The position numbers and the translations under genes are program-made. From Lacrimispora saccharolytica (GTDB lineage: Bacteria; Bacillota; Clostridia; Lachnospirales; Lachnospiraceae): a DNA stretch of 64,000 nucleotides. Of this stretch, positions 1-64,000 are shown piece after piece; positions within the stretch are counted from its first letter, which is position 1; each line of letters starts with the position of its first letter. The notes under the pieces were generated by a model. It was not told the origin of the DNA and made no database searches. It was given only the letters and a program-made list of their open reading frames with translations. The DNA is taken from assembly GCA_016899975.1 (NCBI GenBank), contig JACJJN010000002.1, positions 62,001-126,000 of the forward strand, written 5' to 3'.

Positions 1-224
1 CGATCCAGGAGGAAGATATCAGAAAAGCGGAGCGTTCTCTTGCGGAACAAGGCTATGAAGGAGAAATCTATGGAGAACCGGTGGCGGCATTTATCGGGCG
101 TCTGCTTCAGATGGCGGAAGACCATCTGGAACCAGAGGAAAGAAAGTATCTGCAGCCGTTGTCTGAACTGGTTCAGAGAAAAGAGAGCTTGAAAGAGCAG
201 GAAAGGCAGGAAGTTTGGAAGTAA
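1..224 (+). CDS. C-terminal end of a probable glutamate-cysteine ligase (partial)
   Basis: An open frame enters from the left edge and stops at 222-224, giving about 73 residues. The visible part is a charged helical tail with the segment LLQMAEDHLEPEE followed by KYLQPLSELV. This resembles the end of GCS2-type glutamate-cysteine ligases, where a similar helix precedes a terminal residue cluster. The next gene, 52 bp downstream, is a glutathionylspermidine-synthase-like ATP-grasp protein, which makes a gamma-glutamyl peptide pathway plausible. The catalytic region lies outside the window, so the call rests on the tail and the neighbour only. Confidence 0.45.
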   Translation, partial: IQEEDIRKAERSLAEQGYEGEIYGEPVAAFIGRLLQMAEDHLEPEERKYLQPLSELVQRKESLKEQERQEVWK

Positions 225-261
225 ACTTCCAAATTTACCATGATGACGCAGCAAGTGCGTC
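214..261 (+). other. Two short hairpins in the gap before the ATP-grasp gene
   Basis: TTTGGAAG (214-221) pairs with CTTCCAAA (226-233) across a TAAA loop that contains the stop codon of the upstream gene. A second stem, GACGCA (245-250) with TGCGTC (256-261), follows. Neither has a U tract, so they may be mRNA processing or stability structures rather than a terminator. Confidence 0.4.
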
Positions 262-276
262 AGGAAAGAGGAAAGA

Positions 277-1608
277 ATGAAAATGGATATGAAAGAAATC
301 AGAGAAGCGTATCAGAAGAAAATAGAGGAAAACTATGAGGCAAACAAGGCGTCGGGACTGGCGGTAAAAGATTATCTCGAGCACTCATCGGTGGCATACC
401 ATGGAAGATGTGTCCACACGCTGCATATCCCCAAGATCCTGACGGAGGATGTGGCAGGATATTTTGGCGAGATCGTGGACACCACTTACAGGATCTTTGA
501 AAAGATCATCCATGAATATCTGAGAAATCCGGAATACAGAAAATACTTTCCGTTCTCCAAAGAGCTGGAGGAGCTGATCCTGGTTCCGAATCTGTATGAT
601 TCCGTTCTGCCGATTGCCCGTTTCGATATTTTTTTCAATGAGGAGGACTGGAGTTTCAAGTTCTGTGAGATCAACAGCGACGGAACCAGCGCGATGAATG
701 AAGATTATGTGCTGAATATGGCGCTGGAAAGAAATATCACCCATCAGGAAATGAAAGAAATTTATTCTTTTCGTCAGTATGAACTGTTTGACAGCTGGGT
801 ACAGATGTTTCTCGGTCTGTATGAGACGTACGAAAAGAAAAAGGAACATCCCTATATTGCGATCGTGGATTTCCTGGAGCACTGCTCGATCACAGAGTTT
901 GAGGAATTTCAGAGACGGTTCCAGCGGGCAGGGTATGCATGTGAGATCTGTGAGATTACAGAGATGAAATATGAGAACGGCGTGCTGTACTCACCCACCG
1001 GGCATCCGGTGGACCTGATCTACCGCCGCGCGGTGACCACGGACGTGATGGCAAATTACGAGAAAGTCCAGCCGTTTGTGCAGGCGGTGAAGGATCAGGC
1101 GGTCTGCGTGATGGGATCTTTCTGTACTCAGATCGTGCACAACAAATGGCTGTTCAAGATCCTGCGGGAGGAACCGACCCTGTCTCTTCTTGATGAGAGG
1201 GAACAGAAATTTGTGATGGAGCATATCCCTTACACCAATCTTATGGACAGCCGTTTCTGCAGGGAGGAACATCTGCTGGAAGACAAAGACCGGTGGATCA
1301 TCAAGCCTCTGGATTCCTACGGTTCCCGCGGGGTATACGCCGGGGTGGATTATACCCAGGAGGAATGGGAGGACATTGTAGAGCAGCATTTTAATCAGGG
1401 ATATATTTATCAGGAATACCATCATCCGTACCGTACGAAGAACATTTATTTTCCTGAGGAAAACGCAGCGTTTAAGCCGTATACCAATATGTCCGGGCTG
1501 TTCGTATACAATGGAAAATTTGCAGGCGTATACTCCCGTCTTTCCGATGGAGGCATTATTTCCTCCCAGTATAACGAGAAAGCAGTTGCGACACTGGTTC
1601 TTCAATGA
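277..1608 (+). CDS. Glutathionylspermidine-synthase-like ATP-grasp ligase
   Basis: This 443-residue cytoplasmic protein resembles the circularly permuted ATP-grasp ligases of the glutathionylspermidine synthase family. The segment FKFCEINSDGTSAMNEDY (about 128-145) matches the family's substrate and metal-binding region, and WIIKPLDSYGSRGVYAG (about 348-364) matches the ATP-grasp phosphate-binding region. Family members ligate an amine or amino acid to a peptide carboxylate using ATP. With a likely glutamate-cysteine ligase just upstream it may extend a gamma-glutamyl peptide, but the product is unknown. No signal peptide is present. ATGs at 277, 283 and 289 are all possible; a GAGGAAAG site lies directly upstream. 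Confidence 0.7.
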   Translation: MKMDMKEIREAYQKKIEENYEANKASGLAVKDYLEHSSVAYHGRCVHTLHIPKILTEDVAGYFGEIVDTTYRIFEKIIHEYLRNPEYRKYFPFSKELEELILVPNLYDSVLPIARFDIFFNEEDWSFKFCEINSDGTSAMNEDYVLNMALERNITHQEMKEIYSFRQYELFDSWVQMFLGLYETYEKKKEHPYIAIVDFLEHCSITEFEEFQRRFQRAGYACEICEITEMKYENGVLYSPTGHPVDLIYRRAVTTDVMANYEKVQPFVQAVKDQAVCVMGSFCTQIVHNKWLFKILREEPTLSLLDEREQKFVMEHIPYTNLMDSRFCREEHLLEDKDRWIIKPLDSYGSRGVYAGVDYTQEEWEDIVEQHFNQGYIYQEYHHPYRTKNIYFPEENAAFKPYTNMSGLFVYNGKFAGVYSRLSDGGIISSQYNEKAVATLVLQ

Positions 1609-1673
1609 AAAGAGACAACAGAAAAGATCTGCACTTTCTTGTGATAAAACATTAATTCGGAAAAAGAAAATGA

Positions 1674-1702
1674 TTGACAGATGGAGGAAAAGAAAGTATA
1701 GT
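1674..1702 (+). promoter_or_regulatory. Sigma-A promoter for citrate synthase
   Basis: TTGACA (1674-1679) is followed after 17 bp by TATAGT (1697-1702). It lies 54 bp before the chosen citrate synthase start. The only mismatch to consensus is one base in the -10 box. Confidence 0.75.
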
Positions 1703-1756
1703 TTAAAACTAAAGATAGAGAAAGAAGAACAATCAGAGAAAGGGGCAGAGACAGCG

Positions 1757-3124
1757 ATGGGTGTTAACAGTGAAAATCTGGAGGAGAAAATCAATGAACT
1801 GGCAGAATACAGCAGAAGATCCGGAAAAATTGATTTATCTTTATACACGGAATACGATGTAAAGCGAGGATTGAGGGATTCCAGCGGGCAGGGTGTTCTG
1901 ACCGGACTGACAGAGATTTCCGATGTGCTGGCGTTTGATGTGGATGAAAACGGGGAGAAATTTCCGGTGGACGGAAGCCTGTATTATCAGGGCTATAACG
2001 TGGGAGAACTGATCCAGGGGATCGATTCCAGGAGATTTGGATTTGAGGAAACGATTTATCTGCTGCTGTTCGGCGAACTTCCGACGCAGGCACAGCTGGA
2101 CGACTTCAAGGAAATCCTCAGCTATTACCGGGACCTGCCGGATACGTTTGTGCGTGACGTTGTGATGAAAGCCACCAGCAGAAACATGATGAATACCCTG
2201 CAGAGATGTGTGCTGACCCTGTATTCCTACGATGAGAATCCTGATGATATTTCCATTTCCAATGTACTTCGTCAGTCCCTGAGCCTGATCGCAAAACTTC
2301 CGCTGATCGCGGTGTATGGGTATCACGCTTACCGTCATTATCATGAAAATCAGAACCTGTTTATCCGGAATCCGAAGCCGGAGCTGTCCATGGCGGAGAA
2401 CATTCTGCAGATGCTTCATCCGGATGGAGTTTACACAGAGCTGGAAGCGAAGGTGCTGGATGTGGCGTTGATCCTCCATGCGGATCACGGCGGCGGAAAC
2501 AACTCTACATTTACCAACCATGTGGTTTCTTCTTCCGGTACAGATACCTATTCCGCCATTGCAGCGTCCCTCAGTTCCCTGAAAGGACCGAGACACGGCG
2601 GGGCAAACCTGAAAGTTATTGAAATGTTTGAAAATATCAAGGAGCATGTGCCGGACTGGGAGGACGAGGACGCGCTGCGTGCTTATCTGAAAAGAATCCT
2701 GGACAAGGATGCCTTTGACAACAGCGGCCTGATCTATGGAATGGGCCATGCGGTCTATACATTGTCGGATCCAAGGTGTGTGATCCTGAAGCGGTATGCC
2801 AAGAGGCTCTCAGAAGAAAAACATGAGGAAAAAGAATTTGCCCTGTACGAGCGGGTGGAGCGGATTGCAGGAGAGTGTATCGCAGGGAAGCGCCGGCTGC
2901 TGAAACCGGTCTGCGCAAATGTGGATTTCTACAGCGGCTTTGTCTATACCATGCTGGGACTTCCCAAGGAGCTGTACACACCGATCTTCGCAATTTCCCG
3001 TATTGCCGGATGGTCTGCGCACCGGATCGAAGAACTTGCAAACGACGGCAAGATCATCCGTCCCGCATATAAATATGTAGGACATCATAAAGAATACCGG
3101 GATGTGGAAGAAAGAGAGGAGTAA
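1757..3124 (+). CDS. Citrate synthase family protein
   Basis: The 455-residue product belongs to the citrate/2-methylcitrate synthase family, which condenses acetyl-CoA (or propionyl-CoA) with oxaloacetate. The catalytic elements are visible: HADHGGGN carries the first histidine, GMGHAVYTLSDPR carries the second, and NVDFYSG carries the aspartate. The GPRHGGAN motif binds CoA. ATG 1757 is chosen because it follows an AGGGG site and a consensus promoter; the open frame extends further upstream but overlaps the previous gene. In anaerobes of this type the enzyme usually feeds glutamate synthesis. Alanine replaces the usual arginine after the second catalytic histidine, so the exact substrate is uncertain. 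Confidence 0.9.
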   Translation: MGVNSENLEEKINELAEYSRRSGKIDLSLYTEYDVKRGLRDSSGQGVLTGLTEISDVLAFDVDENGEKFPVDGSLYYQGYNVGELIQGIDSRRFGFEETIYLLLFGELPTQAQLDDFKEILSYYRDLPDTFVRDVVMKATSRNMMNTLQRCVLTLYSYDENPDDISISNVLRQSLSLIAKLPLIAVYGYHAYRHYHENQNLFIRNPKPELSMAENILQMLHPDGVYTELEAKVLDVALILHADHGGGNNSTFTNHVVSSSGTDTYSAIAASLSSLKGPRHGGANLKVIEMFENIKEHVPDWEDEDALRAYLKRILDKDAFDNSGLIYGMGHAVYTLSDPRCVILKRYAKRLSEEKHEEKEFALYERVERIAGECIAGKRRLLKPVCANVDFYSGFVYTMLGLPKELYTPIFAISRIAGWSAHRIEELANDGKIIRPAYKYVGHHKEYRDVEEREE

Positions 3125-3136
3125 CAAGGATCGGAA

Positions 3137-4483
3137 ATGTCAAAAAATAAAAAGAAAAAGCTGGGGAAGGAACTGATCGCTGTCGTCTGCGTACTGGCAG
3201 TCCTGGCTGGAGGCGTCTGGTATCTCAGAACACAGCAGAACCATTCGGACACACAGAATACGGAGGGAACGTCCGGGGAAAACGCTGCTGCCGGGGCGGA
3301 AGAGGGGGTTGCGTCAGGCAGTACATCAGGAACGGCAGAGCGTGCGTCTGTGGAGGATACAGAAGATTCTTCCGCAGTGGAAAATCAGGAGGAACAGGTG
3401 TCGGAGACACCTGCGGTGACTGCTGCACCGACGGATACGCCGACACCGGAACCGACCCTGTCGCCGGAGGAAAAACTTGCCGGGGATTACCGGGAGGTCG
3501 GCTGGGCGCAGGTGATCGGAGAGCAGATCCTTGTCTGCCAGATGGACGCCATTGAAGTGAGAGATTCAGCCAATCAGATCGTAAAGAATTATACGGACCT
3601 TGGACAGTTGAGCCTGGGAGGCGATTCTGTCTATACCAATGGCTATACGGTGTACTATGCGTCCGTTTCGGATACGGGAAGCAGGAGTATCTGGCAGCTG
3701 GATCTGGAAACCGGAGAGAAAAAAGAAATGGCTGCGCTGGAAAACAGCAGTGTGTTCGCCGGCGCCAACCGGGAGTACCTCTACTATATTGTTTCCGGGG
3801 CAGATGATTTTGAAAATACACTGAAAGCATATCGGATCAGCGATGGAACGGTGCTGGACATTGCCCAGAATGTGGATGAAGTAACCGTATTGTCGGATGC
3901 GGTGATAACGATGGGGCTGCGCTTTGACGTATCTCCTGTGGCTCTGAAAGTATGCAGCCCGGATGGAAGCAATCCGGTCACGATCGGCGAGTATGTCAAT
4001 TCCTACCTTGTGTCAGAGGGCAGGATTTATTACCTGGATTATGGCAGTGAAGCAGGATATATCCCTGTGGATCTGAAATCCTGCAGCCGGAACGGGCAGG
4101 AGGTACAGGTGCTTGCGGAAGATCTGAATACGCTGTCCTTTTCCATGGCAGGGGAGAATACGATCTTTTTCGCTTCTGTCAGCGAAGGAGCCGATACGGC
4201 GGATTCCGGCTACCTATTCTATAACTGGCAGACCGGTGAGCAGAAAAAAGCTGCTGAAAGCGGAACCTATCTGGGCTTCCTGGGCAGTGACGGGCAGAAA
4301 GCTTATCTGGAGCGGGAGGAGCAGGTGGCAGTCTACGATATGGCAGCCGGACAGTTTCAGGAAGGCGCTTTTGCGCTGCCGGAAGGATGCTATCCTGTGG
4401 AGGGACTGTTTCTGAACGGGGAATTCTGGGTGGTGCAGAGTTCTTCTGACAACCGGATTGATCTGACGCCTCTTGGAGGTTGA
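3137..4483 (+). CDS. Membrane-anchored extracytoplasmic protein, DUF5050-like
   Basis: A lysine-rich start (KNKKKK) precedes one transmembrane segment (about residues 11-27), so the 448-residue protein should be anchored with its bulk outside the cell. Residues about 35-115 are a Ser/Glu/Thr/Pro-rich linker, ending in TDTPTPEPTLSPEEK, typical of cell-wall-spanning spacers. The rest shows repeated short beta-strand units (for example GDSVYTNGYTVYYASV and GRIYYLDYGS), which suggests a DUF5050-like propeller. It follows citrate synthase by 12 bp and is probably co-transcribed. No enzymatic motif is seen and the function is unknown. Confidence 0.6.
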   Translation: MSKNKKKKLGKELIAVVCVLAVLAGGVWYLRTQQNHSDTQNTEGTSGENAAAGAEEGVASGSTSGTAERASVEDTEDSSAVENQEEQVSETPAVTAAPTDTPTPEPTLSPEEKLAGDYREVGWAQVIGEQILVCQMDAIEVRDSANQIVKNYTDLGQLSLGGDSVYTNGYTVYYASVSDTGSRSIWQLDLETGEKKEMAALENSSVFAGANREYLYYIVSGADDFENTLKAYRISDGTVLDIAQNVDEVTVLSDAVITMGLRFDVSPVALKVCSPDGSNPVTIGEYVNSYLVSEGRIYYLDYGSEAGYIPVDLKSCSRNGQEVQVLAEDLNTLSFSMAGENTIFFASVSEGADTADSGYLFYNWQTGEQKKAAESGTYLGFLGSDGQKAYLEREEQVAVYDMAAGQFQEGAFALPEGCYPVEGLFLNGEFWVVQSSSDNRIDLTPLGG

Positions 4484-4506
4484 TAAAAATTACATAAGCA
4501 ACATTT

Positions 4507-4549
4507 AAAAATGCTGCAGAACCATAAAGACAGGATCTGCAGCATTTTT
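4507..4549. terminator. Bidirectional intrinsic terminator
   Basis: AAAAATGCTGCAGA (4507-4520) pairs perfectly with TCTGCAGCATTTTT (4536-4549). The A and T tracts flank the stem on both sides, and it sits between convergent genes, so it can stop transcription in both directions. Confidence 0.85.
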
Positions 4550-4563
4550 CTGTCGATGATTGT

Positions 4564-5367
4564 TCAGTGCCTTTTCAGGTATTGCTTTTCCAGAAGATTC
4601 ACAGCGGCATAGAGCAATGTGGCGATGATGCAGAGTACGATGATGCACATAATGACCATATTCAGCTGGAACACCTGGCTGCCGTAAATGATCAAATAAC
4701 CAAGTCCGCTTCTGGCGCCGATAAATTCACCGATCACGACGCCTACCAGGCACAGCCCGATATTGACTTTAAACGTACTGAGCAGGAAAGGCACGGAAGA
4801 CGGCAGGATCACCTTGAACAGAGTATCCTTTTTCGTCCCTCCCAGAGTATAGATCAGCTTGATGGCATCGGGATCCACTTCCTTGAAGCCGCTGTACAGG
4901 TTGATGATGGAACCGAAGATCGCCACAGACATTCCGGCAACGACAATGGTGCGCATATTGGCGCCCAGCCAGACGATCAGAAGCGGTGCCATTGCAGATT
5001 TCGGCAGGCTGTTCAGCACGACGAGATATGGCTCCATAATGGCGGAAAAACGGGGGCAGAGCCACAGGATTACGGCGATTCCGATTCCAAGCAGGATCAC
5101 AAGGAAAAAGCTGATGAGTGTCTCGGCGAGGGTAATCCCGATATGTCCGAAAAGTCCCTGGCCGCGGCACATGGTCCAGAAGGTTTCCACTACGCGGGAA
5201 GGACTGGAAAAGATGAAGGAATCGATCCATCCAAAGGCGGCAGCCGCCTCCCAGAGGATCAGAAAGGCGGCAAGCAGAAAAATCTGGGCGACATGAATCT
5301 GTATTTTTCTTTGCCGCTGTTTTTTGAGAAAGCGTTCCTGTGCGGTCAGCGGTTGGTCAGTTTTCAT
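4564..5367 (-). CDS. ABC transporter permease, NitT/TauT (SsuC) type
   Basis: This 267-residue membrane protein has about six hydrophobic segments and the cytoplasmic loop that contacts the ATPase (EVDPDAIKLIYTLGGTKKDTLFKVILPSS region, about 165-193). The length and loop match SsuC/TauC-type permeases for sulfonates, nitrate, or thiamine or riboflavin precursors. It overlaps the ATPase gene by 11 bp and is translated after it. The substrate cannot be read from the permease, and no binding protein is adjacent. Confidence 0.85.
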   Translation of the reverse strand: MKTDQPLTAQERFLKKQRQRKIQIHVAQIFLLAAFLILWEAAAAFGWIDSFIFSSPSRVVETFWTMCRGQGLFGHIGITLAETLISFFLVILLGIGIAVILWLCPRFSAIMEPYLVVLNSLPKSAMAPLLIVWLGANMRTIVVAGMSVAIFGSIINLYSGFKEVDPDAIKLIYTLGGTKKDTLFKVILPSSVPFLLSTFKVNIGLCLVGVVIGEFIGARSGLGYLIIYGSQVFQLNMVIMCIIVLCIIATLLYAAVNLLEKQYLKRH

Positions 5368-6127
5368 TCTTATTCAGCTCCTTCCAGATTTGATTGAAAT
5401 AATTTTTGAATTCCGGCGCGCTGCGGCATGCCATTGGTGATCGCTGCTCCATCTGGAAACTCAGAGGGATCTCCGCCTGGATACGGGCGGGCCGTTTTGT
5501 GAGGACGAGCACGCGGTCTGCCATACTGATCGCCTCCGAGATATCGTGGGTGACCAGCAGCGCGGTCTTTCCTTCCCGGCGGATGATCTTTCCGATATCA
5601 TCGCTGACCAGAAGCCGGGTCTGGTAATCCAGGGCGGAGAACGGTTCGTCCAGCAGGACGAGGGCAGGTTCCATGACAAGGGTGCGGATCAAAGCGGCTC
5701 TCTGGCGCATTCCTCCGGACAGCTGGGAAGGACGGGCATCCCGGAAGCCGTCCAGTCCGTAGATACGCATCATTTCTTCAGCTTTTTCTTTCTTTTCTCT
5801 TGTCACTGCATGCTGGATCTCAAGACCCAGCAGGATGTTGCTGTAAACGGTGCGCCATTCAAACAGATGGTCCCGCTGGAGCATATAGCCGATATTTACC
5901 AGAGAATGGGAGAGGGGCTCCCCTTTCAGCAGGATCTCTCCCTGTTCTGGCTGAAGCAGCCCGGAGATCAGGTTCAGGATCGTACTTTTTCCGCATCCGC
6001 TGGGACCGACCAGGGCGACAAACTCGCCTTCCTCAATGGAAAAGCTGATATCGGACAGAGCGGGGGTTTCACCTTCCAATGTATGATAAGACAGAGAAAT
6101 ATTTTTCAATTCCAGTAAACGCTGCAT
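5357..6127 (-). CDS. ABC transporter ATP-binding protein, NitT/TauT (SsuB) type
   Basis: The 256-residue ATPase has Walker A GPSGCGKST (about 41-49), signature LSGGMRQR (about 140), Walker B VLLDEPFSALD (about 158-168) and the switch histidine in LLVTHDISEA. The order and length fit the SsuB/TauB group, which energises import of nitrate, sulfonates, taurine or pyrimidine precursors. It is the first gene of a two-gene minus-strand operon with the permease. The usual binding protein is missing on both sides: the upstream neighbour is the divergent queH gene and the downstream one is convergent. Confidence 0.9.
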   Translation of the reverse strand: MQRLLELKNISLSYHTLEGETPALSDISFSIEEGEFVALVGPSGCGKSTILNLISGLLQPEQGEILLKGEPLSHSLVNIGYMLQRDHLFEWRTVYSNILLGLEIQHAVTREKKEKAEEMMRIYGLDGFRDARPSQLSGGMRQRAALIRTLVMEPALVLLDEPFSALDYQTRLLVSDDIGKIIRREGKTALLVTHDISEAISMADRVLVLTKRPARIQAEIPLSFQMEQRSPMACRSAPEFKNYFNQIWKELNKNEN

Positions 6128-6264
6128 AGGTATCTCCTTTCGGATCGTTTTGGTCCTGCATTTCCTGTTTTGAAGATAGCAGGAAAGGGTGAAAGAAACG
6201 GCAGTTCCTTATGGAATATTATATGTGGGAAAAAAACTCCCGTTACAGATGATAAAAAACATGT

Positions 6265-6294
6265 TTGACTTTGGGCGGGTGCACGAGGTAAAAT
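6265..6294 (+). promoter_or_regulatory. Candidate promoter for queH-argH
   Basis: TTGACT (6265-6270) and TAAAAT (6289-6294) are separated by 18 bp, 34 bp upstream of the queH start. On the opposite strand a TATAAT lies at 6223-6218 and may serve the divergent ABC operon, although no good -35 box accompanies it. Confidence 0.5.
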
Positions 6295-6328
6295 AAAGAT
6301 ACTGTCAAAATTCCGGAGGTGAGTGAGG

Positions 6329-7000
6329 ATGGCGAATAAGAGAAATTATCAGAAAGAGTTGGATGGCGTGATCGAAAGCCTGAACGGAAAGGTTCCGACG
6401 CTTTTGCTGCACAGCTGCTGTGCGCCATGCAGCAGCTACGTGCTGGAATATCTTTCCCAATATTTTCAGATCACCGTTTTCTATTATAATCCCAATATCT
6501 ATCCTCCCGAGGAGTATGACAAGCGAGTGCTGGAGCAGAAGGAACTGATCCGGAAGATGGAAGTGCTCCATCCGGTGTCATTTCTGGAGGGCGCTTACGA
6601 CACTGAACGCTTTTACCAGATGGCGCGCGGGATGGAGGATCTGCCGGAAGGACAGGAGAGATGCTTTGGGTGTTATGAACTCCGTCTGCGGGAGGCTGCG
6701 GAAGTGGCAAGGCAGAGGAAAGCGGATTATTTTACGACGACCCTTTCCATCAGCCCGATGAAGAATGCGGAAAAGCTCAATGAGATCGGCGAAAGGATCG
6801 CCAGGGAATATGGCATCCGCTATCTCACTTCGGATTTTAAAAAGAGGAACGGCTACCGGCGTTCCGTGGAACTGTCCGGCGAGTATGGTCTGTACCGCCA
6901 GGATTACTGCGGCTGTGTGTTCTCCAAGCGGGAGAGGGAGCAGAAAAAAGGAACCATTTTGCAGGATGGGAAAGACGACAACAGAGGAAAGAGAGGATAA
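6329..7000 (+). CDS. queH: Epoxyqueuosine reductase QueH
   Basis: The 223-residue protein shows the QueH (former DUF208) pattern. A vicinal pair occurs in LLHSCCAPCSS near the N-terminus, CFGCYELRL lies in the middle, and DYCGCVFS near the C-terminus. These cysteines bind the iron-sulfur and iron centres that reduce epoxyqueuosine to queuosine in tRNA. ATG 6329 is preferred over the in-frame GTG at 6323 because GGAGGT ends 8 bases before the ATG but only 2 before the GTG. The argH gene follows 4 bp later, so the two are probably one transcript although their functions are unrelated. Confidence 0.9.
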   Translation: MANKRNYQKELDGVIESLNGKVPTLLLHSCCAPCSSYVLEYLSQYFQITVFYYNPNIYPPEEYDKRVLEQKELIRKMEVLHPVSFLEGAYDTERFYQMARGMEDLPEGQERCFGCYELRLREAAEVARQRKADYFTTTLSISPMKNAEKLNEIGERIAREYGIRYLTSDFKKRNGYRRSVELSGEYGLYRQDYCGCVFSKREREQKKGTILQDGKDDNRGKRG

Positions 7001-7004
7001 GTAT

Positions 7005-8390
7005 ATGGCACAATTATGGGGCGGCCGTTTCACCAAGGAGACGGATCAGTTAGTGTATCGTTTCAACGCGTCCATCGGATTTGACCAGAAATTTTACCGG
7101 CAGGATATCCAGGGCAGCATGGCACATGTCCGCATGCTTGCCAAGCAGGGGATTCTGACGGAAGAGGAGAAAGAGCAGATCCTGAAAGGGCTGGAAAGCA
7201 TCCTGGAGGACGTGGAAAACCATCGCCTGGAGATCACCGAAGAGTACGAGGATATCCACAGTTTTGTGGAAGCGAATCTGATCCAGCGGATTGGGGACGC
7301 CGGCAAAAAGCTGCACACCGGAAGGAGCCGGAACGACCAGGTGGCGCTGGATATGAAACTTTATGTGCGGGATGAAGTCCGGGAGATGGACCGGCTGGTA
7401 CTGGATCTTCTGAAGGCGCTTCAGAAGATCATGGAGGAAAACCTCCATACTTATATGCCGGGATTCACCCATCTCCAGAAGGCACAGCCGATCACGCTGG
7501 CACATCATATGGGAGCATATTTTGAGATGTTCCGCCGTGACAGAGGGCGCCTGCATGACATTTATCAGAGAATGAATTACTGTCCGCTGGGTTCCGGCGC
7601 GCTGGCAGGCACCACTTATCCGCTGGACCGGGAGTACACGGCTTCTCTGCTGGAGTTTGAGGGAGCTACCAGAAACAGCATGGATTCCGTAGCGGACAGA
7701 GACTATGTCATTGAGCTGCTCAGCGCCATGTCTACAATCATGATGCATCTGAGCCGTTTCTGTGAGGAGATCATTATCTGGAACACCAATGAATATCAGT
7801 TTGTGGAAATCGACGATGCATACAGCACCGGAAGCAGCATTATGCCTCAGAAGAAAAATCCGGATATCGCCGAACTGGTGAGAGGGAAGACCGGACGTGT
7901 TTACGGGGCGCTGGTTTCCATCCTGACCACCATGAAGGGGCTGCCGCTGGCTTACAACAAAGATATGCAGGAGGACAAGGAGCTGACCTTCGATGCCATC
8001 GATACGGTCAAGGGCTGCCTTGCGCTGTTTACCGGCATGATTTCCACCATGCGTTTCCGGAAAGACCGGATGGAAGCCAGTGCGAAGAATGGATTTACCA
8101 ACGCGACGGACGCGGCGGATTATCTGGTCGGAAAAGGTGTACCGTTCCGTGACGCTCACGGGATCGTCGGACGTCTGGTCCTTTACTGTCTGGAAAAAGA
8201 CATTGCCCTGGACGACATGACTCTGGAAGAATACAAGGCAATCAGCCCGGTATTCGAGGAGGATATCTATGAGGCGATCAGCATGAAAAACTGTGTGGAG
8301 AAACGCAATACCATCGGAGCGCCGGGAGCGGAAGCGATGCAGCGGGTTCTGGAGGAAAACCGCAGATATCTGGAACAGGAAAATTTTTAA
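7005..8390 (+). CDS. argH: Argininosuccinate lyase
   Basis: The 461-residue protein starts AQLWGGRF, as is typical for ArgH, and carries the fumarase/aspartase superfamily signature GSSIMPQKKNP (about 279-289) with the catalytic serine. HTGRSRNDQV (about 105) contributes to substrate binding. It cleaves argininosuccinate to arginine and fumarate, the last step of arginine synthesis. The start follows a GAGAGGA site in the end of queH. No argG is in the window, so the rest of the pathway lies elsewhere. Length and motifs are normal. Confidence 0.97.
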   Translation: MAQLWGGRFTKETDQLVYRFNASIGFDQKFYRQDIQGSMAHVRMLAKQGILTEEEKEQILKGLESILEDVENHRLEITEEYEDIHSFVEANLIQRIGDAGKKLHTGRSRNDQVALDMKLYVRDEVREMDRLVLDLLKALQKIMEENLHTYMPGFTHLQKAQPITLAHHMGAYFEMFRRDRGRLHDIYQRMNYCPLGSGALAGTTYPLDREYTASLLEFEGATRNSMDSVADRDYVIELLSAMSTIMMHLSRFCEEIIIWNTNEYQFVEIDDAYSTGSSIMPQKKNPDIAELVRGKTGRVYGALVSILTTMKGLPLAYNKDMQEDKELTFDAIDTVKGCLALFTGMISTMRFRKDRMEASAKNGFTNATDAADYLVGKGVPFRDAHGIVGRLVLYCLEKDIALDDMTLEEYKAISPVFEEDIYEAISMKNCVEKRNTIGAPGAEAMQRVLEENRRYLEQENF

Positions 8391-8399
8391 AGAAAAGTC

Positions 8400-8428
8400 T
8401 TGCAATTTTGTATAAAATCGTTTAGTAT
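8400..8428 (+). promoter_or_regulatory. Candidate promoter for asd
   Basis: TTGCAA (8400-8405) and TAGTAT (8423-8428) are separated by 17 bp, directly after the argH stop. They leave an untranslated leader of about 58 bases before asd. No riboswitch fold was recognised in that leader. Confidence 0.5.
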
Positions 8429-8493
8429 TACATGAGACGCACAAATGTACGCCATAGAAAAACAAATCTGCAGTGCAATGAGGAGAGAGAAAC

Positions 8494-9579
8494 ATGGAAC
8501 AGAAGCTGAAAGTTGGTATTTTAGGTGCAACAGGAATGGTTGGGCAGCGTTTTATCGCCCTTCTGGAAAATCATCCCTGGTTTGAGGTCGTAACCGTAGC
8601 GGCAAGCCCGAGAAGCGCGGGAAAGACTTACGAAGAAGCGGTCGGCGGAAGATGGAAAATGACCACTCCGATGCCGGAAGCCGTAAAAAATCTGGTTGTC
8701 ATGAATGTCAACGACGTAGAGCATGTAGCGTCTACCGTAGACTTTGTATTTTCTGCTGTTGATATGTCCAAAGATGAGATCAAGGCAATCGAGGAAGCGT
8801 ATGCAAAGACAGAGACCCCGGTGGTTTCCAACAACAGCGCGCATCGCTGGACCCCGGACGTACCGATGGTAGTGCCGGAGATCAACCCGGAGCATTTCGA
8901 TGTCATTGAGTTCCAGAAGAAACGTCTGGGAACCACCCGTGGATTTATCGCGGTAAAACCGAACTGTTCGATCCAGAGCTATGCGCCGGTACTGACCGCA
9001 TGGAAGGAATTCGAGCCATATGAGGTGGTTGCGACTACCTATCAGGCAATCTCCGGAGCAGGCAAGACGTTTAAAGACTGGCCGGAGATGGTGGAAAACA
9101 TCATTCCGTTTATTTCCGGAGAAGAAGAGAAGAGCGAGCAGGAGCCGCTGCGTCTCTGGGGAAAAATTGAAGACGGCGTGATCGTAAAGGCACAGGAGCC
9201 AAAAATCACCTGCCAGTGTATCCGTGTTCCGGTACTGAACGGACATACGGCAGCCGTTTTTGTAAAATTCCGCAAGAATCCGACCAAAGAGCAGCTGATC
9301 GAAAAACTGGTGAACTTCAAAGGCCTGCCGCAGGAACTGAATCTGCCAAGCGCTCCGAAGCAGTTCATCCGCTATATGGAAGAAGACAACCGTCCGCAGG
9401 TAACCCTGGATGTGGATTACGAAAACGGAATGGGCGTTTCTGTGGGACGTCTTCGCGAGGATTCCATCTATGACTGGAAGTTTGTCGGTCTGTCCCACAA
9501 CACCGTGCGCGGCGCAGCCGGCGGAGCGGTTCTCTGCGCAGAGACTCTGACAGCAAAAGGATTCATCAAAGCAAAATAA
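8494..9579 (+). CDS. asd: Aspartate-semialdehyde dehydrogenase
   Basis: This 361-residue enzyme reduces aspartyl phosphate to aspartate semialdehyde, the branch point to lysine, diaminopimelate, threonine and methionine. The N-terminal GATGMVGQR is the NADP-binding loop, VKPNCSIQ holds the catalytic cysteine and GHTAAVFVKF contains the active-site histidine region. The length and the PNCSIQ form fit the archaeal/fungal-like subgroup of Asd, which is common in Clostridia. It appears monocistronic, with its own promoter upstream and a hairpin downstream. GGAGAGAG precedes the ATG. Confidence 0.93.
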   Translation: MEQKLKVGILGATGMVGQRFIALLENHPWFEVVTVAASPRSAGKTYEEAVGGRWKMTTPMPEAVKNLVVMNVNDVEHVASTVDFVFSAVDMSKDEIKAIEEAYAKTETPVVSNNSAHRWTPDVPMVVPEINPEHFDVIEFQKKRLGTTRGFIAVKPNCSIQSYAPVLTAWKEFEPYEVVATTYQAISGAGKTFKDWPEMVENIIPFISGEEEKSEQEPLRLWGKIEDGVIVKAQEPKITCQCIRVPVLNGHTAAVFVKFRKNPTKEQLIEKLVNFKGLPQELNLPSAPKQFIRYMEEDNRPQVTLDVDYENGMGVSVGRLREDSIYDWKFVGLSHNTVRGAAGGAVLCAETLTAKGFIKAK

Positions 9580-9682
9580 GATGGCTGCATACATTCTGCA
9601 CAGGAAAGATACAGCCTGGCGGAACTGCTGCGAACAGTAACCATACAGCGAATATACAGCGAACATAAAGACAGAATGAACA

Positions 9683-9725
9683 GAAGCCCTTCCGAACGGG
9701 GATTGAACCCGCCCGGAAGGGCTTC
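9683..9725. terminator. Terminator hairpin between asd and the aldehyde dehydrogenase gene
   Basis: GAAGCCCTTCCG (9683-9694) pairs perfectly with CGGAAGGGCTTC (9714-9725). It lies between convergent genes. The U tract is weak (ctgcatatttt), so termination strength is uncertain. Confidence 0.7.
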
Positions 9726-9761
9726 CTGCATATTTTGGCAATCTGCACGCCCTGCTTTGTG

Positions 9762-9786
9762 GGAATGAATTTTCAAGCACGCTCTA
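9762..9786 (-). repeat. Short dispersed motif TAGAGCGTG-TTGAAAATT, copy 1
   Basis: Read on the minus strand this 25-mer matches 62309-62333 at 23 of 25 positions. Shorter related copies lie at 18371-18390 and 60926-60945. Here it overlaps the stop codon of the aldehyde dehydrogenase gene. Confidence 0.5.
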
Positions 9787-11163
9787 TCGCAGGAAGATAT
9801 GGAGAAGTTTTTCGTTGAACTTCCGGTAAGGCTGATACCGCATGGGAAGATCCAGCCAGGTTTTCTTGTCCACGATGCTCTTGTAGTGGGAAAAGGTCCG
9901 GAAACCTTCTCTGCCATGATAGGAGCCCATTCCGCTCTCTCCGAAGCCGCCGAATCCCATTTCGCTGGTGGCAAGGTGAATGATCGTATCGTTGATGCAG
10001 CCGCCGCCGAATCCGCAGTGTGCAGTTACTTTTTTCGCCGCGGCGCGGTCGGAAGTGAAGATATACAGCGCCAGAGGATGCTGCATGGAATTGATCTTCC
10101 GGATAGCATCGTCCAGGGAATCGTAAGTGAGTACAGGAAGTACGGGGCCGAAAATCTCTTCCTGCATCACTGTGTCGTCAAAAGTGACGTGATCCATGAC
10201 CGTCGGTTCGATTTTCAGCGTGTCCCGGTCGGAATTTCCACCGTGAACCACTTTTTTCGGATCGATCAGGCCTGTAATGCGGTCGAAGTGTTTTTCGTTG
10301 ATGATCTTTCCGTAATTTTCATTGGTCAGCGGTTCCGATCCGAATTGCTGCTGAATCTGCTTTTTGATTTCCTGTACCAGCTGTTCCCTGACTGTACGGT
10401 CGCAGTAAATATAGTCGGGAGCCACGCAGGTCTGTCCGCAGTTCAGGTATTTTCCAAAGACGATCCGCCGGGCGGCCAGCTTAAGGTCGGCGCTTTTTTC
10501 CACGATGCAGGGACTCTTTCCGCCAAGTTCCAGGGTTACCGGTGTTAAATGCTGTGCGGCGTGCGCCATCACATCTTTTCCGACCGCCTGACTGCCTGTA
10601 AAGAAGATATAGTCGAAATGTTCATTTAACAGACAGGTATTTTCCGCCCGCCCGCCGGTGACCACGGCGACGTATTCTTCGTCGAAGCATTCGTGGATCA
10701 TGCTCTGGATCGCACGGCTGGTGTTGGGAGAATAGGCGCTCGGCTTGACAACTGCGGTGTTTCCAGCGGCGATCGCGTCCGCCAGCGGATCGATGGTCAG
10801 AAGGAACGGATAATTCCAGGGACTCATGATCAGCGTGACGCCATAGGGGGACGGTTTCACGAAGCTCCTGGAGTGAAACTGTGCCAGAGGGGTGTATACG
10901 GTCTTTTCTCTGGCGAAGGAGCGGACATGTTTCAGCATATAGGTGATTTCTGTCAGGACAAGTCCGGTTTCACACATAAAGCTTTCGTAGGCACTTTTTC
11001 CAAGATCCTTCCGGATTGCCTCGTTCAGTTCCGCTTCATGTTCCTGGATATAAGTTCTCAGTTTTTTCAGCGCGCGGATCCTGCCGTCCAGGGGCAGTGT
11101 GGCGCCTGTGTAGAAATATGCCCGCTGTTTTTCAACGATCTGTCTGATTTCTGATTCGTTCAT
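9784..11163 (-). CDS. Aldehyde dehydrogenase, class 3-like
   Basis: The 459-residue protein oxidises aldehydes with NAD(P). The N-terminal fold is followed by SPWNYPF (about 112), the cofactor loop FFTGSQAVGK (about 188-197), LELGGKSP carrying the general-base glutamate (about 210-217) and NCGQTCVAPDY with the catalytic cysteine (about 243-253). The length of about 460 and the short N-terminus match the class 3 (YwdH/AldH) group. Its start overlaps the stop of the deleted alcohol dehydrogenase gene by 4 bp, so the pair forms one operon once suited to alcohol-aldehyde interconversion. Confidence 0.92.
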   Translation of the reverse strand: MNESEIRQIVEKQRAYFYTGATLPLDGRIRALKKLRTYIQEHEAELNEAIRKDLGKSAYESFMCETGLVLTEITYMLKHVRSFAREKTVYTPLAQFHSRSFVKPSPYGVTLIMSPWNYPFLLTIDPLADAIAAGNTAVVKPSAYSPNTSRAIQSMIHECFDEEYVAVVTGGRAENTCLLNEHFDYIFFTGSQAVGKDVMAHAAQHLTPVTLELGGKSPCIVEKSADLKLAARRIVFGKYLNCGQTCVAPDYIYCDRTVREQLVQEIKKQIQQQFGSEPLTNENYGKIINEKHFDRITGLIDPKKVVHGGNSDRDTLKIEPTVMDHVTFDDTVMQEEIFGPVLPVLTYDSLDDAIRKINSMQHPLALYIFTSDRAAAKKVTAHCGFGGGCINDTIIHLATSEMGFGGFGESGMGSYHGREGFRTFSHYKSIVDKKTWLDLPMRYQPYRKFNEKLLHIFLR

Positions 11164-11762
11164 AGGGCGTGCTCCTCCTTCTGTTCATAGTCTTCTTCCA
11201 TCAGGATATGATAGAATGTTTCCAGTTCCTCGGCATCCATGAGAACGGGAACCGGATAGAGAGGATTTGCCTCCTTGTCTGCGTAATGGGCAAGTTTCGG
11301 AATGTCTTCCTCCCGGATCTGCGGAATCGTGTTCCCGATCCCAAACCGCTGTTTCATGGACTTGATCTCATCAATGAATGCGTTTGCTGCCTGCTCACAG
11401 GGCGTTTCTTTTGTACAGATTCCTGCGGCGACGGCAAGCTTGGACAGCTTTTTGTGGATGGATTCTCCGTATTTCTGGAGTACGTACGGGAGCAGGACGG
11501 CGTTGGTATATCCGTGCGGGACGTTGTATTCCCCGCCCAGAGAATGCGCCACCGCATGTACATATCCTACATAGGATTTGGTAAATGCACATCCCGCATA
11601 GTAAGAAGCGTGCAGCACGTTTCCGCATTTTTCCCGCAGGATAATCTCCGGAAGCTTTTTGACGCTCCCCACAACTTCCGGCGTCCGGTATGGAAGAAAC
11701 GGAAGGGCGAGTTTGAATACTGTCTGATAGGTTCTGCAGTAAGCTTTCTTTAATCTGTTCAT
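11160..11762 (-). pseudogene. Iron-containing alcohol dehydrogenase with a large in-frame internal deletion
   Basis: The 200-codon frame starts like a full iron alcohol dehydrogenase (MNRLKKAYCRTYQ, then ALPFLPYRTPEVVGSVKKLPE) but by about residue 45 jumps to the C-terminal helical domain (HASYYAGCAFTKSYVG, then VHAVAHSLGGEYNVPHG). Family members are about 380-400 residues, so roughly 180-200 are gone, including the Rossmann-type NAD-binding domain and the first Asp and His metal ligands. The two later histidines remain. The junction is near 11600-11625. It cannot bind NAD normally and is most likely inactive, yet the frame, promoter and coupling to the aldehyde dehydrogenase gene are kept. 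Confidence 0.85.
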
Positions 11763-11802
11763 CTTGTAATTCCCCGCTTATACAAATTTTTATCCAAAAC
11801 AG

Positions 11803-11831
11803 ACTATAGCAACAGAGGGGTGAAAAGTCAA
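11803..11831 (-). promoter_or_regulatory. Promoter of the deleted alcohol dehydrogenase / aldehyde dehydrogenase operon
   Basis: On the minus strand TTGACT (11831-11826) is followed after 17 bp by TATAGT (11808-11803), 41 bp before the start codon. The strong match shows that the operon should still be transcribed. Confidence 0.65.
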
Positions 11832-11848
11832 TGCTTTTCGCGCGGATG

Positions 11849-12013
11849 AAAAAATCCCTGAGCGGGTGGCACAGGCGGACCGTGGGCGGTTGCAAAGAGC
11901 CGGAAAATCTAACCGTTCCGAAGCCCCTGCGGACGGGCACCGGAGCGCTAAGATTTTCTCGGCTCTTTGCAAATGCCCATGGTCCGCCTGTGCCACCCGC
12001 TCAGGGATTTTTT
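11849..12013. repeat. Long hairpin repeat, copy 1 (165 bp)
   Basis: A perfect 33-bp inverted repeat (11849-11881 with 11981-12013) begins AAAAAATCCCTG and ends CAGGGATTTTTT. Inside it a further near-perfect stem pairs 11884-11910 with 11951-11978. The remaining central segment holds the shared core GGACGGGCACCGGAGCG (11931-11947). No open frame is supported. The outer A and T tracts could make it a terminator on either strand. A related copy lies at 21415-21675. Confidence 0.85.
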
Positions 12014-12058
12014 CTGTTTCTTGGTACCGGTAGGTGTGGATATTAAAAGTACGAATAT

Positions 12059-12117
12059 TTCACAAAATAGCACATAATATTTTGTGAATAATTTTGGTTT
12101 CAAAGAAGAGTTTGAAA
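12059..12117. promoter_or_regulatory. Two stacked inverted repeats upstream of the FNT promoter
   Basis: TTCACAAAATA (12059-12069) is the reverse complement of TATTTTGTGAA (12078-12088), with an 8-base loop. TTTCAAA (12098-12104) is the reverse complement of TTTGAAA (12111-12117). Both lie just upstream of the promoter at 12130-12158 and could be regulator operators. I cannot name a regulator. Confidence 0.4.
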
Positions 12118-12129
12118 TCACACTTTTTG

Positions 12130-12158
12130 TTGTGTTATTTCTTTAACGATGGTATAAT
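12130..12158 (+). promoter_or_regulatory. Candidate promoter for the FNT channel-topB operon
   Basis: A consensus TATAAT (12153-12158) lies 17 bp after TTGTGT (12130-12135), a weak -35 box. Transcription would start near 12165, leaving a leader of about 180 bases. Confidence 0.5.
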
Positions 12159-12164
12159 GTCTTT

Positions 12165-12339
12165 ATTCGGAAAAGGAGGTATTTTTCATCAGGACGCTGC
12201 AAAGTAACATGTATGGGTACAGTTGAGAAAGAAGCCGGAGCCGGAGGCAGGTGAGGATGATGCAGCTGCAGCCATAGAAAACCAAGCCTGGCGGAAATCC
12301 CAATGACAGACTGACAGGCTGACAAAGAAAGGGGGATTT
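12165..12339 (+). promoter_or_regulatory. Structured 5' leader of the FNT channel gene, possible attenuator or riboswitch
   Basis: GCTGCA (12196-12201) can pair with TGCAGC (12261-12266), enclosing a TGTA-GGG-TACA hairpin and a GC-rich segment. AGCCTG (12285-12290) can pair with CAGGCT (12315-12320). AAATCCC (12295-12301) can pair with GGGATTT (12333-12339), which covers the ribosome-binding GGGGG and is followed by U residues. The last two stems interlock, so they are either alternative structures or a pseudoknot, as in regulatory leaders. I recognise no known riboswitch class. Confidence 0.4.
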
Positions 12340-12343
12340 TTTT

Positions 12344-13102
12344 ATGCCTTACGAAGACGTAGAAAAATTTGAACAAATTGCAAAGGGAAAAATTAAATTT
12401 CTGGAGGAACATTTCGGACGATATTTTCTGAGAGCCATTATGGCCGGTTTCTTTATCGCAGTTGCGATGATCTACAGTAATGTTGTCGGAAATCTGTTCA
12501 GTGAATCGGATCCTGCGATGGGTAAGTTCCTGAGCGGTATCGTGTTCTCCATTGCGGTTCTGCTGATCACATTTATCGGCAGTGAGCTGTTCACAGGAAA
12601 CAACCTGATGATGGCGTTCGGCGCTTACCAGAAGGCGGTATCCTGGAAAGCAGTCGGAAAAGTATGGCTGGTCAGCTATATCGGCAACTTTGTCGGATGT
12701 TTTATTTTTTCCCTGATCTTTGTGGGGGCAGGAGCGTCAGGCACTGCGGATTACTTTGCAAGTATCATTGATGGAAAGCTGACGATACCGGCAGGACAGA
12801 TGTTCCTGCGTGCGGTTCTTTGTAACTTCTTTGTCTGTCTCGCAATTGTGTGCGGAAACAAGATGAAGAACGAGGCGGCGAAATTCCTGATGATCGTGAT
12901 CTGTATCTCAGGATTCGTAGTATCCGGTTTTGAGCACAGCATCGCCAATATGGCTACGTTCACAACGGCTATGCTGCTGGTACCGGGTGTCTCGATTGTC
13001 GGCGTGCTGCGAAGTATGCTGATTGTAACTTTAGGAAATATGGTCGGCGGAGCGCTGCTCCTTGGCTGGCCGCTTTGTAAAATGAGTGCACCGAAAGAAT
13101 GA
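12344..13102 (+). CDS. Formate/nitrite transporter family channel
   Basis: This 252-residue protein has six hydrophobic segments and the FNT hallmarks. ELFTGNNLMMAF (about 84-95) is the periplasmic constriction loop, and SGFEHSIANM (about 196-205) carries the central histidine that protonates the transported anion. FNT channels conduct formate, nitrite, hydrosulfide or acetate-like anions. The gene overlaps topB by four bases, and a structured leader precedes it. The substrate is not evident; formate is likely in a fermenting anaerobe but is inferred. Start ATG 12344 follows AAAGGGGG. Confidence 0.9.
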   Translation: MPYEDVEKFEQIAKGKIKFLEEHFGRYFLRAIMAGFFIAVAMIYSNVVGNLFSESDPAMGKFLSGIVFSIAVLLITFIGSELFTGNNLMMAFGAYQKAVSWKAVGKVWLVSYIGNFVGCFIFSLIFVGAGASGTADYFASIIDGKLTIPAGQMFLRAVLCNFFVCLAIVCGNKMKNEAAKFLMIVICISGFVVSGFEHSIANMATFTTAMLLVPGVSIVGVLRSMLIVTLGNMVGGALLLGWPLCKMSAPKE

Positions 13103-15174
13103 CAAAATCTTTATACATAGCTGAAAAGCCCAGCGTGGCGCAGGAATTTGCGAAGGCTTTAAAAGAAAATATGCAGCGGAGGGATGGCTATCTGGAATCA
13201 CAGAATTCCGTGGTGACCTGGTGTGTCGGACACCTGGTCACCATGAGCTATCCGGAAAAATACGATCCCAAATATAAACGGTGGAGCTTTGAGACTCTGC
13301 CGTTTCTTCCGAAAACCTTTCTGTACGAAGTGATCCCGGGGGTGGAGAAACAGTACCGTATCGTGAGCGGTCTTCTCAACCGGGAGGATGTGACGACGAT
13401 CTATGTCTGCACCGACTCCGGACGGGAAGGAGAATATATCTACCGTCTTGTTGCGCAGATGGCGCAGGTCGGTGACAAAAAGCAAAAGAGAGTCTGGATC
13501 GATTCCCAGACAGAAGAGGAGATTCTCAGAGGAATCCGTGAAGCGAAGGATGAGAGTGAGTATGACAATCTTTCAGCCTCCGCTTATTTACGTGCTAAGG
13601 AAGATTATCTGATGGGGATCAATTTTTCCCGTGTCCTGACGCTGAAGTATGGCAATACGATCGCCAACTATCTGGGAACAAAATACCAGGCGGTTTCCGT
13701 CGGCCGTGTGATGACCTGTGTGCTGGGAATGGTCGTGCGCAGGGAGCGGGAGATCCGTTCCTTCGTCAAGACGCCGTTCTACCGTGTATTGGCGCAGATG
13801 TCCGTGGAAGGGCGGAAGTTCGACGGAGAGTGGAAAGCTATGGAGGGGAGCAAATACTTCCAGTCTCCGCTGCTGTACAAGGACAATGGGTTCCGCAAGA
13901 AAGAGGATGCGGAACTGCTGATCAGTGAACTGAGGCAGACAGAGCCGCTGACAGCGGTCGTGGAAAAGGCAGAGCGCAGGAAGGAAAACAGGAATCCGCC
14001 GCTTCTTTATAATCTGGCGGAACTGCAGAATGACTGCGCGAAATTGTTCAAGATCAGTCCTGACGAGACATTGAAGATCGTCCAGGAACTGTATGAGAAA
14101 AAGCTTGTGACGTACCCAAGAACAGATGCCCGCGTGCTGTCCAGCGCAGTGGCGAAAGAGATCCACAGGAACCTGGCGGGACTGAAAAACTACGGGAAGA
14201 CAGCGGCGCTGACGGCGGAAATCCTGGAAAATGAAAGCTATAAAAAGATCGGAAAGACCCGCTATACCAATGACAAGCTGATCACAGACCACTATGCGAT
14301 CATTCCCACAGGACAGGGGCTTGGAAATCTGAGAAATCTGAGGGAACTTTCCGAAAAAGTCTATGAGGTGATCGTGCGGAAGTTTTTGGCAGTCTTTTAT
14401 CCGCCTGCCGTGTACCAGAAGGTTTCTCTGACGTCTGCCGTTGGGAAAGAATATTTCTTCTCCAGCTTCAAGGTTTTGGTGGATGAGGGCTACCTGAAGG
14501 TCATGCAGTACTCTTTTGGAAGAAAGCAGGAGGCAGCGTCCGGAAGAAACAGCAGAAATGCTGCGGCTGACGGACAGGAAACCGGAGAGGAAGTGGCAGA
14601 GTCCGGAAAGGATTCCGGAGAAGAAGGGCAGGACATGGCATGCGACCGGAGTTTTCTGGACGCCCTGGCAAAGGTGCGGAAGGGAAGCGTTCTTCCTATC
14701 GAAGATTTCCGGATCAAAGAAGGGGAGACTTCCCCGCCGAAGCGTTACACTTCGGGCTCGATGATCCTTGCCATGGAAAATGCCGGACAGCTGATCGAAG
14801 ATGAGGAACTGCGGGCGCAGATCAAGGGAAGCGGGATCGGGACCAGCGCCACCAGGGCGGAGATCCTGAAGAAGCTGTTTTCCATCCAGTATCTTTCCCT
14901 GAACAAAAAGACGCAGGTGATCACACCGACCCAGCTTGGAGAAATGATCTTTGATGTGGTCAATCAGTCCATCCGTTCGCTGCTGAATCCGGAGCTGACG
15001 GCAAGCTGGGAGAAAGGGTTGACTTACGTGGCTGAGGGCAGCATCACCACGGAAGAATATATGACAAAGCTGGAAACTTTTGTGGCGCGGCATACGGAAA
15101 ATGTGAAGCGCATGCACCCGTCCTATGGGCTGCGGCAGTGTTTTGACGCCTATGCGGATGTTTATAAGAAATAA
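13099..15174 (+). CDS. topB: DNA topoisomerase III (type IA)
   Basis: The 691-residue protein has the TOPRIM start (SLYIAEKPSVAQEFA, then CTDSGREGEYIYR with acidic metal-binding residues) and the catalytic tyrosine in VTYPRTDARVLS, about residue 335. The length fits TopB, which decatenates replication intermediates, rather than the longer TopA. Residues about 475-510 form a low-complexity Gly/Glu/Ser linker, an insertion relative to short family members. No C-terminal zinc-finger repeats are seen. Its ATGA overlap with the FNT channel gene implies translational coupling between two unrelated functions. Confidence 0.93.
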   Translation: MTKSLYIAEKPSVAQEFAKALKENMQRRDGYLESQNSVVTWCVGHLVTMSYPEKYDPKYKRWSFETLPFLPKTFLYEVIPGVEKQYRIVSGLLNREDVTTIYVCTDSGREGEYIYRLVAQMAQVGDKKQKRVWIDSQTEEEILRGIREAKDESEYDNLSASAYLRAKEDYLMGINFSRVLTLKYGNTIANYLGTKYQAVSVGRVMTCVLGMVVRREREIRSFVKTPFYRVLAQMSVEGRKFDGEWKAMEGSKYFQSPLLYKDNGFRKKEDAELLISELRQTEPLTAVVEKAERRKENRNPPLLYNLAELQNDCAKLFKISPDETLKIVQELYEKKLVTYPRTDARVLSSAVAKEIHRNLAGLKNYGKTAALTAEILENESYKKIGKTRYTNDKLITDHYAIIPTGQGLGNLRNLRELSEKVYEVIVRKFLAVFYPPAVYQKVSLTSAVGKEYFFSSFKVLVDEGYLKVMQYSFGRKQEAASGRNSRNAAADGQETGEEVAESGKDSGEEGQDMACDRSFLDALAKVRKGSVLPIEDFRIKEGETSPPKRYTSGSMILAMENAGQLIEDEELRAQIKGSGIGTSATRAEILKKLFSIQYLSLNKKTQVITPTQLGEMIFDVVNQSIRSLLNPELTASWEKGLTYVAEGSITTEEYMTKLETFVARHTENVKRMHPSYGLRQCFDAYADVYKK

Positions 15175-15223
15175 AGAATATAAGAAATAGAGAGTATAAA
15201 CAAGAAAGAAAAGAGGTTGAACG

Positions 15224-15889
15224 ATGAAAGGAATTACGATTCAGGAACTTTACGATTTGAGGGAGACGATCGCGGCGGAGCTTTTTGAGGGAAAAATCTT
15301 TCCCTGGGAGGTTTTGCCGGAAATCGGAGCATTTCTTGTGAAGCTTGGAAATACGCTTCCGGAAGAGGAATATGAGAAAAAGGGAGAGAATATCTGGATC
15401 GCCAGGGATGCCAAAGTCGCTCCGACAGCATCCATCACCGGTCCCTGTATCATCGGGAAAGGCGCGGAAGTGAGACACTGTGCGTTTATCCGCGGCAATG
15501 CCCTGGTGGGCGAGGGGGCAGTGGTTGGAAATTCCACAGAGCTGAAAAATGTGATCCTGTTTAATAAAGTACAGGTTCCCCATTATAACTATGTGGGTGA
15601 TTCTGTTCTGGGTTATAAAGCTCATATGGGAGCAGGATCCATTACTTCCAATGTGAAATCCGACAAGAAACTGGTGGTCGTGAAAGGAGACGGCGAAGAG
15701 CTGGAGACGGGGCTGAAAAAATTCGGCGCAATGCTCGGCGATGAGGTGGAGGTCGGATGCGGCAGTGTCCTGAATCCGGGAACGGTCGTAGGCCCTCATT
15801 CCAATATCTATCCGCTGTCCAGTGTGCGGGGCGTGGTTCCGGCAGATTCGATTTTCAAGAACAGTAAGGAAATCGTAAAGAAATATTGA
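15224..15889 (+). CDS. Left-handed beta-helix (GlmU C-terminal-like) protein
   Basis: The 221-residue protein has hexapeptide repeats from about residue 58 to 200 (for example IARDAKVAPTASITGPCIIG, KGAEVRHCAFIRGNALVG), which form a left-handed beta-helix as in GlmU acetyltransferase domains. The nucleotidyltransferase domain of GlmU is absent. Such stand-alone proteins are often annotated as UDP-N-acetylglucosamine pyrophosphorylase, but the visible fold supports only an acyltransferase or binding role. AGAGG precedes the ATG and a clear terminator follows the stop. It may be co-transcribed with topB, 49 bp upstream. Confidence 0.75.
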   Translation: MKGITIQELYDLRETIAAELFEGKIFPWEVLPEIGAFLVKLGNTLPEEEYEKKGENIWIARDAKVAPTASITGPCIIGKGAEVRHCAFIRGNALVGEGAVVGNSTELKNVILFNKVQVPHYNYVGDSVLGYKAHMGAGSITSNVKSDKKLVVVKGDGEELETGLKKFGAMLGDEVEVGCGSVLNPGTVVGPHSNIYPLSSVRGVVPADSIFKNSKEIVKKY

Positions 15890-15911
15890 GTGTCAAAGTA
15901 TTGACGATTCA

Positions 15912-15956
15912 AGTGTATCGTTGTATTATTTAAACAGTACAATGATACACTTTTTC
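15912..15956 (+). terminator. Intrinsic terminator after the beta-helix gene
   Basis: AGTGTATCGTTGTA (15912-15925) pairs with TACAATGATACACT (15938-15951) with one mismatch, followed by a run of T. Confidence 0.85.
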
Positions 15957-16061
15957 CTTTCTGCGGGATCCTGTGCAGGAAATGTAATCGTTCAGCGGGC
16001 TGAAGGGCTGCAAGGTAATCCACACAGTATTTCGCGGAACAGAACATGAGGAGGGCCTGAT

Positions 16062-16772
16062 ATGCTGGAAGTACAGAATCTGACGAAACGATACAACAAA
16101 ACACTGGCGGTGGACAATGTGAGCTTTACGGTAAACACTGGAAGGATTGGGATTTTGCTGGGTCCCAACGGCGCGGGAAAATCTACGGTGATCAAGAGCA
16201 TTGCCGGTCTTCTGAAGTATGAGGGCGGCGTGGGGATCGACGGGCTTCCGGCAAGGACGACGGAGGCAAAGAAGATTTTCGGTTATGTTCCGGAACTTCC
16301 GGCGCTGTTTCCCAATCTTACCGTGGCGGAACATCTGGAGTATATCCGCAGGGCTTATGACGTTTCCGTGTCGGACGAGGAAGTGGAGAAGCTTCTGGAA
16401 CGGTTTGAGATGGAAGACAAGAAAGAAAAGCTGGGCAGTGAGCTTTCCAAGGGTATGATGCAGAAGGTGAGCATCTGCTGCGCGCTGCTGATCCATCCCC
16501 GGGTTATGATGCTGGATGAGCCGATGGTGGGACTGGATCCCCGGGCGATCAAGGAACTGAAGGAAGTGATCCTGGAACTGAAAGAACAGGGAACCACGGT
16601 ACTGATCAGTACGCATATGCTGGAGATGGTGCAGGAGCTTTGGGATGATGTATTCGTGATGGAGAAAGGGCATATTATCGCGGTGTACCATCGGGAGGAA
16701 GTCAGCGATCAGAATCTGGATGAGCTGTTCTTCGCAGTGACGGAGAAGGAGAAAGGAGAGGCCCATGCGTAG
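16062..16772 (+). CDS. ABC exporter ATP-binding protein
   Basis: The 236-residue ATPase contains GPNGAGKST (Walker A, about 34-42), SKGMMQKVS as a divergent signature (usual LSGG, here LSKG), MLDEPMVGLDP (Walker B, about 148-158) and the H-loop ISTHMLE. The LSKG form is common in export-type ATPases paired with large permeases. The next gene overlaps by 8 bp and encodes the membrane partner. The transported substrate is unknown. The start follows GGAGGG. Confidence 0.9.
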   Translation: MLEVQNLTKRYNKTLAVDNVSFTVNTGRIGILLGPNGAGKSTVIKSIAGLLKYEGGVGIDGLPARTTEAKKIFGYVPELPALFPNLTVAEHLEYIRRAYDVSVSDEEVEKLLERFEMEDKKEKLGSELSKGMMQKVSICCALLIHPRVMMLDEPMVGLDPRAIKELKEVILELKEQGTTVLISTHMLEMVQELWDDVFVMEKGHIIAVYHREEVSDQNLDELFFAVTEKEKGEAHA

Positions 16773-18342
16773 TATGACTTATCTCTGGAAACGGACCGCC
16801 GTGAATCTGCTGAAGAAAAATATCAAACGACCGGTTTTCTGGGTGTATGCAGTGCTGATCGTCGTCTATGGGGCGGCGATGTATCTGACGTTTGGAGAAC
16901 TGATCCGGGAGAATCATCTGGAAAGCCCGGAGTTTTTTGCAGCGGCGGTGAGCGCCTTTCTGTTGTATCTGACACCTGCCGGGTACAGTTCCTATGCGAG
17001 ACGGAAGGGACTGCTGTTTCGAAACTGTGATGTTCACTTTGTGTTCCCTTCCCCGGCATCCCCAAAGCTTTGCCTGCTCTATGGACAGATCAAGACCCTT
17101 GCCGTGTCGTGTCTGATGGAACTGGTGATTGTTTTTGTTGGGATTGTCTGGTTTCATATACCTTTGCTGAATATGCTGCTTTATGTGCTGCTGGTCAGTG
17201 TGGTCAGCACGGTCATGGATTCCAGCCTTGTGATCTGCCTGTACGGGAATGAACGTCTGAAAGAAGAAACTTTGAATAAGCTGGCATATCTTCTGTATGG
17301 AATCACCGCGCTGCTGCTTCTGCTGGGGTTCCTTTATCTCAGGACAAAGGGATTTCACGTTGCGACAGTTATGGAATATCTGTCCAGTCCGGGGATACAG
17401 ATGATCCCTTTGATCGGATGGGAGATTGCGGCGCTGCGTCTGGTGCTGCTGGGACCGGACGCCGTTAACGTGGCAGGAACGTTCCTTTATCTGCTGGCGG
17501 CGGGAGGATTGTTCCTGGCGGCTGTGAAACTAAAATGTACCGGGCGGTATTATGAAGACGCCATGAAATTTGCCGATGACTATGAGCAGGCGCTGGCGCA
17601 GAAGAAGAAAGATGGAACGACAAACTTTTGGAAAAACCGGAAACTCAGAAAGGTACAGGTAAACTGGAAAGGAACCGGGGCAAGCGCTATTTTTCACCGG
17701 CAGTGGCTGGAATATAAAAAGGAACGGTTTTTTCTTTTCTCTACGGCGACGCTGGTAAGTGTGATCGTCGGTGTAGTGTTCATCTATCTGGACAGAACCG
17801 GACAGCTCGGCGTTCCGCAGGAATTTAAGATTTACGCGCTTTTGGGACTGACCGCCTATCTGATGCTGATCTTTGGAAGCCTGCCTACGAAGTGGACCAA
17901 AGAGCTGGAGAATCCCTATGTTTTTCTGATACCAGACCGGGCGGTGAAAAAGATCTGGTATGCCACCTGCCTGGAGCATGTGAAGTCTCTGATAAATATG
18001 ATCCTTCTGGTAGTGCCTGCCGGTATTTTTATGGGAATCCGACCAGTGTTGTTGATCTTTCTGGTCTGGATGGGAACGGCGGCAGGAGCGGTCCGGATTT
18101 ATTCCGATACGATCACCAGAGCGATTCTGGGAAGTATGCTGGGGAATACCGGAAGGAGTTTATTGCAGATGTTGATCGCGTGGACGTTTATCGGATTTGC
18201 AGTTCCGTTTTTCCTGATCGGTCTGTTTCTGGTGGGAGAGACGGCAGCTTTCCTGCTGGCGAGCCTGTATCTGACGGTGGCGGCTTTTGTCCTGATGTTC
18301 GGCGGTTCCCACGCGTTTACCAGGATGGAACTGCAGGAATAG
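16765..18342 (+). CDS. Putative ABC exporter membrane protein
   Basis: This 525-residue protein has about ten hydrophobic segments arranged in two halves separated by a cytoplasmic charged region (about 255-310, containing EQALAQKKKDGTTNFWKNRK). Its size and its position immediately after an export ATPase match the putative ABC exporter family (PF16962-like). It probably forms the transport channel for a peptide, lipid or drug. The start overlaps the ATPase gene (GAGAGG, then ATG), implying coupled translation. No binding protein or immunity gene is nearby to suggest a substrate. Confidence 0.8.
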   Translation: MRSMTYLWKRTAVNLLKKNIKRPVFWVYAVLIVVYGAAMYLTFGELIRENHLESPEFFAAAVSAFLLYLTPAGYSSYARRKGLLFRNCDVHFVFPSPASPKLCLLYGQIKTLAVSCLMELVIVFVGIVWFHIPLLNMLLYVLLVSVVSTVMDSSLVICLYGNERLKEETLNKLAYLLYGITALLLLLGFLYLRTKGFHVATVMEYLSSPGIQMIPLIGWEIAALRLVLLGPDAVNVAGTFLYLLAAGGLFLAAVKLKCTGRYYEDAMKFADDYEQALAQKKKDGTTNFWKNRKLRKVQVNWKGTGASAIFHRQWLEYKKERFFLFSTATLVSVIVGVVFIYLDRTGQLGVPQEFKIYALLGLTAYLMLIFGSLPTKWTKELENPYVFLIPDRAVKKIWYATCLEHVKSLINMILLVVPAGIFMGIRPVLLIFLVWMGTAAGAVRIYSDTITRAILGSMLGNTGRSLLQMLIAWTFIGFAVPFFLIGLFLVGETAAFLLASLYLTVAAFVLMFGGSHAFTRMELQE

Positions 18343-18407
18343 CGATTTGTATAGAAACCTTACAAAAAGCAATTTTCAAACACTCTCTTGAGAAAGGATG
18401 AGTGAAT

Positions 18408-18844
18408 ATGAAACCAACGGTGAAACAGTCATTATTTATCGTAACCGGAGCTTCCGGAGTGGGGAAAACTACGCTGTGTGAGGAATTGTTCCGGAAAGAA
18501 AAGGATTATATCGTTATGGAAAGCGATATTATCTGGAATGATTTTTACGATACGCCGGAGAACAATTACCGGATGTTCCGGAAGATCTGGAGGAAAGACA
18601 GCTGTTCACGGAAATCCATTACCTTGCGGTGGTGGCGGATGACAAAACTCTGCTGCGGAGAATGCGGGAGGGACGTGGAATTACGGATCAGGGCTGGATC
18701 GATTCTTCGGTTCACTTTAACCGGTGGCTGAGAGAAAACGCGGACAAGACAGCGCCGAAGATCACGCTCCTGGATGAGACGGAGCGGACGCTGGAAGAAA
18801 GCGTGGAATTTGCGCATCAGTGGATCATGGACAGAATAAAATAA
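18408..18844 (+). pseudogene. P-loop nucleoside kinase-like gene broken by an internal deletion and frameshift
   Basis: The first part reads FIVTGASGVGKTTLCEELF (P-loop), then DYIVMESDIIWNDFYDTPENNYRMF, as in small AAA/kinase-like proteins of Clostridia. At about 18585-18600 the frame shifts: the continuation (LEERQLFTEIHYLAVVADDK, then MREGRG and SSVHFNRWLRENA) lies in another frame and ends at 18844. The family normally has about 30 extra residues between these parts, so a short deletion plus frameshift has inactivated the gene. The original start is ATG 18408, with AAAGG 10 bases upstream. Confidence 0.8.
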
Positions 18845-18861
18845 CGAAAGAATTAAAATAG

Positions 18862-18917
18862 CGCCGATGCCTGTACGAACTGTCTCACCCGGACAGCCAC
18901 ACAGGCATCGGCGTTTT
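18862..18917. terminator. Terminator between the broken kinase and the GNAT gene
   Basis: CGCCGATGCCTGT (18862-18874) pairs perfectly with ACAGGCATCGGCG (18901-18913), followed by TTTTCTT. It separates convergent genes. Confidence 0.85.
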
Positions 18918-18926
18918 CTTTGGAAA

Positions 18927-19436
18927 TCACATTCCGAATTCTTTTGGATAAACGACAGAGCCGCTGAGTGGTCTGGCGTTTTCCTGCAGTTTGATTGCCA
19001 TGAAATTTGCGGAAGGGATTCCTTCCGGAACTTCGATGCCAAGCTGTTCCGCCGGAACATAGCCGAATTTCGGATAGTAGAACTCACTGCCGAGTACCAG
19101 GGAATAGGCATGGCCGGCTTCTTTTGCGATCCGGTGGCCTTCCGCGATCAGCGCAGTCCCCACGCCCTGTTTCTGGTATTCCGGTTTCACGGACAAAGGA
19201 GCCAGAACCAGTACCGGGTCGTTTCCCACACTGGCTTTGGTAAACATGATATGTCCCGCCAGCTTTCCGTCGATCTCTGCGACGAGAGATAATTCCGGGA
19301 GAAATGCGCTGCCTTTCCGCAGTTCCGTAACCAGGTCCTGCTCATTTCCGTCCGCATGGTCCGCGGTCGCGAAGGCTTCTTTCACAAGATCGTAGATTTC
19401 GTTGTAGTCGTTTGGAGTTTCCTGTCGGATTACCAT
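18927..19436 (-). CDS. GNAT family N-acetyltransferase
   Basis: The 169-residue protein has the GNAT core. VIRQETPNDYNEIYDLVKEAF is the typical N-terminal strand and helix, LAPLSVKPEYQKQGVGTALI carries the acetyl-CoA-binding Q-x-x-G-x-G/A motif (about 83-102), and FYYPKFGYVPA follows. This arrangement matches YhbS-like acetyltransferases, whose substrates are mostly unknown. The start follows AGGAGG (the plus-strand complement is visible at 19443-19448). It stands alone between terminators. Confidence 0.9.
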   Translation of the reverse strand: MVIRQETPNDYNEIYDLVKEAFATADHADGNEQDLVTELRKGSAFLPELSLVAEIDGKLAGHIMFTKASVGNDPVLVLAPLSVKPEYQKQGVGTALIAEGHRIAKEAGHAYSLVLGSEFYYPKFGYVPAEQLGIEVPEGIPSANFMAIKLQENARPLSGSVVYPKEFGM

Positions 19437-19456
19437 TTGAATACCTCCTGTAACGA

Positions 19457-19494
19457 AAGAACCGCACCAATCGGAAAGATCGGTGCGGTTCTTT
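19457..19494 (-). terminator. Terminator of the NifU-like/GGGtGRT operon
   Basis: AAGAACCGCACC (19457-19468) pairs with GGTGCGGTTCTT (19482-19493). On the minus strand it follows the GGGtGRT stop by about 30 bases and runs into T residues. Confidence 0.75.
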
Positions 19495-19521
19495 TGTCAT
19501 GTTGTGATAAAATTCCGTTTT

Positions 19522-20532
19522 TTAGAACTTGCCAGCTTTTGCAGCTTCCTCAACAGCAACAGCAACAGCAACAGTCATACCAACCATCGGGTTGTTGCCG
19601 GCGCCGATCAGACCCATCATCTCAACGTGAGCCGGAACGGAAGAGGAACCAGCGAACTGAGCGTCAGAGTGCATACGTCCCAGAGTATCTGTCATACCGT
19701 AGGAAGCCGGACCTGCAGCCATGTTGTCCGGATGCAGAGTACGTCCTGTACCACCGCCGGATGCAACGGAGAAGTATTTCTTTCCAGCTTCTACGCGCTC
19801 TTTCTTGTAGGTACCAGCTACCGGATGCTGGAAACGGGTCGGGTTGGTGGAGTTTCCGGTGATGGAAACATCTACGTTCTCTCTCCACATGATCGCAACG
19901 CCTTCACGAACATCGTTTGCACCATAGCAGTTTACTTTTGCACGCGGTCCATCGGAGTATGCCTTGCGGAATACTTCTTTCAGCTCGCCTGTGTAGTAAT
20001 CATATTCTGTTTCGATATAAGTAAATCCGTTGATACGTGCGATGATCTGAGCAGCGTCTTTTCCAAGACCGTTCAGGATAACACGCAGCGGTTTCTGACG
20101 TACACGGTTTGCTTTCTCAGCGATACCGATCGCGCCCTCAGCAGCAGCGAAGGACTCGTGACCTGCCAGGAATGCGAAGCACTCGGTATCCTCTTCCAGA
20201 AGCATTTTGCCCAGGTTTCCATGTCCCAGACCTACTTTACGCTGGTCTGCTACAGAACCCGGAATACAGAAGGACTGAAGTCCCTCACCGATTGCAGCTG
20301 CAGCCTCAGATGCTTTGCGGCAGCCTTTTTTGATCGCGATTGCAGCGCCTACGGTGTAAGCCCATTTTGCGTTTTCGAAGCAGATCGGCTGAATGCCTTC
20401 TACCATTTTGTATACATCCAGGCCTGCAGCTTTTGTTACTTCTGCAGCTTCCTCGATGGAATTGATTCCGTACTCAGCTAACTTTGCCAGAATCTGTTTT
20501 TCTCTTCTTTCATATGATTCAAATAATGCCAT
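19522..20532 (-). CDS. GGGtGRT family protein of unknown function
   Basis: The 336-residue protein carries the family-defining motif SVASGGGTGRTLHPDN (about 259-274). Several cysteines are spread along it (PICFENAK, KKGCRKAS, FCIPGS, TECFAFL, NCYGAND), some of which could bind metal. No membrane segment or signal peptide is present. ATG 20530-20532 is chosen because GGAGG lies 8 bases upstream; the open frame extends further but overlaps the previous gene. It follows the NifU-like gene by 19 bp and shares its transcript. The family is known mainly from anaerobic Firmicutes and has no assigned reaction. The C-terminal run of Ala-Val residues is coded by a GTTGCT-type repeat. Confidence 0.85.
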   Translation of the reverse strand: MALFESYERREKQILAKLAEYGINSIEEAAEVTKAAGLDVYKMVEGIQPICFENAKWAYTVGAAIAIKKGCRKASEAAAAIGEGLQSFCIPGSVADQRKVGLGHGNLGKMLLEEDTECFAFLAGHESFAAAEGAIGIAEKANRVRQKPLRVILNGLGKDAAQIIARINGFTYIETEYDYYTGELKEVFRKAYSDGPRAKVNCYGANDVREGVAIMWRENVDVSITGNSTNPTRFQHPVAGTYKKERVEAGKKYFSVASGGGTGRTLHPDNMAAGPASYGMTDTLGRMHSDAQFAGSSSVPAHVEMMGLIGAGNNPMVGMTVAVAVAVEEAAKAGKF

Positions 20533-20551
20533 TTCCTCGTCCTCCTGATTC

Positions 20552-21244
20552 TCAAGCTTTTCTCGGGTCAATGATTTTAACAGCGTCGTCTACACGGCCG
20601 TACTGTCCCTGAGCTTTTTCAAATGCAGTGTTTGCGTCGTCTCCGCCTTTGATGAACTCCATCATTTTTCCGAAGTTTACGAATTTATAACCGATGATCT
20701 GATCTTCGTCGTCAAGAGCAACGCCTGTTACGTAACCATCTGTCATTTCCAGATAACGAGGTCCTTTTGCAAGTGTTCCGTACATGGTTCCAACCTGGGA
20801 ACGAAGTCCTTTACCCAGATCTTCCAGACCTGCACCGATCGGCAGACCTTCCTCAGAGAATGCACTCTGGCTTCTTCCGTAAACGATCTGAAGGAAGAGT
20901 TCTCTCATTGCTGTATTGATAGCATCACACACAAGGTCAGTGTTCAGAGCTTCCAGAACAGTAAGACCTGGAAGAATCTCAGATGCCATAGCAGCAGAAT
21001 GAGTCATACCGGAACATCCGATGGTCTCAACCAGCGCTTCCTGGATGACGCCGTCTTTTACGTTCAGGGTCAGTTTACAGGTACCCTGCTGCGGAGCACA
21101 CCAGCCAATGCCGTGTGTTAAACCGGAGATATCCTTGATTTCTTTTGCTTTTACCCATTTTGCTTCTTCCGGAATCGGAGCTGCACCGTGATGAACGCCC
21201 TGAGCAACCGGACACATCATTTCTACTTCGTGTGAATAAATCAT
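20552..21244 (-). CDS. NifU-like iron-sulfur scaffold family protein
   Basis: The 230-residue protein resembles the N-terminal scaffold domain of NifU/IscU in its cysteine-bearing segments: MMCPVAQG, GWCAPQQGTC, IGCSGMTHSAA and DLVCDAINTA. The order Cys-Ser-Gly-Met near residue 85 corresponds to the scaffold's GCGAS/GCSGM ligand loop. A C-terminal extension (about 130-230) is not part of classical IscU. It precedes a GGGtGRT gene, an association I recall from related Firmicutes. ATG 21242-21244 follows AAAGGAG; the open frame extends further upstream without support. A weak TTGACG/GAAAAT promoter (21358-21330, minus strand) may drive the pair. Confidence 0.8.
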   Translation of the reverse strand: MIYSHEVEMMCPVAQGVHHGAAPIPEEAKWVKAKEIKDISGLTHGIGWCAPQQGTCKLTLNVKDGVIQEALVETIGCSGMTHSAAMASEILPGLTVLEALNTDLVCDAINTAMRELFLQIVYGRSQSAFSEEGLPIGAGLEDLGKGLRSQVGTMYGTLAKGPRYLEMTDGYVTGVALDDEDQIIGYKFVNFGKMMEFIKGGDDANTAFEKAQGQYGRVDDAVKIIDPRKA

Positions 21245-21414
21245 TGTTAGACTCCTTTCAAATATGTACTTATTTGAGCTTTTTGTCTTTGGAACAACCC
21301 GCAATCTGAAGTCCCACAGACCTGACATTATTTTCTCACAATCTTCCGGTTTCGTCAACTCTGAAATCTGGGGTTTTTCATTTGCCGGTGCAGCTTTTTG
21401 GGTTTGAACGGACG

Positions 21415-21675
21415 AAAAAATCTCTGCGCGTGCGGCATACGGGTGCGGCGGGCGGCTGCAGCGGCGTGGAAAATCTATGCATTCCGGAGCACCTCCGGAC
21501 GGGCACCGGAGCGATTCATCAGGAATGCCTTATGCATTCCCGATTCAGCGCTCCTCAGCCTCAGTGCGTGTGGCACTTCGCCTGTCCCGTCCTCCGGCGC
21601 TTCGGAACGCTTAGATTTTCTCACGCCGCTGCAGATGCCCGCTGCACCCGTATGCCGCACGCGCAGGGATTTTTT
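21415..21675. repeat. Long hairpin repeat, copy 2 (261 bp)
   Basis: Outer arms 21415-21446 and 21644-21675 are complementary at 31 of 32 positions and start and end with the same AAAAAATC/GATTTTTT blocks as copy 1. Inner stems again pair GGAAAATCT with AGATTTTC. The core GGACGGGCACCGGAGCG is identical to copy 1. The rest of the arm sequence differs completely from copy 1 but remains self-complementary. The loop is about 90 bp longer and contains tatgcattcc twice. It separates the NifU-like operon from the transporter operon. Confidence 0.85.
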
Positions 21676-21873
21676 CTGGCTTTCGAAAGCGGAAGATTCA
21701 GAGAGTTGTATTACCTTTCAGCTGTCTGGTAAACGCAAATCGGCGGTTTGAGTTCGAATGATTCATACGTAAATTTCAATATTTTGGATAAGCAAAATTT
21801 CGGATTTTGCTAAAAAACGTGTAAAAATTTTTTGATAAATGAATATTCAGATAAATAATTAAGAGAAATGTAA

Positions 21874-21901
21874 TTGACAATAAAATATGGCATTGTATAA
21901 T
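21874..21901 (+). promoter_or_regulatory. Consensus promoter of the sugar ABC operon
   Basis: A perfect TTGACA (21874-21879) and a perfect TATAAT (21896-21901) are separated by 16 bp, 74 bp before the first lipoprotein start. No obvious operator overlaps them. Confidence 0.85.
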
Positions 21902-21975
21902 TTGAATATAGAGAATTGAAAAAGAGAGAAAAATTCAACAAATTGACAAATGGAGAACGGGAGGGAGGAGTGGTT

Positions 21976-23235
21976 ATGAAGTGGAGGCAAGGGTTAAAAA
22001 AAGTGATGGGATTTGTTCTTGCCGGAATTTTTGCGGTAGGTATGATGGGATGTCAGGGTGGTCAGGAAGAGGAGGAAATCCTGACGGTCTGTGTGGACAG
22101 TGCGAACGAGAGCATAGGTTCTATGATAGCGGATGGGTGGTCAAATCTGGACGATGGGGTCAAGACGGAGCTTGTAGTGATACCGTCGGATGAGACGGCG
22201 GCACAGGCAAAGATCAAAGAGCTGCGTACGGAGATTATGTCAGGCGGCGGACCGGATGTTTTTCTTTTTTCAACCGACGGAAATCAGCGGCTGTTTGAAG
22301 ATCCGAAAAAAGCCATGTATTCAGACGCTTTTCTGCCGCTGGATGACTATATGAGCGATGCCAAGTATATGAAACCGGAGGAATGGAACCAGACTGTTCT
22401 GGAATCTGGAAGAACAGAGGAAGGACAGGTTGTGCTTCCCGTACAATATACCTTTCATGCATTCGCTTTCCAGTCCGCGTGTCTGAAAAATCCCGGGGAG
22501 ATTCCTTCGTCCCTGGAAGAGATTCTTGCATGTGAGGATCCGCTGATCGGGGAATATGCGACTTTTTATCCGGATTCTATTATGTTTCATTCTTTTGGGG
22601 AACTGGCGGATTATCAGGAGGAAAAACTCTTCTGTTCCAAGGAGGATCTGCAGAAACGCGTGGAGGAAATGATTGCTCATCAGTCTAAATGGCTCTCCAA
22701 AACGGAAGCGGAAGGAATCGTTGCCTGCGGTGAAGTAGACGGAACATTTTTTTTCAATGTCGACCGCTTTTCAGGGGAAGAGGAGGCGGTGTTTGCTTTT
22801 CCAAATGATCAAGGAGGCGTAACCGCTCGTGTAAACACATATGCAGAGATCAATAGAAATACGGAACTTCCCGAGCAGGCGTTTGCTGCACTGGACTTTT
22901 TACTTAGCAATGAAGTAATCAGCGGTGAAGGTTTTCCGTATGGAGAAGATAAATGGGCAGGAAGAGGCGACAGTTTTTTTCCGGGAACAGGAGGAATTTC
23001 TGTGAATCAGACACTTGCACAAGAGGCATGCAAATCCCAAACAGCCAAAGACGCATTCCAGAAAATGAACAGCCAGATCACTGCCGTCCGTTATCCCTCA
23101 ATCCTGGATCAGGAAATTCAACAGATGTATTGGGCAGCTGATTTGAACGCATTTGGTCCGCAGTCAGACGAGGCGACGAGAAAGGAGCTGGTCAGTCGAG
23201 CGTATGAGCGGATGGAAATGCAACTGTCTGAATAA
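21976..23235 (+). CDS. Extracellular solute-binding lipoprotein, copy 1
   Basis: The 419-residue protein has a lipoprotein signal peptide ending in GMMGC, with the lipidated cysteine at residue 26. The rest resembles family 1 sugar-binding proteins: GGGPDVFLFST (about 87-97), then PLDDYMSDA, and NDQGGVTARVNTYAEINRN in the second lobe. It should capture an oligosaccharide outside the membrane for the two permeases downstream. GGGAGGGAGGAG precedes ATG 21976. A second, closely similar copy follows after 37 bp. The substrate is inferred from the adjacent glycosidases only. Confidence 0.85.
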   Translation: MKWRQGLKKVMGFVLAGIFAVGMMGCQGGQEEEEILTVCVDSANESIGSMIADGWSNLDDGVKTELVVIPSDETAAQAKIKELRTEIMSGGGPDVFLFSTDGNQRLFEDPKKAMYSDAFLPLDDYMSDAKYMKPEEWNQTVLESGRTEEGQVVLPVQYTFHAFAFQSACLKNPGEIPSSLEEILACEDPLIGEYATFYPDSIMFHSFGELADYQEEKLFCSKEDLQKRVEEMIAHQSKWLSKTEAEGIVACGEVDGTFFFNVDRFSGEEEAVFAFPNDQGGVTARVNTYAEINRNTELPEQAFAALDFLLSNEVISGEGFPYGEDKWAGRGDSFFPGTGGISVNQTLAQEACKSQTAKDAFQKMNSQITAVRYPSILDQEIQQMYWAADLNAFGPQSDEATRKELVSRAYERMEMQLSE

Positions 23236-23272
23236 CTCAGTGACAAATAGAGAAAGGGAAGGAGGAGCGGTT

Positions 23273-24544
23273 ATGAAATGGAAGAAAGTGGTCAGAAAAG
23301 TGGTGGGATTTGGTTTGACTGGAATTTTAGCGATAGGTATGATGGGATGTCAGGGTGGTCAGGAAGAGGAGGAAATCCTGACGGTCTGTGTGGACGTTGG
23401 GACAGAGGACATTGGTTCTATGATAGCGGACGGCTGGTCGAATCTGGATGAGGGGATGAAGACGGAGCTTGTGGTGATACCGTCGGATGAGACGGTGGCA
23501 CAGACAAAGATCAAAGAACTGCGTACGGAAATTATGTCAGGCGGCGGACCGGATGTTTTTCTTTTATCAGCTGACAGAAATCAGAGGCTGTTTGAAGATC
23601 CGAAAAAAAACATGTACTCGGATACTTTTTTGCCATTGGATGATTATATGAGCGATGCCAAGTATATGAAACCGGAGGAATGGAACCAGGCTGTTCTGGA
23701 ATCCGGAAGAACAGAGGAAGGACAGGTTGTGCTCCCAGTGTTATATTCCTATTATGCGTTTGCTTTCCAGACCTCTTGTCTGGAAAACCCCGGGGAGATT
23801 CCTTCATCTCTGGAAAAATTCCTTGCATGCGAGGACCCGCTGATCGGGAGCGATGTGGCTTCTTTTTCACATCTTGCCATGCTTTATTCTTTTGGGGAAT
23901 TGGCGGATTATCAGGAGGAAAAACTTTTCTTCTCTGAAGAGGATCTGCTGAAACGTGTGGAGGAAATACTTGATTATAAAATAAAATGGCCCTTAAAATG
24001 GTCTTTAGATACGGAAGTGGAAGGAGTCGTTGCTCACGGTGAAGTAGACGGAACGTTTTTCTCCAATGTTGACCGTTTTCCAGGGGAAGAAGAGACGGTG
24101 TTTGCTTTTCCAAACGATCAGGGAGGCGTAACCGCCCGTGTAAAGATGTATGCAGCGATTAACAGAAATACGGAACTTCCCGAGCAGGCGTTTGCAGCAC
24201 TGGACTTTCTGCTCAGCAATGAAGTAATCAGCGGTGAAGGGTTTCCGTATGGAGAAGATAAATGGGCAGGAAGAGGCAACTGGTTTTCTCCTGCACTGGG
24301 AGGAATTTCTGTGAATCAGACACTTACACAGGAGGCATGTAGATCCCAAACAGCCAAAGACGCACTCAAGAAAATGAACAGCCAGATCACTGCCGTCCGT
24401 TATCCCTCAATCCTGGATCAGGAAATTCAACAGACGTATCTGGAAGCCGGTTTGAACGCATCTGGTCCACATCCAGACGAGGCGGCGAGAAAAGATTTGG
24501 TCAGCCGGGCGTATGAGCGGATGGAAATGCAGCTGTCTGAATAA
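23273..24544 (+). CDS. Extracellular solute-binding lipoprotein, copy 2 (tandem duplicate)
   Basis: The 423-residue protein is clearly a duplicate of the preceding gene, with the same lipobox GMMGC at residue 26, the same GGGPDVFL segment and a near-identical C-terminus. Differences cluster in the middle: about residues 155-185, and a region around 215-240 where a few extra residues (including KWPLKWSLDTEVEG) occur. Such clustering may mark altered ligand contacts, so the two copies may bind different oligosaccharides. GGAAGGAGG precedes ATG 23273. The duplication must be fairly recent given the long identical stretches in the DNA. Confidence 0.85.
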   Translation: MKWKKVVRKVVGFGLTGILAIGMMGCQGGQEEEEILTVCVDVGTEDIGSMIADGWSNLDEGMKTELVVIPSDETVAQTKIKELRTEIMSGGGPDVFLLSADRNQRLFEDPKKNMYSDTFLPLDDYMSDAKYMKPEEWNQAVLESGRTEEGQVVLPVLYSYYAFAFQTSCLENPGEIPSSLEKFLACEDPLIGSDVASFSHLAMLYSFGELADYQEEKLFFSEEDLLKRVEEILDYKIKWPLKWSLDTEVEGVVAHGEVDGTFFSNVDRFPGEEETVFAFPNDQGGVTARVKMYAAINRNTELPEQAFAALDFLLSNEVISGEGFPYGEDKWAGRGNWFSPALGGISVNQTLTQEACRSQTAKDALKKMNSQITAVRYPSILDQEIQQTYLEAGLNASGPHPDEAARKDLVSRAYERMEMQLSE

Positions 24545-24561
24545 CGCAAAGGAGGGTGCCT

Positions 24562-25428
24562 ATGAAAAAGAAATGGAAGAGATACGGGAATGGATGGCTG
24601 CTGGTGGCACCTTTGATGATCGGGTGCCTGGTGTTCTATGCGGTTCCGTTTCTGATGGTTCTGTGGTATTCGTTCCGGAGCAGCGCTGGACGGAGCGGTG
24701 TTTTTGTCGGGTTTGCCAATTATCTGGAGATGATGGAGAATGAGATGTTCCGCCTGGCTTGCTGGAATACGTTCCGTTTTCTGCTGGCAGGGCTTCCGCT
24801 GATCTTGTTGGTGTCGTACCTGATCGCGCTTCTGCTGAAGAAGCAGGCACAGAAACATATGCTGTTGAAATCGGTGCTTTTGTTTCCCTATATTATGCCG
24901 ATCGTTGGGACGGTGCTTCTGACGGAACTGTTGTTTGATGAGGTGGGAGTTGTCAACCGGATTTTGCTGCTGATGGGCGTTCCCATAGAGAAATGGCTGG
25001 AATCTTCCTGGGCGTTCTGGATCGTTGTCGGTCTGTATCTGTGGAAGAATGCCGGATACAGTGTCGTCCTTCTGCTTGCCGGGCTGATGACCATACCGGA
25101 AGACCAGTATGCGGCTGCCAGTCTGGACGGCGCGGGAGGGTTTCGCCAGTTCCTCTATATCACCACGCCGCAGATGTGGCATTCCGTGTATTTTGCCCTG
25201 CTGTTTTCTCTGATCAATGCGTTCAAGTGCTTCCGTGAGATTTTCCTCATCGGAGGAAAGCATCCCAATACGGAGGTCTATATGCTGCAGCATTTTATGA
25301 ACAACAACTTTGAAAACCTGAATTACAACAAGCTGTCTGTGGCTTCCGTTCTTCTGTTTTTGGCGGTTACGATCGTGATCAGTGCTTCCTATGGCTGGGT
25401 TCAGAGAAAGGAGGCGTACAAATCATGA
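24562..25428 (+). CDS. Sugar ABC transporter permease (MalF-like)
   Basis: The 288-residue protein has six hydrophobic segments and the EAA loop DQYAAASLDGAGGFRQFLYIT (about 187-207) that contacts the ATPase. It is typical of CUT1 family oligosaccharide importers. ATG 24562 is preferred over GTG 24556 because AAAGGAGG sits about 8 bases upstream of it. It lies 17 bp after the second binding protein and overlaps the next permease gene by 4 bp. No ATPase gene is in the operon; CUT1 systems of Firmicutes commonly borrow a shared MsmK-type ATPase. Confidence 0.9.
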   Translation: MKKKWKRYGNGWLLVAPLMIGCLVFYAVPFLMVLWYSFRSSAGRSGVFVGFANYLEMMENEMFRLACWNTFRFLLAGLPLILLVSYLIALLLKKQAQKHMLLKSVLLFPYIMPIVGTVLLTELLFDEVGVVNRILLLMGVPIEKWLESSWAFWIVVGLYLWKNAGYSVVLLLAGLMTIPEDQYAAASLDGAGGFRQFLYITTPQMWHSVYFALLFSLINAFKCFREIFLIGGKHPNTEVYMLQHFMNNNFENLNYNKLSVASVLLFLAVTIVISASYGWVQRKEAYKS

Positions 25429-26207
25429 GAAAAAGAGAAAAAAGACATGTCTGGACCACACTGTTTGCGGGAATTGTGATCTTTCTGTGCCTGGTTCCGT
25501 TCCTTGTGGTGTTTGTGGGAGGATTCTGGCAGGAGGAGACGGGCGTTTCGGTACAGGCTTACTATGATGTCTTTCTTGGATCTCCCCGGTATCTGTTCCG
25601 TTTCTGGAGGAGCCTTGGCTTATGTCTCTGCATCACGGTAGGCCAGATCATCGTTTCGGTTATGGCGGGTTATGGATTCGCCAAATGTACGTTTCCGGGG
25701 AAAGGAGTCATGTATTTCTTCCTGATGATCCTGATGGTACTGCCGCTGCAGGTGACGCTGGTACCGAATTATATTATGCTGGACCAGATGGATCTGTTGG
25801 GAACGGACGGTGCTTTGATCCTGCCGGGAATCTTTGTCCCTCTGGGAACGTTTATTATCACCCAGAGCTTCCGGGCGGTTCCTGATGATGTGGTGGACGT
25901 TGCCCGGCTGGACGGCTGCGGACTGTGGCGGATCCTGCTGCAGGTGGCGGTTCCGATCGCAAAGGGAGGGATCGTCTGTGCAGGCCTCCTGGCGTTTCTG
26001 GATGCCTGGAATATGGTGGAACAGCCCATTGCTTATCTGAAAGATTTTACCAAGTATCCAATCTCTGTGGCGCTTGCCTATGTAACGCCCTCGGAGTCCG
26101 CAAGACAGTTCGTCTGCTGTGTTCTGGTCATGCTGCCGCCGTTGTTTCTGTTCTCCTGTTTCCACAGGGAAATGGTGGAAGGGATCGTGTTTGGAGAGGA
26201 GAAGTAG
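25425..26207 (+). CDS. Sugar ABC transporter permease (MalG-like)
   Basis: The 260-residue protein is the second CUT1 permease, with six membrane segments and the EAA loop DDVVDVARLDGCGLWRILLQVAVP (about 152-175, pattern shown in part). The LPLQVTLVPNYIML segment is characteristic of MalG-like subunits. Its start overlaps the MalF-like gene (ATGA), so the two are translationally coupled. It precedes the unrecognised membrane protein by 2 bp. Confidence 0.9.
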   Translation: MRKREKRHVWTTLFAGIVIFLCLVPFLVVFVGGFWQEETGVSVQAYYDVFLGSPRYLFRFWRSLGLCLCITVGQIIVSVMAGYGFAKCTFPGKGVMYFFLMILMVLPLQVTLVPNYIMLDQMDLLGTDGALILPGIFVPLGTFIITQSFRAVPDDVVDVARLDGCGLWRILLQVAVPIAKGGIVCAGLLAFLDAWNMVEQPIAYLKDFTKYPISVALAYVTPSESARQFVCCVLVMLPPLFLFSCFHREMVEGIVFGEEK

Positions 26208-26209
26208 TT

Positions 26210-27259
26210 ATGAAGAGGAAAGTAGTCTGTGTTGGTATTCTTGTATTCTGGGGTCTTGTGGTCTGCACGATTCTTTCCGTACGTATCGAGGAGCAGATGA
26301 CGATCCAGGCAATGAAAGTGGAGGCGAAGGAAGAACAGATCGAGCCGGGGTATTCCCGCCTGATGCTTCCTGCGGATGCACTGATCCAGGATGAGAACGG
26401 AACGCATCTGTATTTTGCAGAGACAGGAGACGGATGGGAGGAAGGAAACCGTGTGGTGGAGAGAGATCCATATAGGTATTCTGTGGAGGGAGACCGTATC
26501 GTACTGTTTGATTCGCTGGATCTGACGTCTTACATTCAATATGCTTCCAAGCCGGTGAAGGTGGGAGAACTGATCATGTGGTGCCGCACTTATCCGAAAG
26601 GTGAGGACTGTTATCTGGTCCTTGATCCCGGTGAGCCGGATCAGAGCCTGGAAGGATGGGGGACGGCTTCTGTGACGGAGGAAAGGGACGGCGCACTGCT
26701 GGTGTCCCTGGAGGGCAAACAGCCGTTTCTGGAAAGCCAGGCGAGAAGCGAACTTGGTTTTTCCAAGGAAAGCAGGGTATACAGCCTTGGGGATGTCCGG
26801 AAGCTTTTTGGAACCTTTCCGCTGCTGGCTGGGATGGCGGTGCTTTTGATCATGACGGTGATCCTGTGGGCACATTCGCTGCGTCTGACCAGGAACCTGC
26901 GGGAAAACCGGACGCTGCTGGCGGTCAACGCTGTCCTTGGCGGGGGCATGCTGTGGCTGTTCCGGTGTCTGGCGGATCAGGTAAAGCTCCCTTCGTCCCT
27001 GCTGCCGGCGGAAAATATTCTGGAGTTTGGACATTACGCAGAGGAATTCGGCGCGATTTTCCATGAACTGGAAGGGTTTTCCGCGGCTGCTGCCAGTGAG
27101 ACGCTGCGGGCGCTTCCGGTGAATCTGGCTCTGGCTGGCACGGTGGTTCTTGTGGGAATTGTTTTGATTTTTGTGCTGATTATTTTTGAGAGGAGAATTG
27201 TAAGCAGAGTATCGGAAATAATTTCTGCCGGTATGATTCATTTCCGGCAAAACAACTGA
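26210..27259 (+). CDS. Membrane protein of unknown function in the sugar ABC operon
   Basis: I do not recognise this 349-residue protein. It has an N-terminal membrane anchor (about 5-23), an extracytoplasmic beta-rich domain (about 25-190) with one notable segment LMLPADALIQDENGTHLYFA, and three further hydrophobic segments (about 203-223, 238-250 and 302-325). The layout suggests a membrane-fusion-like or sensor-like subunit with a large outside domain. It starts 2 bp after the second permease and is followed by a terminator, so it is the last gene of the transporter operon and probably acts with it. Confidence 0.6.
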   Translation: MKRKVVCVGILVFWGLVVCTILSVRIEEQMTIQAMKVEAKEEQIEPGYSRLMLPADALIQDENGTHLYFAETGDGWEEGNRVVERDPYRYSVEGDRIVLFDSLDLTSYIQYASKPVKVGELIMWCRTYPKGEDCYLVLDPGEPDQSLEGWGTASVTEERDGALLVSLEGKQPFLESQARSELGFSKESRVYSLGDVRKLFGTFPLLAGMAVLLIMTVILWAHSLRLTRNLRENRTLLAVNAVLGGGMLWLFRCLADQVKLPSSLLPAENILEFGHYAEEFGAIFHELEGFSAAAASETLRALPVNLALAGTVVLVGIVLIFVLIIFERRIVSRVSEIISAGMIHFRQNN

Positions 27260-27288
27260 TGTTTGCGGAGAGAATATGTCGCGTACAG

Positions 27289-27328
27289 GCGGTGTCTTGG
27301 AATGGAAAACTCCAGGACACCGCTTTTT
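27289..27328 (+). terminator. Terminator of the sugar ABC operon
   Basis: GCGGTGTCTTGGA (27289-27301) pairs with TCCAGGACACCGC (27311-27323) with one mismatch, followed by TTTTT. Confidence 0.9.
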
Positions 27329-27487
27329 GCTGTTCCTTTTTTGAAACTTGTTTTATGTATGTGCTGTATCAATGGGTCTGTTCCATATCATCTAAAAAAG
27401 AGGGAAAACCTCTCTAAAATTTTCCGTATTTTTTCCGGGAGCCTCATGATAAAATCGGAAAAGTAAATGCATCAGAAGGAGGACAAA

Positions 27488-29860
27488 ATGAGAGAACTTT
27501 CCTATCAGTATAAAAATCTGCCGATCCCGGGCGGCGGATATGTGACAGGTTTTATTTTCCATAAAAAGAAGAAAGGACTTCTGTATCTGAGAACCGATAT
27601 TGGAGGAACTTACCGCTTCGATCCGGAGCATCAGCGGTGGTGCAGCCTGATTTCCCATGTGACGCCGGAGGATTTGAGCGAGACGTTCCCGATCTCCGTG
27701 GCGCTGGATGATGATCGGCCGGAGCGGCTTTACATCGCCTGCGGAGAGAACCGGGAGAAGAGCGGCGTGCTGGCGATCTCGGAGGATTACGGCGAGACTT
27801 TCCGCTATGAGAAAATCCCGGTGATGATCCACGGAAATCTCAACGGACGCGGAACGGGAGAACGGCTGGCCGTAGACTGTATGGATTCCGACCGGCTCTG
27901 GTTTGCCAGCCAGCAGGAGGGACTCTGGACCAGCAAAGACCGGGGCGCGCACTGGGAAAAGTGCAGCGGACTTCCGGAAGAATATCTGACCTTTGCCGGA
28001 TGGGTCGGACAGACGCTGCTTGTGGGTACCGCCGGTGTGACGACGGCTCCCGAATCCGGAAAAAGAGGACACAGCCTGTATATCTCCGTCGATAGAGGCA
28101 GGACATTTGTTCTGCTGGAAGAGCCGGTAAGCCGTGAAATCGAGGGATGCCGGATGAACGGGCTGGTGGCGCAGAGATTCAGCGTGGATGAGAAGTATCT
28201 GTATGTGACGTTTGCGTCCACCGGAAGGAGATCCTATGTGCTGGAGAACGGCTACAGCTGTGATTCCGGAGACACCATTGACGGACGGATCGTCCGGTAT
28301 GCCATCGGTGCGGACGGTACCATCGGAGCGATGGAGGAGATTACGCCGGGCAGTGTCAGCGAAGTTACGGGGATCGGTCAGGAGCAGATCCGGCAGGGAG
28401 ATTCTCTGGAATATGGATTTTCCGGAATCAGCGCCTCACTGCAGACGTCGGGACTGGTGATCGCTTCGACGATCGTCAAGGATGACGGAGACAGTATTTT
28501 TCTGTCCGAAGATTACGGGACAACCTGGAAACAGATCCTGTTTGATCTCTTTGAGGGAAAGATTTCTTTCCGCGCTCCGTATATGCGGCCGGAGTGCAAT
28601 GGCGGTCATTCGCTGATCCACTGGCTCAGTGATCTTCAGATTGATCCGTTCTGCGACGACACGGCGTGGTTTAATACGGGAACGGGTGTGTTCCGGACGG
28701 AGAATCTGAAGGAGAAAGACTGCTGCTTTACCGATTGGTGCGACGGTCTGGAGGAGACAGTACACCTGAACGTCTACAGTATGCCGAAGGGCGACGTCCA
28801 GGTGATCGATATTCTCGGAGATCTTGGCGGTTTTGCCTTTGAGGATCTGGATCAGCCCTGCGGCAATTCTTTTGCCGACAGCGAGGGCAACCGGTATATC
28901 ACCTGTATCAATGCGGATTTTTCGGACGAGCATCCGGAGGATCTGGTTGTGACGCCGAGAGGAAACTGGAAGGGAAAGACAAAGGGCGGTCTGATCCTTT
29001 CCGAAGACCAGGGAAGAACGTTTACAAGGCTGGAACTTCCCTATGGACTGTCGGAGGATCTGGACGAGGCGTTCCGGAACATCGAGCAGCCGAATGTAAA
29101 TTCCGGATGGGCGGCATTGTCCCCGGACGGCAAGACCATCGTCTGGTCCGTGGCGGATGTGATCGAACTTCCGGTGAGCCGTATGCTGGTCAGCCAGGAC
29201 AGGGGAAAAACGTTCCGGATCGCGGAAGTATATCAGGCGGACGGGACGAAAAAAATCACAGGAAATGTCAAAGTCTTTTCTGACCGTGTGGACAGCAGTC
29301 TGTTTTACGGATTCGGGGATCATTCGGATTTCTATGTCAGCCGGGACGGCGGTCTGACGTTCCACGAAAAGAAGCTCCCCGCAGAATTTCCCTGTGTGGA
29401 TTTCGGAAAGATCGACTGTGCGAACAAGACGGAAGTACGGGGCGAGACAGGAAAATCCGGCGTCTTTTACCTGGCGCTTGCGGAGCAGGGACTCTGGAAG
29501 CTGCGGTATGACCGGGAGACAGAGGAAAACGGAGCAGAAGAGAAGATTACCGTGAAACGGCTGTCCGGCGAGGGCGACACGGTATTCTGTGTCGGACTTG
29601 GCGTTGGAAGACCCGGCGGCGATTATTATACGGAAGAAAAAGCGCTGTATGTCAGCGGCAGGATCGGCGGACATTACGGATTTTACCGGACGCTGGATGA
29701 GGGCAGAACCTTTGAGCGTCTGAACACCGACCGGCAGCAGTTTGGAGAGATCCACAGCATTGACGGAGACTGCCGTGTATTCGGAAGATTTTTCCTGGCG
29801 ACCGGTTCCAATGGAGTTCTGTATGGAGAGCCCAAGGAGCAGGAGAACAGAAAAGGCTGA
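27488..29860 (+). CDS. GH74-like xyloglucanase/BNR-repeat glycosidase, cytoplasmic
   Basis: The 790-residue protein begins PGGGYVTGFIFH, then LLYLRTDIGGTYRF, the hallmark start of GH74 enzymes where the Asp of RTDIGG is catalytic. Many BNR/Asp-box-like units follow (SEDYGETF, SVDRGRTF, SEDYGTTW, SEDQGRTF, SQDRGKTF, SRDGGLTF), consistent with two beta-propellers. No signal peptide is present, so it should act on imported oligosaccharides, cutting the glucan backbone of xyloglucan-type chains. ATG 27488 follows AAGGAGG. It sits between the sugar transporter operon and the GH31/GH29 frame, 40 bp upstream of the latter. Confidence 0.75.
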   Translation: MRELSYQYKNLPIPGGGYVTGFIFHKKKKGLLYLRTDIGGTYRFDPEHQRWCSLISHVTPEDLSETFPISVALDDDRPERLYIACGENREKSGVLAISEDYGETFRYEKIPVMIHGNLNGRGTGERLAVDCMDSDRLWFASQQEGLWTSKDRGAHWEKCSGLPEEYLTFAGWVGQTLLVGTAGVTTAPESGKRGHSLYISVDRGRTFVLLEEPVSREIEGCRMNGLVAQRFSVDEKYLYVTFASTGRRSYVLENGYSCDSGDTIDGRIVRYAIGADGTIGAMEEITPGSVSEVTGIGQEQIRQGDSLEYGFSGISASLQTSGLVIASTIVKDDGDSIFLSEDYGTTWKQILFDLFEGKISFRAPYMRPECNGGHSLIHWLSDLQIDPFCDDTAWFNTGTGVFRTENLKEKDCCFTDWCDGLEETVHLNVYSMPKGDVQVIDILGDLGGFAFEDLDQPCGNSFADSEGNRYITCINADFSDEHPEDLVVTPRGNWKGKTKGGLILSEDQGRTFTRLELPYGLSEDLDEAFRNIEQPNVNSGWAALSPDGKTIVWSVADVIELPVSRMLVSQDRGKTFRIAEVYQADGTKKITGNVKVFSDRVDSSLFYGFGDHSDFYVSRDGGLTFHEKKLPAEFPCVDFGKIDCANKTEVRGETGKSGVFYLALAEQGLWKLRYDRETEENGAEEKITVKRLSGEGDTVFCVGLGVGRPGGDYYTEEKALYVSGRIGGHYGFYRTLDEGRTFERLNTDRQQFGEIHSIDGDCRVFGRFFLATGSNGVLYGEPKEQENRKG

Positions 29861-29900
29861 AAGAATAAGGACATTCTACAGAAAAGAGGAGGAAACAATT

Positions 29901-32381
29901 ATGCATATGTATCAGGAAGGCTCCCGACTGATCCTGGCGGAAGGAAAAACTCAGGTCTGGATCGAACCCTGGGGTGAAAATTCCCTTCGCGTCCGTATGA
30001 CAGCAATGCCGAAGATGGACGACAACGACTGGGCGCTGACGGAGACGCCGAAGGAGACAAAGGCGGAAATTTCTTTTGAAACCATTGATACGACAGATCC
30101 CTGGTACCGCTCAGAGGAATATGCCCAATACCATCAGACCGGGACACAGGCTTCCCTGGTCAATGGAAAGATTACGGCGAAGGTTTCCCATGAGGGATGG
30201 ATCAGCTTTTACAACCAGAAGGGAGAGCTGCTGACAGAAGAATACTGGCGGACCCGTGACCGGATCAACCGATACTGTGTGCCCCTGAGAGTCACCGGCA
30301 GAGAACTGAAACCGATCCAGGGCACGGAGGAATTTGAGCTGACCGCACGGTTCGAGGCGTTTGACGACGAGAAGATTTTCGGAATGGGACAGTACCAGGA
30401 GAAGCATCTGAACAAAAAGGGTGCGGTGCTGGAGCTTGCCCACAGAAACAGCCAGGCAAGCGTTCCGTTTATGGTTTCCAGCAGAGGCTACGGTTTTCTC
30501 TGGAACAACCCGGCGATCGGTACAGCGGCGTTCGGAACCAACAAGACAGAGTGGCATGCCAAAAGTACGAAAAAGCTGGATTACTTTATCACAGCGGGCG
30601 ATACGCCGGCGGAAATCGAGGAGCAGTATTCGGCTGCAACAGGGCGTACCCCGATGATGCCGGAGTATGGTCTTGGATACTGGCAGTGCAAGCTGCGTTA
30701 CCGCACTCAGGACGAGCTTCTGGCGGTGGCGAGAGAGCACAAGAGAAGAGGCCTGCCGATGGATGCCATCGTCATCGATTTCTTCCACTGGACCAGACAG
30801 GGCGACTTCAAGTTTGAGCCGAGAGACTGGCCGGATCCGGAAGCAATGGTAAAAGAGCTGAAAGAGATGGGAATCGAGACGGTTGTCTCTGTCTGGCCGA
30901 CCATCGATGAGCGCAGCGAGAATTTCGGTACCATGAGTGAGATGGGCTATCTGGTCAATGCGGACCGCGGCAATCAGAACCATATGACATGGATGGGAAA
31001 TACGGTCTTCTATGATGCGACCCATCCGGGCGCACAGAAATTTGTGTGGGAGAAATGTAAGGAAAATTATTATAAGAAGGGCATCCGCTGCTTCTGGCTG
31101 GATGAGGCGGAGCCGGAATACGGCCCTTATGATTTTGACAATTACCGCTACTATGCGGGACCGGCGCTGCAGTGCAGCAACGTGTATCCGGTGGGATATG
31201 CGAAAGGCTTCTATGAAGGCCTGAAGGCGGAGGGAGAGAAGGATATCCTGAGCCTGGTGCGCTGCGCATGGGCGGGCAGCCAGAAATCCTTCAATCCCAT
31301 CCGCTTCCAGCCGGAGGAATGGGCGCAGACAGCCAAGGACTGCGGCTTCAAGTACCTCATCCTCACCACCAAGCACCACGACGGCTTCTGCCTGTGGGAC
31401 ACCAGGTATTCGGACTATAAGGTGACGGCTCCCGATTGTCCGTACCATGTGAGCGAGCATGCGGATCTGGTTAAGAGCATGTTCGACGCCTTCCGGGAAA
31501 AGGGACTGGGCATCGGCGCTTATTTCTCCAAGGCTGACTGGCACACCCCCTATTATCGCACCCCGGAGCTTCCGGACCCGAACCCTTCCGACCGCGGTCC
31601 CATGTACAGCCCCGCTGCGGAGCCGGAGCGCTGGGAAAACTTCGTCCAGTACACCAAAAACCAGGTCCTGGAGCTCTGCGAAGGTTACGGACCCATTGAC
31701 ATCCTTTGGTTTGACGCCGGATGGGTCTGCGCAAGTAACGGTCAGGATATCCGCTTGGGTGAGATTGTGGACGAAGCCCGGAAAATCCAGCCCGGCATCC
31801 TTTCGGTGGACCGCACCGTCGGCGGCCCTTACGAAAACTACGTGACCCCCGAAATGTGCGTGCCGGAAGAACCGCTGGGTGTGCCGTGGGAGAGCTGCCT
31901 CACCCTGGGGGCAGATTTTACCTATGAATACGCCGATCGGTACAAATCCCCCCGGGAGTTGGTGAACGCTCTGGTGGGCATCGTTGCGAAAGGCGGAAAC
32001 CTGGCACTGAACGTCAGCCCCCAGCCGGACGGCCGCATTCCGGTGGACGCCATGGACAGTCTGCGGGGCTTGGGCGAATGGCTTAAGGTCTACGGCGAAG
32101 CGATTTATGGCACCCGTGTCTGCGCGCCTTATCAGTCCGGGAATATTTCCTTTACCAGGAAGGGCGATGCGGTTTACGCTATCCGGCTGTTCCCCGTCGC
32201 CCAGGAATCGGTTGATTCCAAGCTGTTTATTCCTTACGCCGGCAAGGTCTCCAAGGTGACTATGCTGGACAGCGGCGAGGATGTATCCTTTGTTCCAGGT
32301 GAGGGCGGCATTACCGTCGCCGTGCCGGCAGGACGCCGCGGCGGCTCCGCGCCCATTGCACTGGTGTTCAAATTGCAGTAA
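29901..32381 (+). CDS. Chimeric GH31-GH29 reading frame (both domains truncated)
   Basis: The 826-codon frame joins parts of two glycosidases. Residues 1 to about 462 are a GH31 alpha-xylosidase-like enzyme up to RCAWAGSQ, with the nucleophile in FWLDEAEPEYG (Asp401). The next GH31 block, which carries the acid/base aspartate, and the C-terminal sandwich domains are missing. From about residue 463 (FNPIRFQPEEW) it is a GH29 alpha-L-fucosidase, with KHHDGFCLWD and the nucleophile in LWFDAGW (Asp605), lacking its first 45-60 residues including the usual HWG segment. The second half uses noticeably more C-ending codons. It most likely arose by a deletion that fused neighbouring genes. Activity of either half is doubtful. 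GAGGAGG precedes the ATG. Confidence 0.8.
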   Translation: MHMYQEGSRLILAEGKTQVWIEPWGENSLRVRMTAMPKMDDNDWALTETPKETKAEISFETIDTTDPWYRSEEYAQYHQTGTQASLVNGKITAKVSHEGWISFYNQKGELLTEEYWRTRDRINRYCVPLRVTGRELKPIQGTEEFELTARFEAFDDEKIFGMGQYQEKHLNKKGAVLELAHRNSQASVPFMVSSRGYGFLWNNPAIGTAAFGTNKTEWHAKSTKKLDYFITAGDTPAEIEEQYSAATGRTPMMPEYGLGYWQCKLRYRTQDELLAVAREHKRRGLPMDAIVIDFFHWTRQGDFKFEPRDWPDPEAMVKELKEMGIETVVSVWPTIDERSENFGTMSEMGYLVNADRGNQNHMTWMGNTVFYDATHPGAQKFVWEKCKENYYKKGIRCFWLDEAEPEYGPYDFDNYRYYAGPALQCSNVYPVGYAKGFYEGLKAEGEKDILSLVRCAWAGSQKSFNPIRFQPEEWAQTAKDCGFKYLILTTKHHDGFCLWDTRYSDYKVTAPDCPYHVSEHADLVKSMFDAFREKGLGIGAYFSKADWHTPYYRTPELPDPNPSDRGPMYSPAAEPERWENFVQYTKNQVLELCEGYGPIDILWFDAGWVCASNGQDIRLGEIVDEARKIQPGILSVDRTVGGPYENYVTPEMCVPEEPLGVPWESCLTLGADFTYEYADRYKSPRELVNALVGIVAKGGNLALNVSPQPDGRIPVDAMDSLRGLGEWLKVYGEAIYGTRVCAPYQSGNISFTRKGDAVYAIRLFPVAQESVDSKLFIPYAGKVSKVTMLDSGEDVSFVPGEGGITVAVPAGRRGGSAPIALVFKLQ

Positions 32382-32415
32382 ATTGATAAGGAGCGCGGCT
32401 TTTTCTGAAAAAATA

Positions 32416-32478
32416 CCCCGGGGAAATCTGAACAGCAGACTGTCTAAGTTTAGCTGTCCGGATTTCTCCGGGGATTTT
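32416..32478. terminator. Bidirectional terminator after the chimeric glycosidase gene
   Basis: CCCCGGGGAAATC (32416-32428) pairs with GATTTCTCCGGGG (32461-32473) with one wobble. A-rich sequence lies before it and ATTTTCT after it, so it serves both the glycosidase gene and the convergent small membrane protein gene. Confidence 0.8.
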
Positions 32479-32533
32479 CTGTTGTGAAGCAACTATGGTC
32501 TTCGGTGTTTGTTTGAAAAGTGCGTTCTACGGA

Positions 32534-32842
32534 TTAACGCTTAACGCTGTGCATCCCCTGATCCTGATTTTTGCCGACAAAGACAGGAATACAGTTCAAA
32601 AGAATGATGAAAACGGCATATCCGCATAAAACAGGGAATATGGGTGGAATAACATCCGATAAGGCAGCCCAGTCTCCGTTCAGAATCCAGCGGTAAATCT
32701 GGTGATACCACAGTAACAGCGTGAACACCATGAATATAATGGCAGCGGCTGCGGACCAGATCTTGTTCCGGCTTTTTCTGAATGCAAAGATCCATGTCAT
32801 CAAAGTCAATAAGATACTGAATGCGCCTGTAAAAATCCACAT
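32534..32842 (-). CDS. Small membrane protein of unknown function
   Basis: The 102-residue protein has three hydrophobic segments (about 3-20, 28-45 and 67-90) separated by short charged loops (FRKSRNK; YRWILNGDW). No family is recognised. The start follows AAAGGGG on the minus strand. It lies 65 bp downstream of the NCS2 permease on the same strand with no terminator between them, so it may be co-transcribed. Confidence 0.55.
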   Translation of the reverse strand: MWIFTGAFSILLTLMTWIFAFRKSRNKIWSAAAAIIFMVFTLLLWYHQIYRWILNGDWAALSDVIPPIFPVLCGYAVFIILLNCIPVFVGKNQDQGMHSVKR

Positions 32843-32907
32843 ACGTTTGTCCCCCTTTATTCATGAAAAAATCACTTCACAACGAGCATCGGTACCGGCA
32901 GTATTGA

Positions 32908-34263
32908 TCAGTTACGATTGCCGGAAGGTTTATCCTTTGGAAGGATTACATTCAACAGGATCGCTGCCAGAGTAGCAACTACAACCGGAGATTTTCCGAA
33001 GATCATGGTTACCCACTCCGGGAAAGCTGCCAGAGACGCAGGGGTCTGGGAGATTCCCATGCCAAGCGCAACGGAAAGACCAACAATCGAGGAATTGCGG
33101 AAGGTCATTTCCTGGCGCATGATCAGCTTGATTCCGGTCATGGCAATGGAGGCGAACACGGAGATCGTCGCACCGCCGAGGACACACTGGGGAATCGTGG
33201 TGAGCAGCGCCGAGAATTTCGGGAAAAATCCGGCGATCAGCATGATAACGGCTGCAAGACCAAGGACACAGCGGTTGACTACCTTTGTTGTGGTGACAAT
33301 GCCGACGTTCTGGCTGTAAGTCGCCGTTGGCAGTCCGCCAATCAGCGCGCACAGGATATTGGTAATACCGTACATCAGGATACCGCCCTGAAGTTCCTTG
33401 TTCTGCGGCTCACGGTTCATGCTTCCGACGGTGGTTGCCGAGAAATCGCCGATCGCCTGGATGGAGTTGATCGCGAACAGAAGACCGATCGCAATGCATG
33501 CGGACGGCTCAAACTTTACGCCAAAGTGGATCGGCAGCGGCGCCTGGAACACACCGGCGGAGGAAATGCCGGAAAGGTCCACCAGTCCAAGACAGGCGGC
33601 GAAGGCATAACCTGCGATAATTCCCACCAGGATCGAGGCAAGCTTCAGAGTTCCCTTGGCAAAATGGTTCAGTCCTACGACAACAACCAGGGTAAACAGA
33701 GCGGCAAGCCAGTTTTTCCAGGAACCGTAATCCGGATTGGAGGTTCCTCCTGCCATGTAATTGATCGCAGTGGGGTACAGGGAAAGTCCGATGGTGAAGA
33801 CGACCGTGCCGGTTACCAGCGGAGGGAACAGTACACGGATCTTACGGATGAAGATACCGACGAGCAGCGCGACACAGCCTCCGACAATCTGGGCGCCGAG
33901 GATCGTCGCGATGTCAAAACTTTCAGCGATCGCCTGCATGCTTGGCACGTAAGCAAAGCTGATACCCATAATGACCGGCAGTGAAGCGCCAAGCTGGAAT
34001 TTCTGGGTACGGACGAAGGGAAACAGCTGCAGCAGTGTGCTGAGTGCGGATGCGATCAGAGCGGCCTGGATCAAGATGACCCTGTCGCGGTCGCTGACCT
34101 GAGCAACGCCTGCAACGATGATCGCCGGCGTTACGCATCCCACGATCGCGGCGACTACATGCTGGAGCGCCAACGGCAGAGCCTGTCCGAAGCCTGGCAC
34201 GCCGTTAAGGTCAAAGACAGAAGCGTGGCTTCTGCCGGAAGATGAATGGTTTGATTTCGACAT
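32908..34263 (-). CDS. NCS2 family nucleobase permease
   Basis: The 451-residue protein has about 12-14 hydrophobic segments and NCS2 motifs: LQHVVAAIVG near the N-terminus, NSIQAIGDFSATTVG, and NREPQNKELQGG in the conserved substrate region. The family takes up xanthine, uric acid or uracil with protons or sodium. The pattern resembles the xanthine/uric acid branch (PbuX-like) more than UraA, but I am not sure. ATG 34261-34263 follows AGGAGG. No purine riboswitch was recognised in the about 200 bp upstream. Confidence 0.88.
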   Translation of the reverse strand: MSKSNHSSSGRSHASVFDLNGVPGFGQALPLALQHVVAAIVGCVTPAIIVAGVAQVSDRDRVILIQAALIASALSTLLQLFPFVRTQKFQLGASLPVIMGISFAYVPSMQAIAESFDIATILGAQIVGGCVALLVGIFIRKIRVLFPPLVTGTVVFTIGLSLYPTAINYMAGGTSNPDYGSWKNWLAALFTLVVVVGLNHFAKGTLKLASILVGIIAGYAFAACLGLVDLSGISSAGVFQAPLPIHFGVKFEPSACIAIGLLFAINSIQAIGDFSATTVGSMNREPQNKELQGGILMYGITNILCALIGGLPTATYSQNVGIVTTTKVVNRCVLGLAAVIMLIAGFFPKFSALLTTIPQCVLGGATISVFASIAMTGIKLIMRQEMTFRNSSIVGLSVALGMGISQTPASLAAFPEWVTMIFGKSPVVVATLAAILLNVILPKDKPSGNRN

Positions 34264-34421
34264 AATATCCTCCTGATTATTACTTGCCAGGGACATCATC
34301 TGTCCGCGGCATATGTATTACTCTTATACTTTACACAATCTTTATAAAAATTGCAATTTTTTTTTAGACATCGATGGCGATATACCAAACGCGTTATGGA
34401 AAATTCCAAGTTCCCGGATAA

Positions 34422-34454
34422 GAAAAAAGCGGTCAATCATATAGACTAACCGCT
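34422..34454 (-). terminator. Terminator of the PadR-DUF1700 operon
   Basis: On the minus strand AGCGGTTA (34454-34447) pairs with TGACCGCT (34435-34428), followed by TTTTTTC. Confidence 0.8.
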
Positions 34455-34468
34455 GTATGTGATACACA

Positions 34469-35035
34469 TTAAATTGACAAATCAGATTTTGTCTTGCTGA
34501 CTTTTTTGCAGTAGTTGACTAATAACTTCCAGCAGCCACGGCCTGCGAGATAGAGTAATACTCCAACTACAAGTGCAACCACAAATTCTGCTATAGGATT
34601 TAATTCCATGATACCAGTGAACACTCCCATATTTTCCATATAAGGTAATCCGAGATTTAAAATATAGTCAACCATTTTTATTGCCATTAAAATCGGACTG
34701 GCAATACCGCAGACAATCAATACTGGAGCCATAATTACAAGACACGGAATAACAAACATTCCAGAAAAACCGACAATGCTATAAAATGCACAGACAGTTA
34801 AAAATCTGTTCCAGCTAAATCCGCTTTTATTTGACAGCAAATCACCAAGATATGCTTTTGCAAGGTCTTTTGGCTTTCCTAATCTTTCCAAAATTTGTTC
34901 CGATATAAGATTGTCACTTTCCATTTCTAAGATAGAGCCTTTTATCTCTTTTACAATATCCATTCTTTCTGAAGTTGGAAGTGGCTTTAAACATTTATCA
35001 ACAGTATCTAAGTATTTTTCAAATGCAGCGTTCAT
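34469..35035 (-). CDS. DUF1700/HAAS-domain membrane protein
   Basis: The 188-residue protein starts with a helical domain (about 1-65: FEKYLDTVDKCLKPLP, then ERLGKPKDLAKAYL) typical of HAAS/DUF1700 proteins, and continues with two or three membrane segments (about 75-115 and 145-165). These proteins are regularly found with PadR regulators, as here, where the padR-like gene ends 5 bp upstream. They are thought to act in membrane or envelope stress responses, but the mechanism is not known. Its codons are more A/T-rich than those of most neighbours. Confidence 0.8.
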   Translation of the reverse strand: MNAAFEKYLDTVDKCLKPLPTSERMDIVKEIKGSILEMESDNLISEQILERLGKPKDLAKAYLGDLLSNKSGFSWNRFLTVCAFYSIVGFSGMFVIPCLVIMAPVLIVCGIASPILMAIKMVDYILNLGLPYMENMGVFTGIMELNPIAEFVVALVVGVLLYLAGRGCWKLLVNYCKKVSKTKSDLSI

Positions 35036-35040
35036 GAGTT

Positions 35041-35373
35041 TTATTCCCCTTTCAAATCAGACATAGCACATAATAAATTTTTCCATTCATGATTCATGGC
35101 TTCCAGATATTCCTTGCCTTCTGGTGTTAGTGAATAGTATTTTCGTGGCGGTAACCCCTCCGCGGACTCTTGCCAGGTAGATTGCAGATAATTTTCTTTT
35201 TGCAATCGCCTTAACAAGGGGTATACGGTACTTTCCGTGGAAGCGATCATAGGGTACTTGCTTAATTCCTGTAAAATCTCATATCCGTAATATACTTTTT
35301 TGTTCAACATGAGCAAAATACAGTATTCTAATGTACCACGCACGATCTGCGATTTCCATTTGTCTAAGTTCAT
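35041..35373 (-). CDS. PadR family transcriptional regulator
   Basis: The 110-residue protein has the PadR winged helix: RGTLEYCILLMLNKKVYYGYEILQ, then STVYPLLRRLQKENYL (recognition helix about 50-65) and PRKYYSLTPEGKEYL (wing). ATG 35371-35373 is chosen because GAGGTG lies 6 bases before it; a GTG three codons upstream overlaps that site. It is the first gene of a two-gene operon with the DUF1700 protein. A palindrome over its own promoter suggests autorepression. Confidence 0.9.
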   Translation of the reverse strand: MNLDKWKSQIVRGTLEYCILLMLNKKVYYGYEILQELSKYPMIASTESTVYPLLRRLQKENYLQSTWQESAEGLPPRKYYSLTPEGKEYLEAMNHEWKNLLCAMSDLKGE

Positions 35374-35398
35374 TCTGTTCACCTCACTGCTGTTTTAT

Positions 35399-35437
35399 CG
35401 ATAGGTATATCGTACAACATAGTATATAGGATGTCAA
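35399..35437 (-). promoter_or_regulatory. Promoter and probable operator of the PadR operon
   Basis: On the minus strand TTGACA (35437-35432) and TACGAT (35414-35409) are separated by 17 bp. The palindrome CGATATACCTATCG (35412-35399) overlaps the -10 box and the transcription start region, a good place for PadR to bind and repress its own gene. Confidence 0.65.
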
Positions 35438-35554
35438 TGATACATTTTGGCCTGTCCATCTCACGGAACAGTGTACCAGATGCGCAAAGCGATGTGACAG
35501 ACTGGGTTGCGGGACTGGATCTGTAAAGATGTAACCAAAAAGGAGAGAAACAAA

Positions 35555-35870
35555 ATGCAGAAAAGAAAAGGTTTAAATCTTCTGATGACAGCCCTGATCA
35601 TTGTTGTGATGTCTTATCAGGCGGTCGGAAATCTTTTCCATGAAGCGGCAGGAATCCTGCTTCTTATCCTGTTTTTGATACATAATGCGTTGAACTGGAA
35701 ATGGTATAAAAATATCGGAAAAGGAAAATACAGCAGATTTCGTATCCTGATGGTGACAGTGAACCTGTTGACACTGATCAGTATGCTGCTGGCGATGGCG
35801 ACAGGAATCTATGTGTCACAAAGCCTCTTTTCCTCTTTATGGGGAATGCGGGAAGCCGTTTTTTCTTCCG
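35555..35870 (+). pseudogene. DUF4405 membrane protein gene, 3' truncated
   Basis: From ATG 35555 (preceded by AAGGAGAG) the frame encodes about 100 residues of a DUF4405 protein. A first membrane segment (MTALIIVVMSYQAVG), LLILFLIHNALNWKWY with the conserved histidine, and a third segment (VNLLTLISMLLAMATGIYVS) are present. It then breaks off after LFSSLWGM, where intact members continue with a conserved HMLASYWGF-type region holding more histidines. The sequence after the break matches part of the long hairpin repeat family. By chance the frame stays open into the fucosidase gene, producing an apparent 608-residue fusion that I do not believe is real. Confidence 0.65.
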
Positions 35871-35875
35871 GTCAC

Positions 35876-35930
35876 GCAGCCGCCCGCCGCACACATAGCG
35901 CCCTGCCGCCCCTTCCGGTGTTTTCGTCCG
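35876..35930 (-). repeat. Partial copy (one arm) of the long hairpin repeat
   Basis: On the minus strand CGGACGAAAA (35930-35921) and a 17-mer beginning GTGCGGCGGG (35892-35876) occur in the same order as in copy 2 (21409-21418 and 21443-21459), with spacing of 38 versus 34 bp. No complementary second arm is present. It abuts the break in the DUF4405 gene. Confidence 0.5.
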
Positions 35931-36028
35931 AATCAACAAAACCCCATTTTCAAAACGACGGATTCGTGATACAATCAGACAGACATATGAATTCGGTATT
36001 CATACCAACGAAGAGAGGAGAAAAAGCG

Positions 36029-37333
36029 ATGTATCAGTTTGACAGGGCAGCTTATGAAAAACGAATGGAATGGTACAGAGATGCCAGATTCGGCATGTTT
36101 ATCCACTGGGGGCTTTACGCGATACCGGCGAGAGGAGAGTGGGTCCGGAGTGTGGAAGAAATCCCGAAAGAAGACTATATGAAATATTTTTATGAATTCA
36201 ACCCCACCGATTACGATCCGAAAAAATGGGCGCAGGCGGCAAAGGACGCGGGAATGAAGTATGTGGTACTGACCGCGAAGCACCACGACGGTTTCTGTCT
36301 GTTCGACAGCCAGTACACAGATTTCAAGTCCACGAACACAAAATGCGGCAGAGACCTGGTAGCGGAGTACGTGGAGGCGGTTCGCGAGGCCGGCCTGAAG
36401 GTGGGGCTGTATTTTTCTCTGATCGACTGGTACCACGATGATTTTCCTCACTACGGAGACAGAAACCATCCGATGCGGAACCATCCGGAGTACAGCAATG
36501 AAAACCGTGATTTTGACCGTTACCTGACCTATATGCACAATCAGGTCAGAGAGATCTGTACCAATTACGGAAAGATCGACGTTCTCTGGTTTGATTTTTC
36601 CTATGACGAACTGAGAGGCGAAGCGTGGAAAGGTACGGAGCTGATCGATATGGTGCGCAGTCTGCAGCCGGATGTGATCATTGACAACCGTCTTGAGGTC
36701 AGCGGTGAAGGCTATGGCTCCCTTGCCACCGGAAATCCTGCACCGTACCACGGTGATTTTGTCAGCCCCGAGCAGATGATCCCGCCGAACGGGATCCAGG
36801 ACGTCCATGGACAGGATATCGCCTGGGAGGCATGTGTGACTATGAACAACAACTGGGGATACCATGCGACGGACCATTACTTTAAACCAGCCTCCATGTT
36901 GATCAAAAAGCTGGTGGAATGTGTGTCCAAGGGCGGAAATCTTCTTCTGAATGTGGGACCTGACGCCAAAGGGAACATTCCGGAGGAATCTCTGGAGCGT
37001 CTGGCGGTGATCGGAAAATGGATGAAGAAGAACGGCGACAGTATCTATGGCTGCGGCAAGGCGGAGATTGAGAAGCCGGATTTCGGACGTGTGACAGCGA
37101 AAGGAAAGAAACTTTATTTCCATATGTATGAAAACACCATCGGTCCGGTGCCGCTGCCGGGACTGAAGAAAGAGGAGATCGCATCCATCCGCTGGCTGGC
37201 GACTGGTGCGGAAATCCCCGTTTCTACAAGCTGGGTACACAGTGATTATCCGGACATCGTGTTTGCCAATCTGGGACCGGATCCGGTGCTGCCGGACGAG
37301 ATCGATACGGTGCTGGAAGTGACTTTGAAGTAA
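36029..37333 (+). CDS. Alpha-L-fucosidase, GH29
   Basis: The 434-residue enzyme begins with MFIHWGLYAIPARGEW (about 16-31), the GH29 start missing from the chimeric copy at 29901. It has AKHHDGFCLFDS (about 84) and the nucleophile in VLWFDFSYDE (Asp189). No signal peptide is present, so it should remove fucose from imported oligosaccharides. The length is at the short end for GH29 and lacks an added carbohydrate-binding module. ATG 36029 is chosen for its GAGAGGAG site; the open frame extends upstream only through the DUF4405 remnant. CutC follows after a tandem repeat. Confidence 0.9.
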   Translation: MYQFDRAAYEKRMEWYRDARFGMFIHWGLYAIPARGEWVRSVEEIPKEDYMKYFYEFNPTDYDPKKWAQAAKDAGMKYVVLTAKHHDGFCLFDSQYTDFKSTNTKCGRDLVAEYVEAVREAGLKVGLYFSLIDWYHDDFPHYGDRNHPMRNHPEYSNENRDFDRYLTYMHNQVREICTNYGKIDVLWFDFSYDELRGEAWKGTELIDMVRSLQPDVIIDNRLEVSGEGYGSLATGNPAPYHGDFVSPEQMIPPNGIQDVHGQDIAWEACVTMNNNWGYHATDHYFKPASMLIKKLVECVSKGGNLLLNVGPDAKGNIPEESLERLAVIGKWMKKNGDSIYGCGKAEIEKPDFGRVTAKGKKLYFHMYENTIGPVPLPGLKKEEIASIRWLATGAEIPVSTSWVHSDYPDIVFANLGPDPVLPDEIDTVLEVTLK

Positions 37334-37335
37334 TT

Positions 37336-37399
37336 CGCTGCATGGAATCTGGAAACTAGCGGAAAGTCGCTGCATGCAATCCGAAAATCAGCGGAAACG
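37336..37399 (+). repeat. Tandem pair of 32-bp imperfect repeats
   Basis: 37336-37367 and 37368-37399 both follow the pattern CGCTGCATG-AATC-GAAA-AGCGGAAA. Each unit contains CGCTG and CAGCG/TAGCG-like ends that can form a weak hairpin. They fill the gap between the fucosidase gene and cutC. Confidence 0.6.
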
Positions 37400-37427
37400 T
37401 AAATAGAAAAGTGTGAAAGAGACGACG

Positions 37428-38174
37428 ATGAAAGATTATATTTTAGAAGTGTGCGCCGATTCTGTGGAATCCGTTCTGGCAGCGGAGGAAGGCGGTGCGA
37501 CCCGGGTGGAACTCTGCCAGAATCTGGTGATCGGCGGGACGACGCCGGGGCCGAAATTTTTTGAAGAGGTGCGCAGACACAGCAAGATCAGGATCCATGC
37601 GCTGATCCGTCCCAGGTTCGGGGATTTCTGTTATACAGATTACGAGTATGCGGTGATCCGTGAGGAAGTGAAGATGTACCGTGAACTGGGCGCCGAGGGT
37701 GTGGTGATCGGTATTCTGAAACCGGACGGCACACTGAACATGGAGCAGATGGAAGGGCTGATGGAAGAGGCAAAGGGCATGTCCGTGACCCTGCACCGTG
37801 CCTTTGACGTCTGCGCCGATCCCTTTGCAGCCCTGGAGGATGCGGTAAAGCTGGGGATCGACACGATCCTGACCTCCGGGCAGCGAAACAACTGCCTGGA
37901 AGGGGCGGAACTTCTGCGGGAACTGGAGAAACGGAGCGCCGGAAGGATCTGCATTCAGGCAGGAGGCGGCGTGAATGCGGAAGTGATCGAAAGGCTTGCT
38001 CCGGCTGCGGGGATCAGAGCCTGGCATATGTCCGGAAAGGTGACGCTGGACAGTGAGATGCGTTATCGGAAGGACGGCGTCAATATGGGGCTGCCGTCCC
38101 TCAGCGAGTATGAAATCTACCGCACTTCGGCGGAGAAGGTCCGGGCGGCGAGAGACGTTCTGGAACGTATCTGA
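37428..38174 (+). CDS. cutC: CutC family protein
   Basis: The 248-residue TIM-barrel protein shows the CutC pattern: LEVCADSVESVLAAEEGGATRVELC at the start (shown here as a landmark at residues about 4-28), then IHALIRPRFGDFCY, LHRAFDVCADP and ILTSGQRNN. CutC was first linked to copper tolerance in E. coli, but in gut bacteria it often sits beside glycosidases, as here, and its real role is uncertain. ATG 37428 has only a weak GAAAGAG site. The next gene starts 26 bp after the stop. Confidence 0.9.
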   Translation: MKDYILEVCADSVESVLAAEEGGATRVELCQNLVIGGTTPGPKFFEEVRRHSKIRIHALIRPRFGDFCYTDYEYAVIREEVKMYRELGAEGVVIGILKPDGTLNMEQMEGLMEEAKGMSVTLHRAFDVCADPFAALEDAVKLGIDTILTSGQRNNCLEGAELLRELEKRSAGRICIQAGGGVNAEVIERLAPAAGIRAWHMSGKVTLDSEMRYRKDGVNMGLPSLSEYEIYRTSAEKVRAARDVLERI

Positions 38175-38200
38175 ATATAAAATGCTATAGAGGAAAAGAA

Positions 38201-40723
38201 ATGTTTTTGGAATACAACAGAAAAAGAATTGAACGCCGGTATGAACAGCTGTGCCGGGAATTCCCGGATGTTTTCGGTCCGGTGGATGAAAAGATCAGCG
38301 CCTGCCGGGAGCCTGTCGCGCTAGCGATGAAGTGGATGTACGGGGCAATGCCCTGGAGCGACAGGGGAAATTATCCTTTTGAAACCTTTCTGGATTTTGC
38401 GGAACATGGAGTCTGGCTCTGGGAGACGAAGGAATCGGTCCGCCGTCTGCCGGAGGAAATTTTCCTGAATTACGTTTTGTACCATCGGGTCAATGAGGAA
38501 GAAATCCGTCCATGCCGTCGCCTGTTCTATGACGGTATGAAAGAACAGCTGGGAGAGCTTGAGGGCCGTGAGGCCGCAATTGAGATCAACTATTGGTGTG
38601 CCGCGGAGGCGACGTACCAGTCGTCGGACGACCGGACGCTGTCGGCGCTGGCTGTCTGGCTGAGAGGCAGCGGACGCTGTGGAGAAGAGTCAACATTTAC
38701 CGTCAACGCCATGCGAAGCGCCGGGATTCCTGCCCGCCAGGTCTATGCGCCCAAATGGTCCCACTGTGATGACAACCATGCGTGGGTGGAGGTTTGGACC
38801 GAAGGAAAATGGCAGTTTACCGGAGCCTGTGAACCGCTGCCGATCCTGAATAAGGGATGGTTTACCAACGCGTCCTCCCGGGCGATGATGGTGCATGCCC
38901 GGTGGTTTGACAACATCCTGCCGGAGCAGGAGGAACGGATCGGGAAAGAGGGCATGGTGACCATGCTCAATGAACTGAGCCGGTACGCGGCGGTAAAGAC
39001 CGTGGAGGTCACCGTCCGTATGGAGGATGGCAGCCCCGCAGAATCCGCGCAGGTACAGTTTGAGGTACTGAATTATGCGGAGTATGCGCCGATCGCGGAG
39101 ACCGTGACGGATGGCGAGGGAAAAACAGTTCTGACCACCGGGCTTGGCACGCTGCACCTCTGGGCGCAGAAGGACGGTCAGACCGGAGAGGCGTTTCTTG
39201 ACGTCCGGGAAAACAGCAGCTGCGAGATTTGTCTGGGAACCCGGGAACAGGAATACGGTTGGACAGACTGTGATCTGATCGCTCCGGTGGATACGCCGGT
39301 GAACACGGATCAGCCGACGCCGGAACAGGCGGAGGATGGGAAACGCCGTCTCGAAGAGGCGGAACAGAAGCGCAGAGAAAAAACAAAGGATTGGGAGAAT
39401 CCGGAACTCCGGGCGTTCTGCAGTTATCTGGATACTGTGGAGGGAAACAAGGCAGCCTGCGGCAGAGCGCTGCTGGAAACTCTGACAGAGAAAGACCGGA
39501 CGGACTGCCGCTGTGAAATCCTGAAGCATCACCTGGAGGAGACGATATCATGCCTTGAGGAAGCGGTGCCTGAACCGGGGACAGAGGAGTATGCGCGGTT
39601 CGTATCCTGTGTTCTGAACCCAAGGGTAGAGCATGAAGTGATGACTCCGTACCGCCGTTCCCTTTTGGAGTGGATGTCCGCTGAGGAGCAAAGGAACTTC
39701 CGGAAGGAGCCGAAGCTTTTATGGGAGAAAATCTGCCGTCAGATACAGGAACGTCCGGAGGAAGAGCGCAGCAGTCTGATCACAGCGCCGGCGGCGTGTG
39801 TGAGAACGGGAGTCGGAAGCCGGCGTTCGAAGGAAATCCTGTTTGTGGCTGCTGCGAGAAGCCTCGGCATTCCGGCGCGGCTGAATCCGGATGACGGAGC
39901 GATGGAGTACTGGAGAGACGGCAGCTTTGCGCCTGTGCTTGCGGAATGTGAAAAGAACTGCCGCCTGACGCTGAAGTCGACGGGAGATACCGCCTGGAAA
40001 TATTTTCAGAACTGGAGCATTGCCCGCAGAACGGAGTATGGCTGGCGGTCCCTGCAGCTGACGGACAAAAACTGGGCGGAGGACGGATGCCTGGAGCTGT
40101 GGCTGGAAGCGGGAACCTACCGGCTGATCACGTCCAACCGCCTGCCCAACGGAAATCAGTTTGCGCGGCAGTGCCAGATCTTTCTGGAGCCGGGAAGCTG
40201 CCGGGAACTGACGCTGGAACTGCGGGAAGCAGACCTTTCCGATATGCTGGAATCCATCGATCTGCCGGAATTCCAGGTAAATGACGGGAAGGGAACCCCG
40301 GTCACCGCTTCGGAACTGACGGACGGCGCCTGCCGGGTGATGATCTGGCTGGAGGAGAGCCGAGAGCCGACGGAACATATCCTCAATGAAATGATGGAGC
40401 AGGCGGAGGCGTTCCGCGCCTGGATGTCCCGGATCCTGTTCGTGGTCCGTTCGGAGGATGCCCTGCAGGATCCTACGGTTGAAAAAGCCCTGCGGACGTT
40501 TCCGGAGATTCCGGTCTATTACGACGATTTCGTGGAAAATGTTTATCTGCTGGGGCGCAGGATGTACGTGGATCACGAAAAGCTGCCGCTGATCCTGGTA
40601 ACGGACGGGAAACGCAATGGAATCTATGCCGCCAGCGGATATAATGTGGGAACTGGTGAAATGCTGCTCCGTATCCTGGAAGCGCGAGAGAAAAAGAAAG
40701 AAAATGACAGTTCAGCCAGCTGA
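38201..40723 (+). CDS. Large transglutaminase-like protein with a second degenerate core
   Basis: The 840-residue protein has no signal peptide. A transglutaminase-like core at about 150-215 has the nucleophile in GRCGEEST (Cys160), DDNHAWVEVW (His193) and GACEPLP (Glu211 in the usual acidic position). Residues about 260-350 look like an Ig or carboxypeptidase-regulatory-like beta domain, and about 365-400 form a charged helix. Near 540-570 a second core appears (SRRSKEILFVAAARSLGIPARL), but the cysteine is replaced, so it is probably inactive. The C-terminus (about 740-830: ILFVVRSEDALQ, then LPLILVTDGKRNGIYAASGY) looks thioredoxin-fold-like. It may process peptides or proteins together with the M28 peptidase 36 bp downstream. 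Confidence 0.7.
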   Translation: MFLEYNRKRIERRYEQLCREFPDVFGPVDEKISACREPVALAMKWMYGAMPWSDRGNYPFETFLDFAEHGVWLWETKESVRRLPEEIFLNYVLYHRVNEEEIRPCRRLFYDGMKEQLGELEGREAAIEINYWCAAEATYQSSDDRTLSALAVWLRGSGRCGEESTFTVNAMRSAGIPARQVYAPKWSHCDDNHAWVEVWTEGKWQFTGACEPLPILNKGWFTNASSRAMMVHARWFDNILPEQEERIGKEGMVTMLNELSRYAAVKTVEVTVRMEDGSPAESAQVQFEVLNYAEYAPIAETVTDGEGKTVLTTGLGTLHLWAQKDGQTGEAFLDVRENSSCEICLGTREQEYGWTDCDLIAPVDTPVNTDQPTPEQAEDGKRRLEEAEQKRREKTKDWENPELRAFCSYLDTVEGNKAACGRALLETLTEKDRTDCRCEILKHHLEETISCLEEAVPEPGTEEYARFVSCVLNPRVEHEVMTPYRRSLLEWMSAEEQRNFRKEPKLLWEKICRQIQERPEEERSSLITAPAACVRTGVGSRRSKEILFVAAARSLGIPARLNPDDGAMEYWRDGSFAPVLAECEKNCRLTLKSTGDTAWKYFQNWSIARRTEYGWRSLQLTDKNWAEDGCLELWLEAGTYRLITSNRLPNGNQFARQCQIFLEPGSCRELTLELREADLSDMLESIDLPEFQVNDGKGTPVTASELTDGACRVMIWLEESREPTEHILNEMMEQAEAFRAWMSRILFVVRSEDALQDPTVEKALRTFPEIPVYYDDFVENVYLLGRRMYVDHEKLPLILVTDGKRNGIYAASGYNVGTGEMLLRILEAREKKKENDSSAS

Positions 40724-40759
40724 ACTTTTGCGAAAGAGAACGGAAAAGAGAGGGAGTCT

Positions 40760-42007
40760 ATGGATAAAACAATGATCAGCGGCGCAAGAGCGCTGGAATT
40801 TCTCAGACAGTTTGACTTTATCCGGGAAGCGGGAACCGAAGGGGAACATGCGGCTGCGGAGAAGATCCGGAAGTATCTGGAACAGAATGTGTCCGGTCCG
40901 GGGATCACGTTCCATGAGGAGCCGTTTTCCTTTGAGGAATCCCGGATTCTGGAGGCGCGCCTGGTGGTCACGGAGCCATATCAGAAGGAATATTCCGTTG
41001 TCGGGTGCGCCGGATGCGGAAGCACGCCGGAAAACGGATTGGAAGCGCCGTTTCTCTATGTGGAAAATGGCGACGAGATCAGCCTGGCGTATGCCCGGGG
41101 AAAGATTGTGTTGGTCAACGGAATTGTGAGAAAAGCATTTTATCAGAAGCTTGTGGAAGCAGGCGCGGCGGGATTTGTGATGCTTTCCGGAACGCCCATC
41201 GACGAGGGAGAGGATCTTCGTCCGGCGCGCCGCTCGCTGCGCGGGGTGGAAGAAACGCCGATACAGGGAGTGACTGTCCATTACAAAGACGCAGTGGAAC
41301 TGGTGGAACGGGGTGCATCCAGAGTCCGTCTGATCCTGCGCCAGGAAAAGGAGAAAAGAATCTCCCGCAATCTGATCCTGCGGATCGACGGCAGCCAGCG
41401 GGCGGATGAGATACTGACTGTGAGCGCTCACTACGATTCCGTGCCGGAAGGGCCAGGCGCTTACGACAATATGGCAGGAGCGGTGATCGTCATGGAACTT
41501 TGCCGATATTTCTCTGTACACCGGCCCCGCCGGACGATGGAATTCCTGTGGTTCGGCGCGGAAGAAAAAGGCCTGTATGGAAGCCTGAACTATGTGGAGC
41601 GGCACGGCGAAGAACTGGCGTCGCACCGCTTTAACATGAACGTGGACCTTGCCGGGCAGACCATCGGAGGGACGGTCATCGGAGTGACCGGGAATCCGGA
41701 GATCTGTCAGATCCTTTCCGCCTATGCCCACGAAGCAGGCATGGGCGTATCGTTGAAACATCAGATCTGGGGAAGTGATTCCAACAGTTTTGCATGGAAA
41801 GGCGTTCCGGCCATGACGTTGAACCGGGATGGTTTCGGCATGCATACCCGTCACGATACGGCGGCATTGATTTCCGTCTGGTCCCTGGAGCGGAGCAGCC
41901 GGCTGCTTGCCATGGTGGCGGAACGGCTGGCTTCTGCGGAAGTTTTCCCGTTCCCGCGGGAGGTTCCGGAAAAATTCAGGGAAGAACTGAATGTATTTTT
42001 TGAATGA
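40760..42007 (+). CDS. M28 family zinc aminopeptidase
   Basis: The 415-residue protein carries the M28 dizinc site: SAHYDSV (His, Asp), GAYDNMAG (Asp), WFGAEEKGLYG (Glu pair), MNVDLAG (Asp) and MHTRHDTA (His). A PA-like insertion (about 95-200) precedes the catalytic domain. No signal peptide is seen, so it is likely cytoplasmic. It follows the transglutaminase-like gene on the same strand with no terminator, suggesting a joint role in peptide turnover. GAGAGGGAG precedes the ATG. The exact substrate is unknown. Confidence 0.88.
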   Translation: MDKTMISGARALEFLRQFDFIREAGTEGEHAAAEKIRKYLEQNVSGPGITFHEEPFSFEESRILEARLVVTEPYQKEYSVVGCAGCGSTPENGLEAPFLYVENGDEISLAYARGKIVLVNGIVRKAFYQKLVEAGAAGFVMLSGTPIDEGEDLRPARRSLRGVEETPIQGVTVHYKDAVELVERGASRVRLILRQEKEKRISRNLILRIDGSQRADEILTVSAHYDSVPEGPGAYDNMAGAVIVMELCRYFSVHRPRRTMEFLWFGAEEKGLYGSLNYVERHGEELASHRFNMNVDLAGQTIGGTVIGVTGNPEICQILSAYAHEAGMGVSLKHQIWGSDSNSFAWKGVPAMTLNRDGFGMHTRHDTAALISVWSLERSSRLLAMVAERLASAEVFPFPREVPEKFREELNVFFE

Positions 42008-42101
42008 TCGTCGCAGCGGTTCCGTTGGATCCAGGACGCTCCGTTGGAGCAGATCTTTTATCAGAAAATTAGAACTGTTTTGATCTCATTCCGAACAGAG
42101 G

Positions 42102-42149
42102 AAAACCCCCGGAAAAACGGTCTGTCAGGATTCGTTTTCCGGGGGTTTC
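42102..42149. terminator. Terminator between the M28 peptidase gene and folT
   Basis: GAAAACCCCCGGAAAAACG (42101-42119) pairs with CGTTTTCCGGGGGTTTC (42133-42149) with small bulges. It separates convergent genes and has T runs inside the stem rather than after it. Confidence 0.75.
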
Positions 42150-42195
42150 AACATTGAAAATGCAGTTTCGGATGAAACATAATTTATTTTTTTTG

Positions 42196-42780
42196 TTATC
42201 TTGCCGTTGTGCGGAAGATACGGAAGACACCGGTCTGCTCGATCAGACGTGTGAGTGCAAAAAAGATTACGGAGTCGATCGGCCACATGATCAGGTTCTT
42301 GACCGCACGTGCCGGAAGAAGAACCAGAAAGCCTTTTCCGTACAGCATATCCAGCCACAGGGTGCTCAGAAGAACGTTTACCACCAGGACAACGATCAGC
42401 TTGGCAAGAAGCACCCGCCGTAAAGTAAGTTTTTTCTTGTAGTAAAAGCAGCCGTAAATAAACGCTGCAAGCATTGCATTGAAGGTGAAACCGAAGAAAA
42501 ACGCGCCGTCCGGTTTCATGACATATTTTACGATATCAAGGATTCCCGCGAACAGGGAACCGGTGACCGGGCCGAACAGGTAATCGACCAGCTGATTGGG
42601 GATTGCCGAGAAGCCGATCTTGATATAGGGACCGATGTTGATGGACGCCACAGAATTAAGAATCAATGCAAGCGCCGCGAACATGGCACATACGGCAAGG
42701 ACAGGAACCTTCTTCAGCTCCTGGGAAGATGACAGAAACATATTTTGCTTTTTTTCAGAGCTTGACGGATTTTTAGACAT
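42196..42780 (-). CDS. folT: Folate-specific ECF transporter S component
   Basis: The 194-residue membrane protein has five or six hydrophobic segments and the S-component pattern near the start (VCAMFAALALILNSVASI, then GPYIKIGFSAIPNQLVDYLFGPV). The upstream THF riboswitch makes folate the probable substrate. FolT binds folate and docks with a general ECF module encoded elsewhere. The ribosome-binding AGGAGGT is perfectly placed but lies in a hairpin controlled by the riboswitch. Confidence 0.88.
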   Translation of the reverse strand: MSKNPSSSEKKQNMFLSSSQELKKVPVLAVCAMFAALALILNSVASINIGPYIKIGFSAIPNQLVDYLFGPVTGSLFAGILDIVKYVMKPDGAFFFGFTFNAMLAAFIYGCFYYKKKLTLRRVLLAKLIVVLVVNVLLSTLWLDMLYGKGFLVLLPARAVKNLIMWPIDSVIFFALTRLIEQTGVFRIFRTTAR

Positions 42781-42783
42781 AAA

Positions 42784-42831
42784 AAAATTACCTCCTTTTT
42801 TGGGCTTCTTACTACAATAGGAGATAATTTT
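42784..42831 (-). promoter_or_regulatory. Shine-Dalgarno-sequestering hairpin of folT
   Basis: On the minus strand AAAATTATCTCCT (42831-42819) can pair with AGGAGGTAATTTT (42796-42784), hiding the ribosome-binding site of folT. It lies between the riboswitch and the start codon, so it is the likely expression platform. Confidence 0.7.
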
Positions 42832-42844
42832 GTTATCTTCTGTT

Positions 42845-42941
42845 GCAGCGAGATGCGACTTATATACCGCAAGATTACTCTTTTCGTCTTTCCAGCGACT
42901 CTCTATCCGGAAAGCACTTAACGCATATAAACCTACTCTGC
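42845..42941 (-). ncRNA. Tetrahydrofolate (THF) riboswitch
   Basis: The minus-strand sequence contains the conserved elements of the THF class in order: GAGTAGG, then GCGTTAAGTG, then a stem with GACGAA, GAGTAATC, GCGGTAT and the closing GCATCTCGCTGC that pairs back to the 5' strand. It sits upstream of folT, a common location for this class. It is expected to lower folT translation when folate is abundant. Confidence 0.88.
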
Positions 42942-42958
42942 ATTTCTATGTTGGATTC

Positions 42959-42987
42959 ATTATGAAGCAGAAACAGCGAAAAAGCAA
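42959..42987 (-). promoter_or_regulatory. Candidate promoter of the folT transcript
   Basis: On the minus strand TTGCTT (42987-42982) and CATAAT (42964-42959) are separated by 17 bp, placing the transcript start just before the riboswitch. A 16-bp hairpin (42968-42983 with 42992-43007) overlaps this region. Confidence 0.45.
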
Positions 42988-43034
42988 TGGATTTTTCGTT
43001 GTTTCTGCGTTTTTGGTAAAACATACAAAAAATC

Positions 43035-43313
43035 TTATCTTTTTTGTACAGACTGCCTGCTTGCCAGGTCTTTCTTCCATTTTTCCAGATCTCTGAGAAT
43101 CGAAAGGATACTTTGGTTGCTCATGCAGTAACAGGGCAGTTTTTTACGCCTTTTTCCGGAAATGAACAGGAACATCCGACGGCGTATGGAAATATCGGAA
43201 TCCAAGCGTATCTTTTCGGAAAGCTGGATGTCAGAGTCCAGAGGATACACGGCAAATACGTGCCCGAACCGCCAAAACCGTATGCCGTCTTCGCCGACCG
43301 TTACGCGGACATT
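43035..43313 (-). other. Possible remnant of a coding region, no start
   Basis: A minus-strand frame of about 92 codons reads like protein (VRVTVGEDGIRFWRFGHVF, then SILSILRDLEKWKKDL) but has no start codon with a ribosome-binding site at its 5' end; an in-frame stop lies just upstream. A GTG at 43250 is possible but unsupported. It may be the 3' end of a decayed gene. The rest of 42942-43377 shows nothing else I can assign. Confidence 0.25.
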
Positions 43314-43395
43314 TCAGAGGGTGAAAATCTATAAATAGATTGAGAAAATCGTGAATTGATGATAAAATAGTGAAAACATGAAGGAGGATTATGGA

Positions 43396-43569
43396 ATGTT
43401 TGAGCGAATTGATTATACAGTGGAACGAATTGACGGTGATTATGCATATCTGAAACGGATCGATGAACCGGAAGAAGAACTGAAATGTGTTGCGAGGGCT
43501 CTTCTTCCGCCGGAAATCATGGAGGGAAGCCGTCTGGCTTACGAAATGCTGCAGTACACGCTGCTGTAA
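43396..43569 (+). CDS. Small DUF3006-like protein
   Basis: The 57-residue protein (VERIDGDYAYLKRID, then ARALLPPEIMEGSRL) follows the DUF3006 pattern of a short beta-barrel with a conserved R-LLP-GS/D stretch. ATG 43396 is chosen because AAGGAGG lies 8 bases before it. It precedes the broken nucleoside phosphorylase gene by 13 bp. Function unknown. Confidence 0.6.
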   Translation: MFERIDYTVERIDGDYAYLKRIDEPEEELKCVARALLPPEIMEGSRLAYEMLQYTLL

Positions 43570-43582
43570 GAGGAGAAGAACA

Positions 43583-44358
43583 ATGGCAATTCAAAAACAT
43601 ATGCTGCCTATTCTGGAATACGATGAAGACCCAGGGGCGATACTAATGCCGAACAGGGAGGAAGGCTATCGTTTTCCGGAAAAGGCAGTCTTTGCGTTTC
43701 TTGGAGAGGAGATCGAACAGTTTGCGGTGCGGAACCAGTGCGAAATGATCGGAACTTTTGTCACGATCACAAAAACGTATCCGGTTTATCAGACCGATTA
43801 CCACGGAGAGACCGTCTGTTTTTGTCAGGCGCCGCTTGGAAGCGCTGCGGCGGTTCAGTTTCTGGATTTTCTGATCAGCTGCGGGGTGCGGAAGGTGATC
43901 TCTGCGGGCAGCTGCGGAGCATTGGAACCTCTGGAAGAAAATGCGTTTCTGATCCCTGTTGAGGCCCTTCGTGACGAGGGCGCATCCTATCATTATCTTC
44001 CGCCTTCCAGGACCATACGTCTCGATGAGGAAGGGGTGCGGGCGATCCGCCAGGTTTTGTCAGCAGAGGCATTCCCTTTGAAGAGTGTAAAACCTGGACG
44101 ACGGATGGCTTTTTCCGGGAGACAAGGGAAATGGTGCAGTACCGGAGAGAGGAGGGCTGCAAGGTTGTGGAGATGGAGTGTTCCGCTCTTGCCGCCTGTG
44201 CAAGATTCCGGAAGATCCTGTTCGGACAGATCCTCTTCACTGCAGATACTTTGGCAGATGCAGAAAACTACGATGCGAGAGACTGGGGAAGCAGCGCTCT
44301 GACCGCCGCGCTGGATTTGTGTTTTGCGGCAGTCTGTGAGATGAAAAATGATCCGTGA
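43583..44358 (+). pseudogene. Nucleoside phosphorylase-like gene with a frameshift
   Basis: The first about 165 codons encode a purine/uridine phosphorylase-like fold (VSAGSCGAL-type glycine loop in VRKVISAGSCGALEP, then LIPVEALRDEGASYHYLPP). Near 44065-44085 the frame is lost. The true continuation (EECKTWTTDGFFRET, then EEGCKVVEMECSALAAC with the conserved ME-E/S nucleoside-binding motif) lies in another frame and ends at 44358. A single-base deletion explains it. If real, the gene is inactive; a sequencing error is the alternative. Confidence 0.8.
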
Positions 44359-44397
44359 TGTCACGGAATGAAAGAAATGGAAAAGGAGAAAAAGGTT

Positions 44398-45336
44398 ATG
44401 AGAAAAAGTGGAAAGTACAGAACTGCGGCGGGAATGGCAGCCCTGCTGCTTGCCCTGACAGCAGGAGGATGCGCTTCTGATTCCGGAACTGCAGAGGGGA
44501 CGTCGTCATCGTCTTCTGTGGAACAAACGAAGACGATGACTGCCGGACAGGCAGACAGCAGCGCAGCTTCCGACAGCTCTGTGCAGGACGGTTCTGAACA
44601 GGAGGGGCAGGTGGAGAACCTGGCGATGTATGTTCCATATGGGGACGAAGGCGGATATCTTATGGTGGATCAGGAGAGCGGATCGGTCTTTACCGTGACC
44701 ATGCCGGAAGAAATTTATGATATCGATGGAAACAAGATCGGGCAGGAGGATCTGGAAAAGGGAAACATCCTGCGGATCTATGGCAACGGAATCATGATGA
44801 ACAGTTATCCGGGACAGTATCCCGGCGTGACAAAAATCCAGGTGGAGGAAACGGGAAGTCCTTCGGATGCGGATCAGTATCAGGAGATCATCGACGGGAT
44901 CTATCAGGAGCCTGATCCGGCAGAAGTTCCTCTGCTGAGCCTGGAATACCGGACGACACAGGCAATCGTGTCCGCGGCGACGAGTATCGGAAGTTATCGC
45001 TGGGAATATCCGGCGGAAGATGGAACCATGACAGAGGAGGTTGCGGATGCGCCTGTAATTTCACAGTGGGAAGTTCTGAATGAGATCGATTTTGCTGAGC
45101 CGACGGACCTGACTTTGTCTTTCACGGAGACACCGAAACAGGTAACGGTAACCCGCTGGCCGGAGAGTGTAAAGGGACAGGCGGAACTGCCGGAAGGCGA
45201 AGCGGTTGAGGTAAAAGAAACGGAGAATGCGCAGCAATATCTTCTGGAAAAGGCAGACACAGGCTATCTGTATCTGGTGAAGGCAGAGTGGGAGAATGGA
45301 TACACGGATTACGGTTTCCAGACTATAAAAAAGTAA
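44398..45336 (+). CDS. Secreted lipoprotein of unknown function
   Basis: The 312-residue protein has a signal peptide ending in LTAGGC, with the lipidated cysteine at about residue 26, then a Ser/Thr/Gln-rich linker (about 28-72). A first folded part at about 80-145 (GDEGGYLMVDQESGSVFTV) resembles short DUF3221-like beta domains, and a second at about 185-312 is beta-rich (ISQWEVLNEID, then YLVKAEWENGYTDYGF). No catalytic motif is visible. AAAGGAG precedes ATG 44398 and a strong terminator follows. Confidence 0.65.
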   Translation: MRKSGKYRTAAGMAALLLALTAGGCASDSGTAEGTSSSSSVEQTKTMTAGQADSSAASDSSVQDGSEQEGQVENLAMYVPYGDEGGYLMVDQESGSVFTVTMPEEIYDIDGNKIGQEDLEKGNILRIYGNGIMMNSYPGQYPGVTKIQVEETGSPSDADQYQEIIDGIYQEPDPAEVPLLSLEYRTTQAIVSAATSIGSYRWEYPAEDGTMTEEVADAPVISQWEVLNEIDFAEPTDLTLSFTETPKQVTVTRWPESVKGQAELPEGEAVEVKETENAQQYLLEKADTGYLYLVKAEWENGYTDYGFQTIKK

Positions 45337-45354
45337 ACAAAGAGTAACGCGCAG

Positions 45355-45422
45355 GTGTGCGGTTTGCCGGGAACAACGAAAGGCTTATGCTTCGTTATAC
45401 CCGACAAACCGCACACTTTTTT
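45355..45422. terminator. Strong terminator after the lipoprotein gene
   Basis: GTGTGCGGTTTGCCGGG (45355-45371) pairs with CCCGACAAACCGCACAC (45400-45416) with one mismatch, then TTTTTTG. It separates convergent genes. Confidence 0.88.
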
Positions 45423-45428
45423 GTCATA

Positions 45429-46080
45429 TTATTGGGAATCGTCCTGGCGCTTTGGCTGATCCTCCTTCAGCAGATAAAAGGAGATCATCAGATACAGAAG
45501 TTCATCGTAATCCGTCAGATCCGAATCCAGAAGCGCGCGGATGCGTTCCAGCCGGTACAGGAAGGTGCTGCGATGGATGTAAAGCTCTCTGGCGGACTGA
45601 ACAGCATTCAGATGGTTTTTCAGATACACTTCCAGAGTCCGCATATATTCCGTGCCCTGTTCTTTGTCATGTGCCTGCAGCAGAAGCAGCTTTTCATGGC
45701 AGAGCATACTGCCGGGAATCTGCCGAATTGCCTGTGAGAAAATGTAAGGAAGGGCGAAATCCCGGAAGGCGTGGATCCAAAGGTAAGGTTTTTGCGCGTT
45801 TCCCAGTTCGTGGGCCGCCAGCGCCTGCAGATACTGCTTCCGCAGATACATGTGTCCGGTGACCGTGTAACTGAGGGAGAGCTTCAGAAAGCTGTCCCGG
45901 ATAAAATAGATCAGCTTTTCTGTGATATCCTCCGTGGAGCCGCCGAACAGATCCATATCCACGTAGATGACAATATTTTCCCGAAAAGAAAAAGCACAGG
46001 AACCGCGGATGAATTGATCGTACAGTATGAGCCGCTGGCATTTGTGCTTTCTGACCCTGTTACCCGCCAGCATTTGGGCG
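45429..46080 (-). pseudogene. PucR/CdaR-type regulator, 5' truncated
   Basis: The last about 215 codons of a helix-turn-helix regulator remain: ENIVIYVDMDLFGGS, then LEVYLKNHLNAVQSARELYIHRSTFLYRL in part (the PucR C-terminal HTH, about 46-80 residues from the end) and RIRALLDSDL. Intact members are about 400-550 residues. The N-terminal part and start are missing: upstream of about 46080 the open frame runs antisense through the URO-D gene and is meaningless. The break coincides with the truncated start of that divergent gene. Confidence 0.75.
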
Positions 46081-46970
46081 GACGCGTGGAAGGTGAGGAC
46101 GGAAAGGACGCGTGGGGAACTACGCTTCGCTGGAAAAAGGGCGATCATGCGGCAATCCCTTATATCACTCCGGAGAATGTTGTGTGCCCGGATATTACAG
46201 AATGGCAGAAATACTGCAAAAAGCCGAATACACTGTTTCCGGAGGAAGATTGGAAACAGGCGGAAGAGGATGCGGAAAAGATCCGTCAGGAGGGAACTCA
46301 TCTGGTATCTGTCCTGATGGCGACGGGTCTCTTCGAGCAGCTCCATTTTCTGATGGGATTTGAGGATACACTGTTGAATTTTATTATGGAACCGGATTCT
46401 GTCCATGAGCTGCTGGATTACATCATGGAATACCGGATGTCCATGGCGGAGGAACTGATCCGCCACATCAAACCGGACGTTGTCCTGTCCCATGACGATT
46501 GGGGAGCGAAAGACCGGCTGTTTATGGACCCGGACACTTACCGTGAGTTCTTCAAAGGACGTTACGAAAAGCTGTACCGCCATATCAAAGAGGTCGGCAG
46601 GGAAGTCGGCAAGGATATCATCGTGATCCATCACGCAGACAGCCACTGCGCGGAGATTATCGATGATATGGCAGATATGCATATCGACATCTGGCAGGGC
46701 GCTTTGCCGAGCAATGACATTCCGGCGCTGCAGCGTCATCTGATGGGTAAAAAACCATATCTGATGGGTGGTATCGACGCGGGAATCGTGGACAATCCGT
46801 TTTCCACGGAGGAAGAAGTTCGCCAGGAAGTGCAGCGTGCGATCCATGATTCCGAGGGACTGCCGGGCTTTATTCCGTGTATTACCTACGGACTGCCGGA
46901 GAGCATCCGTCCAGGAATCTTTGAGATGATTTCAGAGGAAATTGAAAAGTATAACCAGTCAAAAAAATAA
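46075..46970 (+). pseudogene. Uroporphyrinogen decarboxylase-family (URO-D/MtaA-like) gene, 5' truncated
   Basis: About 295 codons of a URO-D-like barrel are present (DAWGTTLRWKKGD, then VVLSHDDWGAKDRLFM, HHADSHCAEIIDDM, MGGIDAGIVDNP), ending at 46970. Family members in gut Firmicutes start 70-100 residues earlier. Upstream the frame runs antisense through the PucR remnant, with no ribosome-binding site. Proteins of this branch are methyltransferase-like rather than haem enzymes. The gene has lost its start and promoter and is probably silent. Confidence 0.75.
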
Positions 46971-47001
46971 TCGGAATCCGGCAGGAGAGAGTTCCTGAAG
47001 G

Positions 47002-47058
47002 GTGACAGCTCAGCCAGGTCTGACCAGCAAATGCGCGGACCTGGCTGAATCACTGTCT
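47002..47058. repeat. Palindromic element, GTRACAG-TCAGCC type
   Basis: TCAGCCAGGTC (47010-47020) pairs with GACCTGGCTGA (47038-47048), flanked by GACAG (47004-47008) and CTGTC (47053-47057). Related palindromes lie at 40708-40727 and 57226-57253. There is no T tract, so it is not an obvious terminator. Confidence 0.45.
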
Positions 47059-47209
47059 TACCAAAAGACTGTCAAAAGCAGTACTTCTTTGTGTCAAAAA
47101 CTGCGTTTCTTCGACTCTTTCTTTTTCAGGAAAAATGTAGTAAAATAACTCTGGTCTGTTTTCCGGAAAGCGAAAACAGGAGAAAATGAAAAAAGGAAGA
47201 GAAACAACT

Positions 47210-48844
47210 ATGAGTGAAAAGAGCAGACAGTCCGGCGGAAATTTTCTCGTTCAGGGTTCTATCCTGGCGGCTGCCGGAATCATCGTCCGTCTGATCGGAC
47301 TTCTCTACAAAATCCCAATGACAAGGATCCTCGGTGACGAAGGGATCGGATATTATAATACGGCATATGAGATCTACAACATCGGTTTGATCCTGTCGTC
47401 GTACAGCCTGCCGCTTGCCGTTTCCAAATTGATCGCGAAAAAAGAGCAGGAGCGGGAACGGGGCGATGCCAATCGTGTGTTCCATTGCGGAATTGCCGTC
47501 GGCGTGTTTACCGGCGGGCTGATGACGGTGTTTCTGATCGCAGGCTCTGAATGGATTGCTTCGAAAATCTTCAACAGTCCGGGAAGTGCGCTTCCTCTCC
47601 GTGTCATGGCGCCGACCATTCTTGTCTTTGCTATTATGGGCGTATTCCGGGGATTTTTTCAGGGGCATGGAAATATGATCCCCACTTCTCTGTCTCAGAT
47701 TGTGGAGCAGGTGGTGCATGCTGCGGTCAGTATCTGGGCGTCCTGGGATTTTATGAACCGGTTTGCGTCACAGGAGAACCCGGCTTCCTATGGAGCGGCA
47801 GGAGGAACCCTGGGAACCCTGGTGGGCGCATTGGCAGCATTCGTGCTTCTTGCGGTTTTGATGAAGAAAGAGAGCAGCCGCAGAAAGAGTATGAGAAAGA
47901 CAGAAACGGAGGATGGCTATCATTACGATCCGTCCTCCAGCTACGGGGAGATCATGAAACTTCTGATCCTGACGTTCACGCCGATTATCCTGAGTCAGTT
48001 CGTTTACCAGCTCAGCGGGTCGGTGGACAATTCCATGTTCGGACTGATCATGGGCGGAAAGGGGCTGGATGAGAGCGAACGTCTCTCCCTGCTCGGTATC
48101 TACGGAGGAAAATATCGGCTGCTGACCAATGTGCCGGTGGCGATCGCTTCTTCTCTTGGAGCGTCCATGATTCCAAGCATCGTGACTTCCAAAGTCATGG
48201 GGCGTCAGAAAGAGGTCAAGAGAAAGATCTCCATCACAATTAAATTTAATATGCTTCTTGCCATCCCTTGCTCTCTGGGAATGTTTGCGCTGGCCTCCCC
48301 GCTGATGCAGCTGATCTTCGGCGATGGACGGAAGATGACAGAGGAACTGCTGATGCTGGGTTCCTCCGCCGTTGTCTTTTTCTCCCTGTCCACGGTGACC
48401 AACGCGGTCCTGCAGGGAATTGACCAGATGCGGAAATCGGTGACACACTCGGCGATATCGCTGGGAATCCATGCGGTGCTCGTTTACGTGTTGCTGGAAT
48501 ATCTTAATATGGGTGTCTACGGTCTGGTAATCGGAAACGTCACTTTTGCGCTGGTGGTATGCATTCTGAACTGGATTGCGATCGGCAAGACGCTGAACTA
48601 TCATCAGGAGGTGCGGACGACCTTTGTCCTTCCTTTCTGTGCTTCGGTCCTTATGGCTCTTGCGGCGCGGGGAATTTATCAGGGAGTTTACTTCCTGAGC
48701 GGTTCCAATGCAGTCAGTGTGTGCATCGCTGTGATCCCTGCGATCCTGATCTATGGTGTGCTGATCATCAAAATCGGTGCGGTGAAGGAGGAGGAGCTTC
48801 GTCAGATGCCGATGGGGACACGGCTGGCACGATTCCTGAAATAA
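47210..48844 (+). CDS. Polysaccharide/lipid flippase, SpoVB-MurJ-like (MOP superfamily)
   Basis: The 544-residue membrane protein has about 14 hydrophobic segments and the MOP-family start GNFLVQGSILAAAGIIVRLIG (shown in part), followed by YKIPMTRILGDEGIGYY and VFRGFFQGHGNMIPTS. It resembles SpoVB-like flippases that move lipid-linked sugars or peptidoglycan precursors. ATG 47210 is preferred over 47186, because AGGAG is too close to the latter and AAAGGAAGAG is well placed for the former. It is monocistronic with a terminator after it. Confidence 0.87.
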   Translation: MSEKSRQSGGNFLVQGSILAAAGIIVRLIGLLYKIPMTRILGDEGIGYYNTAYEIYNIGLILSSYSLPLAVSKLIAKKEQERERGDANRVFHCGIAVGVFTGGLMTVFLIAGSEWIASKIFNSPGSALPLRVMAPTILVFAIMGVFRGFFQGHGNMIPTSLSQIVEQVVHAAVSIWASWDFMNRFASQENPASYGAAGGTLGTLVGALAAFVLLAVLMKKESSRRKSMRKTETEDGYHYDPSSSYGEIMKLLILTFTPIILSQFVYQLSGSVDNSMFGLIMGGKGLDESERLSLLGIYGGKYRLLTNVPVAIASSLGASMIPSIVTSKVMGRQKEVKRKISITIKFNMLLAIPCSLGMFALASPLMQLIFGDGRKMTEELLMLGSSAVVFFSLSTVTNAVLQGIDQMRKSVTHSAISLGIHAVLVYVLLEYLNMGVYGLVIGNVTFALVVCILNWIAIGKTLNYHQEVRTTFVLPFCASVLMALAARGIYQGVYFLSGSNAVSVCIAVIPAILIYGVLIIKIGAVKEEELRQMPMGTRLARFLK

Positions 48845-48856
48845 AAGAGAGATAAG

Positions 48857-48890
48857 AAAAGGCTGCCTGAGCAAACGGGGCAGCCTTTTC
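48857..48890 (+). terminator. Terminator after the flippase gene
   Basis: AAAAGGCTGCC (48857-48867) pairs perfectly with GGCAGCCTTTT (48879-48889). Confidence 0.88.
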
Positions 48891-48930
48891 TGTACGTTGT
48901 GCAGAAAAACTGTCTCTTATGCAAAAGGGA

Positions 48931-48959
48931 TTGTAAAGAATTTTTCGACGATATATACT
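48931..48959 (+). promoter_or_regulatory. Promoter of the LytTR two-component operon
   Basis: TTGTAA (48931-48936) and TATACT (48954-48959) are separated by 17 bp, 24 bp before the response regulator start. I did not find clear LytTR direct repeats upstream. Confidence 0.6.
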
Positions 48960-48983
48960 GAGGGCAGATAAGGAGCAGAAAAA

Positions 48984-49679
48984 ATGAAAATAGCTGTCTG
49001 TGATGATGAGAAAAGTATGCTGGAGCAGATGGAAGAAAATCTGAAAGAATTTGAAACGCTGTTTCAGATTGACTGTTATACCAGCGGGGAAGCACTGCTG
49101 GATTCGGGCATATATTATGACTTGATCTTTCTGGATATCGATATGAAAGGGATTTCCGGTATCGATACGGCACGCATGCTCCGCAGGAGGGATAAGAAGG
49201 TGAAAATCGTGTATGTGACGGCATACGAAGATTTCCGCGACTATGCGTTTTCGGTTCATGCCTTTGGGTATCTGGTGAAGCCGGTAAAACGGGAAAGCGT
49301 GCATGAGATGATCCGTGAAGTGTTGGATTATACGGAAGAGGAGACGGACGGACCGCGTCTGAAATTCCAGACGGAAGAGGGGATCATCGAACTGAAGATA
49401 CAGGAAATCATTTATTTTGAGTATCTGCAGAGAAAGATACGGATTGTTTCCGAAAAGGGAACGTTTCATATGAAAGGAAGCATCGGTGTTCTCGGAGAGC
49501 GGCTTGCCGCCATGGGATTTGCGGTACCCCATAAAAGTTTTGTGGTCAATCTTGGGCAGGTGAAACACCTCAAAGGCTACGAGATCTGGATGACAGATGG
49601 AAGCACCGTTCCGCTGTCGCAGAAGAAATCCGCGAATTTCCGTCAGCAGCTTACCGGATGGCTTGCACAGCAGTTGTAG
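48984..49679 (+). CDS. LytTR family response regulator (AgrA-like)
   Basis: The 231-residue protein has a receiver domain with CDDEKSM at the start and the phosphoacceptor in DLIFLDIDM (Asp51), then VTAYEDFRDYAF and LVKPVKRE. A LytTR DNA-binding domain (about 125-231) contains FEYLQRKIRI and PHKSFVVNLGQVKHL. Such regulators usually answer to a GHKL kinase sensing a peptide; the next gene encodes that kinase. AAGGAG precedes the ATG. The operon continues with an intramembrane protease gene and a lipoprotein gene. Confidence 0.92.
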   Translation: MKIAVCDDEKSMLEQMEENLKEFETLFQIDCYTSGEALLDSGIYYDLIFLDIDMKGISGIDTARMLRRRDKKVKIVYVTAYEDFRDYAFSVHAFGYLVKPVKRESVHEMIREVLDYTEEETDGPRLKFQTEEGIIELKIQEIIYFEYLQRKIRIVSEKGTFHMKGSIGVLGERLAAMGFAVPHKSFVVNLGQVKHLKGYEIWMTDGSTVPLSQKKSANFRQQLTGWLAQQL

Positions 49680-49715
49680 GAGATACACGAAGAGGTAAAG
49701 AAGGAGAAATGAAAC

Positions 49716-51008
49716 ATGTTGCTTGCGGTTGTCAATTTACTGCTTAGTTTCACGGAAGGGATTACATTATGGCTCTGTATCTATCTGTTTATGAAGCACA
49801 ACCGGCAGGAAATCTTTCGAAGAAGATTTTGGTATGCCCTTGGATTTTCCGCGGCGGGAATAGGGTTTTATGCCCTGACGTTCTGGATGAACCGTATCGG
49901 GGCCGTGTGGATTCCGGTGATCTTTTATTTCTGCGCGGTGCCGCTGCTTGGGCGGAGCCTGTTCCACAAACGGAGCTGGAGCCTGATTTTTGACGTGATC
50001 TTTTCCGTACTGCTGTTTTTCGGGATGGAGATAGGGATTTTCTTTATGAATCTCCTGTTTGCTTTTTACAGAGGCAGAAACCTGCTTCTGATCGTTGACC
50101 TGATCCTGGCGCTGAAAATTATGCTGAGCCTGGTGATCACGGCTGTTTCTATTCGCTTGATCGGAAGGCTTCAGGAGGGAAGACTGAAAGGAAAACAGAC
50201 GGCGGGAATGTTTCTTCTTCCAGTGTTCAGTGTTGTGTTTGTGGTTTCCATGCTGAGAATGAATATGGTTTATGGGCAGTTGTATTCCAATGCCCTCCTG
50301 CTGATCAATCTGATCCTGCTGGTCTTGGTGAACTGCTACTTTATCTTTCTGTTCCGCTATATGTTTCAGAGCAACCAGCTGGAACAGGAGCTGGAACGGT
50401 TTCAGGCGCAGAATGAGGTTCAGTATCGCTATTACACGGAACTGGAGCGAAAATACCAGGAATCCAGAAAGATCCTGCACGATATGAAGAATCACCTGCA
50501 GGCAATTGAAAGCCTGTACCGGGAGGACAATGCATCGGGCAGAGGCGACCGATATGTGAAAGATCTGTATCATATGGTCAACATTCTGGGAGAAAAGTAT
50601 TACAGCAGCGACCGGATGCTGAATATCATCTGCAACGATAAGCTTTCCGCAGCCGGCCGCATGGGAATCCGGGTAACCGCGCAGATTGGAGACGTGGATT
50701 TTTCTGACCTGAAAGATATGGATGTCACAACGATTTTTGCGAATCTGCTGGATAATGCCATAGAAGCGGCGCAGGGCACAGAAGGGGCGTTTCTCGATAT
50801 CAAAATGCAGAACGTGCATCAGTTCCGTGTGATCAGCATCGTAAACGCCATGGAACCGGGGCGAAAAAAACCGGGACATTCCGGGATTGGGCTCGAAAAT
50901 GTGCGCCGGACCCTGGAGAAGTATCACGGCACCATCCGTCAGGAAACGGTGGATGGAGAATACCGGGTCAGCGTCCTGCTGCCGGAAAAGGAGGAGAAAG
51001 AGGAATGA
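49716..51008 (+). CDS. GHKL sensor histidine kinase (AgrC-like)
   Basis: The 430-residue protein has about six N-terminal membrane segments (1-210), a short coiled coil (about 215-245), the phosphoacceptor histidine in ILHDMKNHLQA (about 252), and a C-terminal ATPase domain with the N box FANLLDNAIEAA and the G box GHSGIGLENV. This is the layout of AgrC/VirS-type kinases that bind peptide signals. No AgrD/AgrB-like genes are seen nearby. The stop overlaps the YhfC gene start by 4 bp, coupling the two. Confidence 0.9.
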   Translation: MLLAVVNLLLSFTEGITLWLCIYLFMKHNRQEIFRRRFWYALGFSAAGIGFYALTFWMNRIGAVWIPVIFYFCAVPLLGRSLFHKRSWSLIFDVIFSVLLFFGMEIGIFFMNLLFAFYRGRNLLLIVDLILALKIMLSLVITAVSIRLIGRLQEGRLKGKQTAGMFLLPVFSVVFVVSMLRMNMVYGQLYSNALLLINLILLVLVNCYFIFLFRYMFQSNQLEQELERFQAQNEVQYRYYTELERKYQESRKILHDMKNHLQAIESLYREDNASGRGDRYVKDLYHMVNILGEKYYSSDRMLNIICNDKLSAAGRMGIRVTAQIGDVDFSDLKDMDVTTIFANLLDNAIEAAQGTEGAFLDIKMQNVHQFRVISIVNAMEPGRKKPGHSGIGLENVRRTLEKYHGTIRQETVDGEYRVSVLLPEKEEKEE

Positions 51009-51682
51009 TACTTGGGATTTTAAGTCTGATGATCTGTATCGGGATTCCTGCCGGGGGAGCCGTCTGGTTTCTGGCAAAGAGGAACGGAACGTTTCTTTCG
51101 TTTCTGGCTGGGGTGCTGGCTTTTGCCATTTCCCAGCTCCTGATCCGGATTCCGCTGCTGAACTTTCTGTCTTCCCATGTGGAGTGGATGATGATCCTTC
51201 CGATGGCAAATTTCGTGCTGTACTGTGTGTTTCTGGCATTTACCGCCGGACTGTTTGAAGAAACGGCACGCTGGCTGGGACTGAAATACGGACGGAGAGG
51301 AAAAACCGGCTGGGTGCATGGCTTCGCTTTCGGTTTGGGCCATGGAGGGATTGAAGCAGTCTGGGTTGCTTTCCAGGGACTTGTCCCTGCGCTTTTAAAC
51401 GGGACGTTGTTTCTGTTTGGAGAAAATGCGATCCTTGTGGCACTGGAACGTCTGGGTGCCATGACCTTTCACATCGGCATGACGCTGATCGTGCTTGAGG
51501 GAATCCGGACCCGGCGGCTTCGCTGGCTGGCACTGGCAATCCTGCTGCATTTTCTGCTGGATGTTTCTATAGCATTTCAGAATGCGGCGGTCAATATGGC
51601 GGTCCTTGCTGCGGGAGCGGCGGGAAGTGTGGCGGTGATGGTGCTCACATATAGAAAATGGAAAAAGGAAGGGGAAAAATAG
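51005..51682 (+). CDS. YhfC family intramembrane metalloprotease
   Basis: The 225-residue membrane protein has six or seven hydrophobic segments and the glutamate/histidine motifs of the YhfC group (related to CAAX proteases): GLFEETARWLGL (about 82-93), GLGHGGIEA (about 107-115), TFHIGMTLIV (about 157-166) and HFLLD (about 179-183). These residues are expected to bind zinc within the membrane. It starts inside the kinase stop codon and is followed 1 bp later by a DUF3887 lipoprotein gene. The substrate is unknown. Confidence 0.85.
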   Translation: MILGILSLMICIGIPAGGAVWFLAKRNGTFLSFLAGVLAFAISQLLIRIPLLNFLSSHVEWMMILPMANFVLYCVFLAFTAGLFEETARWLGLKYGRRGKTGWVHGFAFGLGHGGIEAVWVAFQGLVPALLNGTLFLFGENAILVALERLGAMTFHIGMTLIVLEGIRTRRLRWLALAILLHFLLDVSIAFQNAAVNMAVLAAGAAGSVAVMVLTYRKWKKEGEK

Positions 51683-51683
51683 G

Positions 51684-52112
51684 ATGAGAAGTAAAATGAA
51701 AACAAAGAGATTCAGAAAACTTACGGGTATGTGTTTTGCAGCGGCTGCGCTCGGTCTTCTGACTGGGTGTCAGAGCGGCAATCTGGCGGACTGTTTTACG
51801 AAAGAAGAGGTGGAGCAGCAGGCGGTGGAAGATATTGAACTGGCATCTTCCAACAATTATGAGGGATGGGTGGAACGTTTCCAGGATGACCTGCAGGGCA
51901 GCCTGACGCCGGAAACGTATAAAACGTTTCTTACAGAGCTGGAGAAGAAAGGGGCGTTTCAGGAATACGGAAAGACGGCGGTGGTCGGCCAGGAGCAGGA
52001 TGGAAAAAATTATGCGGGAGCGATCGTCGTTGTGAACTATGAGGAGGGAGATCTTACCTATACTATTTCCTATAACGAGGATATGGAAATGGTAGGATTT
52101 CTGATCAAATAG
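51684..52112 (+). CDS. DUF3887 domain lipoprotein
   Basis: The 142-residue protein has a lipoprotein signal ending in LGLLTGC, with the cysteine at about residue 29, and a small alpha-beta domain (ELASSNNYEGWVERF, then AGAIVVVNYEEGDLTYTISYN) of the DUF3887 type. Family members are found with CAAX-like or YhfC-like membrane proteases, as here. It could be an inhibitor, substrate or sensor partner of the protease. GGGG lies about 9 bases before the ATG. A terminator follows downstream. Confidence 0.75.
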   Translation: MRSKMKTKRFRKLTGMCFAAAALGLLTGCQSGNLADCFTKEEVEQQAVEDIELASSNNYEGWVERFQDDLQGSLTPETYKTFLTELEKKGAFQEYGKTAVVGQEQDGKNYAGAIVVVNYEEGDLTYTISYNEDMEMVGFLIK

Positions 52113-52167
52113 CGTAACCGCTCAGCTATCTGGATGTTTGCCGGATCACAAAATATAAGCAGAGAAG

Positions 52168-52225
52168 ACCCTGGTTTTTCAGAAATTGAGGCTGAATGCA
52201 CAGTTCTGAAAGATCAGGGTTTTTT
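52168..52225 (+). terminator. Terminator of the two-component operon
   Basis: ACCCTGGTTTTTCAGAA (52168-52184) pairs with TTCTGAAAGATCAGGGT (52204-52220) with small mismatches, then TTTTT. Confidence 0.8.
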
Positions 52226-52271
52226 GTGTGTTCAGCCTTTGAGTTTGTGGATGCAGAAAAGGAAAAATGGA

Positions 52272-52301
52272 TTTACATTTCCTTAGGATCTGTATTATAA
52301 T
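52272..52301 (+). promoter_or_regulatory. Candidate promoter of the thioesterase-SGNH genes
   Basis: TTTACA (52272-52277) and TATAAT (52296-52301) are separated by 18 bp, 25 bp upstream of the thioesterase start. Confidence 0.6.
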
Positions 52302-52326
52302 AACACACAAAAAGGAGAGAACGAAC

Positions 52327-52764
52327 ATGGAACCGTATCTGCACCACGTACAGTATTATGAGACAGACCGTATGGGAATCACGCACCATTCCAATTATAT
52401 CCGGTGGATGGAGGAAGCCAGGGTTGCTTTTCTGGAGGAACTGGGCTGGGGCTATGAGAAACTGGAGGACATGGGGATCGTTTCACCGGTGACACAGGCA
52501 GTCTGTGAGTTCAAAAAACCGACCACATTTTCGGACTTGGTTGAGATTACCGTTGAAGTCCAGGAATACCGGGGCGTGCGTTTGCTGTTGTCTTACCGGA
52601 TGGTGAATGCACGGACAAAGGAACTTGTGGCGGAAGGCACCTCCGGCCATTGTTTCCTGAATCGGGAAGGACAGGTAATGATACTGAAAAAAGAGCATCC
52701 GGAGTTTGATAAAATCCTGAAAGAACTTGCCCAGGCAGGCCCGGCGGAAAACAAGGACAGATAA
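52327..52764 (+). CDS. Acyl-CoA thioesterase, YbgC/FadM-like hotdog fold
   Basis: The 145-residue protein has the single hotdog domain with YYETDRMGITHHSNYIRWMEEAR (landmark at about 10-32), where the aspartate in ETDRMG is the catalytic residue of 4-hydroxybenzoyl-CoA thioesterase-like enzymes. It should hydrolyse short or aromatic acyl-CoA thioesters in the cytoplasm. ATG 52327 follows AAGGAGAG. The SGNH hydrolase gene starts 13 bp after its stop, so they form a two-gene operon. Confidence 0.88.
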   Translation: MEPYLHHVQYYETDRMGITHHSNYIRWMEEARVAFLEELGWGYEKLEDMGIVSPVTQAVCEFKKPTTFSDLVEITVEVQEYRGVRLLLSYRMVNARTKELVAEGTSGHCFLNREGQVMILKKEHPEFDKILKELAQAGPAENKDR

Positions 52765-52777
52765 GGAGAGCAGTCAC

Positions 52778-53440
52778 ATGAAAAAGAAAAGTATTTTATG
52801 TTATGGAGATTCCAATACTTTCGGTTACCGACCGATGGACAGTCAGCGTTACCCTTATGGGATCCGATGGACCAGTCTGCTGGCAGAAAACCTGGGAGAA
52901 GATTTCCGAGTGATCGAGGCGGGACTGAACAGCCGGACAACGGTGATTGACGATGATCTGGAAAAAGACCGAAACGGATGGAAGTGTATCGATGTAGTTT
53001 TGGAGATGAACTGGCCGCTGGATTTGGTGATTCTGATGCTTGGGACGAATGACATGAAAGTGCGGTACCAGGCAGAGGCTGTGGATATCGCCGAGGGAGC
53101 GCGAAGTATTGTCCGGGAGATCCGTCGCCTCCATCAGGAGATACACCCAGACTGGATGCCGCAGATTCTCCTGGTTTCTCCGTTGCTGATCGGGGAAAAA
53201 CTCCGTGACGGACAGTCCGGATTTTCGGAAAGTTTTGGCGGCGAACGTGCCTATTGGCTCTCCCGCGAGCTTGCACCTCTTTATCAGCAGGTAGCATATG
53301 AGGAAGGCTGTCATTTCCTTGATGCCGGAAGCGTGGCTTCCGTCGGAACTGTGGATGCCCTTCATCTGGAGGAAGAAGGCCATCGGGATCTTGCCGCCGC
53401 GATGGAAGCAAAGGTCCGGGAGATATTTCAAAAGGTGTAA
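52778..53440 (+). CDS. SGNH/GDSL-type hydrolase
   Basis: The 220-residue protein shows the SGNH blocks: CYGDSNTFGY (serine nucleophile), the glycine in EAGLNSRTT, LGTNDMK (asparagine) and VDALHLEEEGH (Asp/His). This pattern is of esterases resembling arylesterase/acetylxylan or carbohydrate deacetylases. No signal peptide is present, so it acts inside the cell, perhaps removing acyl groups from imported compounds. ATAAGGAGAG precedes the ATG. Confidence 0.88.
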   Translation: MKKKSILCYGDSNTFGYRPMDSQRYPYGIRWTSLLAENLGEDFRVIEAGLNSRTTVIDDDLEKDRNGWKCIDVVLEMNWPLDLVILMLGTNDMKVRYQAEAVDIAEGARSIVREIRRLHQEIHPDWMPQILLVSPLLIGEKLRDGQSGFSESFGGERAYWLSRELAPLYQQVAYEEGCHFLDAGSVASVGTVDALHLEEEGHRDLAAAMEAKVREIFQKV

Positions 53441-53476
53441 GTGCATACAATGATGTGAGGAGAAGGGAGTGGATGG

Positions 53477-54859
53477 ATGTTGGAGAAGATTACAGAAATC
53501 CTGACGGCGGTCCAGGGGGCTGTCTGGGGCTGGGGAATGATTTTGCTGTTGTTGGGCACGCATATTTTTATGACGATCCGAACGAAAGGGATACAGAGAA
53601 AACTATGGAAAGGCATCCGCCTTTCTGTCCAGGAGGATCCGGATGCGGAAGGTGAAGTCAGTCAGTTTGGCGCGCTGACGACCGCCCTGGCTGCGACCAT
53701 CGGAACGGGAAATATTGTAGGCGTCGGAACAGCTATCGCTCTTGGCGGTCCGGGGGCGGTGTTCTGGTGCTGGCTGACCGGTGTGTTCGGCATTGCGACT
53801 AAGTACAGCGAAGCGCTGCTGGCGGTGAAGTATCGTGTCAAGACAAAAGACGGACGGATGCAGGGCGGAGCCATGTATGCGCTGGAGCGCGGGCTGCACA
53901 TGAAATGGCTGGGAGTGCTGTTTGCGGTATTCGGAGGCTTTGCCTCCTTTGGTATCGGATGCGCGACTCAGGTAAACGCCATTGCAGCAGTCTGTGAAGA
54001 GAATCTTGGAATTCCCTCCTGGATCGTCGGCGTTGCAGTTTGCATCCTGACGGCATGTGTGATCTTTGGCGGGATCCGTTCCATCGCCAGAGTCTGTGAA
54101 AAGCTGGTTCCCTTCATGGCAATTTTCTATGTGGCGGGCTGCCTGATTATTCTTGTGATCAATTGGGATTTTCTGCTTCCGGCACTGAAGGCGATCGTGA
54201 CCATGGCGTTTCGCCCAGGGGCGGTGGCGGGAGGCCTGACCGGAAGAGGACTGATGGCGGCGATGCAGTACGGAATCGCCCGCGGCCTGTTTTCCAATGA
54301 ATCCGGCATGGGTTCGGCGCCGATTGCCGCGGCGGCGGCACAGACGAGAAATCCGGTGCGCCAGGCGCTGGTTTCCAGCACGGGAACGTTCTGGGATACG
54401 GTAGTGGTATGTGCGCTGACCGGTCTGGTTCTTGTTTCCAGTATTATGAAGAATCCGGCGATCGATATGAGTGCTGTCACAGACGGCGGCGTGCTGACTT
54501 CTCTTGCCTTTGCGCAGATTCCTGTTGTGGGTCCGCTGATCCTTGTGCTCGGCATTATCTCTTTTGCCTTTTCGACGATCCTTGGCTGGGCTTATTATGG
54601 AGAGCGGTGTGTGGAATATTTTGCAGGAAAGAAAGGACTTCTGCCGTATCGGTTTCTTTATATTTTTGTCCTGGGCGTAGCTCCGGTGATCGCGCTGAAC
54701 CTGGTGTGGACGGCGGCGGATATCCTCAATGCGCTGATGGCGATTCCGAACCTGATCGCTGTGCTGCTGCTGTCCAGGGTAGTGGTGAGTGAAACAGATA
54801 AATATATCGATAATCTTGACGCGGTGGATGACACTCCGATTCCCACGGTGGATAAGTAG
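53477..54859 (+). CDS. Sodium:alanine symporter (AGCS family)
   Basis: The 460-residue membrane protein has about 11 hydrophobic segments and the AGCS signature region GTGNIVGVGTAIALGGPGAV (about 73-92), followed by ATKYSEALLAVKYR and NESGMGSAPIAAAAA. The family takes up alanine or glycine with sodium. The start follows GGAGAAGGGAG at a little distance. The C-terminus ends in an acidic tail. The aldose epimerase gene follows after 45 bp. Confidence 0.92.
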   Translation: MLEKITEILTAVQGAVWGWGMILLLLGTHIFMTIRTKGIQRKLWKGIRLSVQEDPDAEGEVSQFGALTTALAATIGTGNIVGVGTAIALGGPGAVFWCWLTGVFGIATKYSEALLAVKYRVKTKDGRMQGGAMYALERGLHMKWLGVLFAVFGGFASFGIGCATQVNAIAAVCEENLGIPSWIVGVAVCILTACVIFGGIRSIARVCEKLVPFMAIFYVAGCLIILVINWDFLLPALKAIVTMAFRPGAVAGGLTGRGLMAAMQYGIARGLFSNESGMGSAPIAAAAAQTRNPVRQALVSSTGTFWDTVVVCALTGLVLVSSIMKNPAIDMSAVTDGGVLTSLAFAQIPVVGPLILVLGIISFAFSTILGWAYYGERCVEYFAGKKGLLPYRFLYIFVLGVAPVIALNLVWTAADILNALMAIPNLIAVLLLSRVVVSETDKYIDNLDAVDDTPIPTVDK

Positions 54860-54904
54860 GAGACCGTACGGAAAGAAAGGAAAGAAAAACGGGAGGAAAA
54901 AGAA

Positions 54905-55768
54905 ATGTATCAGATGGCAAACGAAGAACTGATCCTGGAAGTAACGGAACAAGGAGCGGAGATGAAATCCCTGAAAGACCGGGCAAGCGGCAGGGAATAT
55001 CTCTGGTGCGGGGACGCAAAATACTGGAAACGCACGGCTCCGGTGCTGTTTCCTCTGGTGGGAAGATACCGGGACAATGAATCCATTTATCAGGGAAAGG
55101 TTTACCATCTGTCCCAGCACGGCTTTGCCAGGGATATGGAGTTTTCCCTGATCAGCCAGACGGAAACGGAACTTTGGTTTGCCCTGGAAGAGACGGAGGA
55201 AACGTTGGAAAACTATCCATTCCGCTTTCGGCTGCTGGTTGGATACCGGCTGGAAGGACGGCGGGTACAGGTACTGTGGAAAGTGGAGAATACCGATGAC
55301 AAGGAAATCTGGTTTTCTCTTGGCGGACATCCGGCTTTCGTCTGCCCGCCGGGAGAAGGAAAACGCAGCAGCTGCCGCCTGCGTTTTGACACAGCAGGTC
55401 CGCTTGTCAGCGGGACACTGACAGAGAACGGGGTATTGGGAGACCGGCTGCGGACCTATGAACTGGAAGATCATGAAATGACAGTGACGGATGATCTGTT
55501 TGAGGAGGATGCGCTGGTGCTGGAGAACAGCCAGGCACACGAGGTTTCCCTGGTGGATGGAAACGGAGAAGTTTATGTGACCGTTTCCTTTGACGCGCCG
55601 GTCTTCGGAATCTGGTCCTCGTCCCCGGATGCGCCGTTTGTCTGCATTGAGCCGTGGTATGGTGTCAGCGACCGGGAAGATTTCAGCAAGGAGCTGACAG
55701 AAAGAACATGGAGTCAGAGCTTGAAAGCCGGAGAGGTGTTTGAGGGCGGATACAAAATCACTTTGTAA
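54905..55768 (+). CDS. Aldose 1-epimerase family protein
   Basis: The 287-residue beta-sandwich protein matches the galactose mutarotase-like group (LacX-like): EVTEQGAEMKSLKDRASGREYLW in part at the start, FPLVGRYRDNE, HGFARDMEF (histidine), GGHPAFVCP (catalytic histidine region) and CIEPWYGVSD (glutamate). It should interconvert sugar anomers, possibly phosphorylated ones. GGGAGG lies upstream of the ATG. It may be co-transcribed with the alanine symporter. Confidence 0.88.
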   Translation: MYQMANEELILEVTEQGAEMKSLKDRASGREYLWCGDAKYWKRTAPVLFPLVGRYRDNESIYQGKVYHLSQHGFARDMEFSLISQTETELWFALEETEETLENYPFRFRLLVGYRLEGRRVQVLWKVENTDDKEIWFSLGGHPAFVCPPGEGKRSSCRLRFDTAGPLVSGTLTENGVLGDRLRTYELEDHEMTVTDDLFEEDALVLENSQAHEVSLVDGNGEVYVTVSFDAPVFGIWSSSPDAPFVCIEPWYGVSDREDFSKELTERTWSQSLKAGEVFEGGYKITL

Positions 55769-55831
55769 AATCATGAAGCAGCAGCCAGAAATATAGCAGA
55801 CAGGAAACATAACAGTCAGAATCATGACAGG

Positions 55832-55931
55832 CAGAAAACTGCCGGTATTCGGAAGAACCGTAACCGTTCCAGCCATCGGAACGATTACGAAGATCCATCA
55901 CGGGATCTGTCCGGATACCGGCAGTTTTCTG
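55832..55931. ncRNA. Three-way-junction RNA structure between convergent genes
   Basis: A 21-bp outer stem pairs 55832-55852 with 55911-55931 (two mismatches or wobbles). Inside are two hairpins: 55859-55870 with 55878-55889 (11 of 12 pairs, 7-base loop) and AGATCC with GGATCT (55891-55896, 55903-55908). It lies between the epimerase gene and the convergent araC-like gene. It may be an elaborate terminator, but there is only a weak T tract, so a processed RNA is also possible. Confidence 0.5.
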
Positions 55932-55955
55932 TGTGGTTTTCTGCGAATTACAGGG

Positions 55956-57197
55956 CTATTTATCAATTCTCTGATTGATCAGGCTGCGGTAAGCGCTTGG
56001 CGACAGTCCTTTGAGTTTTTTGAAGATGCGCGTATAATAATTGACATCCAGGAATCCTACCTGTCCGGCAACGTTCTGGATCGACAGATCCGTGGTGTTC
56101 AGAAGGGAAACGGAAACATCGATTCGCTTGCTATTGATATATTCCGTCAGCGTTGTTCCTGTTTCTTTCTTGAAGAGAGCGGACAGATAACTTGGGCTGA
56201 TGGAAAAAAGTTCCGCGATTTTTTTCAGGGAAAGATCTTCCTGGTAATTGAAGTCAATATAGTTGATGACCTTCTGCACGGCAGGGGAATACCCCCGCAT
56301 GGAGTGGTTGCGAACCAGATTGGCGTATTTGTGGACCATTTCCCGTCCCAGGTCGCTGAGCGCTTCGGTGGAAGTACTTTTTTCGATTTCCTGGGAAAAA
56401 CGGCCGGACATCTCATCAATATAAAGGGGATGGACGAAACCGTTCTGTACCGCCTTGCGAAGCAGCGTGTTCAGCGCAAAATAGAGATTTTTGGCGTTTC
56501 TCAGCCGGTCTGTGTTGCGCGGCGGCACCCGGTAAGAGAAAAAATTGCTGTAATTGTACAGGGCGCGGTTGGTATCGCCTTTCGCGACGGCTTCCAGCAG
56601 CTCATTCTCCGCCTGATAGCGCTTTTCGATGGACTGCATGGCTTCGTATGGCTTTTTATTGATGGAAAAATCAAAATTCCCGGGCGGCAGTGTAAAGCGG
56701 TCCCGCAAATTCTCGATCGTGAATGATGTGAAACTTCCGTAGATAAATTTCCCCATCAGGGAGATCAGTGAATTGATATCATTTTCTCCAGAAAAAACGG
56801 GGACGGAAGAAAAGAAACTCTGCAGGGCATCGTAACGGTCCATGGGAAGATGAAGAATCTGGATCAGAGTCAGCAATTCCTCATGGGTCAGCGGAGCCGT
56901 CAGGTACGGGCCGATGGAAATAAAGTCAAACTGGTATTCCTGCTGCATGTCCGGCGTTGCGGTAAATAGCACGTAATTCAGCATGGTCTCTGTGTGCAGG
57001 ATGGAGATACAGTTGGGTTTCAGCGCCTTCAGGATTGCTTCGGAAATCTGGCGGGATTTGAAATCCAGCGTCAGTTTCTGCAGAATGTCAGTGAAATCCG
57101 ATGTCTCAGCTGGCAGGTCTTCCAGACGAATGAGGGTCATTTCAATATTATGTATATGAAAAAGAGATTCCATAATTTCTAAAAAATCTACCTGCAT
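55956..57197 (-). CDS. AraC family transcriptional regulator
   Basis: The 413-residue protein has an N-terminal sensing region (about 1-300) without an obvious receiver or cupin motif, and a C-terminal AraC double HTH (about 315-410): VINYIDFNYQEDLSLKKIAE, SPSYLSALFKKETGTTLTEYI and VAGQVGFLDVNYYTRIFKKLKGLSPSAYR in part. The layout matches the large AraC regulators of carbohydrate genes in Lachnospiraceae. ATG 57195-57197 follows AAAGGAG by 5 bases. A 28-bp palindrome lies just upstream. The target genes are not evident; the epimerase and symporter genes are convergent. Confidence 0.88.
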   Translation of the reverse strand: MQVDFLEIMESLFHIHNIEMTLIRLEDLPAETSDFTDILQKLTLDFKSRQISEAILKALKPNCISILHTETMLNYVLFTATPDMQQEYQFDFISIGPYLTAPLTHEELLTLIQILHLPMDRYDALQSFFSSVPVFSGENDINSLISLMGKFIYGSFTSFTIENLRDRFTLPPGNFDFSINKKPYEAMQSIEKRYQAENELLEAVAKGDTNRALYNYSNFFSYRVPPRNTDRLRNAKNLYFALNTLLRKAVQNGFVHPLYIDEMSGRFSQEIEKSTSTEALSDLGREMVHKYANLVRNHSMRGYSPAVQKVINYIDFNYQEDLSLKKIAELFSISPSYLSALFKKETGTTLTEYINSKRIDVSVSLLNTTDLSIQNVAGQVGFLDVNYYTRIFKKLKGLSPSAYRSLINQRIDK

Positions 57198-57225
57198 ATG
57201 TACTCCTTTAACGTGTGAATTCAAA

Positions 57226-57253
57226 GTAACAGTTCAGCTGGCTGAATTGTTAC
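57226..57253. repeat. 28-bp palindrome upstream of the araC-like gene
   Basis: GTAACAGTTCAGCTGGCTGAATTGTTAC is 28 bp and near-perfectly palindromic, described here as GTAACAGTTCAGC followed by its complement. It resembles the elements at 40708-40727 and 47002-47058. The remaining sequence to 57488 holds nothing that I can assign. Confidence 0.55.
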
Positions 57254-57488
57254 GATCCAAAGACAGTCTGCCTTGTGGAAAAACGCTGCAGTTCTTAGCG
57301 GAATATAAGCGGGCAGAATATCTTTATGTAAAATTCTATCACAATCGGCAGGAATATTCAAATGGATATTATAGAAGAATATTTTGGTAAAATAGAAAAA
57401 TATTTCTATTTGGAAGGGCGAAATACAATAATTATGCTAGTGATACAAAAAATAAACCTCGAAAAAAAGAAAAAAAACACTTCTCTAT

Positions 57489-58169
57489 CTATTGATGCGT
57501 CATACGGGCACGGTTGTATACGAGATGCAGGTACATTGCGTCATGTGCCGCCGCAGCGTTGTGCGCCGCAATGGCATCGGTCAGCGCGCGGTGCGTGTCG
57601 ATGGTTTCCTGTTTCAGCGTATTTCCGGTCAGTTCGATCAGCAGAGGGATTGCGCTGTTGATGACCGGGATCAGGCGGGGAACGACGACATTTTTGCTGC
57701 TCAGTGCAATCGCCGTGTGAAATTCAATGTCTTTCTGGGTGTGGTCCTGCCCCAGCTGGACAAGGTCCTCGACTTCCTGACAGAGGCGGCGAAGGAGAGC
57801 GATATCTTCTTCGGATGCGTTCTGTGCGGCAAGGGAAGCAATCGCAGGCTCCAGGAGAAAACGGACTTCCAGGGAGTCCTGTGCCAGTTTCTGTTTGTCG
57901 GCGATAAAAGAAAAGCCAAGGGGATCATCCACCATTCCGGGTGTCTGGGAGATGTAAGTGCCGGATCCCTGGCGGATCGTGACGATATTTCGGGAGGCAA
58001 GCAGCTTCATCGCTTCCCGGATGCTGCTTCGTCCGACGCCCATCTTTTTCGCCAGGATGGATTCGTTGGGAAGGCGGTCACCGGGTTTCAGGTTTTCACT
58101 GCGGATATAGTTCAGCAGTTCTTCGGAAAGTTTGCTGGATAAAGGTTTATCCTCGGGATGAGTCATCAT
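57489..58169 (-). CDS. FadR-type (GntR/FCD) transcriptional regulator
   Basis: The 226-residue protein has an N-terminal winged helix (about 10-75: LKPGDRLPNESILAKKMGVGRSSIREAMKLL in part, then IVTIRQGSGTYIS) and a C-terminal FCD helical effector domain with histidines in DIEFHTAIA and THRALTDAI that bind metal and a carboxylate ligand. It is divergent from the dehydratase gene, so it probably represses that gene until a sugar acid is present. The start follows AAGGAG. A consensus promoter lies upstream. Confidence 0.92.
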   Translation of the reverse strand: MMTHPEDKPLSSKLSEELLNYIRSENLKPGDRLPNESILAKKMGVGRSSIREAMKLLASRNIVTIRQGSGTYISQTPGMVDDPLGFSFIADKQKLAQDSLEVRFLLEPAIASLAAQNASEEDIALLRRLCQEVEDLVQLGQDHTQKDIEFHTAIALSSKNVVVPRLIPVINSAIPLLIELTGNTLKQETIDTHRALTDAIAAHNAAAAHDAMYLHLVYNRARMTHQ

Positions 58170-58203
58170 ATGAATTTTGCTCCTTTTTGACTGAGATAGT
58201 TTC

Positions 58204-58232
58204 AGCATAGCGAAAAACGGACGGTGTGTCAA
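58204..58232 (-). promoter_or_regulatory. Promoter of the FadR-type regulator gene
   Basis: On the minus strand TTGACA (58232-58227) and TATGCT (58209-58204) are separated by 17 bp, 35 bp before the start codon. Confidence 0.7.
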
Positions 58233-58301
58233 GGAAACTTTCGGAAGACGTTCCGCAATATGCAGGAAAAGAAAGGTGTGTTTTGGGAACGTTATTGACG
58301 A

Positions 58302-58349
58302 TTGATACAGATATTTTGTATTGAATCCAGAGAAAAAATACGATACAAT
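58302..58349 (+). promoter_or_regulatory. Promoter and possible GntR operator of the dehydratase gene
   Basis: TTGAAT (58321-58326) and TACAAT (58344-58349) are separated by 17 bp. Three related half-sites overlap them: TTGATACA (58302-58309), TTGTATTG (58316-58323) and, inverted, CGATACAA (58341-58348). They may be the binding sites of the divergent FadR-type regulator. Confidence 0.55.
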
Positions 58350-58436
58350 GAAATCATCAGATGAATTTTGAGAAATTGTAAATCGCAGGATGTTTTTCAA
58401 TTTATTCTATGACAGAGGAAAGGGGAAATACAGAAA

Positions 58437-60158
58437 ATGGAATTAAGAAGCCAGAAATTAAGGGAAATCGCTCCGGAACTGGATCCGCTCCGTCTCGGAA
58501 CCGGTTGGAAACTGGAGGATCTTTCAAAACCACAGATCATCATTGAGAGCTCTTTCGGTGACAGCCACCCGGGCAGCGGTCATCTGCTGGAACTGACGGA
58601 GGAGGCGCGCGCGGGGGCAGCCCGGGCAGGAGGACATGGAGCGCGGTATTTCTGTACAGATATCTGTGACGGGGAAGCTCAGGGACACGATGGGATCAAT
58701 TATTCCCTTCCTTCCAGGGATATGATGGCAAATATGATGGAAATCCACGCAAACGCCACGCCTTTTGACGGAGGAGTATTTATCGCAAGCTGTGATAAGA
58801 GTGTGCCTGCCCACCTGATGGCAATCGGCCGTATCAACATTCCGTCGATCATGGTGACCGGAGGGGTTATGGATGCAGGACCGGATCTGCTGACGTTGGA
58901 ACAGATTGGTATGTATCACGCGATGTATGAACGGGGCGAGATCACAAAGGAACAGATGGATTTCTACAAGCATAATGCCTGTCCGTCCTGTGGGGCATGT
59001 TCGTTTATGGGAACCGCATCGACGATGCAGATCATGGCAGAGGCGCTTGGGCTGATGCTTCCGGGCAGCGCGCTGCTCCCGGCTACCAGCAGCGACCTGC
59101 GGGAGTTTGCGGGAAAAGCCGGGGAACAGGCAGTCTGGCTTGCCGAGCACGATCTGACGCCCGACAAGATCGTTACGATGAAATCTTTCGAAAACGCGAT
59201 CATGGTGCATGCGGCAATCTCCGGGTCCACCAATTCCCTGCTGCATCTTCCGGCAATCGCCCATGAATTTGGAATCGAGATCGACGCGGATACCTTCGAC
59301 CGGCTCCACAGAGGCGCCCATTACCTGCTGAATATCCGGCCGGCGGGACAGTGGCCGGCACAGTTCTTCTATTATGCCGGCGGTGTGCCGCGGATCATGG
59401 AAGAGATCAAAGATATGCTCCATCTGGATGTGATGACGGTGACTGGAAAGACCCTGGGGGAAAATCTGGAAGATCTGAAGCAGAGCGGATTTTATGAAAA
59501 ATGCCAGAGTTATCTGGATCGGTGGAATCTGAAAAGAGAAGATGTGATCCGTCCGTTTGACCAGCCCTTTGGAACAGATGGAAGCATTGCGATCCTGAAG
59601 GGCAATCTTGCGCCGGAGGGGGCTGTGGTCAAGCATACCGTAGTTCCAAAGGAGATGTTCCATGCGGTGCTGAGAGCCCGTCCTTTCGACTGCGAGGAGG
59701 AGGCGATCCATGCAGTTCTTACCCATGAGATTCAGCCGGGGGATGCGGTGATCATCCGGTACGAGGGACCGAAAGGCAGCGGAATGCCGGAAATGTTCTA
59801 TACAACGGAAGCCATAGCCTCGGACGCAACGCTGGGCGCTTCGATCGCTCTGCTGACGGATGGAAGATTTTCCGGCGCTTCCAAGGGACCTGCCATCGGG
59901 CATATCTCACCGGAGGCTGCACAGGGCGGTCCGATCGCCCTGGTGGAAGAGGGAGACCTGATTGAGATCAGCATTCCGGACCGAAGGATTGAGATCGTAG
60001 GAGCCAAAGGTGTGAGAAAGACACAGGAAGAGATCGAGGCGCTGCTGAGAGAAAGAAAAGCCGCCTGGCAGCCAAAGCCGAACCGTTATCAGAAAGGCGT
60101 GCTGAAACAGTTTGCGGACAAGGCGGTATCTCCGATGAAAGGTGGATACATGGAGTAA
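58437..60158 (+). CDS. IlvD/Edd family dehydratase, probably sugar-acid specific
   Basis: The 573-residue protein has the iron-sulfur cysteines of the dihydroxy-acid dehydratase family in FCTDICDG, IASCDKSVPAH and ACPSCGACSFMGTAST, and LLTDGRFSGASKGPAIGHISPEA near the C-terminus (landmark at about 460-482). The divergent FadR-type regulator and the absence of other ilv genes argue for a sugar-acid dehydratase (xylonate or galactonate type) rather than IlvD of branched-chain amino acid synthesis. This is inference. GAGGAAAGGGG precedes the ATG. Confidence 0.85.
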   Translation: MELRSQKLREIAPELDPLRLGTGWKLEDLSKPQIIIESSFGDSHPGSGHLLELTEEARAGAARAGGHGARYFCTDICDGEAQGHDGINYSLPSRDMMANMMEIHANATPFDGGVFIASCDKSVPAHLMAIGRINIPSIMVTGGVMDAGPDLLTLEQIGMYHAMYERGEITKEQMDFYKHNACPSCGACSFMGTASTMQIMAEALGLMLPGSALLPATSSDLREFAGKAGEQAVWLAEHDLTPDKIVTMKSFENAIMVHAAISGSTNSLLHLPAIAHEFGIEIDADTFDRLHRGAHYLLNIRPAGQWPAQFFYYAGGVPRIMEEIKDMLHLDVMTVTGKTLGENLEDLKQSGFYEKCQSYLDRWNLKREDVIRPFDQPFGTDGSIAILKGNLAPEGAVVKHTVVPKEMFHAVLRARPFDCEEEAIHAVLTHEIQPGDAVIIRYEGPKGSGMPEMFYTTEAIASDATLGASIALLTDGRFSGASKGPAIGHISPEAAQGGPIALVEEGDLIEISIPDRRIEIVGAKGVRKTQEEIEALLRERKAAWQPKPNRYQKGVLKQFADKAVSPMKGGYME

Positions 60159-60180
60159 ATCCATAAGTGTAAATGGACAA

Positions 60181-60252
60181 CCGTTCCGCTGGCGGAACGG
60201 CTGCGCAGACGGCTCCCGGAAAGGATCAGAGTGGATGCTTTCCGGGAGCCGT
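60181..60252 (+). terminator. Double-hairpin terminator after the dehydratase gene
   Basis: CCGTTCCGC (60181-60189) pairs with GCGGAACGG (60192-60200). ACGGCTCCCGGAAAG (60209-60223) pairs perfectly with CTTTCCGGGAGCCGT (60238-60252). The T tract is short, so some read-through is possible. Confidence 0.75.
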
Positions 60253-60305
60253 TTGCTGCCGGGAAATCCGGCTCGGGCGAATGTTTTTCTGTGCTTCTGT
60301 TTTTG

Positions 60306-60563
60306 TCAGCGCATCTGAGGCTGTGACAGAATGGATTTTACGTGTTCGATCTCCTGCGGGGATGCTTTGGCCGCAGGAATGTAGTAGCTTTTTCTGCGCG
60401 CAAGTTCATACATGGTTTCCTGAGACATTTCCGCCTGATTGCGGATCTGCTTCAGGCACTGTTTTAACTCCTGGTTTTCTGTCTGGGCGATCATATCGCC
60501 AAACATTTTCAGTTCACCGTTGATTCCGACCAGAGCGTCGGTTACCATTGTTTTTTCATCCAT
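60306..60563 (-). CDS. CotF-like spore coat protein
   Basis: The 85-residue helical protein (VTDALVGINGELKMFGDMIAQTENQELKQ in part, then AEMSQETMYELARRKSYYIPA) matches the ferritin-like Coat F family. The K-x-YY-PA stretch near the C-terminus is typical. AGGAGG precedes its ATG. Together with the next gene it forms a two-gene operon and shows that the organism or its recent ancestor makes spores. Confidence 0.85.
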   Translation of the reverse strand: MDEKTMVTDALVGINGELKMFGDMIAQTENQELKQCLKQIRNQAEMSQETMYELARRKSYYIPAAKASPQEIEHVKSILSQPQMR

Positions 60564-60575
60564 GTTCCGTTCCTC

Positions 60576-60758
60576 CTATAAAAATCTCATCAGTTCCTGC
60601 TTGTTTTTCATTGCAGAGTTCGCGGCATCCTGAAACAGTTTTTTGACTTCCGGATCCTGTGTCTGAGAAGCGTAATCGGTCATTTTGCAGTGTGTCGTCG
60701 TGTAGCCTCCGATCAGATGACGCAGATTCTGCAGATCAAGAACAGAAATTTCATGCAT
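60576..60758 (-). CDS. Small spore coat protein (CotF-related)
   Basis: The 60-residue helical protein (SVLDLQNLRHLIGGYTTTHCKMTDYA in part, then LFQDAANSAMKNKQELM) resembles the N-terminal part of coat F-like proteins. The codons before 60758 are not needed: GAAGGAGGA lies just upstream of ATG 60756-60758. It is the first gene of the coat operon, 12 bp before the CotF-like gene. Confidence 0.75.
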   Translation of the reverse strand: MHEISVLDLQNLRHLIGGYTTTHCKMTDYASQTQDPEVKKLFQDAANSAMKNKQELMRFL

Positions 60759-60976
60759 GGCAGTTCCTCCTTCAAAATGTATCTTTTTATGAAACATTGG
60801 TTTCAGAGATAGTATGTCAAGGAAACAGAAATTTATTCCGGAATGTGGGAACGGTTTACAGGAGAAATTTTTTTTATCCACGGATGCAATACATTCTGAA
60901 TTGTTATATACTGGAAATAAAACCAGAGTGTGTTTGAAAACTTATACAAGTTTTGAGAGAAAAAGGAGAGGATTAC

Positions 60977-62293
60977 ATGGAACAGTTATCATTGTTTGAT
61001 CAGGCCGGGGATCTCGGCGCGCCTCTTGCCAGCCGTCTGCGTCCTCAGTCACTGGATGAATTTGTGGGCCAGAAGCATCTGCTCGGCGAGGGGAGGATGC
61101 TGCGCCAGCTCATCGAGAGAGATCAGATTTCTTCCATGATTTTCTGGGGACCTCCGGGTGTGGGCAAGACGACATTGGCAAGGATCATTGCCCGGAGAAC
61201 GAGAGCGGAGTTTATCGATTTCAGCGCCGTCACCAGCGGAATCCGGGAGATCCGCCAGGTGATGGAACAGGCGGAGAACAGCAGAAAGATGGGAATGCGC
61301 ACCGTTGTGTTTGTGGACGAGATCCATCGCTTCAACAAAGCACAGCAGGATGCGTTCCTTCCGTTTGTGGAAAAGGGGAGCATTCTTCTGATCGGGGCTA
61401 CCACGGAGAACCCGTCTTTTGAGATCAATGCGGCGCTTCTTTCCAGATGCCGTGTGTTTGTGCTGAAAGAACTGACGGAGCAGGAGATCATGGAACTGTT
61501 GGAGCATGCACTGTCAAATCCCAGAGGATACGGAAACCAGAGGATCGGGATCACCAGACAGCAGCTGGCTGCGATCGCGGCTTTTTCCAACGGAGACGCC
61601 AGAACGGCGCTCAACACCCTGGAGATGGCGGTGATGAACGGTGAGATCACCCCGGAAGAAATCCGGATCACCGACGCGGTGATGGAGCAGTGCATTACCA
61701 GAAAGTCCCTTCTGTATGATAAAAATGGGGAAGAGCACTATAATCTCATCTCTGCGCTCCACAAATCCATGCGGAACAGCGATCCCGATGCCGCGATCTA
61801 CTGGCTGATGCGGATGCTGGAGGGCGGAGAAGATCCGCTGTATATTGCGCGCCGCCTGATCCGTTTCGCCAGCGAAGATGTGGGAATTGCGGACAGCCAG
61901 GCGCTGCAGGTGGCGGTGGCGGCTTACCAGGCATGCCATTTCAACGGGATGCCGGAGTGTGATGTGAATCTGGTTCATGCCGTGACTTATCTTTCCCTTG
62001 CGCCAAAATCCAACGCTCTGTACCGTGCCTGTGAGGAATGCAAGGCGGATGTAAAGCAGCGAAGGGCGGAGCCTGTGCCGCTGTGGCTGCGCAATGCCCC
62101 CACCGGGCTGATGAAACAGCTTCATTACGGGGAAGGATATGAGTATGCCCACAATACGGAGGAGAAGCTGACGCATATGCAGTGTATGCCGGAGGGAATG
62201 GAGAAGGTCAGATATTACCGGCCGGACGGACAGGGAAAAGAAAAGGAAGCGAAGCAGAGGCTGGAAGAAATCATGGAATTCCGGAACAAGTAA
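60977..62293 (+). CDS. rarA: Replication-associated recombination protein A (RarA/MgsA)
   Basis: The 438-residue AAA ATPase has LASRLRPQSLDEFVGQKHLLG in part near the start, Walker A GPPGVGKTT (about 55-63), Walker B VVFVDEIHRFN (about 109-119), sensor 1 GATTENPSFE, and the C-terminal tetramerisation region with LMRMLEGGEDPLYIARRLI in part. RarA acts at stalled replication forks. AAGGAGAGG precedes ATG 60977. The start MEQLSLFDQ resembles the beta-clamp-binding QL-SLF peptide seen at the N-terminus of several replication proteins. Confidence 0.94.
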   Translation: MEQLSLFDQAGDLGAPLASRLRPQSLDEFVGQKHLLGEGRMLRQLIERDQISSMIFWGPPGVGKTTLARIIARRTRAEFIDFSAVTSGIREIRQVMEQAENSRKMGMRTVVFVDEIHRFNKAQQDAFLPFVEKGSILLIGATTENPSFEINAALLSRCRVFVLKELTEQEIMELLEHALSNPRGYGNQRIGITRQQLAAIAAFSNGDARTALNTLEMAVMNGEITPEEIRITDAVMEQCITRKSLLYDKNGEEHYNLISALHKSMRNSDPDAAIYWLMRMLEGGEDPLYIARRLIRFASEDVGIADSQALQVAVAAYQACHFNGMPECDVNLVHAVTYLSLAPKSNALYRACEECKADVKQRRAEPVPLWLRNAPTGLMKQLHYGEGYEYAHNTEEKLTHMQCMPEGMEKVRYYRPDGQGKEKEAKQRLEEIMEFRNK

Positions 62294-62308
62294 TATTCGG
62301 ATATGCTT

Positions 62309-62333
62309 TAGAGCGTGTTTGAAAATTTATTCC
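62309..62333 (+). repeat. Short dispersed motif TAGAGCGTG-TTGAAAATT, copy at the rarA end
   Basis: This 25-mer matches the minus strand of 9762-9786 at 23 of 25 positions. It lies 16 bp after rarA; a weaker relative precedes rarA at 60926-60945. Confidence 0.5.
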
Positions 62334-62339
62334 TGAAAT

Positions 62340-62561
62340 CTATTCTTTCAGCATCACCTTGCGATGAAAAATATCCAGATCAGGCATTCCTTCGAAAAAC
62401 CATTTCTGCATTTGTTCGGAATAACGGATCAGTACCGGAACCCAGACCTGGCGCACGGACAGATACAGATACTGTCCGGAAACCACGGGAATCTGTTTTC
62501 TGCCGTACGCCTGTATGAGAACTACCTGATTGTTTTTGTCTAAAACCAAGATTCCAGTCAT
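62340..62561 (-). CDS. Small protein, possibly DUF5348-like
   Basis: The 73-residue protein (LVLDKNNQVVLIQAYGRKQIPV, in part, then VWVPVLIRYSEQMQKWFFEGMPDLD) has the look of a short beta-rich DUF5348-type domain, which is only a weak resemblance. A GGGGG site lies upstream of the start. No function can be given. It lies downstream of, and possibly with, the DUF4130 gene on the same strand, with a hairpin between. Confidence 0.45.
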   Translation of the reverse strand: MTGILVLDKNNQVVLIQAYGRKQIPVVSGQYLYLSVRQVWVPVLIRYSEQMQKWFFEGMPDLDIFHRKVMLKE

Positions 62562-62587
62562 ATGGATACCCCCTTATTTTGAAAATG

Positions 62588-62628
62588 ACAGGAACGTGGA
62601 TCGAGTGTTGTCTGTTCCATGTTCCTGT
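62588..62628 (-). terminator. Hairpin after the DUF4130 gene
   Basis: ACAGGAACGTGGA (62588-62600) pairs with TTCCATGTTCCTGT (62615-62628) with one mismatch. On the minus strand it is followed by CATTTTC. Confidence 0.55.
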
Positions 62629-62703
62629 GGCAACGCTTCACAATATCTCAGGATATGCAGAACGCCGTGAAATGATTCTGAAATGCATACAAAAAATAGG
62701 AAT

Positions 62704-63462
62704 TTACTGAAATTCCGTCATATGTTCCCGCATCCAGAGCGGCAGAAAATTGCGCTGGCACCGGTAATTCTCTCTTGCCTGTATGCTGACGGAGCGGAAA
62801 AACCCTTTCCAAAGTTCCGGATACGGGTCATCCTTCCGGTCAGGAATGCTCAGACGGGAAAATTCTTCCGGATCCAGCCGGGTGAGATAAAAGTCTTCGT
62901 CCTTTGGATGGACAACCGCTGTCCGCCGGTTATCATCGATGATCATCCAATGTTCCGAGGGAAGACGGTCAGCGAAATATGGGGCGGTCAGTGTGAGTAC
63001 GTCGGATCTGGGGGAAATATGGCTGACCAGAACATCGCCGGGAAAGCTGGAAAACCGGATGAATTCCCGGTAATGATGGACTTCGTTGGTCACCCGGCGG
63101 TCAAGCGCGAAAAATTCCATCACAGCAGGTTCCTGCAGCATCTCCAGCGCGCGCCTTCCGTAGGCAAAGCCGTAAAGGAGAAAACGATAGATGATATCCG
63201 GCTTTTCCGGTACGCAGGACATGGCGCAGCTGTAGACCATCTGCCAGGCTTCCGCGGAGATCTTTTTCCAGATGGAGCGTATGACTTTTGAAACTTTTTC
63301 GGAATCCGGCTCTGTATGGATATAATCGCAGAAAAGCTCCGGTTCCAGGACCGGTTCCAGCATCAGGCGGAGGTTCCGGTGTCCAAGCTTGGACGCCCAG
63401 GCGTCATAGATACAGGTCAATATTGCTTCTAGGTTGTTTTCGCAGGTAAAAACGTTCATCAT
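62704..63462 (-). CDS. DUF4130/TIGR03915-type putative DNA repair protein
   Basis: The 252-residue protein begins VFTCENNLEAILTCIYDAWASKLG in part and contains LYGFAYGRRALEMLQEPAV, RRVTNEVHHYREFIRF and PRSDVLTLTAPYFADRLP, the pattern of the TIGR03915 family. It overlaps its usual partner, a radical SAM protein with a helix-hairpin-helix domain, by 4 bp. The pair is annotated as putative DNA modification or repair, but no reaction is established. Position after rarA is suggestive only. C-terminal LPLWMREHM is typical. Confidence 0.85.
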   Translation of the reverse strand: MMNVFTCENNLEAILTCIYDAWASKLGHRNLRLMLEPVLEPELFCDYIHTEPDSEKVSKVIRSIWKKISAEAWQMVYSCAMSCVPEKPDIIYRFLLYGFAYGRRALEMLQEPAVMEFFALDRRVTNEVHHYREFIRFSSFPGDVLVSHISPRSDVLTLTAPYFADRLPSEHWMIIDDNRRTAVVHPKDEDFYLTRLDPEEFSRLSIPDRKDDPYPELWKGFFRSVSIQARENYRCQRNFLPLWMREHMTEFQ

Positions 63463-64000
63463 CCATTCCTTTCTATGTGAAAATCATCAAACAGGGAAAG
63501 CTGACGGCAGGCATCCGGGTGTTCCAGTTCCCAGGATTTCCGGCGGTCTTCTCCGATGAGCTGCCGTGTGATGAAAGCCTCTTCGACGGGGATCCGGTAC
63601 ATCATCTTTCCGCTGCAGGTAATAAAATATTTTGCCCTCTTCAGGACGACTCCTATTTTTTTCAGATGTTCGAATGTCAGACAGGAGGTCCGGCGGCTGT
63701 TTACAATACGCATGGCGGATTTGACACCGATCCCGGGAACTTTCAGAAGTTCGGAATAGTCCGCCCGGTTGATCTCCACCGGAAACAGCTCCAGATGGCG
63801 CAGCGCCCAGTCGCACTTGGGGTCCAGCAGTACATTGAAGCTTGGACGTTCCTCGCTGAGCAGGTCGGATGCCTGAAATCCATAGTAGCGCAGAAGCCAG
63901 TCCGCCTGGTACAGCCGGTGTTCCCGAAGAAGCGGCGGGGGCGTATCGGGAGCGGGAAGTTCCGGGTCTTCGTTCAGTGGGATATAGGCGGAATAAAAGA
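63459..64000 (-). CDS. Putative DNA modification/repair radical SAM protein, C-terminal part (partial)
   Basis: About 180 codons of the C-terminal part are visible. The minus-strand frame enters at the right edge as FYSAYIPLNEDPELPAP, continues LREHRLYQADWLLRYYGF and CDWALRHLELFPVEINR, and then has a helix-hairpin-helix motif (LLKVPGIGVKSAMRIV) for DNA binding. The radical SAM cysteines lie outside the window. The layout matches TIGR03916-type proteins paired with the DUF4130 protein. An ATG inside the frame at 63779 is not the true start. Confidence 0.85.
   Translation of the reverse strand, partial: FYSAYIPLNEDPELPAPDTPPPLLREHRLYQADWLLRYYGFQASDLLSEERPSFNVLLDPKCDWALRHLELFPVEINRADYSELLKVPGIGVKSAMRIVNSRRTSCLTFEHLKKIGVVLKRAKYFITCSGKMMYRIPVEEAFITRQLIGEDRRKSWELEHPDACRQLSLFDDFHIERNG

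Follow-up and report, generated by a model that had tools for sequence, protein, structure and literature searches.

A reading frame on the forward strand of the 64,000-nt stretch of DNA analysed here (the window) joins the 5' part of a GH31 alpha-xylosidase gene to the 3' part of a GH29 alpha-L-fucosidase gene. We consider this frame probably to be a young fusion pseudogene, in which a recent non-homologous replacement, probably by foreign DNA, broke both enzymes and left a product that is likely inactive. Intact partners of the two parts were found in relatives, and the fusion was found in one genome only among the congeners and the genomes searched.

Domain composition of the fused protein

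The frame (29901-32381, plus strand) comprises 826 codons and is open throughout, with no stop inside in the ORF reading of the window, which contains no ambiguous bases. Pfam and sequence comparison assigned residues 1-462 to a GH31 alpha-xylosidase and residues 463-826 to a GH29 alpha-L-fucosidase in one frame. The original prediction had claimed an in-frame GH31-GH29 fusion, and the order of the Pfam domains, GH31 then GH29 within the 826 codons, confirmed it. Alignment of the halves to references agreed with this, residues 17-462 matching PDB 5zn6 and residues 463-826 matching GH29 structures. Since CAWAGSQ starts at residue 455 and SFNPIRF at residue 463, the switch lies at residues 462/463 (window 31284-31287), in line with the predicted change near residue 462 from CAWAGSQ to FNPIRF.

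The GH31 part (codons 1-462, 29901-31286, plus strand) was identified by Pfam, PRK10658 and structure-sequence matches and is 93-95% identical to the GH31 of three congeners. Gal_mutarotas_2 covers residues 24-205; Glyco_hydro_31_2nd covers residues 250-462 with profile positions 1-224 of 328 alone, so that a full-length GH31 TIM-barrel domain is absent. The nucleophile motif WLDEAEP, from residue 399, aligned with intact enzymes and keeps Asp401; it is shared with MeXyl31 (PDB 5zn6), of which residues 18-449 align with residues 17-462 of the fusion (E 7.7e-175). In contrast to the fusion, which leaves GH31 at residue 462, an intact congeneric GH31 (L038:10585-12654) has 227 more residues, with the motifs WSGD and WWTSDIGGF. 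This C-terminal part is strongly conserved across five aligned intact relatives. Asp471 of WSGD lies nine residues beyond the break, and the WSGD segment is absent from the fused protein. Asp471 is the likely acid/base that was lost, an assignment that rests on the numbering of YicI: its Asp482, the GH31 acid/base, is consistent with the lost position, residue 462 of the fusion corresponding to PRK10658 profile position 473. As had been predicted, the xylosidase half keeps its nucleophile and ends ahead of its likely acid/base.

The GH29 part (31287-32381, plus strand), defined by Pfam and alignment, ends at its own stop codon and lacks the N-terminal 95 residues. Alpha_L_fucos covers residues 457-733 with profile positions 82-345 of 345; with the profile start missing and HWG absent, there is no full GH29 catalytic domain in the fused protein. 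The last three quarters of GH29 fucosidases (PDB 6gn6, 2wvv, 1hl8; relatives L066-L070) align with residues 463-826, whereas the intact relative L042 also has the first 95 residues, including HWG at residues 50-52. The predicted loss of the HWG start was borne out by comparison with this relative. The GH29 at 36029, to which the prediction had compared the fused part, does carry a GH29 domain but is a separate gene that shares 41% identity with the fused part. This native GH29 lies in an ORF at 35507-37333 (plus strand; domain match from about 36023) and has an orthologue in the congeners G001 and G005. Near it, an 840-residue protein with a transglutaminase core (38201-40723) also has DNA matches in G001 and G005.

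The GH29 nucleophile Asp605 is kept within WFDAGW (from residue 603), which aligned with solved enzymes, and TTKHHDGF is kept as well. Passages of PMC10154630 place the nucleophile of GH29 enzymes at the end of beta 4 and the acid/base at the end of beta 6, so that both could fall in the retained part; the barrel start does not. Judged from sequence, Glu651 in VTPEM is a candidate acid/base, subfamily A acid/base residues being described in the same passages as aligning poorly (PMC10154630). Because the GH31 part, its barrel incomplete, lacks its acid/base and the barrel start is missing from the GH29 part, the product, if made, is predicted to be an inactive two-piece protein.

The locus in congeneric genomes

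Among six congeners compared, the GH31 is present in G001, G003 and G005, where the shared part is 93-95% identical. The locus has the same order there as in the window: a BNR/sortilin-type repeat protein (27467-29860, plus strand; identified by Pfam, presumably GH74-like), conserved upstream of GH31, then GH31, then a permease of the Xanthine/uracil permease family on the other strand (32908-34299, minus strand), where collinearity with the congeners resumes. GH31 runs past the junction point in all three and is full length in G001 (689 residues) and G003. The G005 GH31 (L040:5451-7340) differs from its G001 and G003 counterparts in its last residues, which may come from a frameshift close to where a short contig ends.

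DNA matches to the window break off at 31287 (G001), 31287 (G003) and 31285 (G005) and start again at 32933, 32935 and 32935, respectively, or at 32915 for G005 with shorter words. Homology to the congeners is interrupted between 31285-31287 and 32915-32935, where DNA of about 1.63 kb found in the window alone (31287 to about 32914), with no DNA match at the locus of the three congeners, takes the place of the GH31 3' end. If G001 represents the state before the event, about 0.9 kb would have been lost in the replacement. At the left junction (31284-31287, plus strand) the window equals the native GH31 of G001 through CAGAAAT and equals the GH29 relative L066 from AAATCC onward. The overlap, AAAT, is common to both stand-ins, which suggests that the join was made at very short identity, insofar as G001 and L066 resemble the true parents. 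The right junction lies somewhere within 32382-32935.

The two genes occur separately and intact in relatives, the arrangement that the prediction had suggested looking for, GH31 in G001 and G003 and GH29 in G002, G004 and G006. The latter three have no close GH31 orthologue (best 53-56%); their intact relatives of the fused GH29 are 70-78% identical to it and lie in other surroundings, in G004 and G006 between YaaA-like and RfbB-like genes (names read from translations).

The original prediction had regarded the junction as a deletion scar, which is only partly right. A simple deletion between a neighbouring GH31 and an intact GH29 would agree with a join that falls within two genes of the same direction, and GH31-containing clusters for xyloglucan oligosaccharides may also carry fucosidase genes (PMC4780118). 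One distant genome (L031) does have GH31 followed by GH29 in the same direction, both less than 35% identical to the query proteins. However, a GH29 of the fused kind was not found beside GH31 at any of the three congeneric loci, and the intact GH29 of G004 and G006 stands among other genes. Only 5 of 141 loci (3 distinct places) matched both proteins, none with close orthologues adjacent, many of the loci having short flanks. Together with the divergent composition and the out-of-family DNA match described below, this makes a simple deletion quite unlikely, and we prefer a replacement.

Origin of the GH29 piece

Third-position composition is weak evidence that the GH29 piece is foreign. The GH29 half has a GC3 of 0.742 and a GC3 skew of -0.178; for six genes or gene parts on the plus strand nearby (GH74-like, GH31 part, native GH29, transglutaminase-like, M28 and one binding protein) the values are 0.479-0.674 and +0.07 to +0.32; counter-cases are the GH31 of one congener (GC3 0.736) and the native permease on its own strand (skew -0.155). 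The best DNA match to the GH29 half lies outside the family, on a Candidatus Merdivicinus contig (L075), with 82% identity over 823 bases; it covers 271 of 364 residues, stopping there because the contig ends. Next came Candidatus Gallacutalibacter (76%) and two Lachnospiraceae bins (74-75%), and the DNA identity to the three congeners with the gene was 70-72%. A tree of 22 rows grouped the GH29 half into a clade of 11 rows with 100/100 support, which also holds congener genes; within that clade its nearest neighbour was unsettled, and the bootstrap had not settled. The GH29 piece thus came from elsewhere than the local locus and probably from a foreign donor, the candidate nearest by DNA being L075.

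The rest of the window-only stretch (32382-32914) has no DNA match to the congener loci. It contains a small ORF on the minus strand (32534-32842; 102 aa), membrane-protein-like by eye, with no Pfam match, for which no counterpart was found in the six congeners and weak relatives were found in three other genomes (295 searched, own genome among them). Three terminator-like hairpins were matched in the scanned 2 kb, among them one at 32457-32472, where chance alone predicts 2.6. An exact 14-base direct repeat occurs at 32396-32409, just behind the GH29 stop, and at 32769-32782. The spacer between GH31 and the permease varies among congeners, with 203 bases from stop to stop in G001 and 1024 in G003, so that 32382-32914 may reflect local variation instead of belonging to the foreign piece. 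A dispersed intergenic repeat of about 130 bases at window 21480-21610 (33 full or partial matches in the genome including the window copy, 75-100%, both strands) is strongly foldable (z -5.2), and a copy related to it lies just behind GH31 in G003 (L039:14895-14997).

In the course of events that we favour, non-homologous recombination would recently have swapped the 3' third of a previously intact GH31 gene of the xyloglucan type, together with the DNA behind it, for foreign DNA that carried the 3' three quarters of a GH29 gene and perhaps also the small unrelated ORF, the reading frame presumably being kept by chance. An insertion followed by a deletion would leave the same arrangement as a one-step replacement.

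Copies in the same genome and reality of the join

A search of the own genome for a second copy of the window-only stretch found none, and only 117 bases of the native GH29 matched by DNA. Searching the same genome with the full G001 GH31 for the lost C-terminal part revealed only paralogues of at most 56% identity, three of them full length at 45-56%. A search for the missing GH29 start with the G006 GH29 turned up nothing but the native GH29 (38%) and a single weak match at 28%. An invertible gene switch or shufflon was considered and rejected because close second halves are absent from the genome; long inverted repeats are absent in 30900-33300 (best pair 19 bases, 79%). An insertion element was likewise rejected, the stretch being nearly unmatched by DNA elsewhere in the genome and no bounding repeats having been found.

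The junction is known from one draft assembly (201 contigs, 3.25 Mb, completeness 99.93%), in which the window belongs to contig C125. An assembly chimera, in which the GH29 stretch of another gut bacterium in the sample was misjoined into the contig, would be in keeping with the number of contigs, with the several records of the group and GH29 relatives that are metagenome assemblies, and with a single-copy stretch at whose junction the composition shifts. It would also account for a junction seen in no other genome searched and for a GH31 half free of decay. Against it, the contig returns to the native permease in conserved order, and two wrong joins would therefore be needed. The stand-ins for the parents share just 4 bases at the left join; the word length at which assemblers join is far above this. 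Moreover, a broken native copy should leave its close GH31 3' end elsewhere in the assembly, where it was not found. We regard a chimeric assembly as unlikely and the replacement as probably real.

Distribution of the fusion and conservation of its halves

When the whole fused protein was compared with 61 genomes, the own genome's match alone covered both sides among the matches listed (best first). Within the genus, the fusion was found only in the own genome among all 7 of 7 genomes searched at E 1e-120 or better. Across 397 genomes of the family, both sides were covered in the own genome only among the matches listed (best first), as they were in 392 genomes from the order and 391 from the class (E 1e-30 or better; among the matches listed). 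These genome sets overlap and include the own genome. A degenerate junction pattern occurred once in the window and gave no match in genome_contigs or viral_contigs, from which the own genome is possibly absent. In literature on Fusicatenibacter and xyloglucan, GH31/GH29 fusions, illegitimate recombination and pseudogene fusions, no title or abstract start among those listed describes such a fusion.

Private changes in the GH31 half were counted in four genomes, at codons where the other three agree and with outgroup GH31 genes left out. They numbered 26 synonymous and 0 non-synonymous in the window, against 31.5 and 3.5 in G001, 57.8 and 9.2 in G003, and 37.5 and 4.5 in G005; had the window branch changed as fast as the other three, about 3.5 non-synonymous changes would be expected in it. 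The event is therefore recent, or the half is still constrained, and the prediction of a recent event fits the former. A rough bound, which assumes a site ratio, is that a half released from selection for longer than about 4% of the branch would be expected to show some non-synonymous changes. Pairwise Ka/Ks values were 0.027-0.037 for the GH31 half. For the GH29 half they were 0.061-0.072 against L075, L068 and L069, intact-gene pairs (n=3) giving 0.037-0.087 and other pairs being saturated. Taken together, the lack of decay in either half suggests that the event is young, that the halves are still constrained, or that the join is not real.

The prediction had also offered, as an alternative, selection on a binding role still left to the protein. 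A functional chimera maintained by selection, for instance for xyloglucan-oligosaccharide binding or as a regulator or scaffold, would be compatible with an 826-codon frame without a stop and with the unchanged amino acids of the GH31 half. The latter, however, are expected equally from a young event, so that selection gained no positive support, and the fusion occurs in one genome only among those searched, with both barrels cut inside the catalytic domain. Nor was a confident fold predicted: the fusion reached a mean pLDDT of 50.0 and a pTM of 0.36 with a 12-row alignment, used in place of a 30-row one whose identities suggested that GH29 rows had been laid over the GH31 part. We conclude nothing on its fold, because the intact congeneric GH31 used as a control (5 rows) was predicted as poorly (mean pLDDT 44.8, pTM 0.40). 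A selected function appears highly improbable, and a young pseudogene remains our preferred reading.

Fusion pseudogenes arise by non-homologous recombination in bacterial genomes, and the present fusion is ordinary in kind. It resembles them in that two truncated genes are joined in frame at few shared bases, in one genome and without decay, and nothing distinctive sets it apart beyond the two enzyme families.

Function of the locus and consequences of the fusion

Ruminiclostridium cellulolyticum possesses a cluster of ABC-transporter and GH31 genes for xyloglucan oligosaccharides (PMC4780118). The window is similar in that it codes for solute-binding proteins, two permeases and a BNR protein besides GH31, and by analogy we infer that xyloglucan oligosaccharides are the substrate of the locus. 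Successive ORFs at 21916-23235 and 23153-24544, both matching SBP_bac_1, suggest a tandem pair of solute-binding proteins. Elsewhere in the window, a THF riboswitch was detected at 42844-42942 on the minus strand (Rfam RF01831, 88.8 bits).

An annotation based on domain content would name the fusion a bifunctional xylosidase-fucosidase, yet both of its catalytic domains are incomplete. The locus offers an example of foreign DNA probably overwriting the end of a gene with the frame kept, for which the congeners provide the state before the event. For the organism, loss of this GH31 would make side-chain removal weaker if paralogues did not compensate, and the remaining GH31 and GH29 genes in the genome may do so.
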